A DNA stretch of 64,000 nt from Chloroflexota bacterium (GCA_016234445.1 JACRBT010000009.1:1-64000), one strand, 5' to 3'. Counted from the first letter of the stretch, positions 1 to 64,000 are shown. The notes: generated by a model not told the origin, from the sequence alone. Program-made: numbers and translations.

Positions 1-790
1 CGAGGCCGACCCGGCGAACTTCACGGTGAACGGCTACAGCGGCGACCCGCTCTGCACGGCCACCGAGTCGGCCGTCCCGGCGGGGTACTCGTCGACGGGC
101 ACCTGCTCGGCGCTCCTGAGCGTCGGCACCTGCACGATCGTGAACACGCTGAACACCGACACCTTCGAGGTCGTGAAAGACTTCAGCGACAACAACACCG
201 CCTCCGTGACGGTTGGCCTGGTCTGCGGGAGCGGCAGCGTCGTCAACGACGACGTCACAGCCTCCGAGGCTGACCCCGCGAACTTCACCGTGAACGGCTA
301 CAGCGGCGACCCGCTCTGCACGGCCACAGAGTCGGCGGTGCCGGCGGGGTACACCTCGACCGGCACGTGCTCGGCGCTCCTGAGCGTCGGCACCTGCACG
401 ATCGTGAACACCCTGAACACCGACACCTTCGAAGTGGTGAAAGACTTCAGCGACAACAACACGGCCTCCGTGACCGTGGGCCTGGTCTGCGGCAGCGGGA
501 GCGTCGTGAATGACGACACCTCCGCCTCCGAGGCCGACCCCGCGAACTTCACGGTGAACGGCTACAGCGGCGACCCGCTGTGCACGGCCACCGAGTCGGC
601 AGTCCCCGCGGGGTACTCCTCCACGGGCACCTGCTCGGCGCTCCTGAGCGTCGGCACCTGCACGATCGTGAACACCCTGAACACCGCCCAGTTCGTCGTG
701 GTGAAGGATTTCGTCCCGAACGCGAGTGGCGAAGTGACGGTGGGTCTGGTCTGCACCAGCGGCAGCGTTGTCAACGACGACGTCACGGCT
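1..790 (+). repeat. 264-bp in-frame tandem repeats inside the surface-protein gene
   Basis: Two complete near-identical units run from about 143 to 406 and 407 to 670, with a partial unit before them and a partly diverged one after. The period is exactly 264 bp, or 88 codons. Differences between units are few and mostly synonymous. Units this similar can expand or contract by recombination, changing stalk length. Confidence 0.85.
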
Positions 791-1792
791 TCCGAGGCTG
801 ACCCGGCGAACTTCACCGTGAACGGCTTCGTGGGCGATGCCAGCGGCGTCAACTGCGTCGCGACCGAGACCGCGATCCCCGCCGGCTACGACTCGAGCGG
901 CACCTGCGAGGCTTCGCTGGCGACCGGCACCTGCACGATCACCAACACCCTCCGGACCGCCGACTTCACGGTCCTCAAGAACTTCATCCCGAACGCCGCT
1001 GGCTCGGTGACGGTCAACCTGAGCTGCACGAGCGGCAACGTCGTGGTGGTCGACGCGACCGCCTCGGAGGCCGACCCCGCCGACTTCGACGTCAACAGCT
1101 ATAGCGGGAACCCGCTGTGCACGGCGACGGAGACGACGGTGCCCGCCGGGTACTCCTCGAGCGGGACCTGCCAGGCGCTCCTGAGCGTCGGCGCATGCAC
1201 CATTACCAACACGCGGCTTGGTTCGCTCCTCGTCCGCAAGCAGACCTTCCAGGGCGCCATCCCCCACCCGGAGGAGAACGGCGGCTGGACCATCCACGTC
1301 ACCTCCGCGAACTGCGGCGTCAACCTCACCGGCGTCACCGCCCAGGGCAACCCCTACGGGACGGTGGCCTTCAACGGCCTGCCCTTCTGCAGCGACTACG
1401 TTGTTTCGGAAGACGCGAACAGCAAGGGCAGCGCCTGGTCGACGACCCAGAGTTCCTTCAGCGGCGTGACCGTGCCGCTGAACACGACGGTGACGATCGA
1501 CTTCGTGAACCGCCTGGCCGTCCCCGAGACCCCGACGCCGACGCCGACCGCGACGCCGACGGCCACGCCGGTCCCGCAGACGCAGCCGGCCCAGCCAACC
1601 GCGACCTCGACGCCGATCGAAGAAGTGGCTGGCGAAAAGACCCAGGCCCCAACACCAGTGCCGCCAAGCGCTGGCACGGGCGTCCAGGGCGGGGATGGCG
1701 GGGCCCTGAACCTTGCCTTCGCCCTCGGCGGCCTTCTCGCCATCGGTGGCGGGCTGCTCATGCTTCGGCTGAGCCGCCGGCGGGAGGACTGA
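1..1792 (+). CDS. Repetitive Cna-B/SpaA-like cell-surface protein, 5' end outside window
   Basis: The reading frame is open from the first bases of the window, so the true start lies upstream. The visible part is a string of modules of about 88 residues. Each has a Lys in a VVKDF-type first strand, a CTATE..VPAGY segment and a final TCTIVNT or TCTITNT strand. This Lys/Glu/Asn pattern is the hallmark of Cna-B/SpaA (prealbumin-like) domains that form intramolecular isopeptide bonds. Each module also has four Cys. A last larger domain begins at LGSLLVRKQTF and is nearly identical to the one in the gene at 3577-8349. A Thr-Pro linker, a PPSAGTG motif, one hydrophobic segment and a SRRRED tail complete the protein. 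I infer an extracellular, membrane- or wall-anchored stalk or adhesin; ligand unknown. Confidence 0.85.
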   Translation, partial: EADPANFTVNGYSGDPLCTATESAVPAGYSSTGTCSALLSVGTCTIVNTLNTDTFEVVKDFSDNNTASVTVGLVCGSGSVVNDDVTASEADPANFTVNGYSGDPLCTATESAVPAGYTSTGTCSALLSVGTCTIVNTLNTDTFEVVKDFSDNNTASVTVGLVCGSGSVVNDDTSASEADPANFTVNGYSGDPLCTATESAVPAGYSSTGTCSALLSVGTCTIVNTLNTAQFVVVKDFVPNASGEVTVGLVCTSGSVVNDDVTASEADPANFTVNGFVGDASGVNCVATETAIPAGYDSSGTCEASLATGTCTITNTLRTADFTVLKNFIPNAAGSVTVNLSCTSGNVVVVDATASEADPADFDVNSYSGNPLCTATETTVPAGYSSSGTCQALLSVGACTITNTRLGSLLVRKQTFQGAIPHPEENGGWTIHVTSANCGVNLTGVTAQGNPYGTVAFNGLPFCSDYVVSEDANSKGSAWSTTQSSFSGVTVPLNTTVTIDFVNRLAVPETPTPTPTATPTATPVPQTQPAQPTATSTPIEEVAGEKTQAPTPVPPSAGTGVQGGDGGALNLAFALGGLLAIGGGLLMLRLSRRRED

Positions 1793-1827
1793 GGACTTAG
1801 GACTTAGGACTTGGGACTTGGGACGTA
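1786..1827 (+). repeat. Heptanucleotide array (GGACTTA/GGACTTG), six units
   Basis: Six consecutive 7-bp units (GGACTGA, GGACTTA twice, GGACTTG twice, GGACGTA) start inside the stop-codon region of the preceding gene and run towards its terminator. A four-unit array of the same two heptamers occurs at 39671-39698. Confidence 0.85.
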
Positions 1828-1846
1828 GGGGTTGTTCCCACACAGG

Positions 1847-1872
1847 GGCCCCGGCACACCGCCGGGGCCTCT
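1847..1872 (+). terminator. Hairpin terminator of the first surface protein
   Basis: Perfect 9-bp arms (GGCCCCGGC / GCCGGGGCC) flank a 5-nt loop shortly after the stop codon. There is no strong T tract. The same stem recurs after the next two surface-protein genes. Confidence 0.7.
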
Positions 1873-1950
1873 TCACGTCACCGCCCTTCATGGACCGCGG
1901 TCCCGGCCCGCCGCCGTGTCCCCGAAGCGGACCTTGTGTTGCAAATGCCA

Positions 1951-2051
1951 CGTTCATACACGGTTCTAATGGGTAAAGGTCTTGATTCCAGCCGGGAAAA
2001 CCCGCACTCTCAACCAACTGGCAACCGGAACGACCGGAACGTTTCAGTTGC
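1951..2051 (+). promoter_or_regulatory. Conserved structured leader, copy 1
   Basis: This 101-nt block aligns without gaps to 3362-3462 (constant offset of 1411). Shared blocks are CGTTC(A/T)TAC, TCTAATGGG (a -10-like element), CTTGATTC, GGGAAAACCC, TCAAC and ACTGGCAACC. Two hairpins are predicted: TTGA/TCAA enclosing GGG-AAAA-CCC, and GCAAC (2021-2025) pairing with GTTGC (2047-2051) around a CCGGAA loop. The paired bases change together between the two copies. It lies 176 nt before the start codon at 2228. It may be a promoter plus a regulatory RNA; no known riboswitch class was recognised. Confidence 0.6.
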
Positions 2052-2227
2052 GTGACAGGCGCCAGCAGGCGGCCGCGAGGCTACGACTGCGCCTGCCGAA
2101 CGAATTCCGGTGGCAGTCAGAAGCCGGGGGGCGGCCCCGGCACGGTTGAGCGGAGCCGAGCAATGACACCAGCGAAGCACACACACCCTGGCGCCGGGGA
2201 CCCCTGGCGGAAGAGGAGCCATCGATC

Positions 2228-3226
2228 ATGACACTCGCACTTTCACGGACCTCGCGGAGCCGGCGGGCGCTCGTCAGCGCGCTGTCGCTGGTCGTCGTCG
2301 CAGTGGGGGCGCTCATCGCCGTGCTCTCGCTCCAGCAGGCCGGCGCCACGCATATCACCCCGACCGTCTACGACATCAACACCGGGAACCCAACCTGCGC
2401 CGACCTCGACGACATCTATGGCGGCGGCCAGACCTGGTCCGGCATCTCGCTCGCGGGCACAGACGGTACCTTCAATGTCGGCCCAACCGGCGGCCAGATC
2501 ACGATCTCCAGTGCCGGCGTCGACGGCGACGGCGTCTACCGCTTCGACTGGCAGTCCAATTTCGGGATCGACGCCGTCTTCGTGAAGCAGGCGAACACCG
2601 AACACCATATGTACGTCTATGCGCCCACCGCTGCTTCGGACGAGGAGACCTCGGACACCGATCTCAGCCCGCAGACGGACGACGACCAGAAGGGCGGCGT
2701 CAGCCACGTGCTCTTCTGCTGGGACGCCGACCCCGATACGCCGACGCCGACGAACACGAACACGCCCACCAACACGCCGACGGATACGCCGACGAACACG
2801 CCTACCAATACGCCGACGAACACTCCCACCAACACGCCGACGTCGACCCCAACGGGCACCCTGACGCCGACGAATACGCCCACCAACACGCCGACGAACA
2901 CGCCGACGAACACCCCCACCAATACGCCGACGAACACGCCGACGGCCACGGCGACCCCGACCGGGACGTTGACGCCGACTGCCACGCCGACGGAAACGCC
3001 TGTGGTCCAGACCCAGCCGGCGCAGCCAACCTCGACCGCCACGGCGACGAACACGCCCTTCGAGCAGCAGGCCGGCGTGAAGACGCCAGGCGTGACACCG
3101 GTGGCCCCGGCAACGGGTACTGGCGCTGGTGTGACCGGCACGAGCATGAACCTGGGCTTCGCCCTCGCCGGGCTCGTCATTGCAGCGGGCGGGTTGCTCC
3201 TCCTCCAGGCGAGCCGCCGCCGCTAA
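2228..3226 (+). CDS. Secreted Thr-Pro-rich surface protein
   Basis: The protein has 332 residues and a good Shine-Dalgarno sequence (GAGGAG) before the start. Residues 1-40 are a basic then hydrophobic signal peptide ending near QQAGA. Residues 41-170 form a small unrecognised domain with Cys at CADLDD and LFCWD. Residues 170-290 are a long TNTPTNTPT linker encoded by a degenerate 12-nt repeat. An APATGTG motif, a hydrophobic stretch and a SRRR tail form the same C-terminal anchor as in the neighbouring surface proteins. Its first bases (ATGACACTCGCACT) are identical to those of the gene at 3577, and both share the upstream leader. The likely role is a surface display or carbohydrate-associated protein; function unknown. 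Confidence 0.8.
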
Positions 3227-3252
3227 GCCACCCGGCATCGTCACTTCTCATT

Positions 3253-3280
3253 GAGGCCCCGGCATAGCGCCGGGGCCTCT
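3253..3280 (+). terminator. Hairpin terminator of the second surface protein
   Basis: GAGGCCCCGGC pairs perfectly with GCCGGGGCCTC across a 5-nt loop, 27 nt after the stop codon. The stem is shared with 1847-1872 and 8377-8403. Confidence 0.75.
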
Positions 3281-3361
3281 TCACGTCTGCGGGGGCGGCT
3301 GGCCGGGACAACGGGGCGGCCGTAAGACGCGATTCGACCGCGGTTTATGCGGCGTTTACAG

Positions 3362-3462
3362 CGTTCTTACGGGGCTCTAATGGGGACAACTCTTGATTCG
3401 GTGGGGGAAAACCCCCATCCTCAACGCACTGGCAACCAACACGCCCGGAACGTGTCGGTTGC
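3362..3462 (+). promoter_or_regulatory. Conserved structured leader, copy 2
   Basis: This is the second copy of the block at 1951-2051, with every conserved element at the same spacing. Here the first hairpin is GGGGG-AAAA-CCCCC. The second extends to 12 bp (3432-3443 with 3451-3462) with a single mismatch. Base changes relative to copy 1 keep pairing. The TTTACA at 3355 lies 15 bp before TCTAAT, a short spacing for a sigma-70 promoter. The leader starts 215 nt before the ATG at 3577. Confidence 0.6.
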
Positions 3463-3576
3463 GTGGCAGTTACGCGGAGGGCGGTCAGGCCCCCGCGGAC
3501 ATCCTGTTCGGGAGATTCCGGCCAGGTCCAGGGGTCCGGGGGGGACACCAGACCTAGAGGCAATCGGAGGCCGTAA

Positions 3577-6500
3577 ATGACACTCGCACTCTATGGGAAG
3601 TCCCGGCGGAGGAAGACCTTCCTCCTGCTCGCGGCGGTCCTGGCCATCGCGTTCGCCACACTTGGCGGCGTGCTCAACGGGCTTGGCCCGGGCGACAGCG
3701 CCTCGGCGACAAGCGGTGGCATCTCCGGCGAAAAGAAGCAGCTGAATTACACGGACAACCCCGCTGCGTCGTACACGTCGAGCGCTATCGACGCCGATCC
3801 CGGGGACGTCATCCGTTACCAGCTCAAGCTGACGAGCGGCTCCAACGCCATCACCGGCGGCATCATCAGCGACACCATCCCCACCGGGACAACGGGCGTC
3901 ACCGAGGTGAGCGACCCGAGCAACCTCTGCACGACGACGGCGACGACGATCTCGTGCTCGGGCATCAGCCTCGCCGCGAATTCCTCCTATACCTACGTCT
4001 ACAGCACGACCGTATCTTCCTCGGCGGCCTGCGAAGACGAGATCAAGAACAAGGCGAGCGTCGACAGCGACCAGACAAGCTCCGAGAACACCAACGAGGT
4101 GAAGGCTGATCTCCCGGACTGCAGCATCGCCGGCGAAAAGCAGCAGCGGAACGTCACCGCTGGCGGCTCTTTCACGACGGGGGCCATCAACGTGAACCCC
4201 GGGGACGTCATCGAATACCAGATCAAGCTGACGAACACGAGCGGGGCCGGCCTCACGGGCGGCAAGATCAACGACAACATCCCCACGGGGACGACCGGCG
4301 CCACCGAGGTCACGGACCCCAGCGGCAAGTGCGCGGTGAGCACCGCCCAGTCGGGCGATGACGTGCAGTGCACGGCCATCAGCCTCTCCGCCGGCGCCTC
4401 CTACACGATGGTCTACAGCACCACCGTCTCGCTGGACGACGAAGATTGCGGCGACGACATCAAGAACAAGGCCAAGGTCGACAGCGACGGGACGACTTCC
4501 AAAGACACCAACGAGGTCGAGGCCACCTACGAGTGCGTCGCCATCCAGGTCCACAAGTACCTGCCGATGGACAACGACAACACCCCCTGGCAGAACCAGG
4601 GCAACTCGAACGACTGGACCTTCTACATCTACAGCGACGCCGCCCTGACCCAGCTGGTCGACACGATCACCCAGCTTGGCCAGCCCGGGAACGACCTTCC
4701 CCTGACGGATCTCTGGATCACCGAGGCTCCGAACGCCGGATACTCGTTCTTCGGGTTCTACATGCCGGACGGCGACGGCGACAGCGGCAACGACCACTGC
4801 AACCAGCAGCCCGCTGACGGTTCGACCCTCACCGGGCAGCCCCTCCACATCCCGGTCAGCGCCTGGGGCACCCCCGGGAACATGACCGGCCTTCTCCACA
4901 TCTGCGCCTACAACGCCGAGGAAGAAGAGGAGCCGGAGCCCTCGCTCGCCATCGACAAGACGAACACGACTTCGGGGACCGTCGCCGTGAGCGGGACGTT
5001 CGACTGGAAGATCAAGGTCACCGTCTCGGACGGCCCGACCACCGAATGGGCTTCGATCACCGACACCATCCCGGCGGGCATGGCCGTCACGGGCGTGGTC
5101 GGCGGCAGCGGCGTGGACTGCAGCGGCAGCTCCGGCAACTCGGTCCTTTGCTACATCGCCCCCGGCGCCGCCAACGGCGACTACAACGTCACCGTCCACA
5201 TCACGGCCCCGGACGGCAGCCCGACGAGCGAGTGCAAGCTCTACACCAACACCGCCTACGTCCGCTTCGCTTCGGCCTCCAGCCCGGGCACGCCGGACTC
5301 GGATGGGGTCACGGTAACCTGCCCCGGTCCCGCCCTCGCCATCGACAAGACGAACGACACCGAAGACCAGGTCGACGCCGACGGGACCTTCGACTGGAAG
5401 ATCAAGGTCACCGTCTCCAACGGCCCCACCACCCAGGCCGCCTCGATCACGGACACGATCCCGGCGGGCATGTCGGTCACCGGCGTCGTCAGCAGCCTTG
5501 ACTGCTCGGACAGTTCCGGGAACGACGTCGTCTGCTACATCCCGGCCGGGTCGGCGAACGGCGACTACAACGTCACCGTCCACATCAAGGCGCCGGACGG
5601 TAAGCCCAAGAGCGAGTGCACCGACTACGACAACACCGCGTACGTCCGCTTCGCCTCCGACACCACCGCCGGCCGGTCCGACACGGACACGGTCGAGGTG
5701 ACCTGCGACCCGGGCAAGGTCCACATCAAGAAGTTCCTCTGGAACCCGGAGAGCGAAACCTGGCAGAACCAGGGGAATCCCGGCACCTGGACCTTCGACA
5801 TCACCTCCGAGACTGGCGGCACGGACTACCTGGACCAGCCTCACAACCAGCCGATCGAGGTTGCCTTCGACACCTACACCGTGACCGAAGACCTCGTGGA
5901 CGGCTACATCCTCATCGACATCTACGAAGGCGACGACGACGGCCACGGCCAGCCCGACTGCAAGGGGCCGCGCGACATCAACGAGCGCGACACTACCCTC
6001 ACGGGCCTCGTCGTGGACACACCCGGCGGCGACGTCCACGTCTGCGCCTACAACATCGCCCGGGGCAAGCTCGAAGTCGTCAAGCAGCTTGAGCCCTCGG
6101 ACGACCCGGGCCTCTTCGACCTCCAGATCGACGGCACCACGGAGAAGGAAGACGCCAGCGACGGCGACACCACCGGCGAACAGGGCGTCGATGCCGGCAC
6201 CCACAGCGTCGGCGAGACCGCCGGCACGGGCACCGACCTGGACGACTACAACGCCGAGATCGTCTGCATGAACGGCGACGAAGAAGTCACCGTCGATGAC
6301 GGCGAACTCGAAGTTGGCCCCGGCGACGACATCGTCTGCACCATCACCAACACCCGCAAGACCGGCGAGATCACCTTCGTGAAGGTCGTCTCCGGCGGCG
6401 ACGCGGAGGAATCGGACTGGACGTTCGACGTCAGCGACGGCGGCGCCCAGGACGTCGCCCACAATGGCACCGAGACCATCAACACGGGCAGCTACACCGT

Positions 6501-8349
6501 CACTGAAGACGGCGGCAGCACGAACAACGCCGACTACAACCTCACCGGCGCCAGCGGCGTCTGCTCGCTGGAGAAGGGTGTTATCACCCTCACCGTCACC
6601 GAGGACGGCGGCACCTGCACCATCACCAACACCCGCAAGACCGGGAAGCTGGAAGTGGTGAAGGTCCTCGCCGGCGGCAGCGGCACCTTCGACCTCAACA
6701 TCGACGGCGGCGCTGCCGAAGCGACCGGCGTCGGCAACAACGGCACCACCGGCGAGACGACGGTCGACACCGGCACGCACACGGTTGGCGAGTCGGTCAA
6801 CACCGGCCCGAGCCTCGATGCCTACGACACGACCCTCACCTGCACCGGCGCCGACGGCCTCCCGGACGGCGAAGCCACGACCGGCCCGGTCGACATCGAA
6901 GTCGGTGAAGACGACGACATCGTCTGCACGTTCACGAACACCCTGCACACCGCCACCTTCAACGTCCTGAAGGACTACAGCGACAACAGCACCGGGTCCG
7001 TCACCATCGGCCTGACCTGCACCAGCGGGACGGTCGTGAACGACGACACCTCGGCCTCCGAAGCCGACGACGCGAACTTCACCGTGAACGGCTTCGAAGG
7101 CTCCGCGGCGAACGTGGAATGCACCGCGACCGAAAGCGCGACCCCCGGCTACATCCAGGACACCACCGGGTGCTCGGGCGTGGCGCTTTCTACGGGGACG
7201 TGCACCATCGTCAACACCCTCCGGACGGGCCAGTTCGTGGTCCTGAAGGACTTCATCCCCAACAACGCCGCCGGCGAAGTGGAGGTGAGCTTCAGCTGCT
7301 CGAGCGGGGTGGTCACGGTCGTTGACGGGTTCGCCTCGGAAGGCGACCCGGCTGAGTTCACCCTCAGCGGCTTCGACGACGATCCGTCGTGCACCGCCAC
7401 GGAAGTGACCGTGCCCACGGGCTACAACGCCAACCAGGCAGCCTGCTCGAGCGTTCTCTTCTCGGCCGGCCAGTGCACCATCACCAACACCCTCCGCACC
7501 GACACGTTCGTCGTCCTGAAGGACTTCATCCCGAACGCGAACGCTTCGGTCGCCGTCAACCTCACCTGCTCCAGCGGGACGGTCACGGTGCTCGACGGGA
7601 CGGCCTCGGAGGCCGATCCGGCCGAATTCCGGGTCAGCGGCTACACCGGCGACCCGCTTTGCACCGCGACGGAGGCCTCGGTCCCGGCGGGCTACTCCGC
7701 CAACCAGGCCGCCTGTGAAGACGTGGCGCTCTCGGTGGGCATCTGCACCATCACCAACACGCGGCTTGGTTCGCTCCTCGTCCGCAAGCAGACCTTCGAG
7801 AACGCCATCCCCGACCCGGCCAACAACGGCGGCTGGACCATCCACGTCGACTCCACCACCTGCAACGTCCACCTGGCCGGCGTCACCACCCAGGGCAACC
7901 CCTACGGGACCGTGACCTTCAACAACCTGCCCTTCTGCAGCGACTACGTCGTTTCGGAAGACGCGAACAGCAAGGGCAGCACCTGGTCGACGACGCAGAG
8001 TTCCGTCAGCCCGGTAACGGTGCCGCTGAACACGACGGTGACGATCGACTTCGTCAACCGCCGCAGCACCACGACCGAGCAGGAGGAGCCGAACACGCCG
8101 ACTCCGGAGCCGACGAACACGCCGGTGCCGGGTGCCACCCCCACCAACACGCCGACCCCGACGAACACGCCCGTCGAGGCGGAGGCCGGTGTGAAGACCC
8201 CGGGCGCGGTGGCGACGCCGGTGGCCCCGAGCTCGGGCACGGGCACTGGCGCCGGGACCGGAGCCGGGATGAACCTTGCCTTCGCGCTCGCCGGCCTCAT
8301 CGCCATCGCGACGGGGACGCTCATGCTCCGGGCGAGCCGCCGCCGCTAG
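3577..8349 (+). CDS. Giant multi-domain cell-surface protein (DUF11-like and Cna-B-like modules)
   Basis: The product has 1590 residues with an N-terminal signal peptide (about 1-45). Domains in order: two DUF11-like repeats with GDVIxYQ(L/I)KLT and DTIP/DNIP-TGTTG motifs (about 50-330); a KYLPMDNDNTPWQNQ domain; two LAIDKTN DUF11-like repeats (about 455-715); a KKFLWNPESETWQNQ domain related to the earlier KYLP domain; three short KLEVVK or EITFVK Cna-B-like modules; four 85-90-residue modules like those of the gene at 1-1792; and a terminal LGSLLVRKQTF domain. It ends in a Thr-Pro linker, APSSGTG, a hydrophobic helix and SRRR. Lys, Glu and Asn positions fit isopeptide-bonded stalk domains. 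It has its own leader and terminator. I infer a long extracellular fibre or adhesin; partner unknown. Confidence 0.85.
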   Translation: MTLALYGKSRRRKTFLLLAAVLAIAFATLGGVLNGLGPGDSASATSGGISGEKKQLNYTDNPAASYTSSAIDADPGDVIRYQLKLTSGSNAITGGIISDTIPTGTTGVTEVSDPSNLCTTTATTISCSGISLAANSSYTYVYSTTVSSSAACEDEIKNKASVDSDQTSSENTNEVKADLPDCSIAGEKQQRNVTAGGSFTTGAINVNPGDVIEYQIKLTNTSGAGLTGGKINDNIPTGTTGATEVTDPSGKCAVSTAQSGDDVQCTAISLSAGASYTMVYSTTVSLDDEDCGDDIKNKAKVDSDGTTSKDTNEVEATYECVAIQVHKYLPMDNDNTPWQNQGNSNDWTFYIYSDAALTQLVDTITQLGQPGNDLPLTDLWITEAPNAGYSFFGFYMPDGDGDSGNDHCNQQPADGSTLTGQPLHIPVSAWGTPGNMTGLLHICAYNAEEEEEPEPSLAIDKTNTTSGTVAVSGTFDWKIKVTVSDGPTTEWASITDTIPAGMAVTGVVGGSGVDCSGSSGNSVLCYIAPGAANGDYNVTVHITAPDGSPTSECKLYTNTAYVRFASASSPGTPDSDGVTVTCPGPALAIDKTNDTEDQVDADGTFDWKIKVTVSNGPTTQAASITDTIPAGMSVTGVVSSLDCSDSSGNDVVCYIPAGSANGDYNVTVHIKAPDGKPKSECTDYDNTAYVRFASDTTAGRSDTDTVEVTCDPGKVHIKKFLWNPESETWQNQGNPGTWTFDITSETGGTDYLDQPHNQPIEVAFDTYTVTEDLVDGYILIDIYEGDDDGHGQPDCKGPRDINERDTTLTGLVVDTPGGDVHVCAYNIARGKLEVVKQLEPSDDPGLFDLQIDGTTEKEDASDGDTTGEQGVDAGTHSVGETAGTGTDLDDYNAEIVCMNGDEEVTVDDGELEVGPGDDIVCTITNTRKTGEITFVKVVSGGDAEESDWTFDVSDGGAQDVAHNGTETINTGSYTVTEDGGSTNNADYNLTGASGVCSLEKGVITLTVTEDGGTCTITNTRKTGKLEVVKVLAGGSGTFDLNIDGGAAEATGVGNNGTTGETTVDTGTHTVGESVNTGPSLDAYDTTLTCTGADGLPDGEATTGPVDIEVGEDDDIVCTFTNTLHTATFNVLKDYSDNSTGSVTIGLTCTSGTVVNDDTSASEADDANFTVNGFEGSAANVECTATESATPGYIQDTTGCSGVALSTGTCTIVNTLRTGQFVVLKDFIPNNAAGEVEVSFSCSSGVVTVVDGFASEGDPAEFTLSGFDDDPSCTATEVTVPTGYNANQAACSSVLFSAGQCTITNTLRTDTFVVLKDFIPNANASVAVNLTCSSGTVTVLDGTASEADPAEFRVSGYTGDPLCTATEASVPAGYSANQAACEDVALSVGICTITNTRLGSLLVRKQTFENAIPDPANNGGWTIHVDSTTCNVHLAGVTTQGNPYGTVTFNNLPFCSDYVVSEDANSKGSTWSTTQSSVSPVTVPLNTTVTIDFVNRRSTTTEQEEPNTPTPEPTNTPVPGATPTNTPTPTNTPVEAEAGVKTPGAVATPVAPSSGTGTGAGTGAGMNLAFALAGLIAIATGTLMLRASRRR

Positions 8350-8376
8350 CCCGCCCACCATCGTTCCGCCTTCCAC

Positions 8377-8403
8377 GAGGCCCCGGCACCGCGCCGGGGC
8401 CTC
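8377..8403 (+). terminator. Hairpin terminator of the giant surface protein
   Basis: GAGGCCCCGGC and GCCGGGGCCTC pair perfectly around a 5-nt loop, 27 nt after the stop. This is the third copy of the shared terminator stem. Confidence 0.75.
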
Positions 8404-8414
8404 GTGCGTTTCCC

Positions 8415-8448
8415 CTCAGCACTCAGCACTCAGCACTCAGCACTCAGC
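8415..8448 (+). repeat. Heptanucleotide array (CTCAGCA), nearly five units
   Basis: Four exact CTCAGCA units and most of a fifth lie between the terminator at 8377-8403 and the next start codon at 8461. The sequence differs from the other arrays in this window but the period, 7 bp, is the same. Confidence 0.85.
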
Positions 8449-8460
8449 TACACTGACCCC

Positions 8461-9600
8461 ATGACCGAGACCACCGCCACCCGCGCCGACATCAAGCGCT
8501 ATCGCAGCAACCTCCGCGACGAGGTGGACGGTACGGCGCTCTACGAATTCCTCGCCGCCGCCGAAAAAGATCCCCACCTCCAGGAGGTCTACCGGCGGCT
8601 GGCCGCGAGCGAAGTCCGGCACATGGACCTCTGGAAGACGAAGCTCCGCGAAGCCGGCGCCGAGGTCCCCGAGTTCCGGCCATCGCTGCGAGTGCGGTTC
8701 CTGGGGTCCCTCGCCCGGCGCTTCGGCACGGCCATGGTCGCTCCCATCGTCCGGGGGATGGAAGCGAACGCGACGACCATGTACGACGACCAGCCGGAGG
8801 CGATCGAACACAACCTCCCGGCCGACGAACGGTCGCACGCGCGGCTTTTCGGTGAGATCAGCCGCTCGGGGAAGGGGCGCGCCGGGACGGTCGACATCGC
8901 CCGCGTCGAAGGACGCCATCGCGGGGGCACCGGCAACGCCCTCCGCGCCGCCGTCCTGGGGGCGAATGACGGGCTCGTTTCGAACCTGAGCCTGGTGATG
9001 GGCGTCGCCGGCGCCGACCCCGGCCGCGACGTCGTCCTGCTCGGCGGGATCGCCGGCCTGCTCGCGGGGTCGCTGAGCATGGCCCTGGGCGAATGGGTGA
9101 GCGTCCGCAGCAGCGCCGAGGCGTTCGAACGCCAGCTTGCCATCGAACGCGAAGAGCTGGCGGCGATGCCCGAAGAGGAAGAGGCGGAGCTGACGCTCAT
9201 CTACCAGGCGAAGGGCCTTTCGCGAGAGGAAGCGGAGGCCACCGCCCGCCGGATCCTCGGCAACCCGGAGACGGCGCTGGAGACCCTCGCCCGGGAAGAG
9301 CTCGGGATGTCCTCCGGTGAAGCGGGCAACGCCTGGGTGGCGGCGGTCACGTCGTTCCTCATGTTCAGCGTGGGCGCGGTCCTCCCGGTCATCCCGTGGC
9401 TCTTCGTTGGTGGCGTTACCGGGATCACCCTGAGCGCGGTCGCGAGCGCATTCGGTCTCTTCGGCGTGGGCGCGGCGATCACGCTCTTCACCGGGCGCGG
9501 GGTCTTCTTCTCTGGGCTGCGAATGCTCACTTTCGGGCTCGCCGCAGCCGCGATCACCTTCGGCATCGGCCGCCTGATCGGGGTCAGCACCGGGCTCTGA
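8461..9600 (+). CDS. Rubrerythrin-VIT1/CCC1 fusion, probable Fe/Mn membrane transporter
   Basis: The protein has 379 residues. Residues 1-140 are a ferritin-like (rubrerythrin) domain with carboxylate/His pairs such as ASEVRHMDLW and ADERSHARLF. From about 160 the VIT1/CCC1 membrane domain follows: VLGANDGLVSNLSLVMGVAG, an acidic cytosolic loop rich in Glu, then three hydrophobic helices to the C-terminus. VIT1/CCC1 proteins move Fe2+ or Mn2+; in bacterial fusions the ferritin-like domain binds the metal on the cytosolic side. The frame is open from 8404, but the ATG at 8461 is the natural start because the upstream codons are the CTCAGCA array. It is a single gene with no partner. Confidence 0.88.
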   Translation: MTETTATRADIKRYRSNLRDEVDGTALYEFLAAAEKDPHLQEVYRRLAASEVRHMDLWKTKLREAGAEVPEFRPSLRVRFLGSLARRFGTAMVAPIVRGMEANATTMYDDQPEAIEHNLPADERSHARLFGEISRSGKGRAGTVDIARVEGRHRGGTGNALRAAVLGANDGLVSNLSLVMGVAGADPGRDVVLLGGIAGLLAGSLSMALGEWVSVRSSAEAFERQLAIEREELAAMPEEEEAELTLIYQAKGLSREEAEATARRILGNPETALETLAREELGMSSGEAGNAWVAAVTSFLMFSVGAVLPVIPWLFVGGVTGITLSAVASAFGLFGVGAAITLFTGRGVFFSGLRMLTFGLAAAAITFGIGRLIGVSTGL

Positions 9601-9623
9601 CGTTCCACCGTCGACGCGCGTCG

Positions 9624-9732
9624 TCTCCCCCTCGCCCGCGAAGCGGGAGCGAGGGAGTTGCCGTCAGGCGGCGTGCGGCCAGCCCTCCCCCTCGCCCGCG
9701 ACGCGGGAGCCGGGGGCCGGGGGGTGAGGGGC
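9624..9732 (+). repeat. Duplicated GC-rich hairpins between convergent genes
   Basis: Two copies of a CCCCCTCGCCCGCGA-GCGGGAG-type hairpin lie 60 bp apart (about 9626-9655 and 9686-9716), ending in a GGGGGTGAGGGG tail. They sit between the convergent genes ending at 9600 and 9734 and may act as a two-way terminator. The tail resembles the element at 24113-24311. Confidence 0.5.
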
Positions 9733-9733
9733 C

Positions 9734-10228
9734 TCAGTCGTGGACGGCCACTTCCAAAGTCAGGCGGTGGTGCGTGGTCTGGATGGCGACGAGCCGGTAG
9801 TCGAAGCCGTCGGCGAGGGCTTCGACGCGGGCTGCGAGCGGGATTTCGAGCAGGGCAGCCGCGCCAACGAACGATGCGAGGTCGCCGGGAGCCGCAGCCC
9901 GGAGTTCCATCTTCAGCCGGCCATCGACGATTTCGGGGTCGACGCTGAAGGTGGACTGGGTCGTGGGCCCGGTGACGAGCCGGACGTCGACAAGCCCGGT
10001 TTCCTGCACGGTGACGCTGACGGCGCGGACGCCGCTGAGGGCGGGGAAGCTGAGGAGCTCCTTGGTCACCATGGCGGCGAGGGCGTCTTCGTCGAAAGCG
10101 AGGCGAGCGTTGCCGCCACCGGCTTCGTCACCGTTGCCGCCGCTCGGCGAAGGCAGGAGCGTCATCACGAGGACGGTCGCGACCACCCCGCAGGCTGCCC
10201 CAAAGAGGATGTTGAGAAGCGCGCGCAT
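9734..10228 (-). CDS. Small membrane-anchored protein of unknown function
   Basis: The product has 164 residues. One N-terminal transmembrane segment (about residues 5-26) is followed by a Gly/Asn/Pro-rich linker and a folded outer domain with alternating hydrophobic residues, as in a beta-rich domain (VRAVSVTVQETGLVDVRLV). The overall plan resembles many uncharacterised anchored proteins with a LmeA/DUF2993-like lipid-binding fold, but the resemblance is weak. No metal or catalytic motif is visible. It is transcribed convergently to the VIT1 gene and divergently from the gene at 10352. Confidence 0.7.
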   Translation of the reverse strand: MRALLNILFGAACGVVATVLVMTLLPSPSGGNGDEAGGGNARLAFDEDALAAMVTKELLSFPALSGVRAVSVTVQETGLVDVRLVTGPTTQSTFSVDPEIVDGRLKMELRAAAPGDLASFVGAAALLEIPLAARVEALADGFDYRLVAIQTTHHRLTLEVAVHD

Positions 10229-10351
10229 TCGGGCAGCACGATGCCCCCACGGGCGCTTCCGGGCAATGGCCGTGGTCGCGTGACTCGGAGTTGGGGCAGG
10301 AGTAAGCGACCAACTGCGGGCATCTTACGCCCGGGGGAGTACCATTCCGAC

Positions 10352-10915
10352 ATGGACCCCTTCATGCGCGAGACCGCGTTGCATCGTGCCTACACAGCCA
10401 TCGTGCTGCTGACGATCGGCTGCTTCGCCGTCGCTGGTATCTCGAACCAGGTCCGTCAACCGGCCTCGGTTCCGGCCCGCTCGTTCTCCGAGCAGAAGGT
10501 GGTCACGGAGGAAGACGCCGCCTGGGCGGTGGCGGTCCTCAACGAAAGCCCTCTCCTCGACCGCATCACGGGGGGACAGGCGTTGCGACTCGCGGGGTCG
10601 ATGGCTGGCGTCTTGGACTGGCCGGAGCGCCCGATCTCGGTCGCGGTCTCGTGGGATCTCCCCGTGACTTCCTCGGGCCCGTGGATCTGGACTGAGTGCC
10701 AGGGAACGAGGACGGTACGTGCGGAGTGGTCCTGGAAGGGACTCACCGGTGTCGCTGCTGACGTGGAGCGGAGCACCGGACGCATCGTGTCCCTGTCGCC
10801 GTACAACTATGTGTACACCGCCCACGGCGAGCCCCCAACCCCGGCCGGGATGCCTGCCGAATCGCCCCCTCCCCACCGGCCTTGCGTTCAGGGGCTCGGA
10901 GACCATAACGACTGA
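10352..10915 (+). CDS. Unknown protein with N-terminal membrane anchor
   Basis: The product has 187 residues starting at the ATG at 10352, with GGGGGAG 12 nt upstream. Residues 12-33 form a hydrophobic anchor or uncleaved signal. The rest is a soluble domain with a Trp-rich centre (VSWDLPVTSSGPWIWTECQG) and a Pro-rich tail. Its only visible relation to neighbours is divergence from the gene at 9734. Product not recognised. The frame extends further upstream, but that part is antisense to the 9734-10228 gene and is rejected. Confidence 0.6.
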   Translation: MDPFMRETALHRAYTAIVLLTIGCFAVAGISNQVRQPASVPARSFSEQKVVTEEDAAWAVAVLNESPLLDRITGGQALRLAGSMAGVLDWPERPISVAVSWDLPVTSSGPWIWTECQGTRTVRAEWSWKGLTGVAADVERSTGRIVSLSPYNYVYTAHGEPPTPAGMPAESPPPHRPCVQGLGDHND

Positions 10916-11003
10916 ACACCGCGAAGGGAGGAGAGGGGACGCTGGTCGATGTTCCTCGCAGCTTCGCTTGCACGAACGCGCCGTAGGCTGCGATACTACA
11001 GTC

Positions 11004-11119
11004 TCTGGTGGCTAGAGCGAGGTGGTCCCACCCGTTCCCATCCCGAACACGGAAGTGAAACGCCTCAGCGCTCACGATACTGCCCGGGCAACTGGGTGGG
11101 AAAATAGGCCGCCGCCGGT
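11004..11119 (+). rRNA. rrf: 5S ribosomal RNA
   Basis: The universally conserved CCCATCCCGAACACGGAAGT-type core of 5S rRNA is present at about 11036-11056. The ends pair: CTGGTGGC (11005-11012) with GCCGCCGG (11111-11118), all positions Watson-Crick or G-U, giving helix I. Length is about 115 nt. A rho-independent terminator follows within 11 nt. No 16S or 23S sequence lies on either side, so this 5S is transcribed alone. Confidence 0.95.
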
Positions 11120-11129
11120 CAATGAAAGC

Positions 11130-11153
11130 AACCGCCTCCAGGGCGGTTTTTTC
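11130..11153 (+). terminator. Rho-independent terminator of 5S rRNA
   Basis: ACCGCC pairs with GGCGGT across a short TCCAG-type loop and runs straight into TTTTTTC. It is the only classical stem-plus-T-tract terminator in this part of the window. Confidence 0.9.
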
Positions 11154-11214
11154 ATCCCAGCCCCGCCCCCCGTCCCCGCCCCCTTGACGTAGGATGGCCG
11201 AGGTTGCATCTGCC

Positions 11215-11244
11215 TTTCGCAGAACGATCGGCCGCTGCTACAAT
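11215..11244 (+). promoter_or_regulatory. Candidate promoter of the S1-protein gene
   Basis: TTTCGC (11215-11220) and TACAAT (11239-11244) are 18 bp apart. The -10 is good and the -35 weak. If used, transcription begins near 11251, downstream of the ATG at 11194, which supports the TTG start at 11314. Confidence 0.4.
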
Positions 11245-11313
11245 CAATTCATCCCCAACCACCCCGGGCCATTCCCTTTTACCGGGAATCTGCCCCCAGA
11301 CCGGAGCCCTATT

Positions 11314-12951
11314 TTGTCCACCACCGATACCGCCCAGCCAACCACCCCTACCGTCACCTCCATGGAAGAAGCCATGGAAGGCATGGACATGGGTGCCCTC
11401 CTCGATCTCGAAGCCGCCCAGCCGGGCCACCTCCGCCGGGGGGAGATCGTCGAAGGCATGGTCATGGGCGCGTCAGCAGACGGCCTCATCGTCGACGTCG
11501 GCACCAAGACCGAGGGCGTCATCCCCCCGGGCGAGATGCTCTCGCTCGGCGCGGAAGGCGCGGCCAAGCTGAAGGCCGGCGACACCGTCAAGGTGATGGT
11601 CCTCCAGCCCGCTTCCTCCGAAGGCCACGCCATCGTCTCCCTCGACCGTGCCCGCGGCGAGGAAGGCTGGGACACGCTCGCCGAGCGCTACGAGTCCGGC
11701 GAGATCTTCGACGCCCAGGTCACCGGCTACAACCGTGGCGGCATCCTCGTGAACGTCGACGGCGTCAACGCCTTCGTGCCCCTTTCCCAGATTGAAAGCG
11801 TCCGCCGGGACGACCCGGAAGCCGCGACCGCGCTCGGGAACCTCGTCGGCAAGCCCGTCCGCCTGAAGGTCATCGAACTGAACCGGAAGCGGAACCGCGT
11901 CATCCTTTCGGAGCGCGCCGCCATGGCCGAGTTCCGCAAGGAACAGAAGGACAAGATCCTCGACGACCTCCACGAAGGCGAGATCCGCAAGGGCCGCGTC
12001 TCTTCGATCACCGACTTCGGCGTCTTCATTGACCTTGGCGGCGCCGACGGCCTCGCCCACATGACCGAACTCACCTGGGAGCGCGGCAAGAAGGCGAAGG
12101 ACCTCTACAACATCGGCGACGAGGTCGACGCCTACATCCTCAAGGTCGACCACGACACCCGGAAGATCTCGCTTTCGCTGAAGCGCGCCCAGCCCGAGAA
12201 GTGGGACACGACCGTCAACCGCTACGTCATCGGCCAGATCCTGATCGGCCGGGTGACCAAGCTGATGGCGTTCGGTGCCTTCGTCCGGCTGGACGGCCCG
12301 GTGGAAGGGCTCATCCACATCTCCGAGCTCTCCAATCGCCGCATCCAGCACCCGAAGGACGTGGTCAAGGAAGGCGACATCGTCCCGGTGAAGCTCGTCC
12401 GGATCGAAAAGGACCGCCACCGCCTCGGGCTCAGCCTCCGCCAGGCCCGCAACGACTCCGAGGCCATGGGCTTCGTCTTCGACGCGAGCGGCGCCGTGCT
12501 GGACTACCCGGACGATGTCCGCGAGCAGTTTGGCCTGCCGGAGCGGGACAAGGCGGCAATCGCGGCCCGCGCCGAGCGGGCGGAACCGCGCAATGCCCAG
12601 GAAGCTATCGAGCGTGCCGTCGCGCGTGACCCGGAACCGGTCAGCGCGTTCGCCCACGCGTTCGCACAGGCGCTTGAAAACGCCGAGGGTGGCAACTCAT
12701 TCGCGGTTGCCGAAACGCCCTCCCCCGAAGCCGCGGTGGCTGCCGAAGAGGCTCCCGCCGTGGAAGCGGCCCCTGTCGCGGAGGCCCCCGTGGCCGCCGA
12801 GCCGGAGGCTGTGCTTACGGGTGATTCCCCGGCCGCTTCTCAGGAGATTGCCGAGGCGACACCGGATGAAACCGGGAGCGAAGATGCAGGGACTGCCACG
12901 GAGGAATCCGCGGCAGCCGAGGAGGACGCTACCGCTGGCGAGGCAACCTAG
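11314..12951 (+). CDS. rpsA: Ribosomal protein S1-like RNA-binding protein with four S1 domains
   Basis: Four S1 (OB-fold) domains follow one another, recognisable by GEIVEGMVMG..GLIVDVG, GEIFDAQVTG..GILVNV, GEIRKGRVSSITDFGVFID and GQILIGRVTKLMAFGAFVRL. The last two carry the canonical FGxF and GLxHxxEL patterns. The C-terminal 130 residues are an Ala/Glu-rich disordered tail. S1 binds mRNA leaders at the 30S subunit. I chose the TTG at 11314 (545 codons) because GGAG lies 7 nt upstream and a -10-like TACAAT lies after the only upstream ATG (11194). The four-domain form is typical outside Proteobacteria, where six is usual. Confidence 0.85.
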   Translation: MSTTDTAQPTTPTVTSMEEAMEGMDMGALLDLEAAQPGHLRRGEIVEGMVMGASADGLIVDVGTKTEGVIPPGEMLSLGAEGAAKLKAGDTVKVMVLQPASSEGHAIVSLDRARGEEGWDTLAERYESGEIFDAQVTGYNRGGILVNVDGVNAFVPLSQIESVRRDDPEAATALGNLVGKPVRLKVIELNRKRNRVILSERAAMAEFRKEQKDKILDDLHEGEIRKGRVSSITDFGVFIDLGGADGLAHMTELTWERGKKAKDLYNIGDEVDAYILKVDHDTRKISLSLKRAQPEKWDTTVNRYVIGQILIGRVTKLMAFGAFVRLDGPVEGLIHISELSNRRIQHPKDVVKEGDIVPVKLVRIEKDRHRLGLSLRQARNDSEAMGFVFDASGAVLDYPDDVREQFGLPERDKAAIAARAERAEPRNAQEAIERAVARDPEPVSAFAHAFAQALENAEGGNSFAVAETPSPEAAVAAEEAPAVEAAPVAEAPVAAEPEAVLTGDSPAASQEIAEATPDETGSEDAGTATEESAAAEEDATAGEAT

Positions 12952-12992
12952 GCCTCTCCTGGTTGTAGCCCACGTGGCTGGGAGAATGACTG

Positions 12993-15476
12993 ATGGCCGA
13001 TAGATTCGACAAATTCACGGAACGCGCCCGGCGGGTGCTTACCCTCGCGCAGGAAGAAGCCCACCGCTTCAACCACAACTACATCGGCACCGAGCACATT
13101 CTCCTTGGCCTGGTCCGCGAAGGCGACGGTGTCGCCGCGAAGGTCCTCGCCAACCTCGGCGTCGAACTCAACAAGGTGCGGTCCGCCGTCGAATTCATCA
13201 TCGGCCGTGGCGACCGGACGGTGCTCGGCGAAATCGGCCTGACGCCGCGCGCCAAGAAGGTCATCGAACTCGCGGTTGACGAAGCCCGCCGCCTGAGCCA
13301 CAGCTACATCGGCACCGAGCACCTCCTCCTCGGCCTTGTCCGCGAAGGCGAAGGCATTGCCGCGGGCGTCCTTGAAAGCCTGGGCGTGAACCTCGAACGC
13401 GTCCGCGCCGAGACCACCCGCATCCTCAGCCAGTCCCAGCCGCAGGCGGCCGGGGCCGGCGCCGGCGCCCGCCAGGCCACCCGCACCCCCACCGTCGACC
13501 AGCTCGGCATCGACCTCACCCAGGCCGCGCGCAACAACCAGCTCGACCCCGTCATCGGGCGCTCGAACGAACTCGAACGGGTCGTCCAGATCCTTTCCCG
13601 GCGGACGAAGAACAACCCGGTGCTCATTGGCGAGCCGGGCGTCGGCAAGACCGCCATCGCCGAACTCCTCGCCCAGCGCATCGTCAGCGGCGACGTCCCG
13701 GACACGCTCCAGGGCAAGCGCCTGCTGACGCTGGACATCGGCTCACTCGTCGCCGGCACCAAGTACCGCGGCGAGTTCGAAGAGCGCCTGAAGAAGGTCA
13801 TCGAGGAGATCAAGGGCTCCGGCAACTGCATCCTCTTCATCGACGAGCTCCACATGCTCGTCGGCGCGGGGGCTGCCGAGGGCGCCGTCGACGCGGCCAA
13901 CATCCTCAAGCCGTCGCTCGCCCGGGGCGAACTCCAGTGCATCGGCGCGACGACGCTCGACGAATACCGCAAGCACATCGAACGCGACGCCGCCCTCGAA
14001 CGGCGCTTCCAGCCGATCGTTGTCGAAGAGCCTTCGGTCGAAGAGACAGTCGAAATCCTCCGCGGCATCCGCGCCCGCTACGAAGAGCACCACAAGCTCA
14101 AAATCAGCGACGACGCGCTCTCCGCGGCGGCCGAGCTTTCGGCCCGCTACGTCATCGACCGGTTCCTCCCGGACAAGGCCATCGACCTCATCGACGAGGC
14201 CTCGAGCCGGGTTCGCATCCGCCGCGCCGCCACCCCGCCTTCGCTGAAAGAGGCGATGAAGGGGCTCGAAAGCCTGCGCCGCGAAAAGGAACAGGCGAGC
14301 GCCGCCCAGCAGTACGAATACGCCGCCGAGCTTCGCGACCGGGAGATAAAGCTCCAGGAGAAGATCGGCGAGATGGGCGAATGGGAAGAAGGCGAGGAGG
14401 GCATTGCCACCCCCGTCGTCTCCGAGGACGACATCTCCGAAGTCATCTCGATGTGGACGGGCATCCCCGTGTCCCGCATCGCCAGCGAAGAGAGCGCCCG
14501 CCTCCTGAAGATGGAAGAGTCGCTCCGGAGCCGGGTCATCGGCCAGGACGAGGCGATCGAGTCGATCGCCCGCGCCGTCCGCCGTGCCCGCGCCGGCCTC
14601 AAGGACCCGCGCCGCCCGATCGGCGTCTTCCTCTTCGTCGGCCCCACCGGGTCCGGCAAGACGCACCTCGCCCGCCAGCTCGCCGAGTTCATGTTCGACA
14701 GCCAGGACAACATGATTAAGCTCGACATGAGCGAGTTCAGCGAGAAGCACACCGTCTCCCGCCTGGTCGGCGCCCCTCCGGGCTACGTCGGCTACGACGA
14801 CGGCGGCCAGCTGACGGACACGGTCCGGCGCAAGTCCTACTGCCTCATCCTCCTCGACGAAATCGAGAAGGCGCACCCGGAGGTGTTCAACCTCCTCCTC
14901 CAGATCTTCGACGAAGGCCGCCTGGCCGACGCGAAGGGCCGGAAGATCGACTTCCGCAACACCATCATCATCATGACCTCGAACGTCGCCTCCGACCTGA
15001 TCAAGCGCGACTCGGGGCTTGGCTTCCAGCGCGGCGGCGACGAGCCGCAGTCGGTGGAGGACAAGTACCAGCGGATGAAGGACAAGGTGACGACGGAGCT
15101 GAAGGTGGTCTTCCGACCCGAGTTCCTCAACCGGATCGACAGCACCGTGGTCTTCCGGCCGTTGAGCGCCGAAAGCATCCGCAAGGTGGTCGACCTCGAA
15201 TTGGTGGGCGTCACCAAGCAGCTTGCCTCGAAGGGCGTCACCCTCGAAGTGAGCGACGCCGCCAAGGACTGGCTGGGTGAGAAGGGCTACGACCAGGCGT
15301 TCGGCGCCCGGCCACTGAAGCGTCTCATCTCGGACAGCATCGAGGACAAGCTCAGCGAGATGCTCCTCAGCGGCCAGTTCGTGGCGGGCGACACCGTCCG
15401 CATCGACCGGCTGCCGGAGGAAGATGGCGGCGGCCTCCGCATCGAGACCGCAAAGCAACCGGCGGCCGTCGGGTAG
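12993..15476 (+). CDS. clpC: ATP-dependent Clp protease ATP-binding subunit ClpC
   Basis: The product has 827 residues, the normal ClpC length. It begins with a duplicated Clp_N domain (two [12 protein letters not shown] / [12 protein letters not shown] repeats). AAA-1 follows, with Walker A GEPGVGKT at about residue 212 and Walker [19 protein letters not shown] segment ([18 protein letters not shown], about 440-457) lies between the AAA modules and defines ClpC rather than ClpA or ClpB. AAA-2 has GPTGSGKT at about 549 and [12 protein letters not shown]. ClpC unfolds proteins for ClpP; no clpP or mcsA/mcsB/ctsR gene is nearby. It follows the S1 gene by 41 nt and may be co-transcribed. Confidence 0.96.
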
Positions 15477-15504
15477 TCCCCGGGGCCACGAGAAAGCTCA
15501 GCGC

Positions 15505-15532
15505 GGGGCCTGGCAGCAATGCCGGGCCCCGT
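15505..15532 (+). terminator. Hairpin terminator after clpC
   Basis: GGGGCCTGGCA and TGCCGGGCCCC form an imperfect 11-bp stem around a short loop, 28 nt after the clpC stop, followed by GTTCATTTC. Confidence 0.65.
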
Positions 15533-15678
15533 TCATTTCGGCGGGACTTGCCAGGTAGGGCTACCCCCGGTTGCATACCGGCGCGGCATCCCGCATCCTG
15601 TCGGAATACACGGTTACCCCATTCGCGGCTGCGGCGAGGCGCCTCGGCCCAGCGTAGCGTTTGCCTCGGCCGGAGGCG

Positions 15679-15707
15679 TTGACTCACCGTTTCGTTTGCC
15701 TTACGTT
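15679..15707 (+). promoter_or_regulatory. Candidate rpoB promoter
   Basis: TTGACT (15679-15684) and TACGTT (15702-15707) are exactly 17 bp apart. The -35 matches five of six consensus bases and the -10 is weak. It lies about 100 nt before the rpoB start, in the only AT-richer part of the clpC-rpoB gap. The gap contains no rplJ/rplL. Confidence 0.5.
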
Positions 15708-15810
15708 AGTAGTTGGCTTGCTATGCCCATCGTTTCCCCCACCCAACCAGGTACCAGTCCTTATCTCTTTGCGCCTTTCGCACAATAGGTCCTGAAGGAG
15801 TCGCTGCAGG

Positions 15811-24112
<8,302 letters not shown>

Positions 24113-24311
24113 GCCCTCACCCCCTGCCCCCTCTCCCACTGCGGTGGGCGAGGGGAACGAGGGGAAGGGCAGCAGGTCTCGTACCTACCCCCTCGCACCA
24201 TCCAGTGGCCCTCCCATCGCGGAGGGCTACTATGTTTCCGGCCGGCCGTGGCGGCCACCGCGGCCGCCTCCCCTCTCCACCGCAAGGTGGAGAGGGGCAG
24301 GGGGTGAGGGG
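24113..24311. repeat. 199-bp intergenic element with inverted ends and nested hairpins
   Basis: The end segments 24114-24136 and 24289-24310 are inverted copies of CCCTCACCCCCTGCC(C)CCTCTCC, differing by one base. Inside each end is a small perfect hairpin (CCCAC..GTGGG on the left, CTCTCCACC-GCAA-GGTGGAGAG on the right). It fills the gap between convergent rpoC and the gene ending at 24312. It looks like a REP/MITE-type non-coding element; it contains no reading frame and may act as a two-way terminator. Confidence 0.6.
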
Positions 24312-25151
24312 TCACCCCCGCGGCGCAACCCGGAAGATTGTCGTGTGGCGAATCCGCGCCACCTCCGTGCCGTCCTCCGCGAGGATGACGCCGTCGACCA
24401 CCGCGTAGTGGTTGTCCTTGCGCTCGAAGGTTTCGATGAAGCGCCCCGCGACCGTGAACACCTGCCCGGCCTCGGCGCGGGCGAGGTGCTGGACCTGGCT
24501 ACGGGTGTGGATGGCCGGCGCGTAGTCGTAGGAGTGGTGGATCATCGGCGTCATCCGGGCCGCGAGCCAGCCGGGATGGACGCGCGGCCGGTCGCCGGTC
24601 CAGCGGGGATGGTTGTCGGCCTGCTTCTCAAGGGCGTACTCGACCGCGTGGTCCACGGTGAACGGCACCGCCATCGGGCGCAGGTCCTGGCCCACGGGAG
24701 CGTTCTCGATAGTGAGCCAGGGCAGCTCCGCCGGGCGCGGCTCCGCGGTTCGCCGCGCGGGGAGGTGAAGCTCGCCCAGCCAGGGGGCATCGCCCATCCC
24801 GGCGGTGCCCACAAGGCAGCGTTCGTCCTCGCCGTTCGTCATCGTGAGCGTGCCCGTGCCGCCGCCGGCATCTTCGACCGCTGCCGTCATCTCGTCCCCC
24901 GGATAGACGGGCCGGCGGAAGGCGACGTCGATCCAGCCGCCGTCGAGCCACGCTTCGCCGAAGAAGTCGATCAGCGCCGGGATCGTCCAGCCATAAACCG
25001 TCACGCCCCCGACGAGCGCGGCCTTGAACCCGTACGCCGCCGCGACGGCGGTCGAGTGGATCGGGTTGGAGATGTCGGGGCTGTCGGGGCCATCGAGGAA
25101 CGCCGTGATCCGGCGGGTGGTCGTGGGCAAGACGCGCTGTTCCATCGGCAC
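24312..25151 (-). CDS. MaoC-like hotdog-fold dehydratase/hydratase
   Basis: The 279-residue protein has a double-hotdog layout. The N-terminal half contains DISNPIHS followed by AYGFKAALVGGVTVYGW, which fits the hydratase-2/MaoC Asp-x(n)-His motif and the following helix. DVAFRRPVYPGDEMTA is the strand-turn typical of the family. The C-terminal half is a second, degenerate hotdog domain. Members hydrate enoyl-CoA or related thioesters. No CoA-pathway gene is adjacent; the closest are the enoyl-CoA hydratases at 29.7-31.3 kb. The substrate cannot be inferred. Confidence 0.7.
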   Translation of the reverse strand: MPMEQRVLPTTTRRITAFLDGPDSPDISNPIHSTAVAAAYGFKAALVGGVTVYGWTIPALIDFFGEAWLDGGWIDVAFRRPVYPGDEMTAAVEDAGGGTGTLTMTNGEDERCLVGTAGMGDAPWLGELHLPARRTAEPRPAELPWLTIENAPVGQDLRPMAVPFTVDHAVEYALEKQADNHPRWTGDRPRVHPGWLAARMTPMIHHSYDYAPAIHTRSQVQHLARAEAGQVFTVAGRFIETFERKDNHYAVVDGVILAEDGTEVARIRHTTIFRVAPRG

Positions 25152-25183
25152 ATTCTCGCGCCCCGCGCGGCCGGCGGCGAGCC

Positions 25184-26791
25184 TCAGGGGACCGTCACGA
25201 CGAGGTCGGTGACGTCGCCCAGGGTGACGTCGAGGACCTTGCCGTCGGCCTGCCGGGTCTCCAGGCCGTCCGGCACGTAGACGCCCACGGGACTGGAGTT
25301 CACCCGCACCACGATGACGTACTTCCCCGGCTTCACGGTGACCTCGAAGCGCGAGTCCCGGATGGTCGCGATGTCACAGGCTACGTTGCCGTTGCCGCTG
25401 ACCCCCGGCGGGCACGCCACGACCTGGAGATAGGCGGGGAGGCTGCCCGACTTGCTGACGAGGCTCCCGGAGATCAGGGATGCGGAGCGAGGCTGCGGCG
25501 CTTTGACGATGACATCGGTTACGACAACGATATCAACGACTGTATCTCCCCCGGCATCGACAATCGCGGCGTCAGCCTGTCGCTCAGAGAGGCCGCCGGG
25601 GACGTAGACCCCGACGGGTTTGTTGTCCACTCGCACGATGAGGATGTGAGGCCCCGGCGGCACCGTCACCTCGAAGCGTGAACCCGTGATAGTTGCCGAT
25701 TGGCAGGGGTTGTTCCCGCTTCCGCCGACCCCCGGTGGGCAGACTACGATCGCCAGCGACGCCGGGAAGCTGCCGGATTGGCTGACCAGGCTTCCGGAGA
25801 TCAGGGGAGCGCGGCCGTTGTGGTATGGGTCGTAGGTCGCGTAGAAGTCTTCGACGGGGTGCCCAAATGTCGCTTGCCAGGCTTCGCGCCAGTCGAACGC
25901 CGAGGCGAGGTTCGCGTTGAACGCCATGAGCTTGGCCCAGGAGTGCTGCTGGAGCAGATAGGTCACGGCGTCCTGCGCCCAGGAGTATGGGTTCTGCATC
26001 GAGAGGAATTCGCTCCCTTCGAGTGCAGCAAGCGTGCCGTGGCCGAATTGGTAGTCCCTGATTGCCCGCTCCGCGACGGCATCCGGCGGTGCACCCGCCC
26101 TCCGCGCGGCTGCGGCCCAACCGACCAGTTCAGCCTGCCCTTCTCCCATCCATGAGGGGCTTCGAGGGTCCCTTCCCGAGCCCTGGGTCTGCGAGACTTC
26201 CTCGAGCTGGAGGTCAATCGTGTGGAAGTACTCGTGTGCCGCCGTTTGCCAGAGGTTCCGCTGTGCCGAGCTCGCCGCGCCCGGATCCCACCACCATTCG
26301 GTTCCCTTTCGCGGATGGATCAAGATGATGGAACGGCCCGCCATCGCGCTGCCGTCCCCAGCGATGACCCCTGCCGCGAACTGGTTGATGGTCTCGACGT
26401 TCGTAAGCCCGCGCCATGCAGCCCATCCGTTGGCCAGCGCCATCGGGTCGTCATCAACCCAGACGGCGAGGCGGGGGCCGGTCTCCATCCCGAGTTCGGC
26501 GAGGACGTAGACCTGGGCGTTGTGGACGGCGTCGACGACGAGCGCGCGTTGCTGCTCTGTGATCGTCGCCCCGAAGTGGAATTCGGGGACGACCTTTGGC
26601 ACCGGGTCCGGCACCGGCGTGGGTGTTAGCGGCGGGGTGGGCGTGGCGGCAGGTTCGACGGTCGAATCCGGCGCTTCGGTTGTCGCGGCGCCGTCCGGTG
26701 AAGCCGCTCCCTTCGAGCCCCCACACGCGGCCCCGGAGACTGCAAGGAACAGGACCGCAGCCAGCGCGAGGGCGGCTTTCGAAGCCGGCAT
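25184..26791 (-). CDS. Gluzincin-like metallopeptidase lipoprotein with two C-terminal beta repeats
   Basis: I start at the ATG at 26791 (GGAAGG 6 nt upstream), giving 535 residues; the frame extends 19 codons further. Residues 1-23 form a lipoprotein signal (LAVSGAAC lipobox), followed by a Thr/Pro linker. The catalytic domain contains HEYFHTID (HExxH) and, about 30 residues later, WMGEGQAEL, the EGxAE motif that supplies the third zinc ligand in gluzincins of the peptidase MA type. Two repeats of about 90 residues then follow, each beginning LISGSLVS(Q/K)SGS and containing CPPG and VGVYVP(G/D)GL. These look like carboxypeptidase-regulatory-like or other extracellular beta domains. The predicted site is the outer face of the membrane; substrate unknown. 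Confidence 0.75.
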   Translation of the reverse strand: MPASKAALALAAVLFLAVSGAACGGSKGAASPDGAATTEAPDSTVEPAATPTPPLTPTPVPDPVPKVVPEFHFGATITEQQRALVVDAVHNAQVYVLAELGMETGPRLAVWVDDDPMALANGWAAWRGLTNVETINQFAAGVIAGDGSAMAGRSIILIHPRKGTEWWWDPGAASSAQRNLWQTAAHEYFHTIDLQLEEVSQTQGSGRDPRSPSWMGEGQAELVGWAAAARRAGAPPDAVAERAIRDYQFGHGTLAALEGSEFLSMQNPYSWAQDAVTYLLQQHSWAKLMAFNANLASAFDWREAWQATFGHPVEDFYATYDPYHNGRAPLISGSLVSQSGSFPASLAIVVCPPGVGGSGNNPCQSATITGSRFEVTVPPGPHILIVRVDNKPVGVYVPGGLSERQADAAIVDAGGDTVVDIVVVTDVIVKAPQPRSASLISGSLVSKSGSLPAYLQVVACPPGVSGNGNVACDIATIRDSRFEVTVKPGKYVIVVRVNSSPVGVYVPDGLETRQADGKVLDVTLGDVTDLVVTVP

Positions 26792-26886
26792 GGACACCTT
26801 CCCGGGCGGGCAGTCTGCAAGCGACGGCCGCCAGCGTCGCCATAGCATAGGTCACCCGGTTCGCCGCCGGTAGCCGCTCGCCGCCC

Positions 26887-27624
26887 CTACCCCCGGCGGC
26901 GGATGGACATGGCCGAAGCGCCGAGGAAGACGGCTCCGAATCCGGCCATCACCAGCAGCGACCGCGCCAGGTGCGTGCCCGGGAGGTCGGTCAGCGAGGC
27001 CCGCATCGCGTCGGCGGCGTAGGTCGGGGGCATCACGACCGCGACCTTCTGGAGCAGCCAGGGGAGCTGTTCCTTGGGCATCAGGACGGGCGAGAAGAGG
27101 AGGATGTAGAAGGTGAGCAGCTGCGTCAGCGCGTTCGTGAGCTGCTGGTAGGGCGAGAGCAGCGGCATCGCCACGCCGAGCCCGGCAAGAGAGAAGACTG
27201 CAAGGACCGCGGCGACGATCACCACCGGGTTGACGGACAGCGAGAGGTCGTAGTGCCAGGCCCCGAAGGCGACCGCGAAGATAGTGCCGGGGAACGTCAT
27301 CAGCGCTACGAACGAGACTTCCGCCAGGAGGTAGTTCTCGCGGCCGATCGGGAGGGTCAGGAAGTAGTCGAGCAGTCCCTCCGACTTCTCCTGCGAGAGC
27401 TTCTGGGGGAGCATGATCACGCCGATGGTGACGACCGTCTGGGTGGCCGCCCCCACGGTGAGGAACAGCGCCTGCGTCTTGTTGATGTCCGGGATGTAGT
27501 AGCCGAAGCCGAGGATGAGGCCGACGGTCATCGCGGCCTGGATGATCGAAATGATCGCGACCATCTGGCGGTTCATCATGTACTGGATTCGGAGCAGGTC
27601 GAAATACTGTCGGACGGGTGTCAT
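26887..27624 (-). CDS. ABC-2 type transporter permease
   Basis: The 245-residue hydrophobic protein has six predicted membrane segments and the ABC2_membrane layout, with KLSQEKSEGLLDYFLTLPIG as the cytosolic coupling segment and a late PPTYAADAMRASL segment before the last helix. It is a paralogue of the next gene upstream (27626-28363), with which it presumably forms a heterodimer. One nucleotide separates the two. Exported substrate unknown. Confidence 0.88.
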   Translation of the reverse strand: MTPVRQYFDLLRIQYMMNRQMVAIISIIQAAMTVGLILGFGYYIPDINKTQALFLTVGAATQTVVTIGVIMLPQKLSQEKSEGLLDYFLTLPIGRENYLLAEVSFVALMTFPGTIFAVAFGAWHYDLSLSVNPVVIVAAVLAVFSLAGLGVAMPLLSPYQQLTNALTQLLTFYILLFSPVLMPKEQLPWLLQKVAVVMPPTYAADAMRASLTDLPGTHLARSLLVMAGFGAVFLGASAMSIRRRG

Positions 27625-27625
27625 C

Positions 27626-28363
27626 TCAACCCCTCTTTCGAATCGAAACTGCGGCGGCGCCGAGGGAGACGGCGGAGAAGCCGGCCATGTAGAGGAGCGA
27701 CCGCTCGAGGTGGGTGCCGGCGATATCGGTCAGGCTCCCCCGGACGGCGTCGGCGGCGTAGGTGGTTGGCAACAGGACCGCCGTGTGCTGCAGCAGCGAA
27801 GGCAACTGCTCCTTCGGGATCAGGATCGGGGCGAAGAGGAGGACGTAAAAGACCGTCAGGTTCGTGACGACGTTCGTCAGGACGGGGTGCGGCGAAAGCA
27901 CCCCGAGGGCCACGCCCGCCCCCGCGAGCGAGGCCATCGCCAGCGGGATCGCGACGAAGATCAGCGGGTTGAACGCCAGCGGAAGGTCGTAGTGCCAGGC
28001 GCCCAGGGCGATGGTGAAGACGATCCCGGGCAGGGCGGAGAGGGCGACGTAGGTCACCTGGGAGAGCAGGTACATCTCCCTGCTCACAGGGAGCGTGAGG
28101 AAGTAGTCGAGGCGGCCTTCCGCCTTGCCCTGGGCCAGGTAGTTGGGGAGGCCGACGATCGCCACCGTCACCGCCGTGTTCGTCGCGGCCCCGGTGGTGA
28201 CGAAGATCGCCTGGTTTTCGCTGATGTTGTCGATGAAGTAGCCGAAGCCGAGGACGAAGCCCACGGCCATCGCCACCTGGATGACGGCGATGAACGCCGC
28301 CTCCTGGCGGTACATCCGCAGGGTCAGCCCGGCGAGGTCGACGTACTGCCGGAAAACGGTCAT
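27626..28363 (-). CDS. ABC-2 type transporter permease
   Basis: The 245-residue paralogue of the downstream gene has the same six-helix plan and a matching LAQGKAEGRLDYFLTLPVS coupling segment and PTTYAADAVRGSL motif. Its start overlaps the end of the ATPase gene by 4 nt, so translation is coupled. Equal lengths and similarity indicate an old duplication giving a heterodimeric exporter. Confidence 0.88.
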   Translation of the reverse strand: MTVFRQYVDLAGLTLRMYRQEAAFIAVIQVAMAVGFVLGFGYFIDNISENQAIFVTTGAATNTAVTVAIVGLPNYLAQGKAEGRLDYFLTLPVSREMYLLSQVTYVALSALPGIVFTIALGAWHYDLPLAFNPLIFVAIPLAMASLAGAGVALGVLSPHPVLTNVVTNLTVFYVLLFAPILIPKEQLPSLLQHTAVLLPTTYAADAVRGSLTDIAGTHLERSLLYMAGFSAVSLGAAAVSIRKRG

Positions 28364-29277
28364 TTCGCCGCCACCAGTTCGCGGTCGCCCACGGTCGCGG
28401 TGTAGATGTCGTCCAGGGTGGGCGGGCCGATGCGGAAGTCGACGACCGTCCCGGCGGCGCGTTCGGCGGAGAGCCAGACGCTGACCGCGGGGAGGTCGTC
28501 CTGGTCCAGCAGGTAGGCGCCCGGGCTGCTGTCCTTCACGAGCGCCCGGTGCGGGCTGAACCCGTCGCCCACCGTGAGTTCGACGCGGAGCCGTTCCGTG
28601 ACGAGCGAGCGAAGCGACGATGGCGTGCCTTCGCGGAGGATGCGGCCGTGGTCGATGATGGCGAGGCGGTCGATGACGCGCTCGGCCTCGGCGAGGTTGT
28701 GGGTGACGAGGAGGACGGTGCTCCCTTCGCGGCCGAGTTCGTCGATCATCCCCCAGAGCATCTGGCGGCGGACGGGGTCGATGTCGTTCGTCGGTTCGTC
28801 GAGGACGAGGAGGCGGGCGCGCGCGACCACCGCCGCCGCGAACCCCGTGAGGCGGCGGACGCCCCCGGAGGCGGCGTGGATGGTGGTCTTGCGGAACTGG
28901 CCGAGGTCGAGGCGTTCGATCAGCTCCTCCGTCCGCTGGCGCGAATCTGCGCGCGAAAGCCCCCGCAGCCTGCCGATGGTCTCGATGAACTCGTCGACGT
29001 GGACGGCCTGCATGTCGAACTGCCCCTGGGGGAGGAAGCCGATGTGGCGGCGGGCATGGCCGGGGTCGGCGACGATGTCGACCTCGCCGAGGGCGATGCT
29101 GCCGGAAGTCGGCTTGAGGAGGCCGAGGACCTGGCGGACCAGGGTCGTCTTGCCGGCGCCGTTAGGCCCGAGGAGGCCGTAGATCTCGCCGGGTTCGAGG
29201 GCGAGCGAGATGCCGTCGTTCGCAAGCGTGCCGTTCCGGTAGCGCTTGGTCAGGTCCTTGATCGCGATGACTGTCAT
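28360..29277 (-). CDS. ABC transporter ATP-binding protein (drug/antibiotic-exporter type)
   Basis: The 305-residue product starts at MTVIAIKDLTKRYRNG, with GAGGAGG 6 nt upstream. Walker A is GPNGAGKTTL, the signature region is AASGGVRRLTGFAAA and Walker B is LLVLDEPTNDIDPVRRQ; the H-loop is VTHNL. The domain after residue 220 is the extra C-terminal domain seen in DrrA/NatA-like exporters. It energises the two permeases encoded directly downstream. The order small protein, ATPase, permease, permease with tiny gaps points to one operon. The frame extends upstream to 29334, but without a better ribosome-binding site. Confidence 0.92.
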   Translation of the reverse strand: MTVIAIKDLTKRYRNGTLANDGISLALEPGEIYGLLGPNGAGKTTLVRQVLGLLKPTSGSIALGEVDIVADPGHARRHIGFLPQGQFDMQAVHVDEFIETIGRLRGLSRADSRQRTEELIERLDLGQFRKTTIHAASGGVRRLTGFAAAVVARARLLVLDEPTNDIDPVRRQMLWGMIDELGREGSTVLLVTHNLAEAERVIDRLAIIDHGRILREGTPSSLRSLVTERLRVELTVGDGFSPHRALVKDSSPGAYLLDQDDLPAVSVWLSAERAAGTVVDFRIGPPTLDDIYTATVGDRELVAAK

Positions 29278-29300
29278 GGGTTCCTCCTCGGTCTCGCTGG

Positions 29301-29618
29301 TTAGCCGTGGGCCGTGCGCTTGAGCAGGTCGCATACCGCGTCAATCGCCGCCGCGACGTCCGCTTCGGAAGCGACTTCGGCGACGATCGCCTGGATGCCG
29401 GGGACGATGGCGGTGGCCATGAGCCCGAACGCGCGGTAGTCGAAGTCGCGCGCGAACTCCCCAAGGGCGGCCGCCTTTCGGAGCGCGCCGTCGAGGTCAG
29501 CGCCGCCGCCAAGGGTCTCCGAGGCGAGCGTGCCGCTGGCGTCGCGGACGGTGTCGAGGGCGGCGCGGGCCTGTTCGAGGATGGCGGCGAGGGCGGGGTA
29601 GGCGCTGGCTTCCGGCAT
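29301..29618 (-). CDS. Small helical protein, first gene of the ABC exporter operon
   Basis: The 105-residue protein, mostly Ala/Leu-rich helices, has no recognisable domain, signal or motif. It starts at the ATG at 29618 with GGAGGT 7 nt upstream and ends 23 nt before the ATPase gene. Its place as operon leader suggests a regulatory or accessory role, but nothing in the sequence proves this. An upstream in-frame ATG at 29675 is less likely because the candidate promoter lies between the two. Confidence 0.65.
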   Translation of the reverse strand: MPEASAYPALAAILEQARAALDTVRDASGTLASETLGGGADLDGALRKAAALGEFARDFDYRAFGLMATAIVPGIQAIVAEVASEADVAAAIDAVCDLLKRTAHG

Positions 29619-29642
29619 GGGAATTACCTCCGAATGCCAGAA

Positions 29643-29671
29643 GATTAACCTAGAACTGAGAAAAATCAAGC
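29643..29671 (-). promoter_or_regulatory. Candidate promoter of the ABC exporter operon
   Basis: On the minus strand, TTGATT (29671-29666) and AATCTT (29648-29643) are 17 bp apart. An alternative pairing is TTGGGC with TAGGTT, also 17 bp apart and 6 bp upstream. The segment is AT-rich compared with its surroundings and lies just before the ribosome-binding site of the 29301-29618 gene. Confidence 0.5.
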
Positions 29672-29688
29672 CCAATATGAAGAACGTG

Positions 29689-29708
29689 TGTGAAGTTGCT
29701 CACACAGC
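29689..29708. promoter_or_regulatory. Perfect CRP/FNR-family-type palindrome
   Basis: TGTGTGA-AGTTGC-TCACACA has 7-bp perfect arms and a 6-bp spacer and contains the exact TGTGA-N6-TCACA core bound by CRP-like regulators. Its centre is about 62 bp upstream of the start site predicted from the promoter at 29643-29671, the standard position for a class I activator site. Confidence 0.6.
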
Positions 29709-29735
29709 GCCGTGGACGACGCCGCCGGAGGGGTC

Positions 29736-30530
29736 CTACCGTCCCTTGAACACCGGCGGGCGCTTCTCGATGAATGCCTGGCGCGCTTCCTTACCGTCTT
29801 CGCTGCCGAAGGCCATCCCGATGTTCCGGATCTCGGAGCGCAGCTGGCCGGCGAGGTCGGGGAGCCGCGTCGAACTGACGAGACCGCGCTTCGTGAGCCG
29901 CGACGTGATCGGCGAGAGCTTCGTCAGCGACTGGCAGTACTCGGCGAAACGGCCCGGGAAAGCCTCGTCGTCGACGACTTCCCCGACCATCCCGAGCGCT
30001 TTCGCTTCGTCGCCGGTGACGGAGCGGTTTTCGAGGAGGAAGCGCATCGCCTGCTCGTAGCCCATCGATTGCGGGAGGGTGACGGTCAGCCCGCCGTCGG
30101 GGGAGCCACCGATCCGTGGGTACCCGGCCATCAGCACGGCCGAGCGCTTCATCACCCGCATGTCGGCGGACATCGCCAGCGAGAGCCCGCCGCCGACCGC
30201 GACGCCGTTGATCCCGGCGACGATCGGCTTGTCGCACTGTTCCCGCATGCCGATGAGAAACATGCTGATCCAGGCGAGGTCGTCGAGCTGGCGGCCCAGC
30301 GGCGACCGGGGCGAGAAGTCGGGGCCGGGATCCTTCAGGTCGAGCCCGGAACAGAAGGCGTTGCCCGTCCCGGTGATCGCGATGACCCAGACGGAGTCGT
30401 CCTTCGCGGCCTCTTCCACCGCCTCGACGATGCCCCACCCGAGTTCGAGGTTGAGGGCGTTCTTCGTCTCGGGCCGGTTGAGGGTAATGGTGCGGACGTG
30501 GCCCTCGTTGGTGACGCTGATGACTCCCAC
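29736..30530 (-). CDS. Enoyl-CoA hydratase/isomerase family protein (copy 1)
   Basis: The 264-residue crotonase-fold protein starts at a GTG (30530). Oxyanion-hole segments are present (FCSGLDLKD and GINGVAVGGGLSLAMSADMR), and YPRIGGSPDGG provides the catalytic-region glycines. The Glu usually found near residue 144 of classical hydratases is replaced in this GSPDGG context, so it may be an isomerase or hydrolase-type member. It lies 10 nt after a paralogue of equal length (30541-31335), with which it presumably forms an operon. Confidence 0.88.
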   Translation of the reverse strand: MGVISVTNEGHVRTITLNRPETKNALNLELGWGIVEAVEEAAKDDSVWVIAITGTGNAFCSGLDLKDPGPDFSPRSPLGRQLDDLAWISMFLIGMREQCDKPIVAGINGVAVGGGLSLAMSADMRVMKRSAVLMAGYPRIGGSPDGGLTVTLPQSMGYEQAMRFLLENRSVTGDEAKALGMVGEVVDDEAFPGRFAEYCQSLTKLSPITSRLTKRGLVSSTRLPDLAGQLRSEIRNIGMAFGSEDGKEARQAFIEKRPPVFKGR

Positions 30531-30540
30531 GGCGGACCCC

Positions 30541-31335
30541 CTAACGGCCCTTGAAGACGGGCGGGCGCTTTTCCATGAACGCCTGGCGGGCTTCCTTGCC
30601 GTCGTCGCTGGAGAAGGCCATCCGGATGTTCGTCAGCTCGTAGCGGAGTTGGCCGGCGAGGTCGGGGAGCCGCGTCGAACTGACGAGCCCGCGCTTGGTC
30701 AGCCGCGAGGTGATCGGCGAGAGCTTCGTCAGCGACTGGCAGTACTCAGCGAAGCGGCCCGGGAAGGCATCGTCGTCGACGACTTCCCCGACCATCCCGA
30801 GCGCCTTCGCTTCGTCGCCCGTCACCGAGCGGTTTTCGAGCAAGAAGCGCATCGCCTGTTCGTAGCCCATCGACTGGGGAAGCGTGACCGTGAGGCCGCC
30901 GTCGGGCGAGCCGCCGATCCGGGGGTACCCTGCCATGAGCACCGCCGAGCGCTTCATCACGCGCATGTCGGCGGACATCGCCAGGGAAAGGCCGGCCCCG
31001 ACCGCGACGCCGTTGATCCCGGCGACCACGGGCTTGTCGCACTCCTGCCGCATCGTCAGGAGGAAGCTGCTCACCCAGCCGAGGTCGTCCAGCTGGCGGC
31101 TGAGGTCCGACTTCGGGGAGAAGCTGGGGCCGGCGCCACGGAGGTCGAGGCCGGAGCAGAAGGCGTTATCCGTGCCAGTGACGGCGATGACCCAGACGGA
31201 GTCGTCGATCGCGGCTTCGGCGACGGCGGTGACGACGCCCCAGGCGAGCTCGTCGTTGAGGGCGTTCTTGGACTCCGGCCGGTTGAGCTGGATGGTACGG
31301 ACGTGGCCGTCGTTGGTGATGTTGATGACACCCAT
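30541..31335 (-). CDS. Enoyl-CoA hydratase/isomerase family protein (copy 2)
   Basis: The 264-residue paralogue of the downstream gene is identical to it over most of residues 120-240 and clearly more divergent in the first 110 residues. Motifs are the same (FCSGLDLRG, GINGVAVGAGLSLAMSADMR, YPRIGGSPDGG). I start at the ATG at 31335, which aligns with copy 1 and has GAGGAG upstream. The frame continues to 31551, but that extension has no counterpart in copy 1. As the first gene of the pair it has its own upstream region of about 150 nt shared with the divergent Ku gene. Confidence 0.88.
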   Translation of the reverse strand: MGVINITNDGHVRTIQLNRPESKNALNDELAWGVVTAVAEAAIDDSVWVIAVTGTDNAFCSGLDLRGAGPSFSPKSDLSRQLDDLGWVSSFLLTMRQECDKPVVAGINGVAVGAGLSLAMSADMRVMKRSAVLMAGYPRIGGSPDGGLTVTLPQSMGYEQAMRFLLENRSVTGDEAKALGMVGEVVDDDAFPGRFAEYCQSLTKLSPITSRLTKRGLVSSTRLPDLAGQLRYELTNIRMAFSSDDGKEARQAFMEKRPPVFKGR

Positions 31336-31492
31336 GCGAATCTCCTCGGGCCGCCGGTGGTGACGGCGCGCAGCGTATTCCCCGGAGTATACGGAGATGG
31401 CGGCCCACCGGCGCGCGCCGCTCGCGAAGCTGAGATCGCGGAACCGGTATCGCGGCTGTACGCTGTCATAACCCATCAACGCGGAGGAGCGT

Positions 31493-32293
31493 ATGCCGCG
31501 CGCCATGTGGTCCGGGGCGATCAGCTTCGGCCTGGTCAACGTCCCCATCAAGCTCTACACCGCCGCCCGCAGCGCGGACGTCCGGTTCAACCAGCTCCAT
31601 GCCCCCGACATGGGGCGAATCCAGATGAAGCGGACATGTTCGCTCGACGGTGAAGAGGTCCCATTCGGCGAAATCGTGAAGGGCTACGAAGTCGCGCCCG
31701 AGCAGTACGTCGTTGTCAGCCAGGAGGAACTGGACGCGCTGGCGCCGCAGGTTACCCGCGGCATCGAGATCGAGGAGTTCGTGGACCTCGACGAGATCGA
31801 CCCGGTTTACTTCGAAAGCTCGTACTACCTGGCGCCCGACAAGGGTGGGGCGAAGCCGTATGCGCTCCTCCTCCAGGCGATGCGCGACGCGAACAAGGTG
31901 GCGCTGGGACGGATGGTCCTCCGCCAGAAGCAGTACCTGGTCGCGTTGCGGCCGGCCGGGAACGCCCTTTCGATGGCCACCCTCTACTTCAACGACGAGG
32001 TGTTGAGCCAGTCCGAGATCGACGGCCTGCCCGGCACGGACCTCGAGTTCAGCGAACGCGAAGTCGCCATGGCCCGCCAGCTGATCGACACGCTCGCCGC
32101 AGACTTCGTCCCCTCGAAGTACCGGGACGACTACCGCGAGAAGCTGATGGAAATGATCGACCGGAAGGCGGCGGGGGAACTGATCGCCGCGCCGGAGCGG
32201 GAGGAAGCGCCGTCCCGCGTGGTGGACCTCATGGCCGCGCTCGAAGCGAGCATCGCCGCCGCGAAAGCGCAGAAGGAGCGCGCCTCGGCCTGA
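31493..32293 (+). CDS. ku: Non-homologous end-joining DNA-binding protein Ku
   Basis: The 266-residue protein starts MPRAMWSGAISFGLVNVPIK, the classic bacterial Ku opening, and continues with VRFNQLHAPDMGRI, the VVSQEELDAL segment, DPVYFESSYYLAPD and a LDTLAADFVPSKYRDDYREKL helix. It forms a homodimeric ring on DNA ends and recruits LigD. No ligD is in the window. The upstream region shared with the enoyl-CoA hydratases could hold divergent promoters. Confidence 0.95.
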   Translation: MPRAMWSGAISFGLVNVPIKLYTAARSADVRFNQLHAPDMGRIQMKRTCSLDGEEVPFGEIVKGYEVAPEQYVVVSQEELDALAPQVTRGIEIEEFVDLDEIDPVYFESSYYLAPDKGGAKPYALLLQAMRDANKVALGRMVLRQKQYLVALRPAGNALSMATLYFNDEVLSQSEIDGLPGTDLEFSEREVAMARQLIDTLAADFVPSKYRDDYREKLMEMIDRKAAGELIAAPEREEAPSRVVDLMAALEASIAAAKAQKERASA

Positions 32294-32306
32294 GCGTTGG
32301 GGTGGC

Positions 32307-33563
32307 TCAGTCAGCCAGCGGCCGGGCGCCGAGCTTCCAGAGGGCCTCGACCGGCATCGCCACCAGGTTCTCTCCGAAGGAGACGGTTTCGCTGCCGGTG
32401 TAGAGCAGAATTCCGCGCGCGAAGCGGTCGCCGAGCGCCTCGGCGAAGGTCCGCAAGCCGCGGAAGTCACGAGCGCCGATGGTGGCGCTCGCCTTCACCT
32501 CGACCCCGGCCGCCCGCCCCGACGGTTCTTCGAGAACGAAGTCCACTTCCGCCCCCGCCGCCGTCCGGAAGAAGGACAGCCGCGTGCGCGTGTCCGCCCA
32601 GCCGGCCTGCTTCCGGAGCTCCTGGAGGACGAAGTTTTCGAGGACCGGCCCCGCCGCTGTCGGGTCCAGGGCAAGGCGCGCGAGGGTCACCCCGGTGACG
32701 TGGGCAAGAAGCCCGCTGTCGCCGAGGAAGAGCTTGGGCGAACGGGTCAACCTCCTCGCGAGATTCCCGGCCCAGGGGTGGAGGGTCCGGACGAGGAAGG
32801 TGGTCTCGAGCAGGGACAGGTAGCGCGTGAGTGTCGTGTAGGGGATGCCGCTGCCGCGCGACACTTCGGCCAGGTTCATCAATGAGGCGCCACGGGCCGC
32901 CAGCAGAGAGACGACCCTCGGAAGGAGCGTCGCGCCCTCGATGTTGGCGAGATCCCGGACGTCGCGTTGGAACATCGTGGTGAGGTAGGCCTCGAACCAT
33001 GCCGCCCGGCGCGCCGGGTTCGACCGGGCGATAACCTCGGGGTAGCCACCGGTTATGGCCCGGCCCAGTACCTCTTCCCGGGAGAGCATCCCGCGCAGGG
33101 GCGGGGGCGGCGCCGGCGCGAGGACAGCGTCGATGAAACCCTCCCTGCACCCTTCGAGTTCCCCTTGCGAAAGCGGCCAGAGCGTCAGCACTTCCATGCG
33201 GCCGGCCAGGGATTCAGAGACGCGCGGGAGGAGCAGCACATCGGCCGAGCCGGTGAGGATGAACCCCCCGGGCTGACGGTCGCGGTCGACCACCTCCTTG
33301 ATTGCGAGGAAGAGGGCTGGCGCGCGTTGGACTTCGTCAATGACCACCGGCCGCGCGAGGCCGCGGACGAACCCTGCCGGGTCGGCGGTCGCCGCGGCGA
33401 GGGCGGCGGCGTCATCGAGGGTGATGTAGCGCGCCCCGCTGGATTCCTCGGCGAACTGGCGAACGGCTGTCGACTTACCGCCCTGGCGCGGCCCGACGAC
33501 GAGGACGACCGGCGTGTCCGCGGTCGCGGCGGCCAGCTGGTGGAGGATGTTTCTCCGGTACAT
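32307..33563 (-). CDS. AAA-family ATPase with C-terminal DUF4143-type domain
   Basis: The 418-residue protein has Walker A GPRQGGKST (about residues 24-32), Walker B RPVVIDEVQRAP and sensor FILTGSADVLLL, then the DUF4143 region with a winged-helix part (SRGSGIPYTTLTRYLSLLE) and a PD-(D/E)XK-like tail (AEVDFVLEEPSG..GVEVKAS). The family is widespread in prokaryotes and mostly uncharacterised; the nuclease-like EVDFV/VEVKA motif is usual. The ORF begins only 10 nt from a TCACCACT-G-AGTGGTGA palindrome, and two similar palindromes lie about 120 nt upstream, suggesting tight autoregulation. Confidence 0.88.
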   Translation of the reverse strand: MYRRNILHQLAAATADTPVVLVVGPRQGGKSTAVRQFAEESSGARYITLDDAAALAAATADPAGFVRGLARPVVIDEVQRAPALFLAIKEVVDRDRQPGGFILTGSADVLLLPRVSESLAGRMEVLTLWPLSQGELEGCREGFIDAVLAPAPPPPLRGMLSREEVLGRAITGGYPEVIARSNPARRAAWFEAYLTTMFQRDVRDLANIEGATLLPRVVSLLAARGASLMNLAEVSRGSGIPYTTLTRYLSLLETTFLVRTLHPWAGNLARRLTRSPKLFLGDSGLLAHVTGVTLARLALDPTAAGPVLENFVLQELRKQAGWADTRTRLSFFRTAAGAEVDFVLEEPSGRAAGVEVKASATIGARDFRGLRTFAEALGDRFARGILLYTGSETVSFGENLVAMPVEALWKLGARPLAD

Positions 33564-33573
33564 GGTGAGATTA

Positions 33574-33736
33574 TCACCACTGAGTGGTGAAATTACAAGG
33601 TAACTCCTCGTCGCTATCCCCCGTCGTGGTTGCGGGGGCTCTCGGGGCCAGGCCGAATCTCAGACCGTCAGCACTGGCCTCCGGCATCCGTGCAATTTCA
33701 CCACCTAGTGGTGAGATTCTCACCGTCGGATGGTGA
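33574..33736. promoter_or_regulatory. Three 17-bp operator-like palindromes before the DUF4143 ATPase gene
   Basis: The sites are 33574-33590 (TCACCACTGAGTGGTGA), 33698-33714 (TCACCACCTAGTGGTGA) and 33720-33736 (TCACC-N7-GGTGA). The second and third are 22 bp apart centre to centre, two helical turns. A 15-bp inverted repeat, CGTGCAATTTCACCA with TGGTGAAATTGCACG, frames the last two (33689-33745). The first sits over the translation-initiation region of the ATPase gene (start at 33563). Confidence 0.65.
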
Positions 33737-33777
33737 AATTGCACGGTCACGCCCTCGCCCGATGCGGCCGCCCACGC

Positions 33778-34407
33778 CTACTGCCGGGCGACGTTTGCGG
33801 CGATGACTCGGTGGCTGGGCATGTGGTCGAAGGTGAGGGCGATCTCGTCGAAGTTGGCCGTCAGGGCCGGGGCGCCGATGTCGGCGAGGAGCCCGAGCTG
33901 GACGAGGACCGAGACGGCGTTGGGCGGCACGGACACGATGCTGGTGATGTCCGTCCAGGCAGACTGAGCCTCGAAGACCCCGCCGCCCATGTTCCCCAGG
34001 TACTGGCCGGTGCAGGCGTTCCCCGCGAAGAACGCGCCCTGGAGCCAGGCGTTGGAAGATCCTGAGTCGACCGGATAGAGGATGGAACCGGCCAGGGTGG
34101 CGGTGGTGGCGCCGGCCGGGACGGGGCGGCACTGGACGGCGTAGGGGTTCGGGGTGAACCCGGCCTGGATCGTGATGCGGCCGGAGCCGGACGTCCGGGA
34201 GCCGTTGCGGTCCGCGGAGCTCCAGTCGAACGTGACCCCATCCCAGCTCCCGCCCAGCGCCCACGGGGGTGTCGCGGTGTCGAAATGGCCGTTCGCGACC
34301 CACGCCCCGGGGTCCAACGTCCGGGCCTCGTGGTGCGCGAACAAGAAGGCGCCCACTGAAAGGAACGTGACGACAGCTAACCGGCCAGCGACGTATCGCA
34401 TAGACAT
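33778..34407 (-). CDS. Exported protein of unknown function
   Basis: The product has 209 residues from the ATG at 34407; the frame runs to 34452 and the exact start is uncertain. A signal peptide (about residues 5-25, ending near FAHHEA) precedes a predicted beta-sandwich domain containing VANGHFDT, a typical opening of carbohydrate-binding-like modules, and SWDGVTFDWSSADR. Two Cys (QCRPVP, NACTGQY) could form a disulfide. No catalytic motif is visible. It lies between the palindrome cluster and the NTF2-like operon, all on the same strand. Confidence 0.65.
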   Translation of the reverse strand: MSMRYVAGRLAVVTFLSVGAFLFAHHEARTLDPGAWVANGHFDTATPPWALGGSWDGVTFDWSSADRNGSRTSGSGRITIQAGFTPNPYAVQCRPVPAGATTATLAGSILYPVDSGSSNAWLQGAFFAGNACTGQYLGNMGGGVFEAQSAWTDITSIVSVPPNAVSVLVQLGLLADIGAPALTANFDEIALTFDHMPSHRVIAANVARQ

Positions 34408-34524
34408 ACGAACACCCCGGTTCACGACCTCTCCCGCGCGCAGCGTACGCACGTCGCGGTCAGGGTGTCGAGCGGGCGTGCAGATACCCGCGATGGGCAG
34501 GGCGTTGGCGACCGCGCCGCGCCT

Positions 34525-35397
34525 TCAGATGAGTTGCAGGATCGCCGGGAAGACGGCCACGAGGTCCGGGTAGTAGGCCCAGAACTTCGTGATCTTCTCG
34601 CCGTCGTGCTCAATGACGGAGCAGCCGTGCTGCGAGATCGGCTCGCCATCCTCCCGTTCCGCCGTCAGGTGCCAACGGAGGGTCGACCGGTTGCCGGTGT
34701 TGATGACCTCCTCGACCTCCCGGCGGAGCGTCGGATTGGCAGCGTAGAACCGTTCGAGCGCCGTGGAGAGGCGATCCAGGGGCGTCACCATCGCCCGGCC
34801 GTACTGGTGGTCGAGGAGCGGGTCGGCGTAACAGGAGATGTGGCGTGCAACATCCTTCGCAGCTTCGGTTTCGTAGACCGTCCGGATAAGCCGCTCGCCG
34901 ATAGCGCTCATGCGTGCCCGTTCCGTCTCGGCGATGGCGGGACCGGTGGCGGCGGCGCCGTCCCTCCCCGGCGTCCGCACCTGGCCGGAGAGCTGCCGGT
35001 TCATCTCGCCCTGGTCGGTGAAGAAGCGGAGCGCGTGTATCGCTTCACCGTCGTGTGCGCCGATGGCCATGCCGTGGACTTCGATGCGGTTTCCGCTGGC
35101 GGGGAATCCGAAGACCTCGCCGTTGTGTTGGAACACCAACCTGTACTGGTAGACGACGCGGTCATCAGTCGCGTCAATCCACTGGGTTTCGCGCTGTGCG
35201 TCTCCCCAGGTGGCGGGCGTCGTCTTCTTCTCGGCTTCTCGAAACACCGCCGCGCTGCCAGAAGCAAGGACATCTCCGTTCAGAAAGAACGTGAGGCGCG
35301 GCGCGAACACCGCGTACATGCGGTCGTAGTCCTGGGCGTTCTCTCCTGCGACGGACTCCTGGACGAGGCGGATGCCGTTTTCGCGTGCGGTGGTCAT
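34525..35397 (-). CDS. Double SnoaL/NTF2-like domain protein
   Basis: The 290-residue protein contains two cone-shaped NTF2-like domains: residues 1-135 (YDRMYAVFAPRLTFFLNG ... IHALRFFTD) and 165-290 (ARHISCYADPLLDHQYG ... KITKFWAYYPD). Such domains bind small hydrophobic ligands or act as polyketide cyclases, limonene-epoxide-hydrolase-like enzymes or dehydratases. GGAGGAA precedes the ATG. It is the last gene of a three-gene NTF2-like operon, 15 nt after the previous one. Confidence 0.75.
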   Translation of the reverse strand: MTTARENGIRLVQESVAGENAQDYDRMYAVFAPRLTFFLNGDVLASGSAAVFREAEKKTTPATWGDAQRETQWIDATDDRVVYQYRLVFQHNGEVFGFPASGNRIEVHGMAIGAHDGEAIHALRFFTDQGEMNRQLSGQVRTPGRDGAAATGPAIAETERARMSAIGERLIRTVYETEAAKDVARHISCYADPLLDHQYGRAMVTPLDRLSTALERFYAANPTLRREVEEVINTGNRSTLRWHLTAEREDGEPISQHGCSVIEHDGEKITKFWAYYPDLVAVFPAILQLI

Positions 35398-35412
35398 GTG
35401 TTCCTCCGTGGC

Positions 35413-35838
35413 CTACGGCTTGCCAACCTGCGGTGGGCCGACGAGTTCGGCCATGCGCGTGATGAGCCCGTCCTTCACTGTGTAGAAGTCGGCGCAGTCG
35501 AGGCTGAGCGTCGCGCCCGCGGGTACCGACGGCAGGTCGACTGCCGCCACGGCTGACCACGTGTGAAGGATGACAACGCGGTCGCCGTCGGAGACGAGGT
35601 CATGCATGATGCAGCGCCGGTTTCGCCAGACGCGCGATACGTCGGCGTGGTTCTTCCGGATCTCGGCCTTGCCGCTGTGCATCATCCCGTGAGGGAACTG
35701 CGCGGAGGGGCGGAACTCCATGACCGCGTCCTCCGCCCAGACTTCGAGGAAGCGGTCGGTGCCATACGACTCCGGTGTACCGTCGTTGTAGAGGTCGAAG
35801 CTGCGGAGCGCGACGGCCTTTGGGGAGTTGTCAGTCAT
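35413..35838 (-). CDS. SnoaL/NTF2-like domain protein
   Basis: The 141-residue single-domain protein has FLEVWAEDAVMEFRPSAQFP, GKAEIRKNHADVSRVW and VSDGDRVVILHTW strands typical of SnoaL-like proteins that act on small ligands. The gene is the middle member of the operon, with 14-15-nt gaps on both sides. The substrate is unknown; an epoxide-hydrolase-like enzyme is encoded just upstream. Confidence 0.75.
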   Translation of the reverse strand: MTDNSPKAVALRSFDLYNDGTPESYGTDRFLEVWAEDAVMEFRPSAQFPHGMMHSGKAEIRKNHADVSRVWRNRRCIMHDLVSDGDRVVILHTWSAVAAVDLPSVPAGATLSLDCADFYTVKDGLITRMAELVGPPQVGKP

Positions 35839-35852
35839 CGGTTTCCCCCGTG

Positions 35853-36275
35853 CTACGCGGGGCCTGGCATCGGCAGGCCGAGCTGGCTGAAGATCGACGC
35901 GACGGTGGCTTCCTGACCCGGGTAATACGCATCGGTCACGAGCCCGTTCGCGACGGTCAGGAAGCCGGTGCCCTCGAATTCGACGGCCCGGTTCGTCGGC
36001 GGGTTGCCCATGAGCGGGCCGGTGTGGGTGGCGGTGGCGCGGGCAACAAAGGCAACGCTGTCCTCACCGACGACCACGTGCGTGAACTCCATTCGCCAGT
36101 CGGGGAAGGCCCCGCGCCAGGCCAACTCGCCCTCGCGCATGGTCTCGCGGCCGCCGTACGCCTTGAGCGCAGCCTCATCCGAAAACAGGCTGACGTACGC
36201 CTCCACGTCGGGCCAGCGTTCGTTGCTCGCCGCCCTGAAGGCCTCGAACACCTTGCGGGTTTCTTCGATTGACAC
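35853..36275 (-). CDS. SnoaL/NTF2-like domain protein
   Basis: The 140-residue protein starts at a GTG (36275) with GGAGG about 11 nt before it. YVSLFSDEAALKAYGG, GELAWRGAFPDWRMEFTHVVVGEDSVAF and ATATHTGPLMG match the SnoaL-like polyketide-cyclase pattern closely. As first gene of the operon it is preceded by the promoter at 36312-36340. Confidence 0.78.
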   Translation of the reverse strand: MSIEETRKVFEAFRAASNERWPDVEAYVSLFSDEAALKAYGGRETMREGELAWRGAFPDWRMEFTHVVVGEDSVAFVARATATHTGPLMGNPPTNRAVEFEGTGFLTVANGLVTDAYYPGQEATVASIFSQLGLPMPGPA

Positions 36276-36311
36276 CTGCTGATACCTCCGGCTCCAGTCG
36301 AGACGGCGCGC

Positions 36312-36340
36312 ATCCTAGCACCGCCAGATCACGTTCACAA
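36312..36340 (-). promoter_or_regulatory. Candidate promoter with overlapping palindrome for the NTF2-like operon
   Basis: On the minus strand, TTGTGA (36340-36335) and TAGGAT (36317-36312) are 17 bp apart. The -35 is part of an imperfect palindrome, TCACAA-N5-TTGTGT (36335-36351), which would suit a repressor that blocks polymerase. Confidence 0.5.
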
Positions 36341-36408
36341 CAGAATTGTGTTCGGGAGGTCACACAACCGCGCGTTGTCCCTGACAGCCAGGCGCTGGAT
36401 TCGAAACG

Positions 36409-37374
36409 CTACAGCCCCCGGAGGAACGCGATCATCGCGGCGTTGACCTCGGCCGGGCGCTCCTGTTGCGTCCAGTGGCCGACCCCGGGGAGGAGGATGA
36501 CGTCCTTCAGGTCCGTCACGTTCTTCTGGAGCCCGGCCACCACGGCCTCGCGCCCGCCGCTCATGGTGATCACCCCGTCGCGGTCGCCGGCGATGAACAG
36601 CGCGGGCTGCTCGATCTTCTTGCCCGCCCATGGCCCCATCAGGTCCCAGTTGCGGTCGATGTTGCGGTACCAGTTGAGGCCGCCGCGGAACCCGGTGCGT
36701 TCGAACTCGCCCGTGAAGAAGTCGAGGTCGGCTTCGGTCAGCCAGGGCGGGAGCGTCGCCGGGTCGGTCATGGCGTCGAGGAAGCTGATGGTCTTGGGGC
36801 GCGGCTCCGGAGCGCGGACGGGGATGTCGCCCGAGGCCGAGTACAGCACGGTCCGCAGGGTGCGGCGAACGTCCTTCTGGAATTCGTGCTCGGCCACCCC
36901 GGGGGTCTGGAAGTAGAGGATGTAGAAGAAGTTGTCGCCGTAGACCTGCTTCATCATCGACGTTGGCCGCATGACCCCCCGGGCGCCGGCGAACGGCACG
37001 CTCAGGCCGATGACGCCCCGGAAGACGTCGGGCCGCATCATCGCCGAGTTCCAGGCGACCGGCGCGCCCCAGTCGTGCCCGGCGATGACGGCCGTCTCTT
37101 CGCCGAGGGCGGCGACCAGGCCAACGATGTCGCCGACCATGTGGAACTGGGTGTAGGCGTCGATCGCCTCCGGGCGGTCGGTCTGGCCGTAGCCGCGCTG
37201 GTCGGGGGCGACGGCGTGGAAGCCGGCCTCGGCGAGGGCGACGATCTGGTGCCGCCACGAGTACCAGGACTCGGGCCAGCCGTGGCACATCACAACGAGC
37301 GGGCCTTTGCCGGCCTCGGCGATGTGCATCTTGATGCCGTTGGTTTCGATGAAGCGGTGGGTAATCTCGGTCAT
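36409..37374 (-). CDS. Alpha/beta hydrolase, epoxide-hydrolase-like
   Basis: The 321-residue protein has the HGWPESWYSWRHQI oxyanion motif and a nucleophile elbow GHDWGAP in which the nucleophile is Asp, as in epoxide hydrolases and haloalkane dehalogenases rather than Ser esterases. LPGVGHWTQQE supplies the catalytic His. The N-terminal ITHRFIETNGIKMHIAEAG is typical of soluble epoxide hydrolases. The cap carries Tyr residues (NWYRNIDRNW) in the usual place. I use the ATG at 37374; an ATG 9 nt upstream is also possible. It is convergent to nothing and divergent from the SDR at 37479. Confidence 0.88.
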   Translation of the reverse strand: MTEITHRFIETNGIKMHIAEAGKGPLVVMCHGWPESWYSWRHQIVALAEAGFHAVAPDQRGYGQTDRPEAIDAYTQFHMVGDIVGLVAALGEETAVIAGHDWGAPVAWNSAMMRPDVFRGVIGLSVPFAGARGVMRPTSMMKQVYGDNFFYILYFQTPGVAEHEFQKDVRRTLRTVLYSASGDIPVRAPEPRPKTISFLDAMTDPATLPPWLTEADLDFFTGEFERTGFRGGLNWYRNIDRNWDLMGPWAGKKIEQPALFIAGDRDGVITMSGGREAVVAGLQKNVTDLKDVILLPGVGHWTQQERPAEVNAAMIAFLRGL

Positions 37375-37478
37375 GCCGCGCATGATAGCCGCGCCGGCCG
37401 CGGTTCGCAGCCCCTCGCCGCTCGCCGGCCTCCCGGGTGGCAGCCTATAGTCCTCGCATCAACCACCCGGAGGCTCCC

Positions 37479-38252
37479 ATGCCTGGCCGTTTCGAAAACA
37501 AGACCATCATCATCACCGGCGCGGCGGGCGGCATCGGCCGCGCGGCTGCCGCCCGCTTCGCCTCCGAAGGCGCGAACGTCGTCGCCGTCGACCTCAAGGG
37601 CTCGGGGCTGGACGACGTCGCCGGCGAGGTCGAGAAGGCCGGCGCGCGGGCCATCGGCGTCGCCGCCGACGTGACCCGGAGTTCCGACGTCGAGAACTAC
37701 GTCGCCCGGGCGAAGGCCGTCTTCGGCGGCGTGGACTTCTTCTTCAACAACGCCGGGATCGAAGGCTGGGTAGGCCCCAGCACCGAGTACCCGGAGGAGA
37801 TCTTCGACCGCGTCATCGCCGTGAACCTGAAAGGGGTCTGGTTGGGGATGAAATACGTGGTCCCGGCCATGCGCGAACGCGGCGGGGGGGCGATCGTGAA
37901 CACGGCCTCGATCGCGGGCCTGCGGGCGACGCCGACGATCATCGCCTACGGTGCGAGCAAGCACGCTGTCGTCGGGATGACGAAGAGCGCGGCCGTGGAG
38001 TTCGCGCGCGACAAGATCCGCGTCAACGCGGTCTGTCCGTCGCCGATTGAGACGCGGATGATGCGGTCGCTGGAGCGGGGGATCAACCCGGACCACCCGG
38101 AGGAGCAGCACGAGGTGATGGCCGCGCGCATCCCGCTGGGCCGCTACGGTGAGCCTTCGGAAGTGGCCGCGCTGGTTGCCTTCCTCTGCAGCGCCGACGC
38201 ATCGTTCCTGACGGGCGGCATCTACACCGTCGACGGCGGCTCGACCGCCTGA
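37479..38252 (+). CDS. Short-chain dehydrogenase/reductase (classical SDR)
   Basis: The 257-residue protein has TGAAGGIGRA (cofactor loop), NNAG, the catalytic Ser in NTASIAG and YGASK, and ends LTGGIYTVDGGSTA, the classic SDR C-terminus. Asp after the second beta strand (VAVDLKG) favours NAD(H). GGAGG precedes the ATG by 5 nt. It is divergent from the epoxide-hydrolase-like gene, so a joint catabolic function is possible but unproven. Confidence 0.93.
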   Translation: MPGRFENKTIIITGAAGGIGRAAAARFASEGANVVAVDLKGSGLDDVAGEVEKAGARAIGVAADVTRSSDVENYVARAKAVFGGVDFFFNNAGIEGWVGPSTEYPEEIFDRVIAVNLKGVWLGMKYVVPAMRERGGGAIVNTASIAGLRATPTIIAYGASKHAVVGMTKSAAVEFARDKIRVNAVCPSPIETRMMRSLERGINPDHPEEQHEVMAARIPLGRYGEPSEVAALVAFLCSADASFLTGGIYTVDGGSTA

Positions 38253-38312
38253 CGGGCCGCGCTGTGCCGCCGGTGGCTCTGTCATCGGGCCGGGACCCGG
38301 TACACCGGCTGC

Positions 38313-39692
38313 ATGACTCGACGCTCCCGCGCCCTTCCCGGCCTTCGCGCCTACCAGGCCCGGGCCCTGCGCAACCTGCTCCGGGCAATCCCGAAACACC
38401 CGGGCGCCACCTTCACGGTGATGTTCCCGCGCCAGGCGGGGAAGAACGAGGTCCAGGCCTGGCTCGTCGCCCTGCTCCTCCGGGCGAACGTCCACCACGG
38501 CGGCGAAATCGTCGTCGCGGCGCCGAGCTACCGGCCGCAGGCGCGGATCAGCCTCGAACGGGTCCGCCGCCGCCTCGAGCTGGTCGAAGGTTACTTCCCC
38601 GCCGCTCCGGCCCGGATCGCCGGGAACACGATCTCGGCCGGCGGCGCCTCGGCCACCTTCCTGAGCGCCTCTCCCGAGGCTTCGGTGGCGGGTCATACGG
38701 CGTCGCTCCTGCTCGTCGGCGACGAGGCCCAGGACATCGACGCGGAGACATTCGACCGCCAGTTCCGGCCGATGGCTGCCTCGACCGGCGCGCCCACGGT
38801 GCTCTTCGGGACCGCCTGGGACGGCAGCAGCCTCCTGGAGGTGGCCGCCGCCCGTAACCGCGAACGCGACCTCCGTGATGCGGCGGCGGGCGCGACGGTC
38901 GTGCCCTTCCACCACCAGGTGACATGGGAGGAAGTCGCGCTGGCGGTCCCCGCGTACGGCGTCTACGTCCGCGGCGAACGCGACCGCCTTGGCGCCGACC
39001 ACCCGCTCTTCCTCAGCCAGTACGAACTCGTCCCGGCGCGGGGAGCGGGCTGCCTTTTCGGCCCCGGCCCGCTGGCGCGGATGGAGGGCACGTACCCGGT
39101 GCTCAACCGTCCCGTCGAGGGCGAACGCTACGTCGCCGGGCTCGACCTCGGTGGCGAAGGGGCGTCGGCCGACCGCACGGTGCTGACCGTCGCACGGGTC
39201 GACGGCGGTCGCTGCGAGGTGGTCGCCCATGCAAGCTGGCAGGGCGAGGCCTACGACGTGCTCGAATCCGCCGTCCTGGCGCTCGCCTCCCACTGGCGCT
39301 TCGAACGGCTTTCCGCGGACGCGAGCGGCCTCGGGGCGCCGGTTGTTTCGCGGCTGCGACGGGCGCTGGGGGCGCGGGTCGAGGCAGTTGTCTTCACCGG
39401 CGGGGTGAAGTCGGCGATGGGCTATTCGCTTCAAGCGGCGGCGAGTACCGGGTCGCTCGCCCTCCCCATGCCCGACGACTCCGCCGACGCGTGGCGCTGC
39501 CGCACCGAACTGCGCGAATGCCGGAGCGGCCTCCGTGCAGGCGGCGCCCTCTGGTGGGCGGCCCCTTCCGGCGGCCACGACGACTACGTCGCCAGCCTCG
39601 CACTCTGCCTCCGCGCCGCCGAATCCGTCGGCCCCCCGCGCGTCGCGAAGGGACGAGGGATGAGGGCAGAGGACTTGGGACTTGGGACTTAG
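38313..39692 (+). CDS. Phage terminase large subunit-like protein
   Basis: The 459-residue protein follows the TerL plan: an ATPase with Walker-A-like MFPRQAGKNE (about residues 35-44) and Walker B LLLVGDEAQD, a coupling motif (TVLFGTAWDG), and a C-terminal RNase H-like nuclease with AGLDLGGEGASADRTVL supplying the first Asp and GHDDYVASLAL the last. TerL packages DNA into phage heads. No portal, protease, capsid or small-terminase gene is adjacent, so this is a lone homologue: a prophage remnant, a GTA-like gene or a domesticated copy. The last four codons and the stop lie in a heptamer array. Confidence 0.8.
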   Translation: MTRRSRALPGLRAYQARALRNLLRAIPKHPGATFTVMFPRQAGKNEVQAWLVALLLRANVHHGGEIVVAAPSYRPQARISLERVRRRLELVEGYFPAAPARIAGNTISAGGASATFLSASPEASVAGHTASLLLVGDEAQDIDAETFDRQFRPMAASTGAPTVLFGTAWDGSSLLEVAAARNRERDLRDAAAGATVVPFHHQVTWEEVALAVPAYGVYVRGERDRLGADHPLFLSQYELVPARGAGCLFGPGPLARMEGTYPVLNRPVEGERYVAGLDLGGEGASADRTVLTVARVDGGRCEVVAHASWQGEAYDVLESAVLALASHWRFERLSADASGLGAPVVSRLRRALGARVEAVVFTGGVKSAMGYSLQAAASTGSLALPMPDDSADAWRCRTELRECRSGLRAGGALWWAAPSGGHDDYVASLALCLRAAESVGPPRVAKGRGMRAEDLGLGT

Positions 39693-39698
39693 GACTTA
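39671..39698 (+). repeat. Heptanucleotide array (GGACTTG x2, GGACTTA x2)
   Basis: Four 7-bp units supply the end and stop codon of the terminase-like gene on one strand and the stop codon of hicA on the other. The units are the same as those at 1786-1827. Confidence 0.85.
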
Positions 39699-39887
39699 GC
39701 CTGGCGGGTCGGGGACGCCGAGCCTCCGGCAGATCTTGCGGACAAGCAGGTCTGCCACTTCGGCGTGGCGCGGGATAGGTTCGCGGACGCCCGTCGCGGG
39801 ATTCCACCAAAGAGAGTGGCCTGCGCCTTCCCGCCTCAGTTCGCAGCCGTGCTCACGCAGGTGCCGAACCAGGTCACCACGTTTCAC
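39696..39887 (-). CDS. hicA: HicA-family mRNA interferase toxin
   Basis: The 63-residue protein starts at a GTG (39887) that overlaps the hicB stop (GTGA). It has the double-stranded-RNA-binding-like HicA fold: VKRGDLVRHLREHGCEL, then the catalytic His in GAGHSLWW, and PIPRHAEV. HicA cleaves mRNA and is neutralised by HicB. The antitoxin gene comes first here, which is less common than hicAB order but well known. Confidence 0.88.
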   Translation of the reverse strand: MKRGDLVRHLREHGCELRREGAGHSLWWNPATGVREPIPRHAEVADLLVRKICRRLGVPDPPG

Positions 39888-40099
39888 TCCACGGTGACTG
39901 TGGCACGTTCGGCACCCTGCGGCATCGTGGCGAGTCCTTCGTCGCGCAGGTCCTCGAGGAGGAGGTCGATCGCTTGCGCGAGGCTCTTCAGCGCTTCTTC
40001 GCGCGTCCTCCCCTGGCCGTTGGCGGCGGGCATCTCGGGCGAGAACGCGAGCCACCAGCCTTCCGTCTGCTGGAGGATGGCCGTGAATTCGTTCCTCAT
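39884..40099 (-). CDS. hicB: HicB-family antitoxin
   Basis: The 71-residue protein has the partial RNase H fold of HicB: EGWWLAFSPEMPAANGQGRT followed by the REEALKSLAQAIDLLLEDL helix. No separate DNA-binding domain is present, so it is of the short type. Its stop overlaps the start of hicA by 4 nt, giving coupled translation. Confidence 0.88.
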   Translation of the reverse strand: MRNEFTAILQQTEGWWLAFSPEMPAANGQGRTREEALKSLAQAIDLLLEDLRDEGLATMPQGAERATVTVE

Positions 40100-40128
40100 C
40101 CCCGAATTCTACCACGAGAGCAAGCCGC

Positions 40129-40149
40129 CCTCGGACCTCGGACCTCGGA
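40129..40149 (+). repeat. Heptanucleotide array (CCTCGGA), three units
   Basis: Three exact 7-bp units lie between the start of hicB and the end of the OsmC gene. Confidence 0.8.
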
Positions 40150-40154
40150 ACTCC

Positions 40155-40592
40155 CTAAACCACCTCGATCGTGTCGATCACTTCCGGCGCGGCCTTGACC
40201 GTCTTGTGCACGGGGCACTTGGCGGCGACGCGGAGGAGGTCGTCGCGCTGGGCGTCGCTGATGTTGCCGCGGAGGACGATCTTGCGGCGCATCACCTCGA
40301 TCATGCCGTCCTTTTCTTCCAGGCAGTCGCCGCAGTCCTTCGCGTGGATGCGGTCGTGCTCGACCTCGACGGCGACTTCTTCGAGCGGGTAACCCTTGCG
40401 CCGCGCGTAGATCTGGAGCGTCATCGAGGTGCAGGCCCCAAGCGCCCAGAGGAACAGCTGGTAGGGGTCGGGGCCGAGGTTGGCGCCCCCGGCGTCCTCC
40501 GGTTCGTCTGAGACGAAGGCGCGGAAGTCGCCTGTCAGCAACTGGGCGTGGACGTAGTCGGGCAGCGACTGGACGATGACCTTCGTGGGCAT
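40155..40592 (-). CDS. OsmC family peroxiredoxin-like protein
   Basis: The 145-residue protein starts MPTKVIVQSLPDYVHAQ with GGAGG 8 nt upstream. It shows the OsmC/Ohr plan: GPDPYQLFLWALGACTSMTL with the first reactive Cys, a VEVEHDRIHA strand, and AKCPVHKTV with the second Cys. Such proteins reduce organic hydroperoxides. An extra CGDCLEEKDG segment is present. The reading frame stays open upstream through the 15-unit heptamer array, where it would encode GLGTRDS repeats; the start here avoids that. Confidence 0.88.
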   Translation of the reverse strand: MPTKVIVQSLPDYVHAQLLTGDFRAFVSDEPEDAGGANLGPDPYQLFLWALGACTSMTLQIYARRKGYPLEEVAVEVEHDRIHAKDCGDCLEEKDGMIEVMRRKIVLRGNISDAQRDDLLRVAAKCPVHKTVKAAPEVIDTIEVV

Positions 40593-40621
40593 GTGCAGAC
40601 CTCCAAGAACAGGGTACCTGC

Positions 40622-40726
40622 TCCCGAGTCCCGAGTCCCGAGTCCCGAGTCCCGAGTCCCGAGTCCCGAGTCCCGAGTCCCGAGTCCCGAGTCCCGAGTC
40701 CCGAGTCCCGAGTCCCGGGTCCCGAG
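40622..40726 (+). repeat. Heptanucleotide array (TCCCGAG), 15 units
   Basis: A 105-bp run of TCCCGAG units is perfect except for one A-to-G change in the fourteenth. It lies just upstream of the OsmC gene. It is by far the longest of the period-7 arrays in the window. Confidence 0.95.
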
Positions 40727-40799
40727 CGCGGTCGGTCGCCGCAATCCTGTACCCTACGTTCGGGAGTGGGGGCGGGCCGGTGCTCGTCGCCGTCTTCAA

Positions 40800-40945
40800 A
40801 TAGGTACTGTTCACTCCTAACGTACACTCAGGGCGTTTCCTACAGGTTCAAAGTGTCAATCGTTGTCAACTGTTGCCGAGGGGCTTGTCGGTCAGTTAGT
40901 AGGTCAACAGGGCGGTCAAATCCTCAGGAAAATCTTCAGTTAAAC
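40800..40945. other. Low-GC segment with GTCAA direct repeats, left edge of the accessory element
   Basis: GC content drops sharply. GTCAA occurs at 40855, 40865, 40903 and 40915, in two pairs spaced 10 and 12 bp, about one helical turn. Placement next to an excisionase-like gene would suit Xis-binding or attachment-site arm sequences. No core att site was found. Confidence 0.4.
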
Positions 40946-41155
40946 TTACTTCATTTCAAACGGCCAGGGTCCCCTGTCCCAGCTCTCCATCCGGTCTGCC
41001 GTCCACTGGCGCAGCGCCTCGGTTGGGATCCGCGTCGCCCGGCCGATCCGGACAATCGGCAGCCGGCCAGAGCGGAGTTCGCGGTACACCATTTCCCGGG
41101 AGAGGCTGAGCTGGCGGGCTGCCTCGGTCACGTTTACCAGTAGTTTCTCAGTCAT
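40946..41155 (-). CDS. Excisionase-family helix-turn-helix DNA-binding protein
   Basis: The 69-residue protein has a single MerR/excisionase-type winged helix: NVTEAARQLSLSREMVYREL, RSGRLPIVRIGRATRI and PTEALRQW. AAGGAGAAGGGG precedes the start. Proteins of this kind are recombination directionality factors or transcription factors of mobile elements. It opens the accessory region and lies beside the GTCAA repeats. Confidence 0.82.
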   Translation of the reverse strand: MTEKLLVNVTEAARQLSLSREMVYRELRSGRLPIVRIGRATRIPTEALRQWTADRMESWDRGPWPFEMK

Positions 41156-41702
41156 CGTCTAACCCCTTCTCCTTGACTTGGAGATGGCGCCGGGTGTCGT
41201 CGTCCCCGAGCCATCGCATGAGCTCCCCGCCGCCGGCGCGAACAAGTGGCGCCGACTCAGGGCGTTTTGCGTGCTGGCGAACCGCCACGTCTCCGGGCGC
41301 CTGAACGACTGGTGGCCTTTGCTGGCCGGCGGTTGCCGATTTCTTGCGCTACACCGCCTGCCCCAGGCCTCATCGGCAGACTGCGTTAGCTCTACATACT
41401 CAGCATACCGCATTATCCAGGGTCAGTGCTGGACTCGATGCAGGACACACATGACAGGGCTTGGCGCTCCCGGAAACGCCCACCCTCATCGAGACCAGCG
41501 TCAGAGGGTTCTCCACCTGGCCTCTCAGGAGTCGTCGTCCCGGTGTCCGGTTGAGTCGCAGGAGGTTGGTAGGGAGGCAGCAGCTTCCTTACTCGGCGCC
41601 GGGCTCTGCCCGAGCTCTCGTCAGCGGTATCGATGAGATGCGCAAGGGTGTGTTCGGTGCATGACCACAGCACTCACTGTCCTAACCGCGCGTCACGCCT
41701 AC
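41156..41702. other. Gene-poor stretch
   Basis: No frame here has a ribosome-binding site, a recognisable domain or consistent codon use. The segment may hold the promoter of the excisionase-like gene (minus strand) near 41160-41200. Otherwise I see nothing in it. Confidence 0.5.
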
Positions 41703-42077
41703 TCAGTTCGGAGCGCCTGTACGAGCACCTTGGCGGGTCGCCTGACTCCGAGCCCGGCTCGGTTGCAGGGCTGCGGCCGGGCTGATGCTTTTCCCGATCT
41801 TGGCGACCTTGGTGCCTGGTTCGCCCTTGTCGACCCAGACGTAGACCTTGTCCCCGTCCTTGCGCACGTGGACGGTGAGGCGACCGTGGCGGTTGCGCCA
41901 CTGGATCATGGACTTGTAGAACCTCTCGACCTCGGCCGCCTCGCCAGACACCTGGAGCTTGCCGCTGGCCGACTTCTGCGCCGCCTCGTAGGCATCGCGG
42001 CTCACGCTCTTACGAGGGCCGCGCTGGGTCGAGGGCGGCGGGATTTCGGCTATGTCCTCGAACTTGAGCGTCTTCAT
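41703..42077 (-). CDS. Unknown element-specific protein, paralogue A
   Basis: The 124-residue protein starts MKTLKFEDIAEIPPP and contains the segment AEVERFYKSMIQWRNRH followed by VHVRKDGDKVYVWVDKGEPG. The same core occurs in the gene at 44258-44527, and these two are the only members seen here. The region resembles a small alpha-beta fold with a Lys/Arg-rich surface. After the shared core this copy has an extra Ala/Ser/Arg-rich tail. A conserved GPRKS-type segment near residue 20 is also shared. Function unknown. Confidence 0.7.
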   Translation of the reverse strand: MKTLKFEDIAEIPPPSTQRGPRKSVSRDAYEAAQKSASGKLQVSGEAAEVERFYKSMIQWRNRHGRLTVHVRKDGDKVYVWVDKGEPGTKVAKIGKSISPAAALQPSRARSQATRQGARTGAPN

Positions 42078-43011
42078 CTGCGCTTACACCGTCTCTCAGA
42101 TTGCTCTAGGGCGTCGTTACCCACGGTGACACCAAAGTATGGGGTGCAGTGTGCCCGGTCAACCGGTACCAGGCAGCTGGATTCCCCCGAAGGATGACTT
42201 CCCGGGACTGAACGAGCAGCACCCTTCGAGCCGGATCGATGGAGCGAGAAGGTGGCCAGTGAGCTGACGAGGACGCCGTACGGGCGTCCCACCGTGGTCC
42301 TCAGCCGGGGGGCCACTAGAGAGTCGGCCCGGCGGACTGGAACCGGGGCTCGAAGGACGGCACCCGGCGCCGGGCACCGAGGTCACGCCGCCTTCTGAGC
42401 GGGCCAGACCCGGTGCAGATCTCGTGCAGATCCGTGCAAATTCAGGCCGGGGTCTTGGAGGTCCACACGGGCGATCCATGACACCGTCGTGAAAACCTTG
42501 CAAGGCCCCCAAGCTCTTTGCGCGAATCACATCCTCCACCAGCTCCGGAGGCCGAGGACGCCCTCCGCGTGAGCTGGTTGGACTTGTGCAACTCCGCCGC
42601 AGCTGACCTCGCGCCGTCGGGTTCGGAGTCAGCTCGACCCAGGCGGAGCGGAGAAAGGCCGGGCAAGGACGCGCGCCAGGCGGTCGATAGCCTCGACGTC
42701 CTCGATCAGGGGAGGCAGGTGCTGAACCAGTCGAGTTGAGGCGACATGGACGAAAGTCGAATTCGCCCATTCCTCGTCAGCGAGGCTGACGAACGGTCCG
42801 CCGCTACGCCCATCGCTTTGCCAAGGTTCGGATGTCACAACGTCAGTCAAGAATCTACTCCAAAGAGACTATTGTAGTCCATCTACGTGTATCAACTGGC
42901 TCTTGACCGATGATACGCACGGACGGTTATTACCGCCGAAGGATGACTCGCCATCCAGTGTATGGCAGCGGCATTGCAGTTGTCCAGAAAATACCGTACA
43001 GTGACACCATT
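42078..43011. other. Gene-poor stretch before the recombinase
   Basis: About 930 bp without a convincing gene. Overlapping frames on both strands lack ribosome-binding sites and domains. AT-richer DNA at 42840-43010 is the likely promoter region for the recombinase remnant. Confidence 0.5.
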
Positions 43012-44163
43012 ATGGGAAACAAGATTGCGGTTTACCTTCGAACTCCCGCCCCGTTGGTCAGGCCCGGTAGGCCCGCCGTTGCCGACAGCCACGACCGGTG
43101 TCCTACCGCCGAGCACCAGCTGACACTCTGCGAGAGGTGGGCGGCTGAGCGCGGGTTCACGGTGGCTGAGGTCTTCGAGGACAGGAAGAACTCTGCGTTT
43201 GATGCTGCGGGCCGGCCAGGCTTCGAGCGGTTGTTGACGGCCATCGAGGGCGGGAGAGTCTCCGCTGTGGTCGCGTGGAAGACTGACCGGCTTGCGCGCA
43301 ACTGGCAGGATGCGGCACGGCTTAACGCTGCTCTTCGGGGTTGCGGGGGCTTCGTCGTTGGGATCGTTGATGGGATCGACACCCGGGCCCGCTTTGGGGA
43401 GCGGATCTTCGAGGCGGTAGTGACTATTCGGTATTGTGCCGCGGCTCGTTGGGTAACGCCCCCGTGGGAACCACGCAAGAGGGCCAAGCAAGTCAAGTGG
43501 CAGGCTTCGCTCTTCACTACCCGCCCCGGGAGCGCCGGCGTTGACGAGCAGGAGACGCCTGAGTTTCTGCTGGCAGGAATCGGCTACTGCGGGGAGTGCT
43601 ACGGCGAGCTTCGGCCGACGTTACGCGGGCCTAACGGCCAGCCGGCCTACACGTGCGCCGGTAGCGGTAACCGGGGATGCGGGCTGGCTGCTGAGGTCGC
43701 CAGCGTCGACGATGCCATCAGGGATCAGCTCGCCGAGTCCGTCGGCGCCGGGCTGCTCGCCGAGCGCGTCAAGGTGATCGAGCACGGAGACGATGTGAAG
43801 GAGCGTCGGCTCCTGGCCTCCCTGCGCAAGGCGGAGGCAGCGCTTGACGAGACCGAAGCGGAGGCACGGGCGTTGGGCGGGATGAGCGCGAACAGGTCTG
43901 ATGAGCGGGTGGACCAACGTACCCCTCTGACTGACCGGCGCGACGGAGCGCTGGAAGGCCTCGCGGCGCTCGCCCGGCGCCGGCGCCTTTCCCTGGCCTC
44001 GGCGCCCACCGACCTCCTGCGCTCGCGCTGGGAGAAGATGGACATGAACCGTCGGCGCAATGCCGTGCTGGCACTCGCGAACGGAGTCATGGTCAGGGCG
44101 CCTGAGCCCGTGAGATCAGGCGCCCGTCGCATGCACAATGTCGTGATCATCTGGCGGAGTTGA
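43012..44163 (+). CDS. Degenerate large serine recombinase
   Basis: The product has 383 residues from the ATG at 43012. The N-terminal part is resolvase-like: IAVYLRTPAP, CERWAAERGFTVAEVFEDR, GFERLLTAIEGGRVSAVVAWKTDRLARN and GIVDGIDTR. The nucleophilic Ser of the usual YxRVS motif is missing (YLRTPA), and the long helix and recombinase domain that should follow GERIFEAVV are replaced by a short unrelated stretch. The C-terminal zinc ribbon (CGECYGELRP .. YTCAG .. GCG) and a coiled coil remain. Length is about 100 residues below normal. It is probably catalytically dead: a remnant of the element's integrase or a DNA-binding derivative. Confidence 0.75.
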   Translation: MGNKIAVYLRTPAPLVRPGRPAVADSHDRCPTAEHQLTLCERWAAERGFTVAEVFEDRKNSAFDAAGRPGFERLLTAIEGGRVSAVVAWKTDRLARNWQDAARLNAALRGCGGFVVGIVDGIDTRARFGERIFEAVVTIRYCAAARWVTPPWEPRKRAKQVKWQASLFTTRPGSAGVDEQETPEFLLAGIGYCGECYGELRPTLRGPNGQPAYTCAGSGNRGCGLAAEVASVDDAIRDQLAESVGAGLLAERVKVIEHGDDVKERRLLASLRKAEAALDETEAEARALGGMSANRSDERVDQRTPLTDRRDGALEGLAALARRRRLSLASAPTDLLRSRWEKMDMNRRRNAVLALANGVMVRAPEPVRSGARRMHNVVIIWRS

Positions 44164-44257
44164 GAGAAGCTTCTTTCGCCTGAGTCGCGGCCGCCGAGGG
44201 TTCTTGGACTGGCCCATTACCGGGCTGGCTCGGTGGCCCCAGGCGACCAGCTGACTG

Positions 44258-44527
44258 TTACTCGCCCGGCTCCCCTCTCTCCACCCAGATGTAGATGTTG
44301 TCTCCGTCCTTGCGGACGTTGACAGGGGTCTCCTTGTGGCGATTCCGCCACTGGACCATGGCCTTGTAGAACCGCTCGACCTCGGCGTGCTCGCCGGTGA
44401 CCACGATGATGCCCGAGTCGGACTCCTTGGCCGCCAGGTAGGCACGAAGGCATTCGCTGTCCCGGGGGCCGCGCCGGGCTGAGTGGTCGGGGATCTCGTC
44501 GATCGGCTTGTACTGAAGATTGAACAT
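44258..44527 (-). CDS. Unknown element-specific protein, paralogue B
   Basis: The 89-residue product starts at the ATG at 44527, with GGAAG 6 nt upstream; the frame extends 11 codons further. Core: RRGPRDS, HAEVERFYKAMVQWRNRH, VNVRKDGDNIYIWVERGEPG. It is clearly related to the protein of 41703-42077 but lacks that copy's C-terminal tail. It sits on the opposite side of the degenerate recombinase, on the same strand as its paralogue. Function unknown. Confidence 0.72.
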   Translation of the reverse strand: MFNLQYKPIDEIPDHSARRGPRDSECLRAYLAAKESDSGIIVVTGEHAEVERFYKAMVQWRNRHKETPVNVRKDGDNIYIWVERGEPGE

Positions 44528-47500
44528 CTTGCTTCCTAACTTGCTGGTGCTTGATGGCATCGAATTCGTAGACCAGTACTTCGGGCGTCAGGTCATCGCC
44601 GCCATCCTTCCGTCCCGGGCCGCAGGGAGCGCCATGTGCACCGAGGTTTGGGGATCAAACTGAAGATCAATAACATCGACAACTAAGATTGATCGAATTG
44701 TGGCCATTGTCAACCGCTCGACGCTTCTCAGGTTGCGCGGCTGGGGCGGGAGTGGGAGGAGGAGTTCTCAGCACCTCAGCGAAGACTCGGCCAAGGCTAC
44801 CGGGATGCCGGGTTCCGCCCGGGGTGGTCAGTGCGCGGAAGGAGAGTCTCGGCGAGTGCCCGGCGAACGGTTAGAGGTGCGCACCTGCAGTCCACCCGAA
44901 CGGCTGCGAGGACCTTGCGGCTTCCCCAGGCGCGTTAGCTGCTGAACGCCCCGCCGGTAGTTCTCGAAAGGCCTCCCGAGTGGAACGGTGGAGTGTCCCA
45001 GGTCGGTGCGAGGCTGACTTGAAGAGCGCGAGTCCGGGGTAGCTGACGGGCTCGTGCGTCTGGTCGCCGGGCACGGCCTGGTCCGGGCGTCAGGAGCCAT
45101 CGGAGGACGGTTCGTCCCTGCAGGGATTATTTCGTGTGGGGGCGACTCCCCCGCCGCCGGCCGGTCGTTGAAGCGCTGGCCCAAGTAACCCTGGGCCGTT
45201 GAAGTCGCCTGGCCAGGATGGCCGTTGAAGAGCGCCGTCCATCCTTCGCGTTTGCCGCTGCACGGAACACCTGACTGTCCCGAGCGTCCCCCGAAGCGGG
45301 CGGCCGCGTGGCTGGCCTTCGCTCTCGCTTGGGGCCCCGAGACCGAGGGGCACTGTGCCATCAGCCCCACTGCGCATCCGCCACCTCGTAGAGCCGGGGA
45401 ACAGCCGTTCCCGTCACAGGTGGAGAAGGGACGCCGACCCAGTGCTACCGGAGCAAACGACCGCGGTGCGGCGCGGTTTGGGGTGCAAGCGAAACGCACG
45501 CAATTCGCAGCGAGCGTCCCACGGGGCTGTATTGCCTCCCCGCCCTGCCGCGTGGTGCAACCGGTGCTGACCAGCGAGTCCGCGCCCCAGGGCCTGAGGA
45601 AGAGGCGATCGGTCGTGAGCGGCTCCGCCGCTGGTTGCCCCCTCGTTAGGGTGGCTCCGTCAGTCGCGTGAACGGCCGCCCAGGCGTCCGGCCGTGCCGG
45701 TAGGGCCCGAGACCGGACCTGACTCAAGCCTGAAGGCGTCTGTCGCGTCCCGCTGGGGCAGCTGCAGGTGCCAGCGCCGAAGTGGCCGATGGGCGGGCGA
45801 GCCTGGGGAGGTAAGAGCGCAGGCTGCGTGTTGCGGCGTCGCAGCATGGGTACTCGGCCGCTTCGCTCGGGGAGCGGAATCGGGCCTGGTCTGGACAGAG
45901 CGTTCGGCCCGTGCCTCGGCGGCCTCATTGCGGGCAGATCCGGGCGTGGCACAAGCGCGAACGCGGCCATCTCCGTGGGAGCAATCCGCACATCCGCCGG
46001 TCGGCAGAGCTGCCGCGCACCCCCGGGGAGCCTCGGTTTCGGTCGTCACCAACCGGGGAGCTTCGGGGCATGCCGTGGACCCAGCTGTCATGCGTCTGAC
46101 ACGACCCGGCGGAGATGCGGGCAAAGGCAGCCCCCGGAGGCGCTCCGGTCCGACGCCGACGCCCTGCCGCGACCGGGCGTAGAGGGACAAGACCCGGCGC
46201 GGTCGCATGTGGAACCCGGCGCCATGATCCGCCGGGGTGGTTGTCCGCCTTCACTTTGCCGGTGGGCTATCTATTCGCCGACGGGGGTGTTCGCTGCATC
46301 AGGCGCCATGATCGCCATGTAGCATCAGCCAGTGATGCGATCGATTCGGAAAAAGGGCGGAAACGCCACACTCCGGGACTGGTCGTGCTTCGGCGGCTTT
46401 CTGGGGGGGGGCGCCACCTTTCTAGGTCCGGCGGCTTCCGCCGGGAGTATGCGAAGCAGTGTGTCCCACGCCTATCAGTTAGCGCGCTAGAAATAACTCA
46501 TGCGGTACGACCGGGTGACACACACGGCTCGCCAGTCTCAATCATGCACCGGGTTGAGCATCGAAAGTTGCCGCATCCGTCTGGTAGAGAGACTGTTCGT
46601 CTGGGCGTCTCGTCAGCACGTTGAAAGTGGCATCGCAGTGTTGCGGGGCCGTTTGGCGTGTTTCACGGCTCTACGGGTTCTGGAGGCGATGTGAGAGCGG
46701 TTCGCAAAAGGAGACTCCGGCCGCGCCGCGCCCCGCGAGATGGAGGTGCTGGGCAGGGATGAGTATCGCGCCGGACTGGCCCGTGTTGAGAGGTGGTTCC
46801 GCGCGGCAGATCTGGCGGCGGCGTCCCGAGCTGAGGTTCGAGTGGACACTGCCGGTCCGGCCGCGCGGCGATGAAAGAACGTCCGCGGAAGGCATCGCAA
46901 CATGGCGCGCTCTCCACGGCTGGTCCCCTGGGGATGAGATCAGCCGCAACTCGCTCGGTTGGTCTGGGAAGGGGGCTGAATGGGGGAGCCACTAACCATC
47001 TTTCTCGCCGCCGTGCTCACCGGGCCCCACGGAGCATCCCGCAGCGGGCCACGCTGCCTGCCGAATCTCGCGCCGGACACCGGAAGCTGGAGTCCTCCAA
47101 ATTGCGCTGTCCGAGTACCGAGGTTTCCCTCCCGGTGGGACTGGCCGAACACTCCGGCTCCAGTTGTAGTCGGCGGCAGTCGATTGCGACGGCCTTCGCT
47201 TGTCGAGACTCGGGAAACTCCGCCGCGAGACACGTGTGGCTCCGGCTGGCGGTGCGGTGGCCTAGCGCGAACTCATTTGGCACTGGACGGCTCTGGTCCA
47301 GCAACACTGGTACCATTAAGAGAGGAAGAAGGTGCACCTGCGCCGCGGGGACAAGGATGCTTGGGCTAACGCCCGTTGACCACCGTCCGGATTGTTGCCG
47401 GCGACTGTTCGACCTCCGCGCCAGTTGTCTGGTCGGCGCTGGTTGGCGGTGGCTGGGAGGGGAGCGCCGCGACCGACGCGTTGATGTGCTGAGGCGAAGG

Positions 47501-47654
47501 CGGATCGTTACCTCCGTAAAACTCTGTATCGTTTCTCAGAAGTATTCTTAACGTGTCGTAAAGATTCTGGGGAAAGTATCAAAGATGTGCACACTCGTCG
47601 CGATAGCTAGTCGTGTGTGGCCAGCGTTCCCTCAGCTTGAGAGACGATAGGCCA
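44528..47654. other. About 3.1 kb without recognisable genes
   Basis: All six frames hold only short, overlapping, low-complexity Arg/Pro/Ser-rich frames with no start signals or domains. A short AT-rich window lies at 44650-44700. GTTGAAG occurs three times at 45167, 45198 and 45224 within GGCCGTTGAAG-type contexts. Base composition is less strongly GC3-biased than in flanking genes. It may be decayed genes, a non-coding RNA or element DNA with structural roles; I cannot decide which. Confidence 0.5.
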
Positions 47655-47692
47655 ATATAACGTATCCAGGGCAGGATCGATATAACGTATCC
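47655..47692 (+). promoter_or_regulatory. Iteron-like direct repeats upstream of the replication cassette
   Basis: ATATAACGTATCC occurs exactly twice, at 47655-47667 and 47680-47692, 25 bp apart. The surroundings (47500-47760) are the most AT-rich in the element. Position about 100 bp before the initiator-like gene fits binding sites for a replication initiator or an autorepressor. Confidence 0.6.
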
Positions 47693-47789
47693 GCCACGGT
47701 GGTTCTCCCGACGTTGGTTCTGTGGATGTGCTATGTTTGGTTTATGGACCTCAGAAGAGGTCCAAGGCGTCGCAAAGAAAGGAACCAAT

Positions 47790-49367
47790 ATGCACATCAC
47801 TGACCACCGGTTGGGGGGTCCTCGCCAGAACCGCTATCACCTCATCAACGACCTCCCGTCGGACGACCTCTGCAGCAGCCAGAGTTGGCGCCAGTGGAAA
47901 CTCAAGCTGAACCGGGTTGAGCAGGAGCTATACCTCCACTTCCGCCAGACTCAGGCCCCCGACGGGATCCGCATCAGCCTGAACCGCATCTCTAAGAAGT
48001 TGGACTGCGGATCAAACCAGGTAACCCTGGCCATCTGGGAGCTCGCGGCGAAAGGATTTCTCCAGGTCGAGACAGACGACAACGCGTTGATCCTCTACGT
48101 CGAGCCAGTCCCCCACGGGGCGAAGTCGCTCATGGACAGCGACTTTCGTGGTCAGAGCATGACCCTCGTCGCCGCCTTCGATCGCCCTGAACTGGCCCCG
48201 CACGAGCGGGCGTACACTTACCTGAAGTTCTCCCACGACCCCCAGACCGCAGCCCTTTACCTCTACCTCCGTCAGCGCGCGAGGCCGGGGGACGGTGTTC
48301 GGGTCACGAAGGACTCGATCATCGATCACTTCAACAGCAACCCTTGGGCAATCAGCGTCAGGCTCGCCAAGCTCGAAGCCGAGCGGTTCATCGGACGCCG
48401 TCCGAACCAGGGGGTGATGGCCGTCAGGCCAGTCCCTGCGAGTGAGGGGGACGAGGTGCCCGACGTGAGTGCCAACGACGTCGAAGCGTTCTTCCAGGGT
48501 CCCGCTGCCATCCCGGTGCCGGCGATGAGGCTCGTGAGTAACGTCTCCACGAAGTCCATGGCCCAGCGCCTGGTCGGCTTCTTCAACGACTGCCTCAGCG
48601 CCAAGGGCCTCGCGGTTCAGGTAGGAATGAACAGGTGGACCCAGTCCGACGCGGACCTGCTGCTCAGTCACCACACCTTTGCTGAGCTCGCTCCGCGGGC
48701 CGTCTTCTTCATCGACCAGTTCAACCACGAGAGCGTCGAGAACTACGGCCGCACCTTCCGCACCTTCAGGATGCAGCTCGCCGTCGTGGGCGAACAGTTG
48801 GCGGCTCACTGGCACAACAACCACGACGGCTGGGTTGAGAGGACCCTGACGTCATGGGGCCTGGCCGAAAAGTACCCTGGGATCACCTTCAACCCTCTCT
48901 CGTTCGAACAGCAGCAGGACAAGGCTGTCCATGAGGTCGTCGCCCAGCTCGATCAGGAACTCCTCGCCATCTGCTTCGCCGGGGTTCCGGAAGAGGTTGA
49001 AGACTGGACTGAAGTTCGGCCCGAGACCGTCCCCGCTGACGAGAAGACGCTGCGGGCTGCACATGGGCCTGCGGGCTCCTTCGCCCACACCCGGGGGGAG
49101 ATCCGCCGGATCGCCATCGCCAACCAGGTGACCCGCTACCTTACGCTGAGAGCGGAAGAGGAACTTGCCGACCTCGGCGCCCTCCGTAGCGATGTGACCC
49201 CTGAGAAGTACGAGGCTGCCTTCGCCGCTGGGCTTGAGCTGGCTAAGCACCGCTTCAGCAGGGTCGTCAATGCACTCATCCGGCACGCCGATGAGCTGGC
49301 CCACATCCCCCTCGTCGCCGAGATCATCGAGACCTACCGTCCCGGTGGGCAGGCTGTCGCCGCGTGA
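47790..49367 (+). CDS. Replication initiator/helicase-loader-like protein
   Basis: The 525-residue protein starts at the ATG at 47790 with AGAAAGGAA upstream; the frame extends 19 codons further. Two winged-helix-like segments are visible in the first 230 residues (ISLNRISKKLDCGSNQVTLA and VTKDSIIDHFNSNPWAISVR), each in the context of a repeated LYLxxRQ pattern, as in RepA/DnaD-like initiators. The rest is helical and unrecognised. Its stop overlaps the start of a DnaB-type helicase gene by 4 nt. It probably binds origin DNA or loads the helicase. It resembles no family closely enough to name. Confidence 0.65.
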   Translation: MHITDHRLGGPRQNRYHLINDLPSDDLCSSQSWRQWKLKLNRVEQELYLHFRQTQAPDGIRISLNRISKKLDCGSNQVTLAIWELAAKGFLQVETDDNALILYVEPVPHGAKSLMDSDFRGQSMTLVAAFDRPELAPHERAYTYLKFSHDPQTAALYLYLRQRARPGDGVRVTKDSIIDHFNSNPWAISVRLAKLEAERFIGRRPNQGVMAVRPVPASEGDEVPDVSANDVEAFFQGPAAIPVPAMRLVSNVSTKSMAQRLVGFFNDCLSAKGLAVQVGMNRWTQSDADLLLSHHTFAELAPRAVFFIDQFNHESVENYGRTFRTFRMQLAVVGEQLAAHWHNNHDGWVERTLTSWGLAEKYPGITFNPLSFEQQQDKAVHEVVAQLDQELLAICFAGVPEEVEDWTEVRPETVPADEKTLRAAHGPAGSFAHTRGEIRRIAIANQVTRYLTLRAEEELADLGALRSDVTPEKYEAAFAAGLELAKHRFSRVVNALIRHADELAHIPLVAEIIETYRPGGQAVAA

Positions 49368-50680
49368 GCACCAAAGCAGAGATCAAGCGCGACGACAAGA
49401 ACCTCGGATCATATATCTTCTGGCTCGCCACCCACCATGAAGACTTCATCAAGAAGTACGTCGACCGTATCCACCCCGAGACTTGGGAGTCCGACGAGCA
49501 AGCATGGCTCCTTGAAGAGACCGTCAAGTACTTCAAGAAGCACCACAAGCTCATCCCCGAGGAAGTTCTCTTAATCCTCCTCGCCGCGAAGAAGGTCAGC
49601 CCACGGTTCGACAAGGAAACCGTGGTCGAACTCTACAAGAAGGGCGGGCCGCGGGAGGAAGTCATCCCCTGGGTCATGGACGATGCCGCTGAATACTTCA
49701 AGCGCCGGGACATCCGCGAAGTTCTGAGTGAGGCTGTCGAAACGGTCTCGTCCGGCAGCCCTGATGACGTCGTCCAGGCGCTCAACAAGGGTGTGCGCGA
49801 ACTCAACCGCACCCCAGACGATGGCAGGCGTTTCGAGCTCAGGGTCAACCAGGACCTCGGGCCTATCTGGGAGGAGATCGGGCGGGAGTACATCGTCGAC
49901 GAGCGTGCCGCCAGCACCGGAATCCCGGATGTCGACAGCATCCTCGGTGGGGGCCTCCGGCCCGGGGAGCTGGGAGTGGTCCTCGCTCCCCCGGGGCGGG
50001 GGAAATCCCACTGGCTCATCCACTGCGCGAGGACGGCCTGGTGGAAGAACCGTAACGTCGCCTTCTACAGCTTCGAAATGAGCGAGGGCCGGGTCTTCGC
50101 CCGGTTTCTTGCCGGCGCGACTGGGATCGGGGCCAACGAGATCGACTCCCAGCGGGCCAGGGCGGACAAACGGTTGACTCAAAAGGCCCGGAAGGCAGGC
50201 GTCGATGCCGGCTTCTTCGTGAGGCGGTTCGGGGACAACGAGGCGACCGTCAGTGACATCTACAACGACATCGCGTCTCTCCAAGACGAGGGAAACGACA
50301 TCGGCCTGGTGGTCATCGACTACGGAGACATCATCCGGCCAGAAGTCCGGTCCGCACGCGGCCGCGTTGACGACCAGGCCGAGATCTACAAGGCCCTCCG
50401 CGGTATGGCCGTCTCGCTCGATGTGCCCGTGTGGACGGCGTCCCAGGCGAACCGTGACTCCCTTCGCAAGAGCAGCTTCGGCCTCGAGAACGTCGCCGAC
50501 AGCTTCGACAAGGTGAAGATCGCCGACTACGTCATCGCCCTCTGCCAGGACGGCACCGAGAAGACCGCGGGGAGGATGCGTCTCGCCTTCGCCAAGTCTC
50601 GCAACAACGGCCAGGGGGAAGAGATTCTCGTGTACGCCGAGCTCGACAAGGCCTTCTTCAGGGAGCACGACGGGGTATGA
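49364..50680 (+). CDS. DnaB-type replicative helicase of a mobile element
   Basis: The 438-residue protein starts at a GTG overlapping the previous stop. Residues 1-130 form a helical N-terminal domain. A RecA-like ATPase follows: TGIPDVDSILGGGLRPGEL, Walker A APPGRGKSHW (about 210), YSFEMSEGRV, Walker B DIGLVVIDYGDII and WTASQANR, which is the DnaB/phage gp41-type signature. It unwinds DNA for replication. It is distinct in sequence from chromosomal DnaB and sits in a coupled operon with a primase. Confidence 0.88.
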   Translation: MSTKAEIKRDDKNLGSYIFWLATHHEDFIKKYVDRIHPETWESDEQAWLLEETVKYFKKHHKLIPEEVLLILLAAKKVSPRFDKETVVELYKKGGPREEVIPWVMDDAAEYFKRRDIREVLSEAVETVSSGSPDDVVQALNKGVRELNRTPDDGRRFELRVNQDLGPIWEEIGREYIVDERAASTGIPDVDSILGGGLRPGELGVVLAPPGRGKSHWLIHCARTAWWKNRNVAFYSFEMSEGRVFARFLAGATGIGANEIDSQRARADKRLTQKARKAGVDAGFFVRRFGDNEATVSDIYNDIASLQDEGNDIGLVVIDYGDIIRPEVRSARGRVDDQAEIYKALRGMAVSLDVPVWTASQANRDSLRKSSFGLENVADSFDKVKIADYVIALCQDGTEKTAGRMRLAFAKSRNNGQGEEILVYAELDKAFFREHDGV

Positions 50681-51636
50681 GCGTCCTCACCCAGAACATC
50701 CACCGCTTCGACATCGTCGCTTTCCTCCGCAGCAAACACGAAACGGTCGAGGAGACCTCGACAGAAGTCTACATCGACTGCCCGTTCTGCGGGGGAAAGA
50801 AGAAGCTCTACTGCAACAAGCTGACGAAGAAGTGGATCTGTTTCAAGTGCTCTGAGCGTGGCGACCTGGTCGACTTCATCGAGAAGTACTCAGGGGTGGA
50901 CTCGATCGCCGCGATCAAGTTGATCGTCCAAAACGCCGGGCGCCGGCGTCGGCTGCTCCTCGAGGAGTCGGACGAGGTCGACACAGCGACCGAGCACATG
51001 ATCGGCTGGCCGACCCACTACAAGCCCCTCACCTACCCGCGGGTGAAGGAGAACCGGCGCTATTGGAAGTACGTGACGCAGACCCGCGGCCTGCCCTACT
51101 CCACCGTCCTCGACTACAAGCTCGGCTACTGCCCGATCGGGAAGTACCGGAACCGGATCATCGTCCCGGTGATGTGGTTCGGGGAGCTGGTGAGTTGGGT
51201 GGCTCGGTCGCTCTCCGACGATGTTGAGCGGACCAAGCTGACCCCGTACGGGAACAAGCAGTCTGACTACCTCCTCAACCTCGACCGGCTCTGGGGCCAG
51301 GACGAGGTGGTCCTCGTCGAGGGCCCCTTCGACATGCTCAAGCTGCCGCACCAGGCCGTGGCGAGCTTCGGGAAGCGCCTGAGCCATCGGCAGTTGACCC
51401 TCCTTCGCCGCGCCGGGGTGCGGCGCGTCGTTGTTGGTTACGACAACGACGCGATGGCTGAGACCTTGGCGACCGCGAAACGCCTCAGTGAGCACTTCGA
51501 GGTGGCAGTGGTGGAGATGCCCGACGGAGAGGACCCGGGCAGCCTCCCGGACGCCGTCCTCAAGGACCTGATCAACCACGCCGCCCCTTACGACCCCTAC
51601 TTCCATCTTCGCTTCAAATTGGAGGCCGCCTTTTGA
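50677..51636 (+). CDS. DnaG-like primase
   Basis: The 319-residue protein overlaps the helicase stop (ATGA). A zinc-binding CHC2-type domain comes first (CPFCGGKKKLYCNKL .. WICFKCSERGD), then a primase core with a TOPRIM domain: VVLVEGPFDMLKL and RRVVVGYDNDAM supply the acidic residues. It is shorter than DnaG because the helicase-interaction domain is missing. Together with the helicase it forms a self-contained priming and unwinding pair, as in phages and large plasmids. Confidence 0.88.
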   Translation: MSVLTQNIHRFDIVAFLRSKHETVEETSTEVYIDCPFCGGKKKLYCNKLTKKWICFKCSERGDLVDFIEKYSGVDSIAAIKLIVQNAGRRRRLLLEESDEVDTATEHMIGWPTHYKPLTYPRVKENRRYWKYVTQTRGLPYSTVLDYKLGYCPIGKYRNRIIVPVMWFGELVSWVARSLSDDVERTKLTPYGNKQSDYLLNLDRLWGQDEVVLVEGPFDMLKLPHQAVASFGKRLSHRQLTLLRRAGVRRVVVGYDNDAMAETLATAKRLSEHFEVAVVEMPDGEDPGSLPDAVLKDLINHAAPYDPYFHLRFKLEAAF

Positions 51637-52076
51637 CCGTCTGAATCGCGGACTGCACCGTTGGCTCGCGGACGGGTGCGGCTGCGTCGTTGCCTTGGCA
51701 GTCGAACGCCGAAGGCGACTGGCCGCTTGGCTCCGCCGCCTCGCTTTCAGAGCCGGCGTCCGCGCTGCTGCCCCCGGACACGTTGCCGTCCGTGGAGCTG
51801 CCCGTGACTTCGCCGGAGAGCAGCCGCTCGACCCGGACGCGCGCGCCCTCCTGGACGGGGTACGGACGCGCGCCGTGGACGTGACGGACCGGCACGCGCG
51901 ATTCGGCGGTGGTTCCGCCCTGCCGACGGAACCGGACGCCGCGGTGCTCCCCCTCCTCCGAGAGCTGGTCCTCGGGGCCGGCGAGGAGGGCTGATTCCAC
52001 GTCGTTGACTTCGTCCCGGCGCGGAGTGATGAGTACACGCCGACCGGGGAGAACCCCCCGGCAGGAGGAGTGAACC
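51637..52076. other. Ambiguous stretch, possibly one small gene on either strand
   Basis: A minus-strand frame ending at 51614 gives a hydrophilic Glu/Ser-rich protein (DEVNDVESALLAGPEDQLSE) with good third-position GC but no clear start. A plus-strand frame (51695-51994) is an Ala/Arg/Leu-rich alternative. Both are equally GC3-biased, so I do not choose between them. Confidence 0.35.
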
Positions 52077-52337
52077 ATGACCGTCGGTGAGTTGATCGAG
52101 CTGCTGCAGGGGCTGGACCCGGAGGCCGAGGTCCGGATCATGTCGCAGGAGGGCTGGCCCTTCGGGTGCGCCATCGTCGGTCTAGCGGTGCGCGAGAGCT
52201 TCCCCGGCGAAGACTGCGAATGCGCCCACGACGACACGGTGCCGGAGGGCTGTGCCGCCAACGACGTCTTCATCGTCGAGGGAGAGCAGGAGCGGTACGG
52301 GAACAAGGCAGCGTGGGACGTGTGCAGCCGCTACTGA
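52077..52337 (+). CDS. Small conserved-looking protein of unknown function
   Basis: The 86-residue acidic protein starts MTVGELIELLQGLDPEAEVRIM, a pattern common in small phage and plasmid proteins whose first helix precedes a short beta sheet. GGAGGAG lies 8 nt before the ATG, a strong site. It is the last plus-strand gene of the accessory element. No catalytic motif is visible. Confidence 0.75.
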   Translation: MTVGELIELLQGLDPEAEVRIMSQEGWPFGCAIVGLAVRESFPGEDCECAHDDTVPEGCAANDVFIVEGEQERYGNKAAWDVCSRY

Positions 52338-52436
52338 GCCCCCCGGCCCCCGCGAGCCCGGAGCCCGGCGGCGCGCCGGGCTTCCTCGTCGTGCGGAAGC
52401 TTGGTTTCGACGATCGCGGGCGGCGCTTCGGGGGAA

Positions 52437-53291
52437 CTAAGGGGCTGGAAACGTCGACTTCAGTCCGGATGCGGTCACCGTCACGGCCTCCACCAAAACG
52501 GGGAAGACGGCCAGAAGCGTCATTACCGTGGCCCGGTCGAGACGGGCCGGAGTTGGGTGGCCAGCGTCGTTCCGAATCAGTCTGACGGCATCGGCCTCGC
52601 CCAGCAGAAGCCCGTCGAGGTCGTCAACCCATCGGCCTGACTGGCTCTGTGCGACAAGGTGGTTGGTGATCGCCGACGCCCTATCCCGAAAGGACTCCCG
52701 TAACCACTCGACGCGCTCCCGCGCCGTGCGTGACTTGGCTTTGTTCAGGGTGAGTGGAAGCGCCAGCGCCGCCAGGGCGTCGAACAGCGGAATCAGGGCC
52801 GCTTCAGACGCGATGCCGATCAACACGGCGGCCGGGTGATACAGACCGGCGACGAAGCACTGCTGGGCCTGATCCGCGTAGAAGAGCACGGACTCATCGG
52901 GCGGGGGCCGCAGAGCCCCAAGGCGCGCCGCTAGGCCTCCGGGGGAGAGCACGATTGCGGACTCGTCCCACTGCTCGCCAAGTACCTGACGACCCGCGGA
53001 GGTGAGCGCGAACCGTTGCTCCCCCACCGGAACCAGCAGCCCAAGGATGGCCCATCGCCAGCACTGCTCGTTGACCCTGGTTCGAACCGCGTCTTCGCCT
53101 CCATTCGCCGCGTTGAACGCTGTCTGCGGTGCGCTGTCCATTCCCAGCAGCTTGGGAAGAAACTCACCCAGCGAGAGCCAGTCCTGGCGCGGGTTAAAAC
53201 GAGGGTAAAGAAGAGTCCAGACAACCGCCGCCGCCCACTCGTCATCGGTCAGCGGGCGGTCGAGAGGAATGTTCGGCGGCTGGGCGTCCAT
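52437..53291 (-). CDS. Unknown protein with HEPN-like C-terminal motif
   Basis: The 284-residue protein has an N-terminal winged-helix-like part (residues 60-115, with FALTSAGRQVLGEQW). The C-terminal half (about 150-265) is helical with AVLIGIASEAALIPLFDALA and VRLIRNDAGHPTP. RNDAGH matches the R-x4-H motif of HEPN RNases and DUF4145-type proteins. HEPN domains occur in RNA-cutting defence and toxin proteins, but many DUF4145-like proteins have no shown activity. It lies convergent to the element's last gene, at its right border. Confidence 0.6.
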   Translation of the reverse strand: MDAQPPNIPLDRPLTDDEWAAAVVWTLLYPRFNPRQDWLSLGEFLPKLLGMDSAPQTAFNAANGGEDAVRTRVNEQCWRWAILGLLVPVGEQRFALTSAGRQVLGEQWDESAIVLSPGGLAARLGALRPPPDESVLFYADQAQQCFVAGLYHPAAVLIGIASEAALIPLFDALAALALPLTLNKAKSRTARERVEWLRESFRDRASAITNHLVAQSQSGRWVDDLDGLLLGEADAVRLIRNDAGHPTPARLDRATVMTLLAVFPVLVEAVTVTASGLKSTFPAP

Positions 53292-53410
53292 CCAGGATCT
53301 CCCTGCCCTGGTGCCCGGCGGGCGCCTCCTGGGCGAGGTCTGATTCTACCGCGACGCGGGTCCCGCCGGGGCCTGGGGCGGACGAGCAGGGCGCCATGGG
53401 GTAAGGCTGC

Positions 53411-53436
53411 CCCACACGATCGACACATCGTGTGGG
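53411..53436. promoter_or_regulatory. Perfect 10-bp inverted repeat between divergent genes
   Basis: CCCACACGAT and ATCGTGTGGG are separated by 6 bp. The site lies in the 340-bp gap between the HEPN-like gene (minus) and the PhnD-like gene (plus), about 145 bp before the former's start and 195 bp before the latter's. It suits a dimeric regulator. Confidence 0.45.
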
Positions 53437-53632
53437 CGCCGGAGTTCCAGCTCCTGGGCGATGCGAAGGAGACGCGTCGTCGCCGCAACATGTCAAACGA
53501 GACTGGCGACCTTTGGACCCTTAGTTGGGGCCATGTGGGCCGGGGTCAGCCCCTGACGGGGCGTGCTAGGCTCTGCGCGGAGCCGTGTGCACCGCAGAGA
53601 CGACGCCGACCGAAAGTCACCTCAGGCCGCGA

Positions 53633-54586
53633 GTGAGCGCCGGCCGGGGTTCGAGGCCCTGGCGCTGGACGCTTGCCGTCGTCCTGGTTGGCTGGTGGCT
53701 GATCACTGCGGTGGCGTGCGGTGCGGCCAGGGTCGACATCGACTTCGAACAGCCAGAGTCATCACCGCCGCCGGCGATGGTCGGGTCGCAGGTGGCCCCG
53801 CTGCGGATTGCGGTGGCGCCGGTGCTCTCGGCGCGGCCCACGTCCTCGCTCTATCAGCAGCTCGCGACCTACGTCGGCGCGAAGCTCGGCCGGCCGGTGG
53901 AACTGGTCCAGGGCAAGACCTACGCGGAGATCAATGACCTCCTCAAGTCGGGCGAAGTGACGGTCGCCATCGTCTGTACCAACCCGTACCTCCAGGGGCG
54001 GGATGACTTCGGCATGGAGCTGATCGCGGCCCCCCAGGTCGGTGGCGACGTTGTCTACTACTCGTTCCTGATCGTGAACCGGAACTCGACTGCCACGTCG
54101 CTCAGCGACCTCCGCGGCACGAGTTTTGCGTTCACCGACCCGCTCTCGAACTCCGGGAGGCTGGCCCCTATCTACCAGCTTGCGCTCCGGGGACGGAACC
54201 CGGATTCGTACTTCAGCCAGACGATCTTCACCTACTCCCACGACAGTTCCATCCGGGCGGTCGCCGATGGCGTGGTCAACGCCGCCGCCGTCGACAGCCT
54301 GGTGTACGACTACCTGGCAGCGAACGAGCCGGCGTTGACGGAGAAGGTGCGCGTGATTGAGCAGTGGGGACCGTTCGGGATCAACCCGGTGGTGGTGAAC
54401 CCCCACCTCGACCCGGCGCTGAAGCAGGAGCTCCAGGGCGTCTTCCTGGGCATGGACCACGACCCGGAAGGGTTGGTCATCCTGCGCAACCTCTTCCTGG
54501 ACCGGTTCGTGGTGCCCGCCGACAGCGTCTACGACAGCGTCCGGGAGATGCGAACGTTCCTCCGCGAACGGGGGCTTGGACCCTGA
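53633..54586 (+). CDS. PhnD-like periplasmic-binding lipoprotein, sensor partner
   Basis: The product has 317 residues from the GTG at 53633; the frame stays open to a GTG at 53585. The lipoprotein signal ends LITAVACG. The mature part is a phosphonate-binding PhnD/TtrS-type fold: LRIAVAPVLSARPTSSLY, VELVQGKTYAEINDLLKSGEVTVAIVCTNPY, SLSDLRGTSFAFTDPLSNSG and DGVVNAAAVDSLVYDYL. It is followed without a gap by a histidine kinase gene (1-nt overlap). In Salmonella TtrS the same domain is fused to the kinase; AioX and relatives are separate like this one. It probably binds the substrate oxyanion outside the membrane. Confidence 0.82.
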   Translation: MSAGRGSRPWRWTLAVVLVGWWLITAVACGAARVDIDFEQPESSPPPAMVGSQVAPLRIAVAPVLSARPTSSLYQQLATYVGAKLGRPVELVQGKTYAEINDLLKSGEVTVAIVCTNPYLQGRDDFGMELIAAPQVGGDVVYYSFLIVNRNSTATSLSDLRGTSFAFTDPLSNSGRLAPIYQLALRGRNPDSYFSQTIFTYSHDSSIRAVADGVVNAAAVDSLVYDYLAANEPALTEKVRVIEQWGPFGINPVVVNPHLDPALKQELQGVFLGMDHDPEGLVILRNLFLDRFVVPADSVYDSVREMRTFLRERGLGP

Positions 54587-56007
54587 TGAGGGGCATGCTC
54601 GTGAGGCGGCCGCTCAGTCTCCGGCAGAAGATGGTGCTTGCGATGGGCGGATTGGTGCTCGTCCTGGGACTGGCCGGCACCATCCACGCGCGGCTGACCC
54701 TCTCCAATATCTCGAACGACGAACTCGACCGGCGTGCCCTGGCCATCAGCCGCGGGCTGGAGAGTCCGGCCACCGAACTGCTCCTGACGAATGACATCTT
54801 CGGACTCTACCTTCGAGTCAACGAGATCACGGCGACAAACGCCGACGTGCGGTATGTGGTCGTGTTCGATTCTTCGGGCGACGTCCGCGCCAGCTCGTTC
54901 GCCGCGGGCCTCCCGGCGGGCTTGCGGTCTTCGAACCCGGTGCAGACGAGTGATCCCTACTCGTTGACAACGCTAGAGAGCAGCGAGGGATCGGTGCGCG
55001 ACCTTGCCTACCCGATCCAGGGCGGCCGGGTTGGCCTGATACGGCTGGGGCTGACGAAGAAGCCCATTGAGAGCCGTGTCGACAGGCTCACCTTTAATCT
55101 CCTGGGCCTCACGGGGCTCGCGCTCGCCGGCGGATTGGCGGCGAGTTACTTCCTGGGAACGGTGCTCACTCGGCCACTGTCCGGACTGGCTGCGGCAGCC
55201 CGCGCGGCCGGCCGCGGAGAATCGGCTCCCCAACACGAGCTGTACGCCCATCCTGAGGTCGGCCAGGTGGCAGTGGCCTTCGACAACATGACCCGGGAAC
55301 TGCGGGAACGCGACGAAGAGCGGACCCAGCTACTCGCGAAGGTAATGACAGCCCAGGAAGACGAGCGCCGGCGCATCTCCCGGGAGCTCCACGACGAAGC
55401 AGGCCAGGCGCTGACGTCGCTACTCCTCGGGCTCACCCACCTGGAGCAGTCGGTTGCCGAAGACGACGCCCGGGCACTCCTGGCGGAACTTCGCGTGATG
55501 ACGACGGAGGCCATGGATCTGACCCGGAACCTGGCCCGGGAGCTGCGCCCGAGCGTCCTCGACGACCTGGGGCTCGAAGCCGCCGTGGGACGGTACGTAG
55601 CCGACTACGGGAAGAAGCAGCGCCTGGACACCGACTTCCACTCAGGCGGATTCGGGGTGACCCGGCTCAGGCCCGAGACGGAGACGGCACTCTACCGAAT
55701 AGCCCAGGAGGCGCTCACCAACGTCGCGCGTCACGCGGGCGCATCGAGCGTCAACGTCCTCCTTGAGCGGCGGGACGGCAAGGCGGTCCTCGTGGTCGAG
55801 GACGATGGGTGCGGTTTCGACGTTTCCGTGGTCCGCGGTTCCGGGTCACCTTCCGCCAAGCTGGGGCTGCTGGGGATGGAGGAGCGGGCATCACTGGTAG
55901 GCGGTACGCTCGCGGTTGAGTCGCGGCCCGGCTCGGGCACCGCGATATTCGTCGAAGTCCCGATCGACGGAGGGGCGGATGAGCGCGACGCGCATCCTGA
56001 TAGCTGA
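54586..56007 (+). CDS. NarX-type sensor histidine kinase
   Basis: The 473-residue protein has TM1 at about 13-33, an outer domain of about 120 residues, TM2 at about 160-183 and HAMP at 184-237. A HisKA_3 domain follows with the phosphorylated His in EDERRRISRELHDEAGQ (about 269), then HATPase with NVARHAGAS, EDDGCGFDV and GLLGMEERA. It is coupled to the PhnD-like lipoprotein upstream and overlaps the response-regulator gene by 29 nt. I infer that it reads ligand-bound lipoprotein and phosphorylates the regulator. Confidence 0.92.
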   Translation: MRGMLVRRPLSLRQKMVLAMGGLVLVLGLAGTIHARLTLSNISNDELDRRALAISRGLESPATELLLTNDIFGLYLRVNEITATNADVRYVVVFDSSGDVRASSFAAGLPAGLRSSNPVQTSDPYSLTTLESSEGSVRDLAYPIQGGRVGLIRLGLTKKPIESRVDRLTFNLLGLTGLALAGGLAASYFLGTVLTRPLSGLAAAARAAGRGESAPQHELYAHPEVGQVAVAFDNMTRELRERDEERTQLLAKVMTAQEDERRRISRELHDEAGQALTSLLLGLTHLEQSVAEDDARALLAELRVMTTEAMDLTRNLARELRPSVLDDLGLEAAVGRYVADYGKKQRLDTDFHSGGFGVTRLRPETETALYRIAQEALTNVARHAGASSVNVLLERRDGKAVLVVEDDGCGFDVSVVRGSGSPSAKLGLLGMEERASLVGGTLAVESRPGSGTAIFVEVPIDGGADERDAHPDS

Positions 56008-56635
56008 CGACCACGCCGTGGTCCGCTCCGGGTTGCGCCTGATCCTGGGGGCGGAACCGGACTTCGAGCTCGTTGGGGAGGCTGCCACCGGCGACGAGGC
56101 CGTGCGGGAAGTAGAGCGCCTCCGGCCCGACATCCTCGTCCTCGACATCGCGATGCCCGGGATGAACGGGCTCGACGCGGCCCGAGTGATCAGGACCGCG
56201 GCCCCCGAGGTCCGGATCGTAATTCTGACGATGCACGACGACGAGGCCTACTTGAAGGAGTTCCTGGAGATCGGCGCGGCCGGATATGTCCTGAAACAGG
56301 CGGCCGACACCGAGCTCGTCCAGGCTATCCGGGCCGTCCAGCGGGGCGAGCCGTTCATCTACCCGGCGATGACCCGCCAGCTCATCGACATCTTCTTGAA
56401 GCAATCGCATCCAGCGCCGGCGCCACCGGCGGCGGACGCCGAGCTGTCCCCGCGGGAGACCGAGGTGGTGCGGCTGGTTGCCCTGGGGTACAGCGGCCAG
56501 CAGATCGCGGACCAGCTCTCGATCAGCGTCAGCACCGTCGAGACGCATCGAGCCCACGTGATGGAAAAACTGAAGCTGCACGGGCGCGCGCAGCTGGTCA
56601 GATACGCGCTCAGCAAGGGACTGCTCGATACTTGA
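55979..56635 (+). CDS. NarL/LuxR-family response regulator
   Basis: The 218-residue protein has a receiver domain with acidic residues ILIADDHAV, the phosphoacceptor Asp in LVLDIAMPGMNG (about 56) and a conserved Lys in YVLKQAAD. It ends in a LuxR-type HTH: SPRETEVVRLVALGYSGQQI and TVETHRAHVMEKLKL. It overlaps the kinase gene. The adjacent fhl-like oxidoreductase genes begin 254 nt downstream and are its likely target. Confidence 0.94.
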   Translation: MSATRILIADDHAVVRSGLRLILGAEPDFELVGEAATGDEAVREVERLRPDILVLDIAMPGMNGLDAARVIRTAAPEVRIVILTMHDDEAYLKEFLEIGAAGYVLKQAADTELVQAIRAVQRGEPFIYPAMTRQLIDIFLKQSHPAPAPPAADAELSPRETEVVRLVALGYSGQQIADQLSISVSTVETHRAHVMEKLKLHGRAQLVRYALSKGLLDT

Positions 56636-56663
56636 GCCCTCGATCCGGGCGCCCGCCGGGCCG

Positions 56664-56687
56664 GGCATCGTGGAAATCCACGATGCC
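56664..56687. promoter_or_regulatory. Perfect 11-bp inverted repeat after the regulator gene
   Basis: GGCATCGTGGA and TCCACGATGCC are separated by AA. It lies 29 nt after the regulator's stop codon. It may be a terminator, although it has no T tract, or an operator for the oxidoreductase operon. Confidence 0.5.
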
Positions 56688-56826
56688 GAGGCGCGAAGAA
56701 GCCGGGCAATCCACGACCTCATTTGCGTCTCTCGGCCCATGCCTCTGGCCCACCGTGCGCGGGATGCTGCCACCGTAGCGCCGCCCCGCCATGTCCCTAA
56801 TCCCGGCGGCGTCCAGGGGTGACCGT

Positions 56827-56841
56827 GAAGTCTGACACTTC
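56827..56841. promoter_or_regulatory. Candidate regulator site before the oxidoreductase operon
   Basis: GAAGT-CTGAC-ACTTC is a small perfect inverted repeat 49 bp before the start of the Fe-S subunit gene. A NarL-type regulator encoded next door could bind here; the evidence is weak. Confidence 0.3.
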
Positions 56842-56889
56842 CCAGTCCGGGTCGTTGCCAGCCACCGCGCTGGCGAACGGAGGGCATCC

Positions 56890-57738
56890 ATGACCGCACC
56901 AACAGAGACCGCCCACCCGGCCGACGAGCTACTCCCGGCGCCGGACACGCGCGCCCGGCGAGAGGTGCTCGACTGGCTGTTCAAGATCGGGGCCGGGTCG
57001 CTCGCTGTCGCCATTGGCACGGGAAGCGGACTCGCGCCGCTGGTTTCGGCGGTGGCGGGCGATGAGACGAAGCGGAAGTTCCGCTACGGCATGGTCATCG
57101 ACACCCGGCGATGCGTCGGCTGCCGGGCCTGCGTGGTGGCTTGCAAGGCCGAGAACAAGACGCCACCCGGCGTCTCCTACACGGTCGTGGTCGAAAACGG
57201 CTTCGGGGAGCGGCCCGACGATCGCCCTCTCTTCCTGACGAAACCCTGCTTTCACTGCGACGAACCGCCCTGCGTTTCCGTCTGCCCCGTAGGGGCCACT
57301 TTCAAGAGGAAGCAGGACGGCATCGTCGTCGTCGACTACGAACGCTGCATCGGTTGCCGCTACTGCATCGTCGCCTGCCCCTACCAGGCCCGCTACTTCG
57401 ACTTCGGCGAAGACTACGCCGCCACCGAGGAAAACACCCCCTACGCCGAGATGCCGTCGCCGGAGTACCGCCAGTTCCGGACGCGCCAGGCCGACGAATC
57501 ACCGATCGGCAACGTCCGCAAGTGCACGTTCTGTTTGCACCTGCAGGACGCGGAGGGCAAGTACGACAAGTCCGCCGGGCGCTGGCCGGCCTGCGCCAAG
57601 ACGTGCACCGGCAAGGCGATCCACTTCGGCGACTTCAACGACCCTGAGAGCGAGGTCTCACGGCTCCTTTCCGAAAGGCAGGCCATTCGCCTGAAGGAAG
57701 AGCTGGGGACCGAGCCGAACGTTTACTACCTGCTTTAA
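56890..57738 (+). CDS. DMSO-reductase-family Fe-S electron-transfer subunit
   Basis: The 282-residue protein has a hydrophobic N-terminal segment (about 33-55) that may act as a signal anchor. Four 4Fe-4S cluster motifs follow: CVGCRACVVACK, CFHCDEPPCVSVCPVG, CIGCRYCIVACPYQ and the split CTFCLHL .. CAKTC set. This is the layout of TtrB, PsrB and DmsB. It passes electrons between the quinol subunit and the catalytic subunit. GGAGGG precedes the ATG. It is the first gene of the three-gene operon. Confidence 0.92.
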   Translation: MTAPTETAHPADELLPAPDTRARREVLDWLFKIGAGSLAVAIGTGSGLAPLVSAVAGDETKRKFRYGMVIDTRRCVGCRACVVACKAENKTPPGVSYTVVVENGFGERPDDRPLFLTKPCFHCDEPPCVSVCPVGATFKRKQDGIVVVDYERCIGCRYCIVACPYQARYFDFGEDYAATEENTPYAEMPSPEYRQFRTRQADESPIGNVRKCTFCLHLQDAEGKYDKSAGRWPACAKTCTGKAIHFGDFNDPESEVSRLLSERQAIRLKEELGTEPNVYYLL

Positions 57739-57750
57739 GGAGATGCCGGC

Positions 57751-59004
57751 ATGTCGGACAAGACAATAAAGACCTCGTTCTGGGTCGCCGGGATCGCCCT
57801 GATCCTGGTAGGCGCCTGGGCCTGGTTCGACCGCTGGGCCAACGCCCATGAGAACACTAACTACGGGAGCATCGTCCCGTGGGGGCTCTGGGTCGCGGCC
57901 TACATCTACTTCATCGGCCTGAGCGCGGGGTCGTTCCTCGTCTCCTCGCTCGTCTACGTCTTCCAGATCAAGCGATTCGAGAAGGTGGGCCGGCTCGCGT
58001 TGTTCACAGCGGTGGTCACCCTGATCCTCGCGTTGCTCGCTATTTCGGCCGACCTCGGCCACACGTTCCGGTCCTGGCACGTGATGGTGTATCCAAACTT
58101 CAAGTCGCCGATGGCATGGATGATCTGGCTCTACACGGCCTACTTCATTCTCGTCGTGCTCGAACTCTGGTTCGTTCTTCGCCAAGACCTCGTGGTCGGA
58201 GCGAAAGCCCAGGGTGCCCGAGCCAGGCTCTACCGGATCCTGGTCTTCGGGAGCAAGGACGACTCGCCAGCGATGCGGGCCAGCGACAAGCAGATCGTCC
58301 GCATCCTGGCAACGGTCGGCGTACCCCTGGCTATCATGTTCCACGGAGGCGTCGGTTCACTCTTCGGCGTCGTGGCCTCACGCCCGGCATGGCACGGCGG
58401 ACTCTTCCCGATCCTCTTCCTGGTCTCCGCCCTTGCCAGCGGCGGCGCCCTCCTGGTCGTCGTCAGCGCCATCTTCCAGGACGGTCTCCGGCGAAACCGG
58501 GACACCGTCGTGGCACTCGGGTCGCTGGTCCTGGCGCTCCTCCTTGTCGATGTCCTCTTCCAGGTCTCAGAGACACTCGTCGGGTTCTATGGCAACTCGC
58601 CCGACAAGATCGAGAACCTCAAGCTGGTCTACGCCGGGCCTTACTGGTGGGTGACCTGGATCTGGCAGCTCGGCATCGGAACCCTCGTCCCGATTGCCAT
58701 CCTCGCCCTTCCAACAAGGAAAGACCCGCGCGCCGTCACCGCGGCCTGCGCCCTCATCGCCGGCGGCTTCCTGGCGGTCCGGCTCAACATCGTCATCCCT
58801 GGTCTGGCTGTCGAAGAAGTCAAAGGTCTCACCGACGCCTTCGACTCGGCCCGCCTCGACACCAACTACGTCCCGAGCGCCATGGAATGGATCTTCAGTG
58901 TGGGACTCTTGGGTATCGGGCTGGTGATGTTCGGCATCGGCGAGTGGCTGCTGCCCAGGGAAACCGAACCCGCACCTGAGGAGGCCTCACATGTCGCAGC
59001 CTGA
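57751..59004 (+). CDS. NrfD/PsrC-type membrane quinol-oxidising subunit
   Basis: The 417-residue polytopic protein has about nine or ten hydrophobic segments. IVPWGLWVAAYIYFIGLSAG matches the NrfD opening, ISADLGHTFRSWHVM and WMIWLYTAYFILVV the core helices, and LLPRETEPAPEEASH the tail. It anchors the complex and oxidises menaquinol. AAGGAG precedes its ATG. Its end overlaps the start of the catalytic-subunit gene by 14 nt. Length is slightly above that of typical TtrC and PsrC. Confidence 0.9.
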   Translation: MSDKTIKTSFWVAGIALILVGAWAWFDRWANAHENTNYGSIVPWGLWVAAYIYFIGLSAGSFLVSSLVYVFQIKRFEKVGRLALFTAVVTLILALLAISADLGHTFRSWHVMVYPNFKSPMAWMIWLYTAYFILVVLELWFVLRQDLVVGAKAQGARARLYRILVFGSKDDSPAMRASDKQIVRILATVGVPLAIMFHGGVGSLFGVVASRPAWHGGLFPILFLVSALASGGALLVVVSAIFQDGLRRNRDTVVALGSLVLALLLVDVLFQVSETLVGFYGNSPDKIENLKLVYAGPYWWVTWIWQLGIGTLVPIAILALPTRKDPRAVTAACALIAGGFLAVRLNIVIPGLAVEEVKGLTDAFDSARLDTNYVPSAMEWIFSVGLLGIGLVMFGIGEWLLPRETEPAPEEASHVAA

Positions 59005-61546
59005 CGCAAAGCAAATCGGACGCCGCCGCCTTCTCAAGCTTGGCGGCGGGGCGGCAGCCGGGGTGGCAGCAGCGGCGGTGGTCTCCGGTGTCGGCACCCG
59101 TTCGGGCGAGCACACGATCAAGGCGAACGCTGCGGGGCTCGACCGCTGGGGCCGCCAGGCCGGCCAGTGGATCCCAAGTTGCTGCAACATGTGCGGCGGC
59201 CAGTGCGGGATCATGGTCCACGTCGTCAACGGTGTCGTCGAGAAGATCGAGCCGAACAACTGGAACCCGAACAACTACACCAACATCTCTTCCGACTGGG
59301 CCGACGGCTACACGGTGGAGCAGGGCTGCAAGGAAGGCGCAACCATCTGCCCGAAGGGCAACGCCGGCATCATGTCCCTGTACGACCCGGACCGCCTGAA
59401 GACTCCCTTGAGGCGGACCAACCCGGACAAGTCAGTCGGCGCCGACCCGAAGTGGCAGGAAATCTCTTGGGACCAGGCGCTCGACGAGATCGCGGCCAAG
59501 ATGAAGACGCTGCGTGACGGCGGCGAGGCCCACAAGCTGGTCTGGTTCAGCGAAGACCATTCCTTCACGCACCCGCAACAGGACTTCTGCGCCCTCTACG
59601 GTACGCCGAACTATTCCAACCATGCGAACCTCTGCGACGTCTCGCGCAAGGCCTCGTTCAAGTCGGTGTTGGGTGACGAGCGGCCGCTCGCCGACTTCAT
59701 CGAGTCCAGGTACATCATGCTCTTCGGGTGGAACCCCACGTCGGCGATCAAGTGGGTGCACCTGCCGCGCATCATCACCCGTGCCATCGAGAATGGCGCC
59801 CGGATGGTCGTCGTGGACCCATACATGTCCGACACCGCCGCCAAAGCCCAGGAGTGGGTCCCGATCCGGCCGTCGACCGACGGGGCGTTTGCCCTGGCGC
59901 TCGCGCACGTCATCATCCGCGACAACCTCTACGACAAGGACTTCGTGGAGAAGTGGACGGTCGGCTTCGACCAGTTCTCCGCCTTCGTAAAGGACAAGAC
60001 CCCACAATGGGCCGAGGGCATCACGACTGTGAAGGCCGCGACGATCGAGCGCCTGGCGAAGGAGCTCGCGACCACGAAGCCGGCGCTGGTGGACGTGTGG
60101 AGCGGTCCCGGACAGCACTCGAACGGTGTTCAGGGCGGCCGGGCGGTCGCCATCCTGAACGCGCTGATCGGGACAATCGACAAGCCCGGCGGCATGATGA
60201 ACCCGAACCGGGGCGGAGGGAAGTGGACGCAGGCCTCGCCTGACGACACCGCCGCGGCCACCCTCAAGAACGAGCGCATGGACCTGAAGACGACTGACGG
60301 CAACGTGTACCCGTTGCGCCATGGGTCCGGGGTCTATCCCCAGTCGTTCCTCAATATCATCGAAGGGAAGCCCTACGACGCCAAGATGGGGGTATTCGTT
60401 TTCCAGAACGTGATGATGTCCGTACCCGGCAACCAGAAGGTCGCGCAGGCGCTGGCCAAGCTGGAGACGGTTGTGGTGATCGACACGATGCTCAGCGAGA
60501 CCGCGATGCTCGCCGACTACGCGCTCCCCGGCACGGTGTACCTGGAGCGATACGACGTCAACGGCCACTGGGTCACCTGGCCCGTGGTTGGGCTGCGTCA
60601 GCCCGTCGTCAAGCCGATCTTCGGCCAGCCGGCGGAGTACGAAATCGTCGCCGCGCTGGGACGGCGCCTGGGGCTGAAAGACAAGTCCGGGAAGGACTTC
60701 TTCAAAGTTGGCGCGATCTCGGGCCAGCCAATCGAAGACCTCACGGCATGGTACGAAGAGCAGCTCTCCAACGAACTCAAGAACGGCAGCCCGGGCCTCA
60801 CGCTGGACGAGATGAAGAAGCTCCCCGGCGCGGTCTGGGTCGACAAGAAGGGGACGGCCTATCAGAAGTACGCGGCCGCCCTCTCCGCCGACGCCCTGAA
60901 GACGGCGTTCTACGATGGCGACCCGGCGAAGGACGGGACCCTCGTCTACGACAAGGACAAGGCGGCCGGCGGCGCGGTCATCGGTGTCGTCATCGGCGGC
61001 AAGGCCACCAAGGGCTTCGCGACGCCCAGCCGGAAGGTCGAGCTCTACGCGAAGGGGCTCGAGACGAAGAAAGGTGCCACCGGCAAGGCGGTCAACCCGC
61101 TCCCGGTGTATGAGCCGCGCGATTGGCAGCCGTCGGAGGAGTTCCCGCTCTACCTGATCAACTGGAAGGAGGCGAACCACACCCACACCCGCACCCAGAA
61201 CAACTCGTGGCTGCTGGAGATCAAACCCTTCGGGCCGCTCGTCATCCACCCTGATACCGCGAAGAAGTACGGGGTCGGCGACGACGACTACGTGTGGGTG
61301 GAATCGCCCCACGGGAAAGTGAAAGCGCGGATCAAGGTGTCGCGCCGGATGCACCCCGAGGTCGTTGGCTTGCAGCACGGCTGGGGACACACCGCCCTTG
61401 GAGAGAACGCGACCGGTCGCCGGATCATCTCGGGCCAGCGCGTCCACCGCGGGGCCTCCGATGCGGCCCTCCGGCCGACGAAGGCCGATCCCTTGTCGGG
61501 GCAGGCCCTGCACAAGGAGGCCTGCGTCAAGATCTCTAAGGCGTAG
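58991..61546 (+). CDS. Tat-exported molybdopterin oxidoreductase catalytic subunit
   Basis: The 851-residue protein begins with a Tat signal (GRRRLLKLGGG). A [4Fe-4S] site of CNMCGGQC plus a distant Cys in ICPKGNAG follows, with an unusually long linker rich in Asn. Molybdopterin segments include SLYDPDRLKTPLRR and WQEISWDQALDEIA. The Mo ligand is probably the Cys in NLCDVSRKASFK (about 215). LPGTVYLERYDVNG and a C-terminal HPDTAKKYGVGDDDYVWVES domain complete it. It belongs to the Psr/Phs/Ttr/Arr group of the DMSO reductase superfamily. Length fits ArrA- or PsrA-like enzymes better than TtrA (about 1000 residues). Substrate undetermined. Confidence 0.88.
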   Translation: MSQPDAKQIGRRRLLKLGGGAAAGVAAAAVVSGVGTRSGEHTIKANAAGLDRWGRQAGQWIPSCCNMCGGQCGIMVHVVNGVVEKIEPNNWNPNNYTNISSDWADGYTVEQGCKEGATICPKGNAGIMSLYDPDRLKTPLRRTNPDKSVGADPKWQEISWDQALDEIAAKMKTLRDGGEAHKLVWFSEDHSFTHPQQDFCALYGTPNYSNHANLCDVSRKASFKSVLGDERPLADFIESRYIMLFGWNPTSAIKWVHLPRIITRAIENGARMVVVDPYMSDTAAKAQEWVPIRPSTDGAFALALAHVIIRDNLYDKDFVEKWTVGFDQFSAFVKDKTPQWAEGITTVKAATIERLAKELATTKPALVDVWSGPGQHSNGVQGGRAVAILNALIGTIDKPGGMMNPNRGGGKWTQASPDDTAAATLKNERMDLKTTDGNVYPLRHGSGVYPQSFLNIIEGKPYDAKMGVFVFQNVMMSVPGNQKVAQALAKLETVVVIDTMLSETAMLADYALPGTVYLERYDVNGHWVTWPVVGLRQPVVKPIFGQPAEYEIVAALGRRLGLKDKSGKDFFKVGAISGQPIEDLTAWYEEQLSNELKNGSPGLTLDEMKKLPGAVWVDKKGTAYQKYAAALSADALKTAFYDGDPAKDGTLVYDKDKAAGGAVIGVVIGGKATKGFATPSRKVELYAKGLETKKGATGKAVNPLPVYEPRDWQPSEEFPLYLINWKEANHTHTRTQNNSWLLEIKPFGPLVIHPDTAKKYGVGDDDYVWVESPHGKVKARIKVSRRMHPEVVGLQHGWGHTALGENATGRRIISGQRVHRGASDAALRPTKADPLSGQALHKEACVKISKA

Positions 61547-61568
61547 CCAGACGAGTCCTCCCTGGCCT

Positions 61569-61604
61569 GGGGGAGAGGCAGCGACAGCGCGCTGCCTCTC
61601 CCCC
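61569..61604 (+). terminator. Strong hairpin terminator of the oxidoreductase operon
   Basis: GGGGGAGAGGCAGCG pairs with CGCTGCCTCTCCCCC around ACAGCG. It lies 23 nt after the catalytic-subunit stop. It has a C-rich rather than T-rich end. Confidence 0.75.
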
Positions 61605-61920
61605 CTCATGATCTGAGCAGCGGGCGGGCGCGGAAGGTTTGGCCCGCCCGCATAACAGCCGGTTCGACTCACCCGTCGCTCGGACGTCGGCCAAGGATCC
61701 CACACTATGAGTGAATCGTGTTGGGCGAGCCCATGCTGTCACTTGGAGGGAGCTGGGCCCATCGATCTTCCGATGCGGACAACATCGGGACCGCCGCGCA
61801 ACTCTCACCGACCGAGGTGGGGCCCCGCTCGATGGACGTGGTGGCGTCCCCGCACTCAACTGTGACCGCCACAACGATATCGGCTGCTGGGCGCTGACCG
61901 TACCGAGTCAACGCCCGGTC
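61605..61920. other. Intergenic stretch
   Basis: About 316 bp between convergent genes. A minus-strand frame (61705-61911) has no ribosome-binding site or recognisable domain. I see no RNA gene or strong hairpin here. Confidence 0.45.
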
Positions 61921-62370
61921 TCAGCTCTCACAGCCGATGCCATCGTGGTCGGCGTCGAACCCGTGGGGGTCGGGCGGAAGGACCTGGAACCGCTTGAACC
62001 CGACATCCTTGCAGTCGAGGTCAGGCGGTGGTGGTGGGATGCAGACGGTCGGGTAGGCCGCCGAGCAGCCAGCACGGGAGGGCGTAGCGGTCGCGGCCGG
62101 AGCCACGGTCGGCGGCCTGGTGGTGGGCGTTGCCGTCGCCGGAACGGGGGTGTTGGTGGCGGCCGCCGTATTGGTCGGCTTCGGGGTGTCGGTGGCCACG
62201 GCAGTAGCTGTCGCTTCGGGCAGAGCGGTAGCGCTAGCCGTGGACGCTGGAGTGTCATCGGCCACCTCGGACTCAGAGCCACCGCAGGACATGAGTGCGG
62301 CGAGAGCACTGACGGCGAGGCCGGCGGCCAGAGCAGCGGCGAGTCGTTTGGACGCAGGGTGCCGGGTCAT
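61921..62370 (-). CDS. Excalibur-domain lipoprotein
   Basis: The 149-residue protein has a lipoprotein signal (residues 1-29, ending ALMSCGG), a Thr/Pro/Ala linker (about 40-95) with TNTPVPATATP-type repeats, and a C-terminal Excalibur domain: LDCKDVGFKRFQ and PHGFDADHDGIGCES. Excalibur domains carry a DxDxDG calcium-binding-type loop flanked by two Cys. The function is unknown; it may anchor the protein in the cell envelope. It lies next to a second Excalibur protein gene, with a 24-nt gap. Confidence 0.82.
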   Translation of the reverse strand: MTRHPASKRLAAALAAGLAVSALAALMSCGGSESEVADDTPASTASATALPEATATAVATDTPKPTNTAAATNTPVPATATPTTRPPTVAPAATATPSRAGCSAAYPTVCIPPPPPDLDCKDVGFKRFQVLPPDPHGFDADHDGIGCES

Positions 62371-62394
62371 GGGACTTTCTCCTGTGCACCTGGG

Positions 62395-63597
62395 TTAGGG
62401 CAGGCTCTCGCATACGACTCCGTCGTCGTCGGCGTCGAGCGCGTTCACATCGGTCGGGTCGTAGGTGTTGTGGAACCACTGGGCGTGGGCCTGGGTCGTG
62501 AAGTTGGAGCAGTTGCAGGTGTTCTGACCGGCCGAGTAGCAAGCCGGGAGGGAATAGCCCCCACCGGTGGTTGGCGTGGCCGTCGGGATGGGGGTGTTCG
62601 TCGTGGTCGGCGTGGCCGCCCCCGGCGTTGTAGGGGTTGACGTAGGCGTGTGTGTCAGCGTCGCCCCACCGCCCGGCACCACGGAGAAGCTGTAGGTCGC
62701 GCAGTCGCTGGTCATAATCACCGAGTCGTCGCCGGCCGTCGTGTCGGTGTAGCGAAGGGAAGCGCCGACTGCGGACAGGCTGGCGAGCGTCTCCGCGTGC
62801 GGGTGCCCGTACTGGTTGTTGAGGCCCGCGCTGATCACCGCCACCTCCGGGTCCAGCGCCTGGAGGAAGGCGAGGGAGCTGGAGGAGTTCGAGCCGTGGT
62901 GGCCGACCTTGAGCACGTTCACGTCGCGCACCACCCCGGCCGTGAGCATGGAGGTCTCTGAGGCCGTCTCCGCGTCCCCGGTGAAGAGCACGTCCACGGA
63001 GCCGCAGGTCAGCTGGAGGACGATCGAGTCCACGTTGCTGTCGCCGGAGAGGGAAGGCGGGTGGAGCACCGGGATCTGCAGCCCACCGAGGGGGACGTTC
63101 TGGCCGCGACGAAGGGTGACGACCGACGCCCCTTCCACGTTCACAGCGGCGATGAAGGTGTCCCAGGTGGCGGTGTCGCTCGTGTCGCCGTTGAGGTAGA
63201 TGCGCTCCACCTTGAACATCCCCAGCACCTGGGCGAGCCCGCCGATGTGGTCTGCGTCCGGGTGGGTGGCGACGATGGCGTCGAGGTCGGTAATGCCGAG
63301 GGTCTGGAGCCGGGCCTTGATGGTGGTGCCGCTCCTGCCCCCGTCGATGAGGAGACGCTGGCCGTTGACGGTGATGAGGGTAGCGTCCCCCTGCCCGACA
63401 TCGATGACGACGATCTGGAAGGACGAGACCGGGGAGCTGCCGGGGGAGTCGGCGGCGAGGGCCGGGACAACGGCCCGGTGGGGGAGGGCGCCATCGGCTC
63501 CTTCGGCCGAGTTGCGGAAGAGGGAAGCGGCGGCGACGGCTCCCAAGAGCATGCCGGTAAGGGCGAGGATGGCCGCAAGTCGACGTGGGGACGCCAT
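62395..63597 (-). CDS. Secreted ComEC-like metallo-beta-lactamase-fold hydrolase with Excalibur domain
   Basis: The product has 400 residues from the ATG at 63597; the frame extends upstream to 63963 but without a credible start. A signal peptide (about 1-45) precedes a ComEC/Rec2-type MBL domain: FQIVVIDVGQGDATLI, LLIDGGRSG, THPDADHIGGL (the HxHxDH-like motif as THPDADH), FTGDAE and LKVGHHGSN. A Thr-Pro linker and an Excalibur tail (CNCSNFTTQAHAQWF, NALDADDDGVVCES) follow. ComEC MBL domains degrade one DNA strand during uptake, and secreted stand-alone versions are probably extracellular nucleases. No ComEC channel domain is present. Confidence 0.85.
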   Translation of the reverse strand: MASPRRLAAILALTGMLLGAVAAASLFRNSAEGADGALPHRAVVPALAADSPGSSPVSSFQIVVIDVGQGDATLITVNGQRLLIDGGRSGTTIKARLQTLGITDLDAIVATHPDADHIGGLAQVLGMFKVERIYLNGDTSDTATWDTFIAAVNVEGASVVTLRRGQNVPLGGLQIPVLHPPSLSGDSNVDSIVLQLTCGSVDVLFTGDAETASETSMLTAGVVRDVNVLKVGHHGSNSSSSLAFLQALDPEVAVISAGLNNQYGHPHAETLASLSAVGASLRYTDTTAGDDSVIMTSDCATYSFSVVPGGGATLTHTPTSTPTTPGAATPTTTNTPIPTATPTTGGGYSLPACYSAGQNTCNCSNFTTQAHAQWFHNTYDPTDVNALDADDDGVVCESLP

Positions 63598-64000
63598 GGA
63601 CGGAGAACCTCGGGGCGAAAGCCGTTCACCAGCACTATAGAGGCGCCAGGGAGTCGTCGTAAGATAGTTAGTCTGCTCCGCGGCAACATCGGTCATCGAG
63701 CAGGTGCCTTCGGGCGCGACAAACGTTGTCGCACTGCGCCGAAGCGCAGGGGGGCTAACGCGACAACTTAGGCTGCGTCTGGATTCGCGAGCGCGACAAA
63801 AACGACAGACCTGTCGCCCACGGAGCGCGCTGAGACGCGCCGATGCGACAGAAACTGTCGCGACTGGCGACGGGGTCAGCGGCCAACCCTTTGCAGAGAC
63901 TTTGCAAAATAGTGCAAATACCTGATTGTTCCTGGTGAACAGAGCGTGTACGGTCCCGGCCAACGAGAGGCGAGTCTTATCGGCGAGCCGTGCGTAAGCC
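63598..64000. promoter_or_regulatory. Regulatory-looking region with a cluster of GCGACA/TGTCGC palindromes
   Basis: Palindromes lie at 63716-63732 (GCGACAA-ACG-TTGTCGC), 63793-63817 (GCGACA-N13-TGTCGC) and 63845-63861 (GCGACAG-AAA-CTGTCGC), with a further half site at 63760. Towards the window edge the DNA becomes AT-richer (TTGCAAAATAGTGCAAATA at about 63901-63920). No gene lies in this segment; the sites may control the hydrolase gene or a gene beyond the edge. Confidence 0.55.

Follow-up and report, generated by a model that had tools for sequence, protein, structure and literature searches.

What does a bacterium sense, and what does it respire, with a molybdoenzyme operon whose sensor is encoded apart from its kinase? 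The question is raised by a cluster of six genes, X-S-R-B-C-A, in the 64,000-nucleotide stretch of Chloroflexota DNA analyzed here (the window). An earlier note, made from the sequence alone, had taken the cluster for a Ttr-like locus with a split sensor, perhaps acting on an unusual sulfur, selenium, or arsenic oxyanion. The evidence assembled below makes it probable instead that the cluster encodes an arsenate-induced, quinol-linked respiratory arsenate reductase of a non-Arr kind together with its sensor; substrate, direction, and induction are all predicted from sequence.

Layout and setting of the cluster

The six genes lie on the plus strand in one tight co-directional cluster, 53585-61546, and all of their frames are open (Table 1). 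Profile searches of the encoded proteins against Pfam and NCBIfam bear out the order that had been read by eye: PhnD-like protein, kinase, NarL regulator, Fe–S protein, NrfD protein, and molybdopterin subunit. X is a Phosphonate-bd protein (PF12974, 2.8e-60) of the PhnD fold, and the sole PF12974 protein of the host genome. S is a membrane sensor histidine kinase. R combines Response_reg (1.7e-29) and GerE (1.8e-19) domains in the NarL/FixJ arrangement, without an AAA+ domain; it matches the NarL-class models of NCBIfam and falls far under the cut-off of the TtrR model. B is a 4Fe-4S subunit of the DsrO/NrfC/TtrB-like kind, and C is an NrfD protein (PF03916, 3.5e-48) that presumably carries the quinol site. 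A contains Molybdop_Fe4S4, Molybdopterin, and Molydop_binding domains.

Table 1. Genes of the cluster and motifs of the catalytic subunit A, in window coordinates
Feature	Position	Strand	Details
X	53585-54586	+	333 aa; 1-nt overlap with S
S	54586-56007	+	473 aa; HAMP + HisKA_3 + HATPase_c
R	about 55979-56635	+	about 218 aa; overlaps S; start set at an internal ATG
B	56890-57738	+	282 aa; 254-nt gap separates R and B
C	57751-59004	+	417 aa
A	58991-61546	+	851 aa; 14-nt overlap with C
Tat twin arginine of A, R11 R12	59021-59026	+	Arg in 76/80 and 72/80 members
FS0 [4Fe-4S] site of A, C64 C65 xx C68 xxx C72 ... C120	59180-59350	+	from sequence
Active-site motif of A, H211-xxx-C215-xxxx-K220	59621-59650	+	H211 and C215 in 80/80 members; K220 in 78/80

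The host is a Chloroflexota genome of 3.5 Mb, and the nearest named relative of A comes from the heat-loving Tepidiforma. Another genus within the family has the XSR-BCA order as well, at 69-82% identity (L036/L115), so that the arrangement is not due to chance. Two close relatives (L039, L040) carry BCA without XSR. No ars genes adjoin the operon, as judged by a similarity search of the window and by inspection of the rest of the contig. A family-by-family search of the host genome gave no match to Acr3 or to pI258-type ArsC, and a single ArsM that exceeds its NCBIfam cut-off and is encoded at a distance from the operon (L195, 6005-6856, contig C2).

Upstream of the cluster, at 49364-51636, a DnaB-like helicase stands next to a CHC2/Toprim primase, a pair of the phage or integrated-element kind. 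Downstream, on the minus strand at 62395-63591, is a protein with a ComEC-like metallo-beta-lactamase domain and an Excalibur domain at its end. Farther along the same contig, past the window (L196, 7659-16664), open frames of TIR-like, caspase-like, tyrosine recombinase, QueC-like, and serine-recombinase-like character follow one another, as judged by eye; together they may constitute a defence island or mobile element.

The sensor and its signalling partners

The claim that the sensor is a separate, AioX-like protein has held up: X and S are distinct genes, and the lipobox-like ITAVAC of X, with its cysteine at position 45, makes a lipoprotein plausible. Among solved structures the best match to X is ArrX (6x6b, 7.3e-51), followed by AioX (6esk, 1.3e-37), with PtxB and PhnD far behind both. 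The AioX pocket is formed by Tyr88, Cys106, Tyr131, Ser161, Ser163, His192, and Asp210, which are retained in ArxX and ArrX; ArrX binds arsenate with a Kd of 1 uM and phosphate weakly, and does not bind arsenite, tetrathionate, thiosulfate, or selenate (Badilla et al. 2018, PMC5908839). All seven residues (Y, C, Y, S, S, H, D) are present in the X of the window. The full pocket recurs in nearly all X proteins encoded beside A-family genes, from about 10 phyla, with Thr often in place of Ser163 and a single Asp210 to Glu exchange.

Pocket residues by themselves cannot tell arsenate from arsenite binding. In a midpoint-rooted tree, the X proteins of the A family fall with ArrX on one side, and AioX falls with the X of the Cereibacter arx cluster, presumed to be ArxX, on the other (100/100). 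At the putative signalling loop most A-family X proteins have the ArrX-like ISPxxT; the X of the window has LSARPTS. Pocket, tree grouping, and structure matches together point to a sensor of the arsenic kind. X would thus be an ArrX-type arsenic-oxyanion binding protein, with arsenate as the better guess for its ligand. The sensor domains of two TtrS proteins (L180 and L182), which are fused to the kinase, have none of the seven residues. Two A-family loci depart from the usual form of X, with two tandem PhnD-like domains in one open frame (L097, 2325-4055; L099, 2530-4443).

The sensing arrangement had been thought to cross two known systems. Split X-S-R sets beside arsenic molybdoenzymes were in fact already published (PMC5908839, PMC5492636): a separate X is encoded in aioXSR, arxXSR, and arrXSR (Badilla et al. 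2018, PMC5908839), and an 'ArrTSR' set lies upstream of a Ttr-type enzyme in Melioribacter roseus (PMC5492636). The combination is therefore not new. ArrXSR-ArrAB of Chrysiogenes arsenatis and its relatives shares with the cluster the separate PhnD-fold sensor with the same pocket, the separate kinase, and an adjoining Cys-type MopB; its regulator also resembles R, since in Firmicutes and Chrysiogenetes ArrR has no AAA+ domain (Badilla et al. 2018, PMC5908839). It differs in the order of the enzyme genes, AB there and BCA here, and in the clade of the catalytic subunit. ArxXSR-ArxB'ABCD likewise joins X-S-R to an NrfD-anchored MopB, with TorD and ars genes on the Cereibacter plasmid, but its X is of the AioX side, its regulator in the published systems is an AAA+ protein, and its A belongs to the ArxA/ArrA clade.

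Outside the arsenic systems, ttrSR-ttrBCA has the same gene order, PhnD-fold sensing, and BCA set; its sensor is fused to the kinase, however, all of the pocket residues differ, and TtrA, with open frames of about 1035-1090 aa, belongs to another clade. PsrABC and PhsABC offer the same subunit types and the nearest named clade of A, but are ordered A-B-C and lack XSR, and PsrA is without the His/Lys motif around the Mo-Cys. A further arrangement is found on plasmid pAZKH of Azoarcus sp. KH32C (L178), where an XSR set with an X of the AioX/ArxX side is divergent from B-C-A genes; its different, long-branched MopB is another candidate arsenic enzyme.

The catalytic subunit and its relatives

The description of A as a non-TtrA protein of 851 residues, with an Asn-rich linker before the fourth cluster Cys, is accurate in every part, whereas the designation of the locus as Ttr-like is as little supported by A as by the sensor. 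The nearest named model is PhsA (NF012032), which A matches with 381 bits against a cut-off of 694; the scores for ArrA (NF041714) and TtrA (NF011567) are 250 and 116 bits, with cut-offs of 1600 and 1750. A tree of 33 sequences places the A family in a clade of its own, outside ArrA/ArxA, TtrA, and PsrA/PhsA (100/100, bootstrap/SH-aLRT), and a larger tree of 70 sequences also recovers one A-family clade, likewise apart from these (SH-aLRT 99). The ArrA/ArxA clade, too, has 100/100 support. A does not, then, group inside a known family that has the same split sensor. By sequence and by tree it is closer to PsrA/PhsA than to ArrA; PsrA/PhsA is at best the sister of the A clade, as in the 33-sequence tree (98/98), the named families compared being ArrA, ArxA, TtrA, PsrA, and PhsA. 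SrdA and archaeal arsenate reductase have been placed with TtrA, and SrrA with PsrA (Wells et al. 2020).

The surroundings of the presumed Mo ligand, C215, recall ArrA. A Lys five residues after the Mo-Cys is found in the A family, in ArrA, and in most ArxA, and is absent from TtrA, PsrA, and PhsA. In the alignment, H211 and K220 fall on the His and Lys that ArrA has around its Mo-Cys, and we take ArrA His189, Mo-Cys193, and Lys198 to be the counterparts of H211, C215, and K220. ArrA Arg165 and Tyr210, presumably substrate residues in the ArrA structure, are not kept; the aligned residues are D189 and R231, the latter invariant among the 80 members, and the pocket of A thus differs from that of ArrA. 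An AlphaFold2 model of A (pLDDT 85, pTM 0.87) has ArrA as its best match in the PDB (6cz7, 5e-53), with the polysulfide reductase PsrA next.

The Asn-rich stretch, EPNNWNPNNYTNIS, lies between C72 and C120 and is largely common to the A family. The FS0 site is more variable. The third Cys (C72) is replaced by Ser in 35 and by Thr in 26 of 80 members, usually together with a doubled Cys at positions 64-65, and six members (L088, L089, L112, L096, L097, and L099) retain Cys at just three of the five positions.

A scan of GTDB contigs found the A family in 79 contigs, from MAGs labelled to >20 phyla and from the isolate Stygiobacter electus, the one cultured carrier found; because the carriers are nearly all MAGs, some of the phylum labels may be wrong. 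A match at 1e-80 occurs in 8 of 400 Chloroflexota genomes, and this patchy occurrence suggests transfer. A literature search that covered few subscription journals found no paper naming the clade, and an earlier naming is possible. Unnamed Cys-coordinating MopB lineages, with AH-like and Psr/Phs-like best matches, have been reported in MAG trees (Wells et al. 2023, PMC10100899) and may include the A clade; its passages on these lineages describe neither an operon nor a sensor. A putative arsenate reductase was proposed on similar grounds in 2016 for a single cell of marine Dehalococcoidia (PMC4959651). As judged from its sequence, the new part of the cluster is A itself, a distinct unnamed clade.

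Genomic associations and proposed function

The neighbours of A were surveyed in 81 A-family loci (1.14 Mb), many of which end at contig ends. Genes similar to the B and C of the window lie near A in 73 and 51 of these, and X, TorD, and MoaA in 18 each. Acr3 is found in 8 loci, ArsC in 6, and ArsM in 3, with at least one of the three in 13; roughly 0.4 Acr3 genes would be expected by chance, an estimate that assumes one copy per 3 Mb genome. Example Acr3, ArsM, and ArsR-type neighbours score above their NCBIfam cut-offs, and the example ArsC scores below (134 vs 174 bits). A gene for a BBP2-type outer-membrane porin is present near the operon, mostly just upstream, in 14 loci (L116, 744-1847, and 13 others), in organisms expected to have outer membranes.

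An exchange of enzymes at a common locus is seen in Melioribacteraceae. We infer that one of the genomes (G457) is Melioribacter roseus; its molybdoenzymes lie at 1.25 and 2.07 Mb, where MROS_1076 and MROS_1774 are expected. The locus that it shares with two relatives, G455 and G465, consists of X, S, a sigma-54 regulator, a porin, BCA, a CMD protein, and Moa genes, with ArsC and Acr3 also present in G457 and G455. Flanking genes are mostly 54-90% identical across the three genomes: between M. roseus and its relatives, identity is 84% for Acr3, 80% for ArsC, 54-70% for X, 66-69% for S, 74-76% for the regulator, 67-71% for the porin, and 68-87% for the downstream genes. Within the cassette it drops to 48% for B, 32% for C, and 24% for A. 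The A proteins of G455 and G465 are 91% identical to each other and belong to the present A family.

With flanks conserved and B, C, and A divergent, the same XSR arsenic locus evidently serves either BCA cassette; the X-S-R arsenic switch is thus modular and can combine with different enzymes. The M. roseus locus (MROS_1069-1076) resembles the cluster of the window in having X, S, and a regulator followed by B, C, and A, and it is an ars locus; it differs in its TtrA-type A and in its regulator, sigma-54 type there and NarL type here. MROS_1076 was considered as a member of the A family and rejected, since G457 has a TtrA-type A in that place. M. roseus is an arsenate respirer, and an auxiliary role was assigned to its Ttr-type enzyme (PMC5492636). 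Transcripts of both molybdoenzymes rise with arsenate; the change is statistically clear for psrA/phsA alone, that of ttrA not being significant.

Several other functions have been weighed. An Arx-like arsenite oxidase, in which X senses arsenite and ABC passes electrons from arsenite to the quinone pool, would have subunit types identical to those found here, the same sensor pocket, and, in most ArxA, the Lys at C+5. It is nevertheless unlikely, given the grouping of X with ArrX apart from AioX and the presumed ArxX, the ArrX-type loop of most X proteins, the lack in R of the AAA+ domain of AioR and ArxR, and the origin of the M. roseus locus in an arsenate respirer. The standing of PhsA as nearest named model and of PsrA/PhsA as nearest named clade would suit a reductase of polysulfide, thiosulfate, or another sulfur or selenium oxyanion under arsenic control, or one acting on thioarsenates. 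Against this are the unmet PhsA cut-off, the separate clade, the absence of the C+5 Lys from PsrA and PhsA, and sensors with an arsenic pocket, and we consider such a function quite improbable. Of the substrates first suggested, arsenic remains a candidate, and sulfur and selenium oxyanions are now less likely than arsenate.

Detoxification of arsenic or redox homeostasis, rather than respiration, might be proposed from the ars genes near A in other genomes and from the auxiliary role given to the M. roseus Ttr-type enzyme. Export of the enzyme by Tat and its pairing with an NrfD membrane subunit are typical of the build of respiratory complexes, however, and reduction in the periplasm would presumably leave the cytoplasm unprotected, which makes this explanation very improbable. 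A split-sensor tetrathionate system, for which the Ttr-like order of regulators and BCA would speak, is scarcely credible in view of the low TtrA score, the position of A outside the TtrA clade (100/100), and two TtrS sensor domains that lack all seven pocket residues.

The favored function, arsenate respiration under arsenate control, sets a predicted ligand, substrate, direction, electron flow, and regulation beside the observed domains, gene order, clade, pocket, ars association, and cassette swap. Arsenate would bind X in the periplasm, and the loaded sensor would act on the kinase where S extends into the periplasm; R would then be phosphorylated by S and turn on the adjacent BCA operon. 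A would be a Tat-exported molybdenum-bisPGD reductase, receiving electrons from quinol through the NrfD-type C and the Fe–S subunit B and reducing arsenate, as terminal electron acceptor, to arsenite.

The broader proposition is that A represents one more, unnamed family of molybdoenzymes for respiration with arsenic oxyanions. This family would be independent of Arr, Arx, Aio, and Ttr, would have been transferred across >20 mostly uncultured phyla, and would escape detection by arrA/arxA markers, while ArrX-type sensing would be a portable element coupled to several unrelated enzymes; the chances for and against it seem evenly balanced. Arsenate respiration is surveyed by arrA models and primers. 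If the A clade does reduce arsenate, Omnitrophota, Armatimonadota, Latescibacterota, Nitrospirota, Chloroflexota, and others would have been overlooked as releasers of arsenic in groundwater and hot springs, and arsenic respiration may exceed what current marker genes reveal. The modularity of X-S-R would also mean that the substrates of unassigned molybdoenzymes can be guessed from their sensor.
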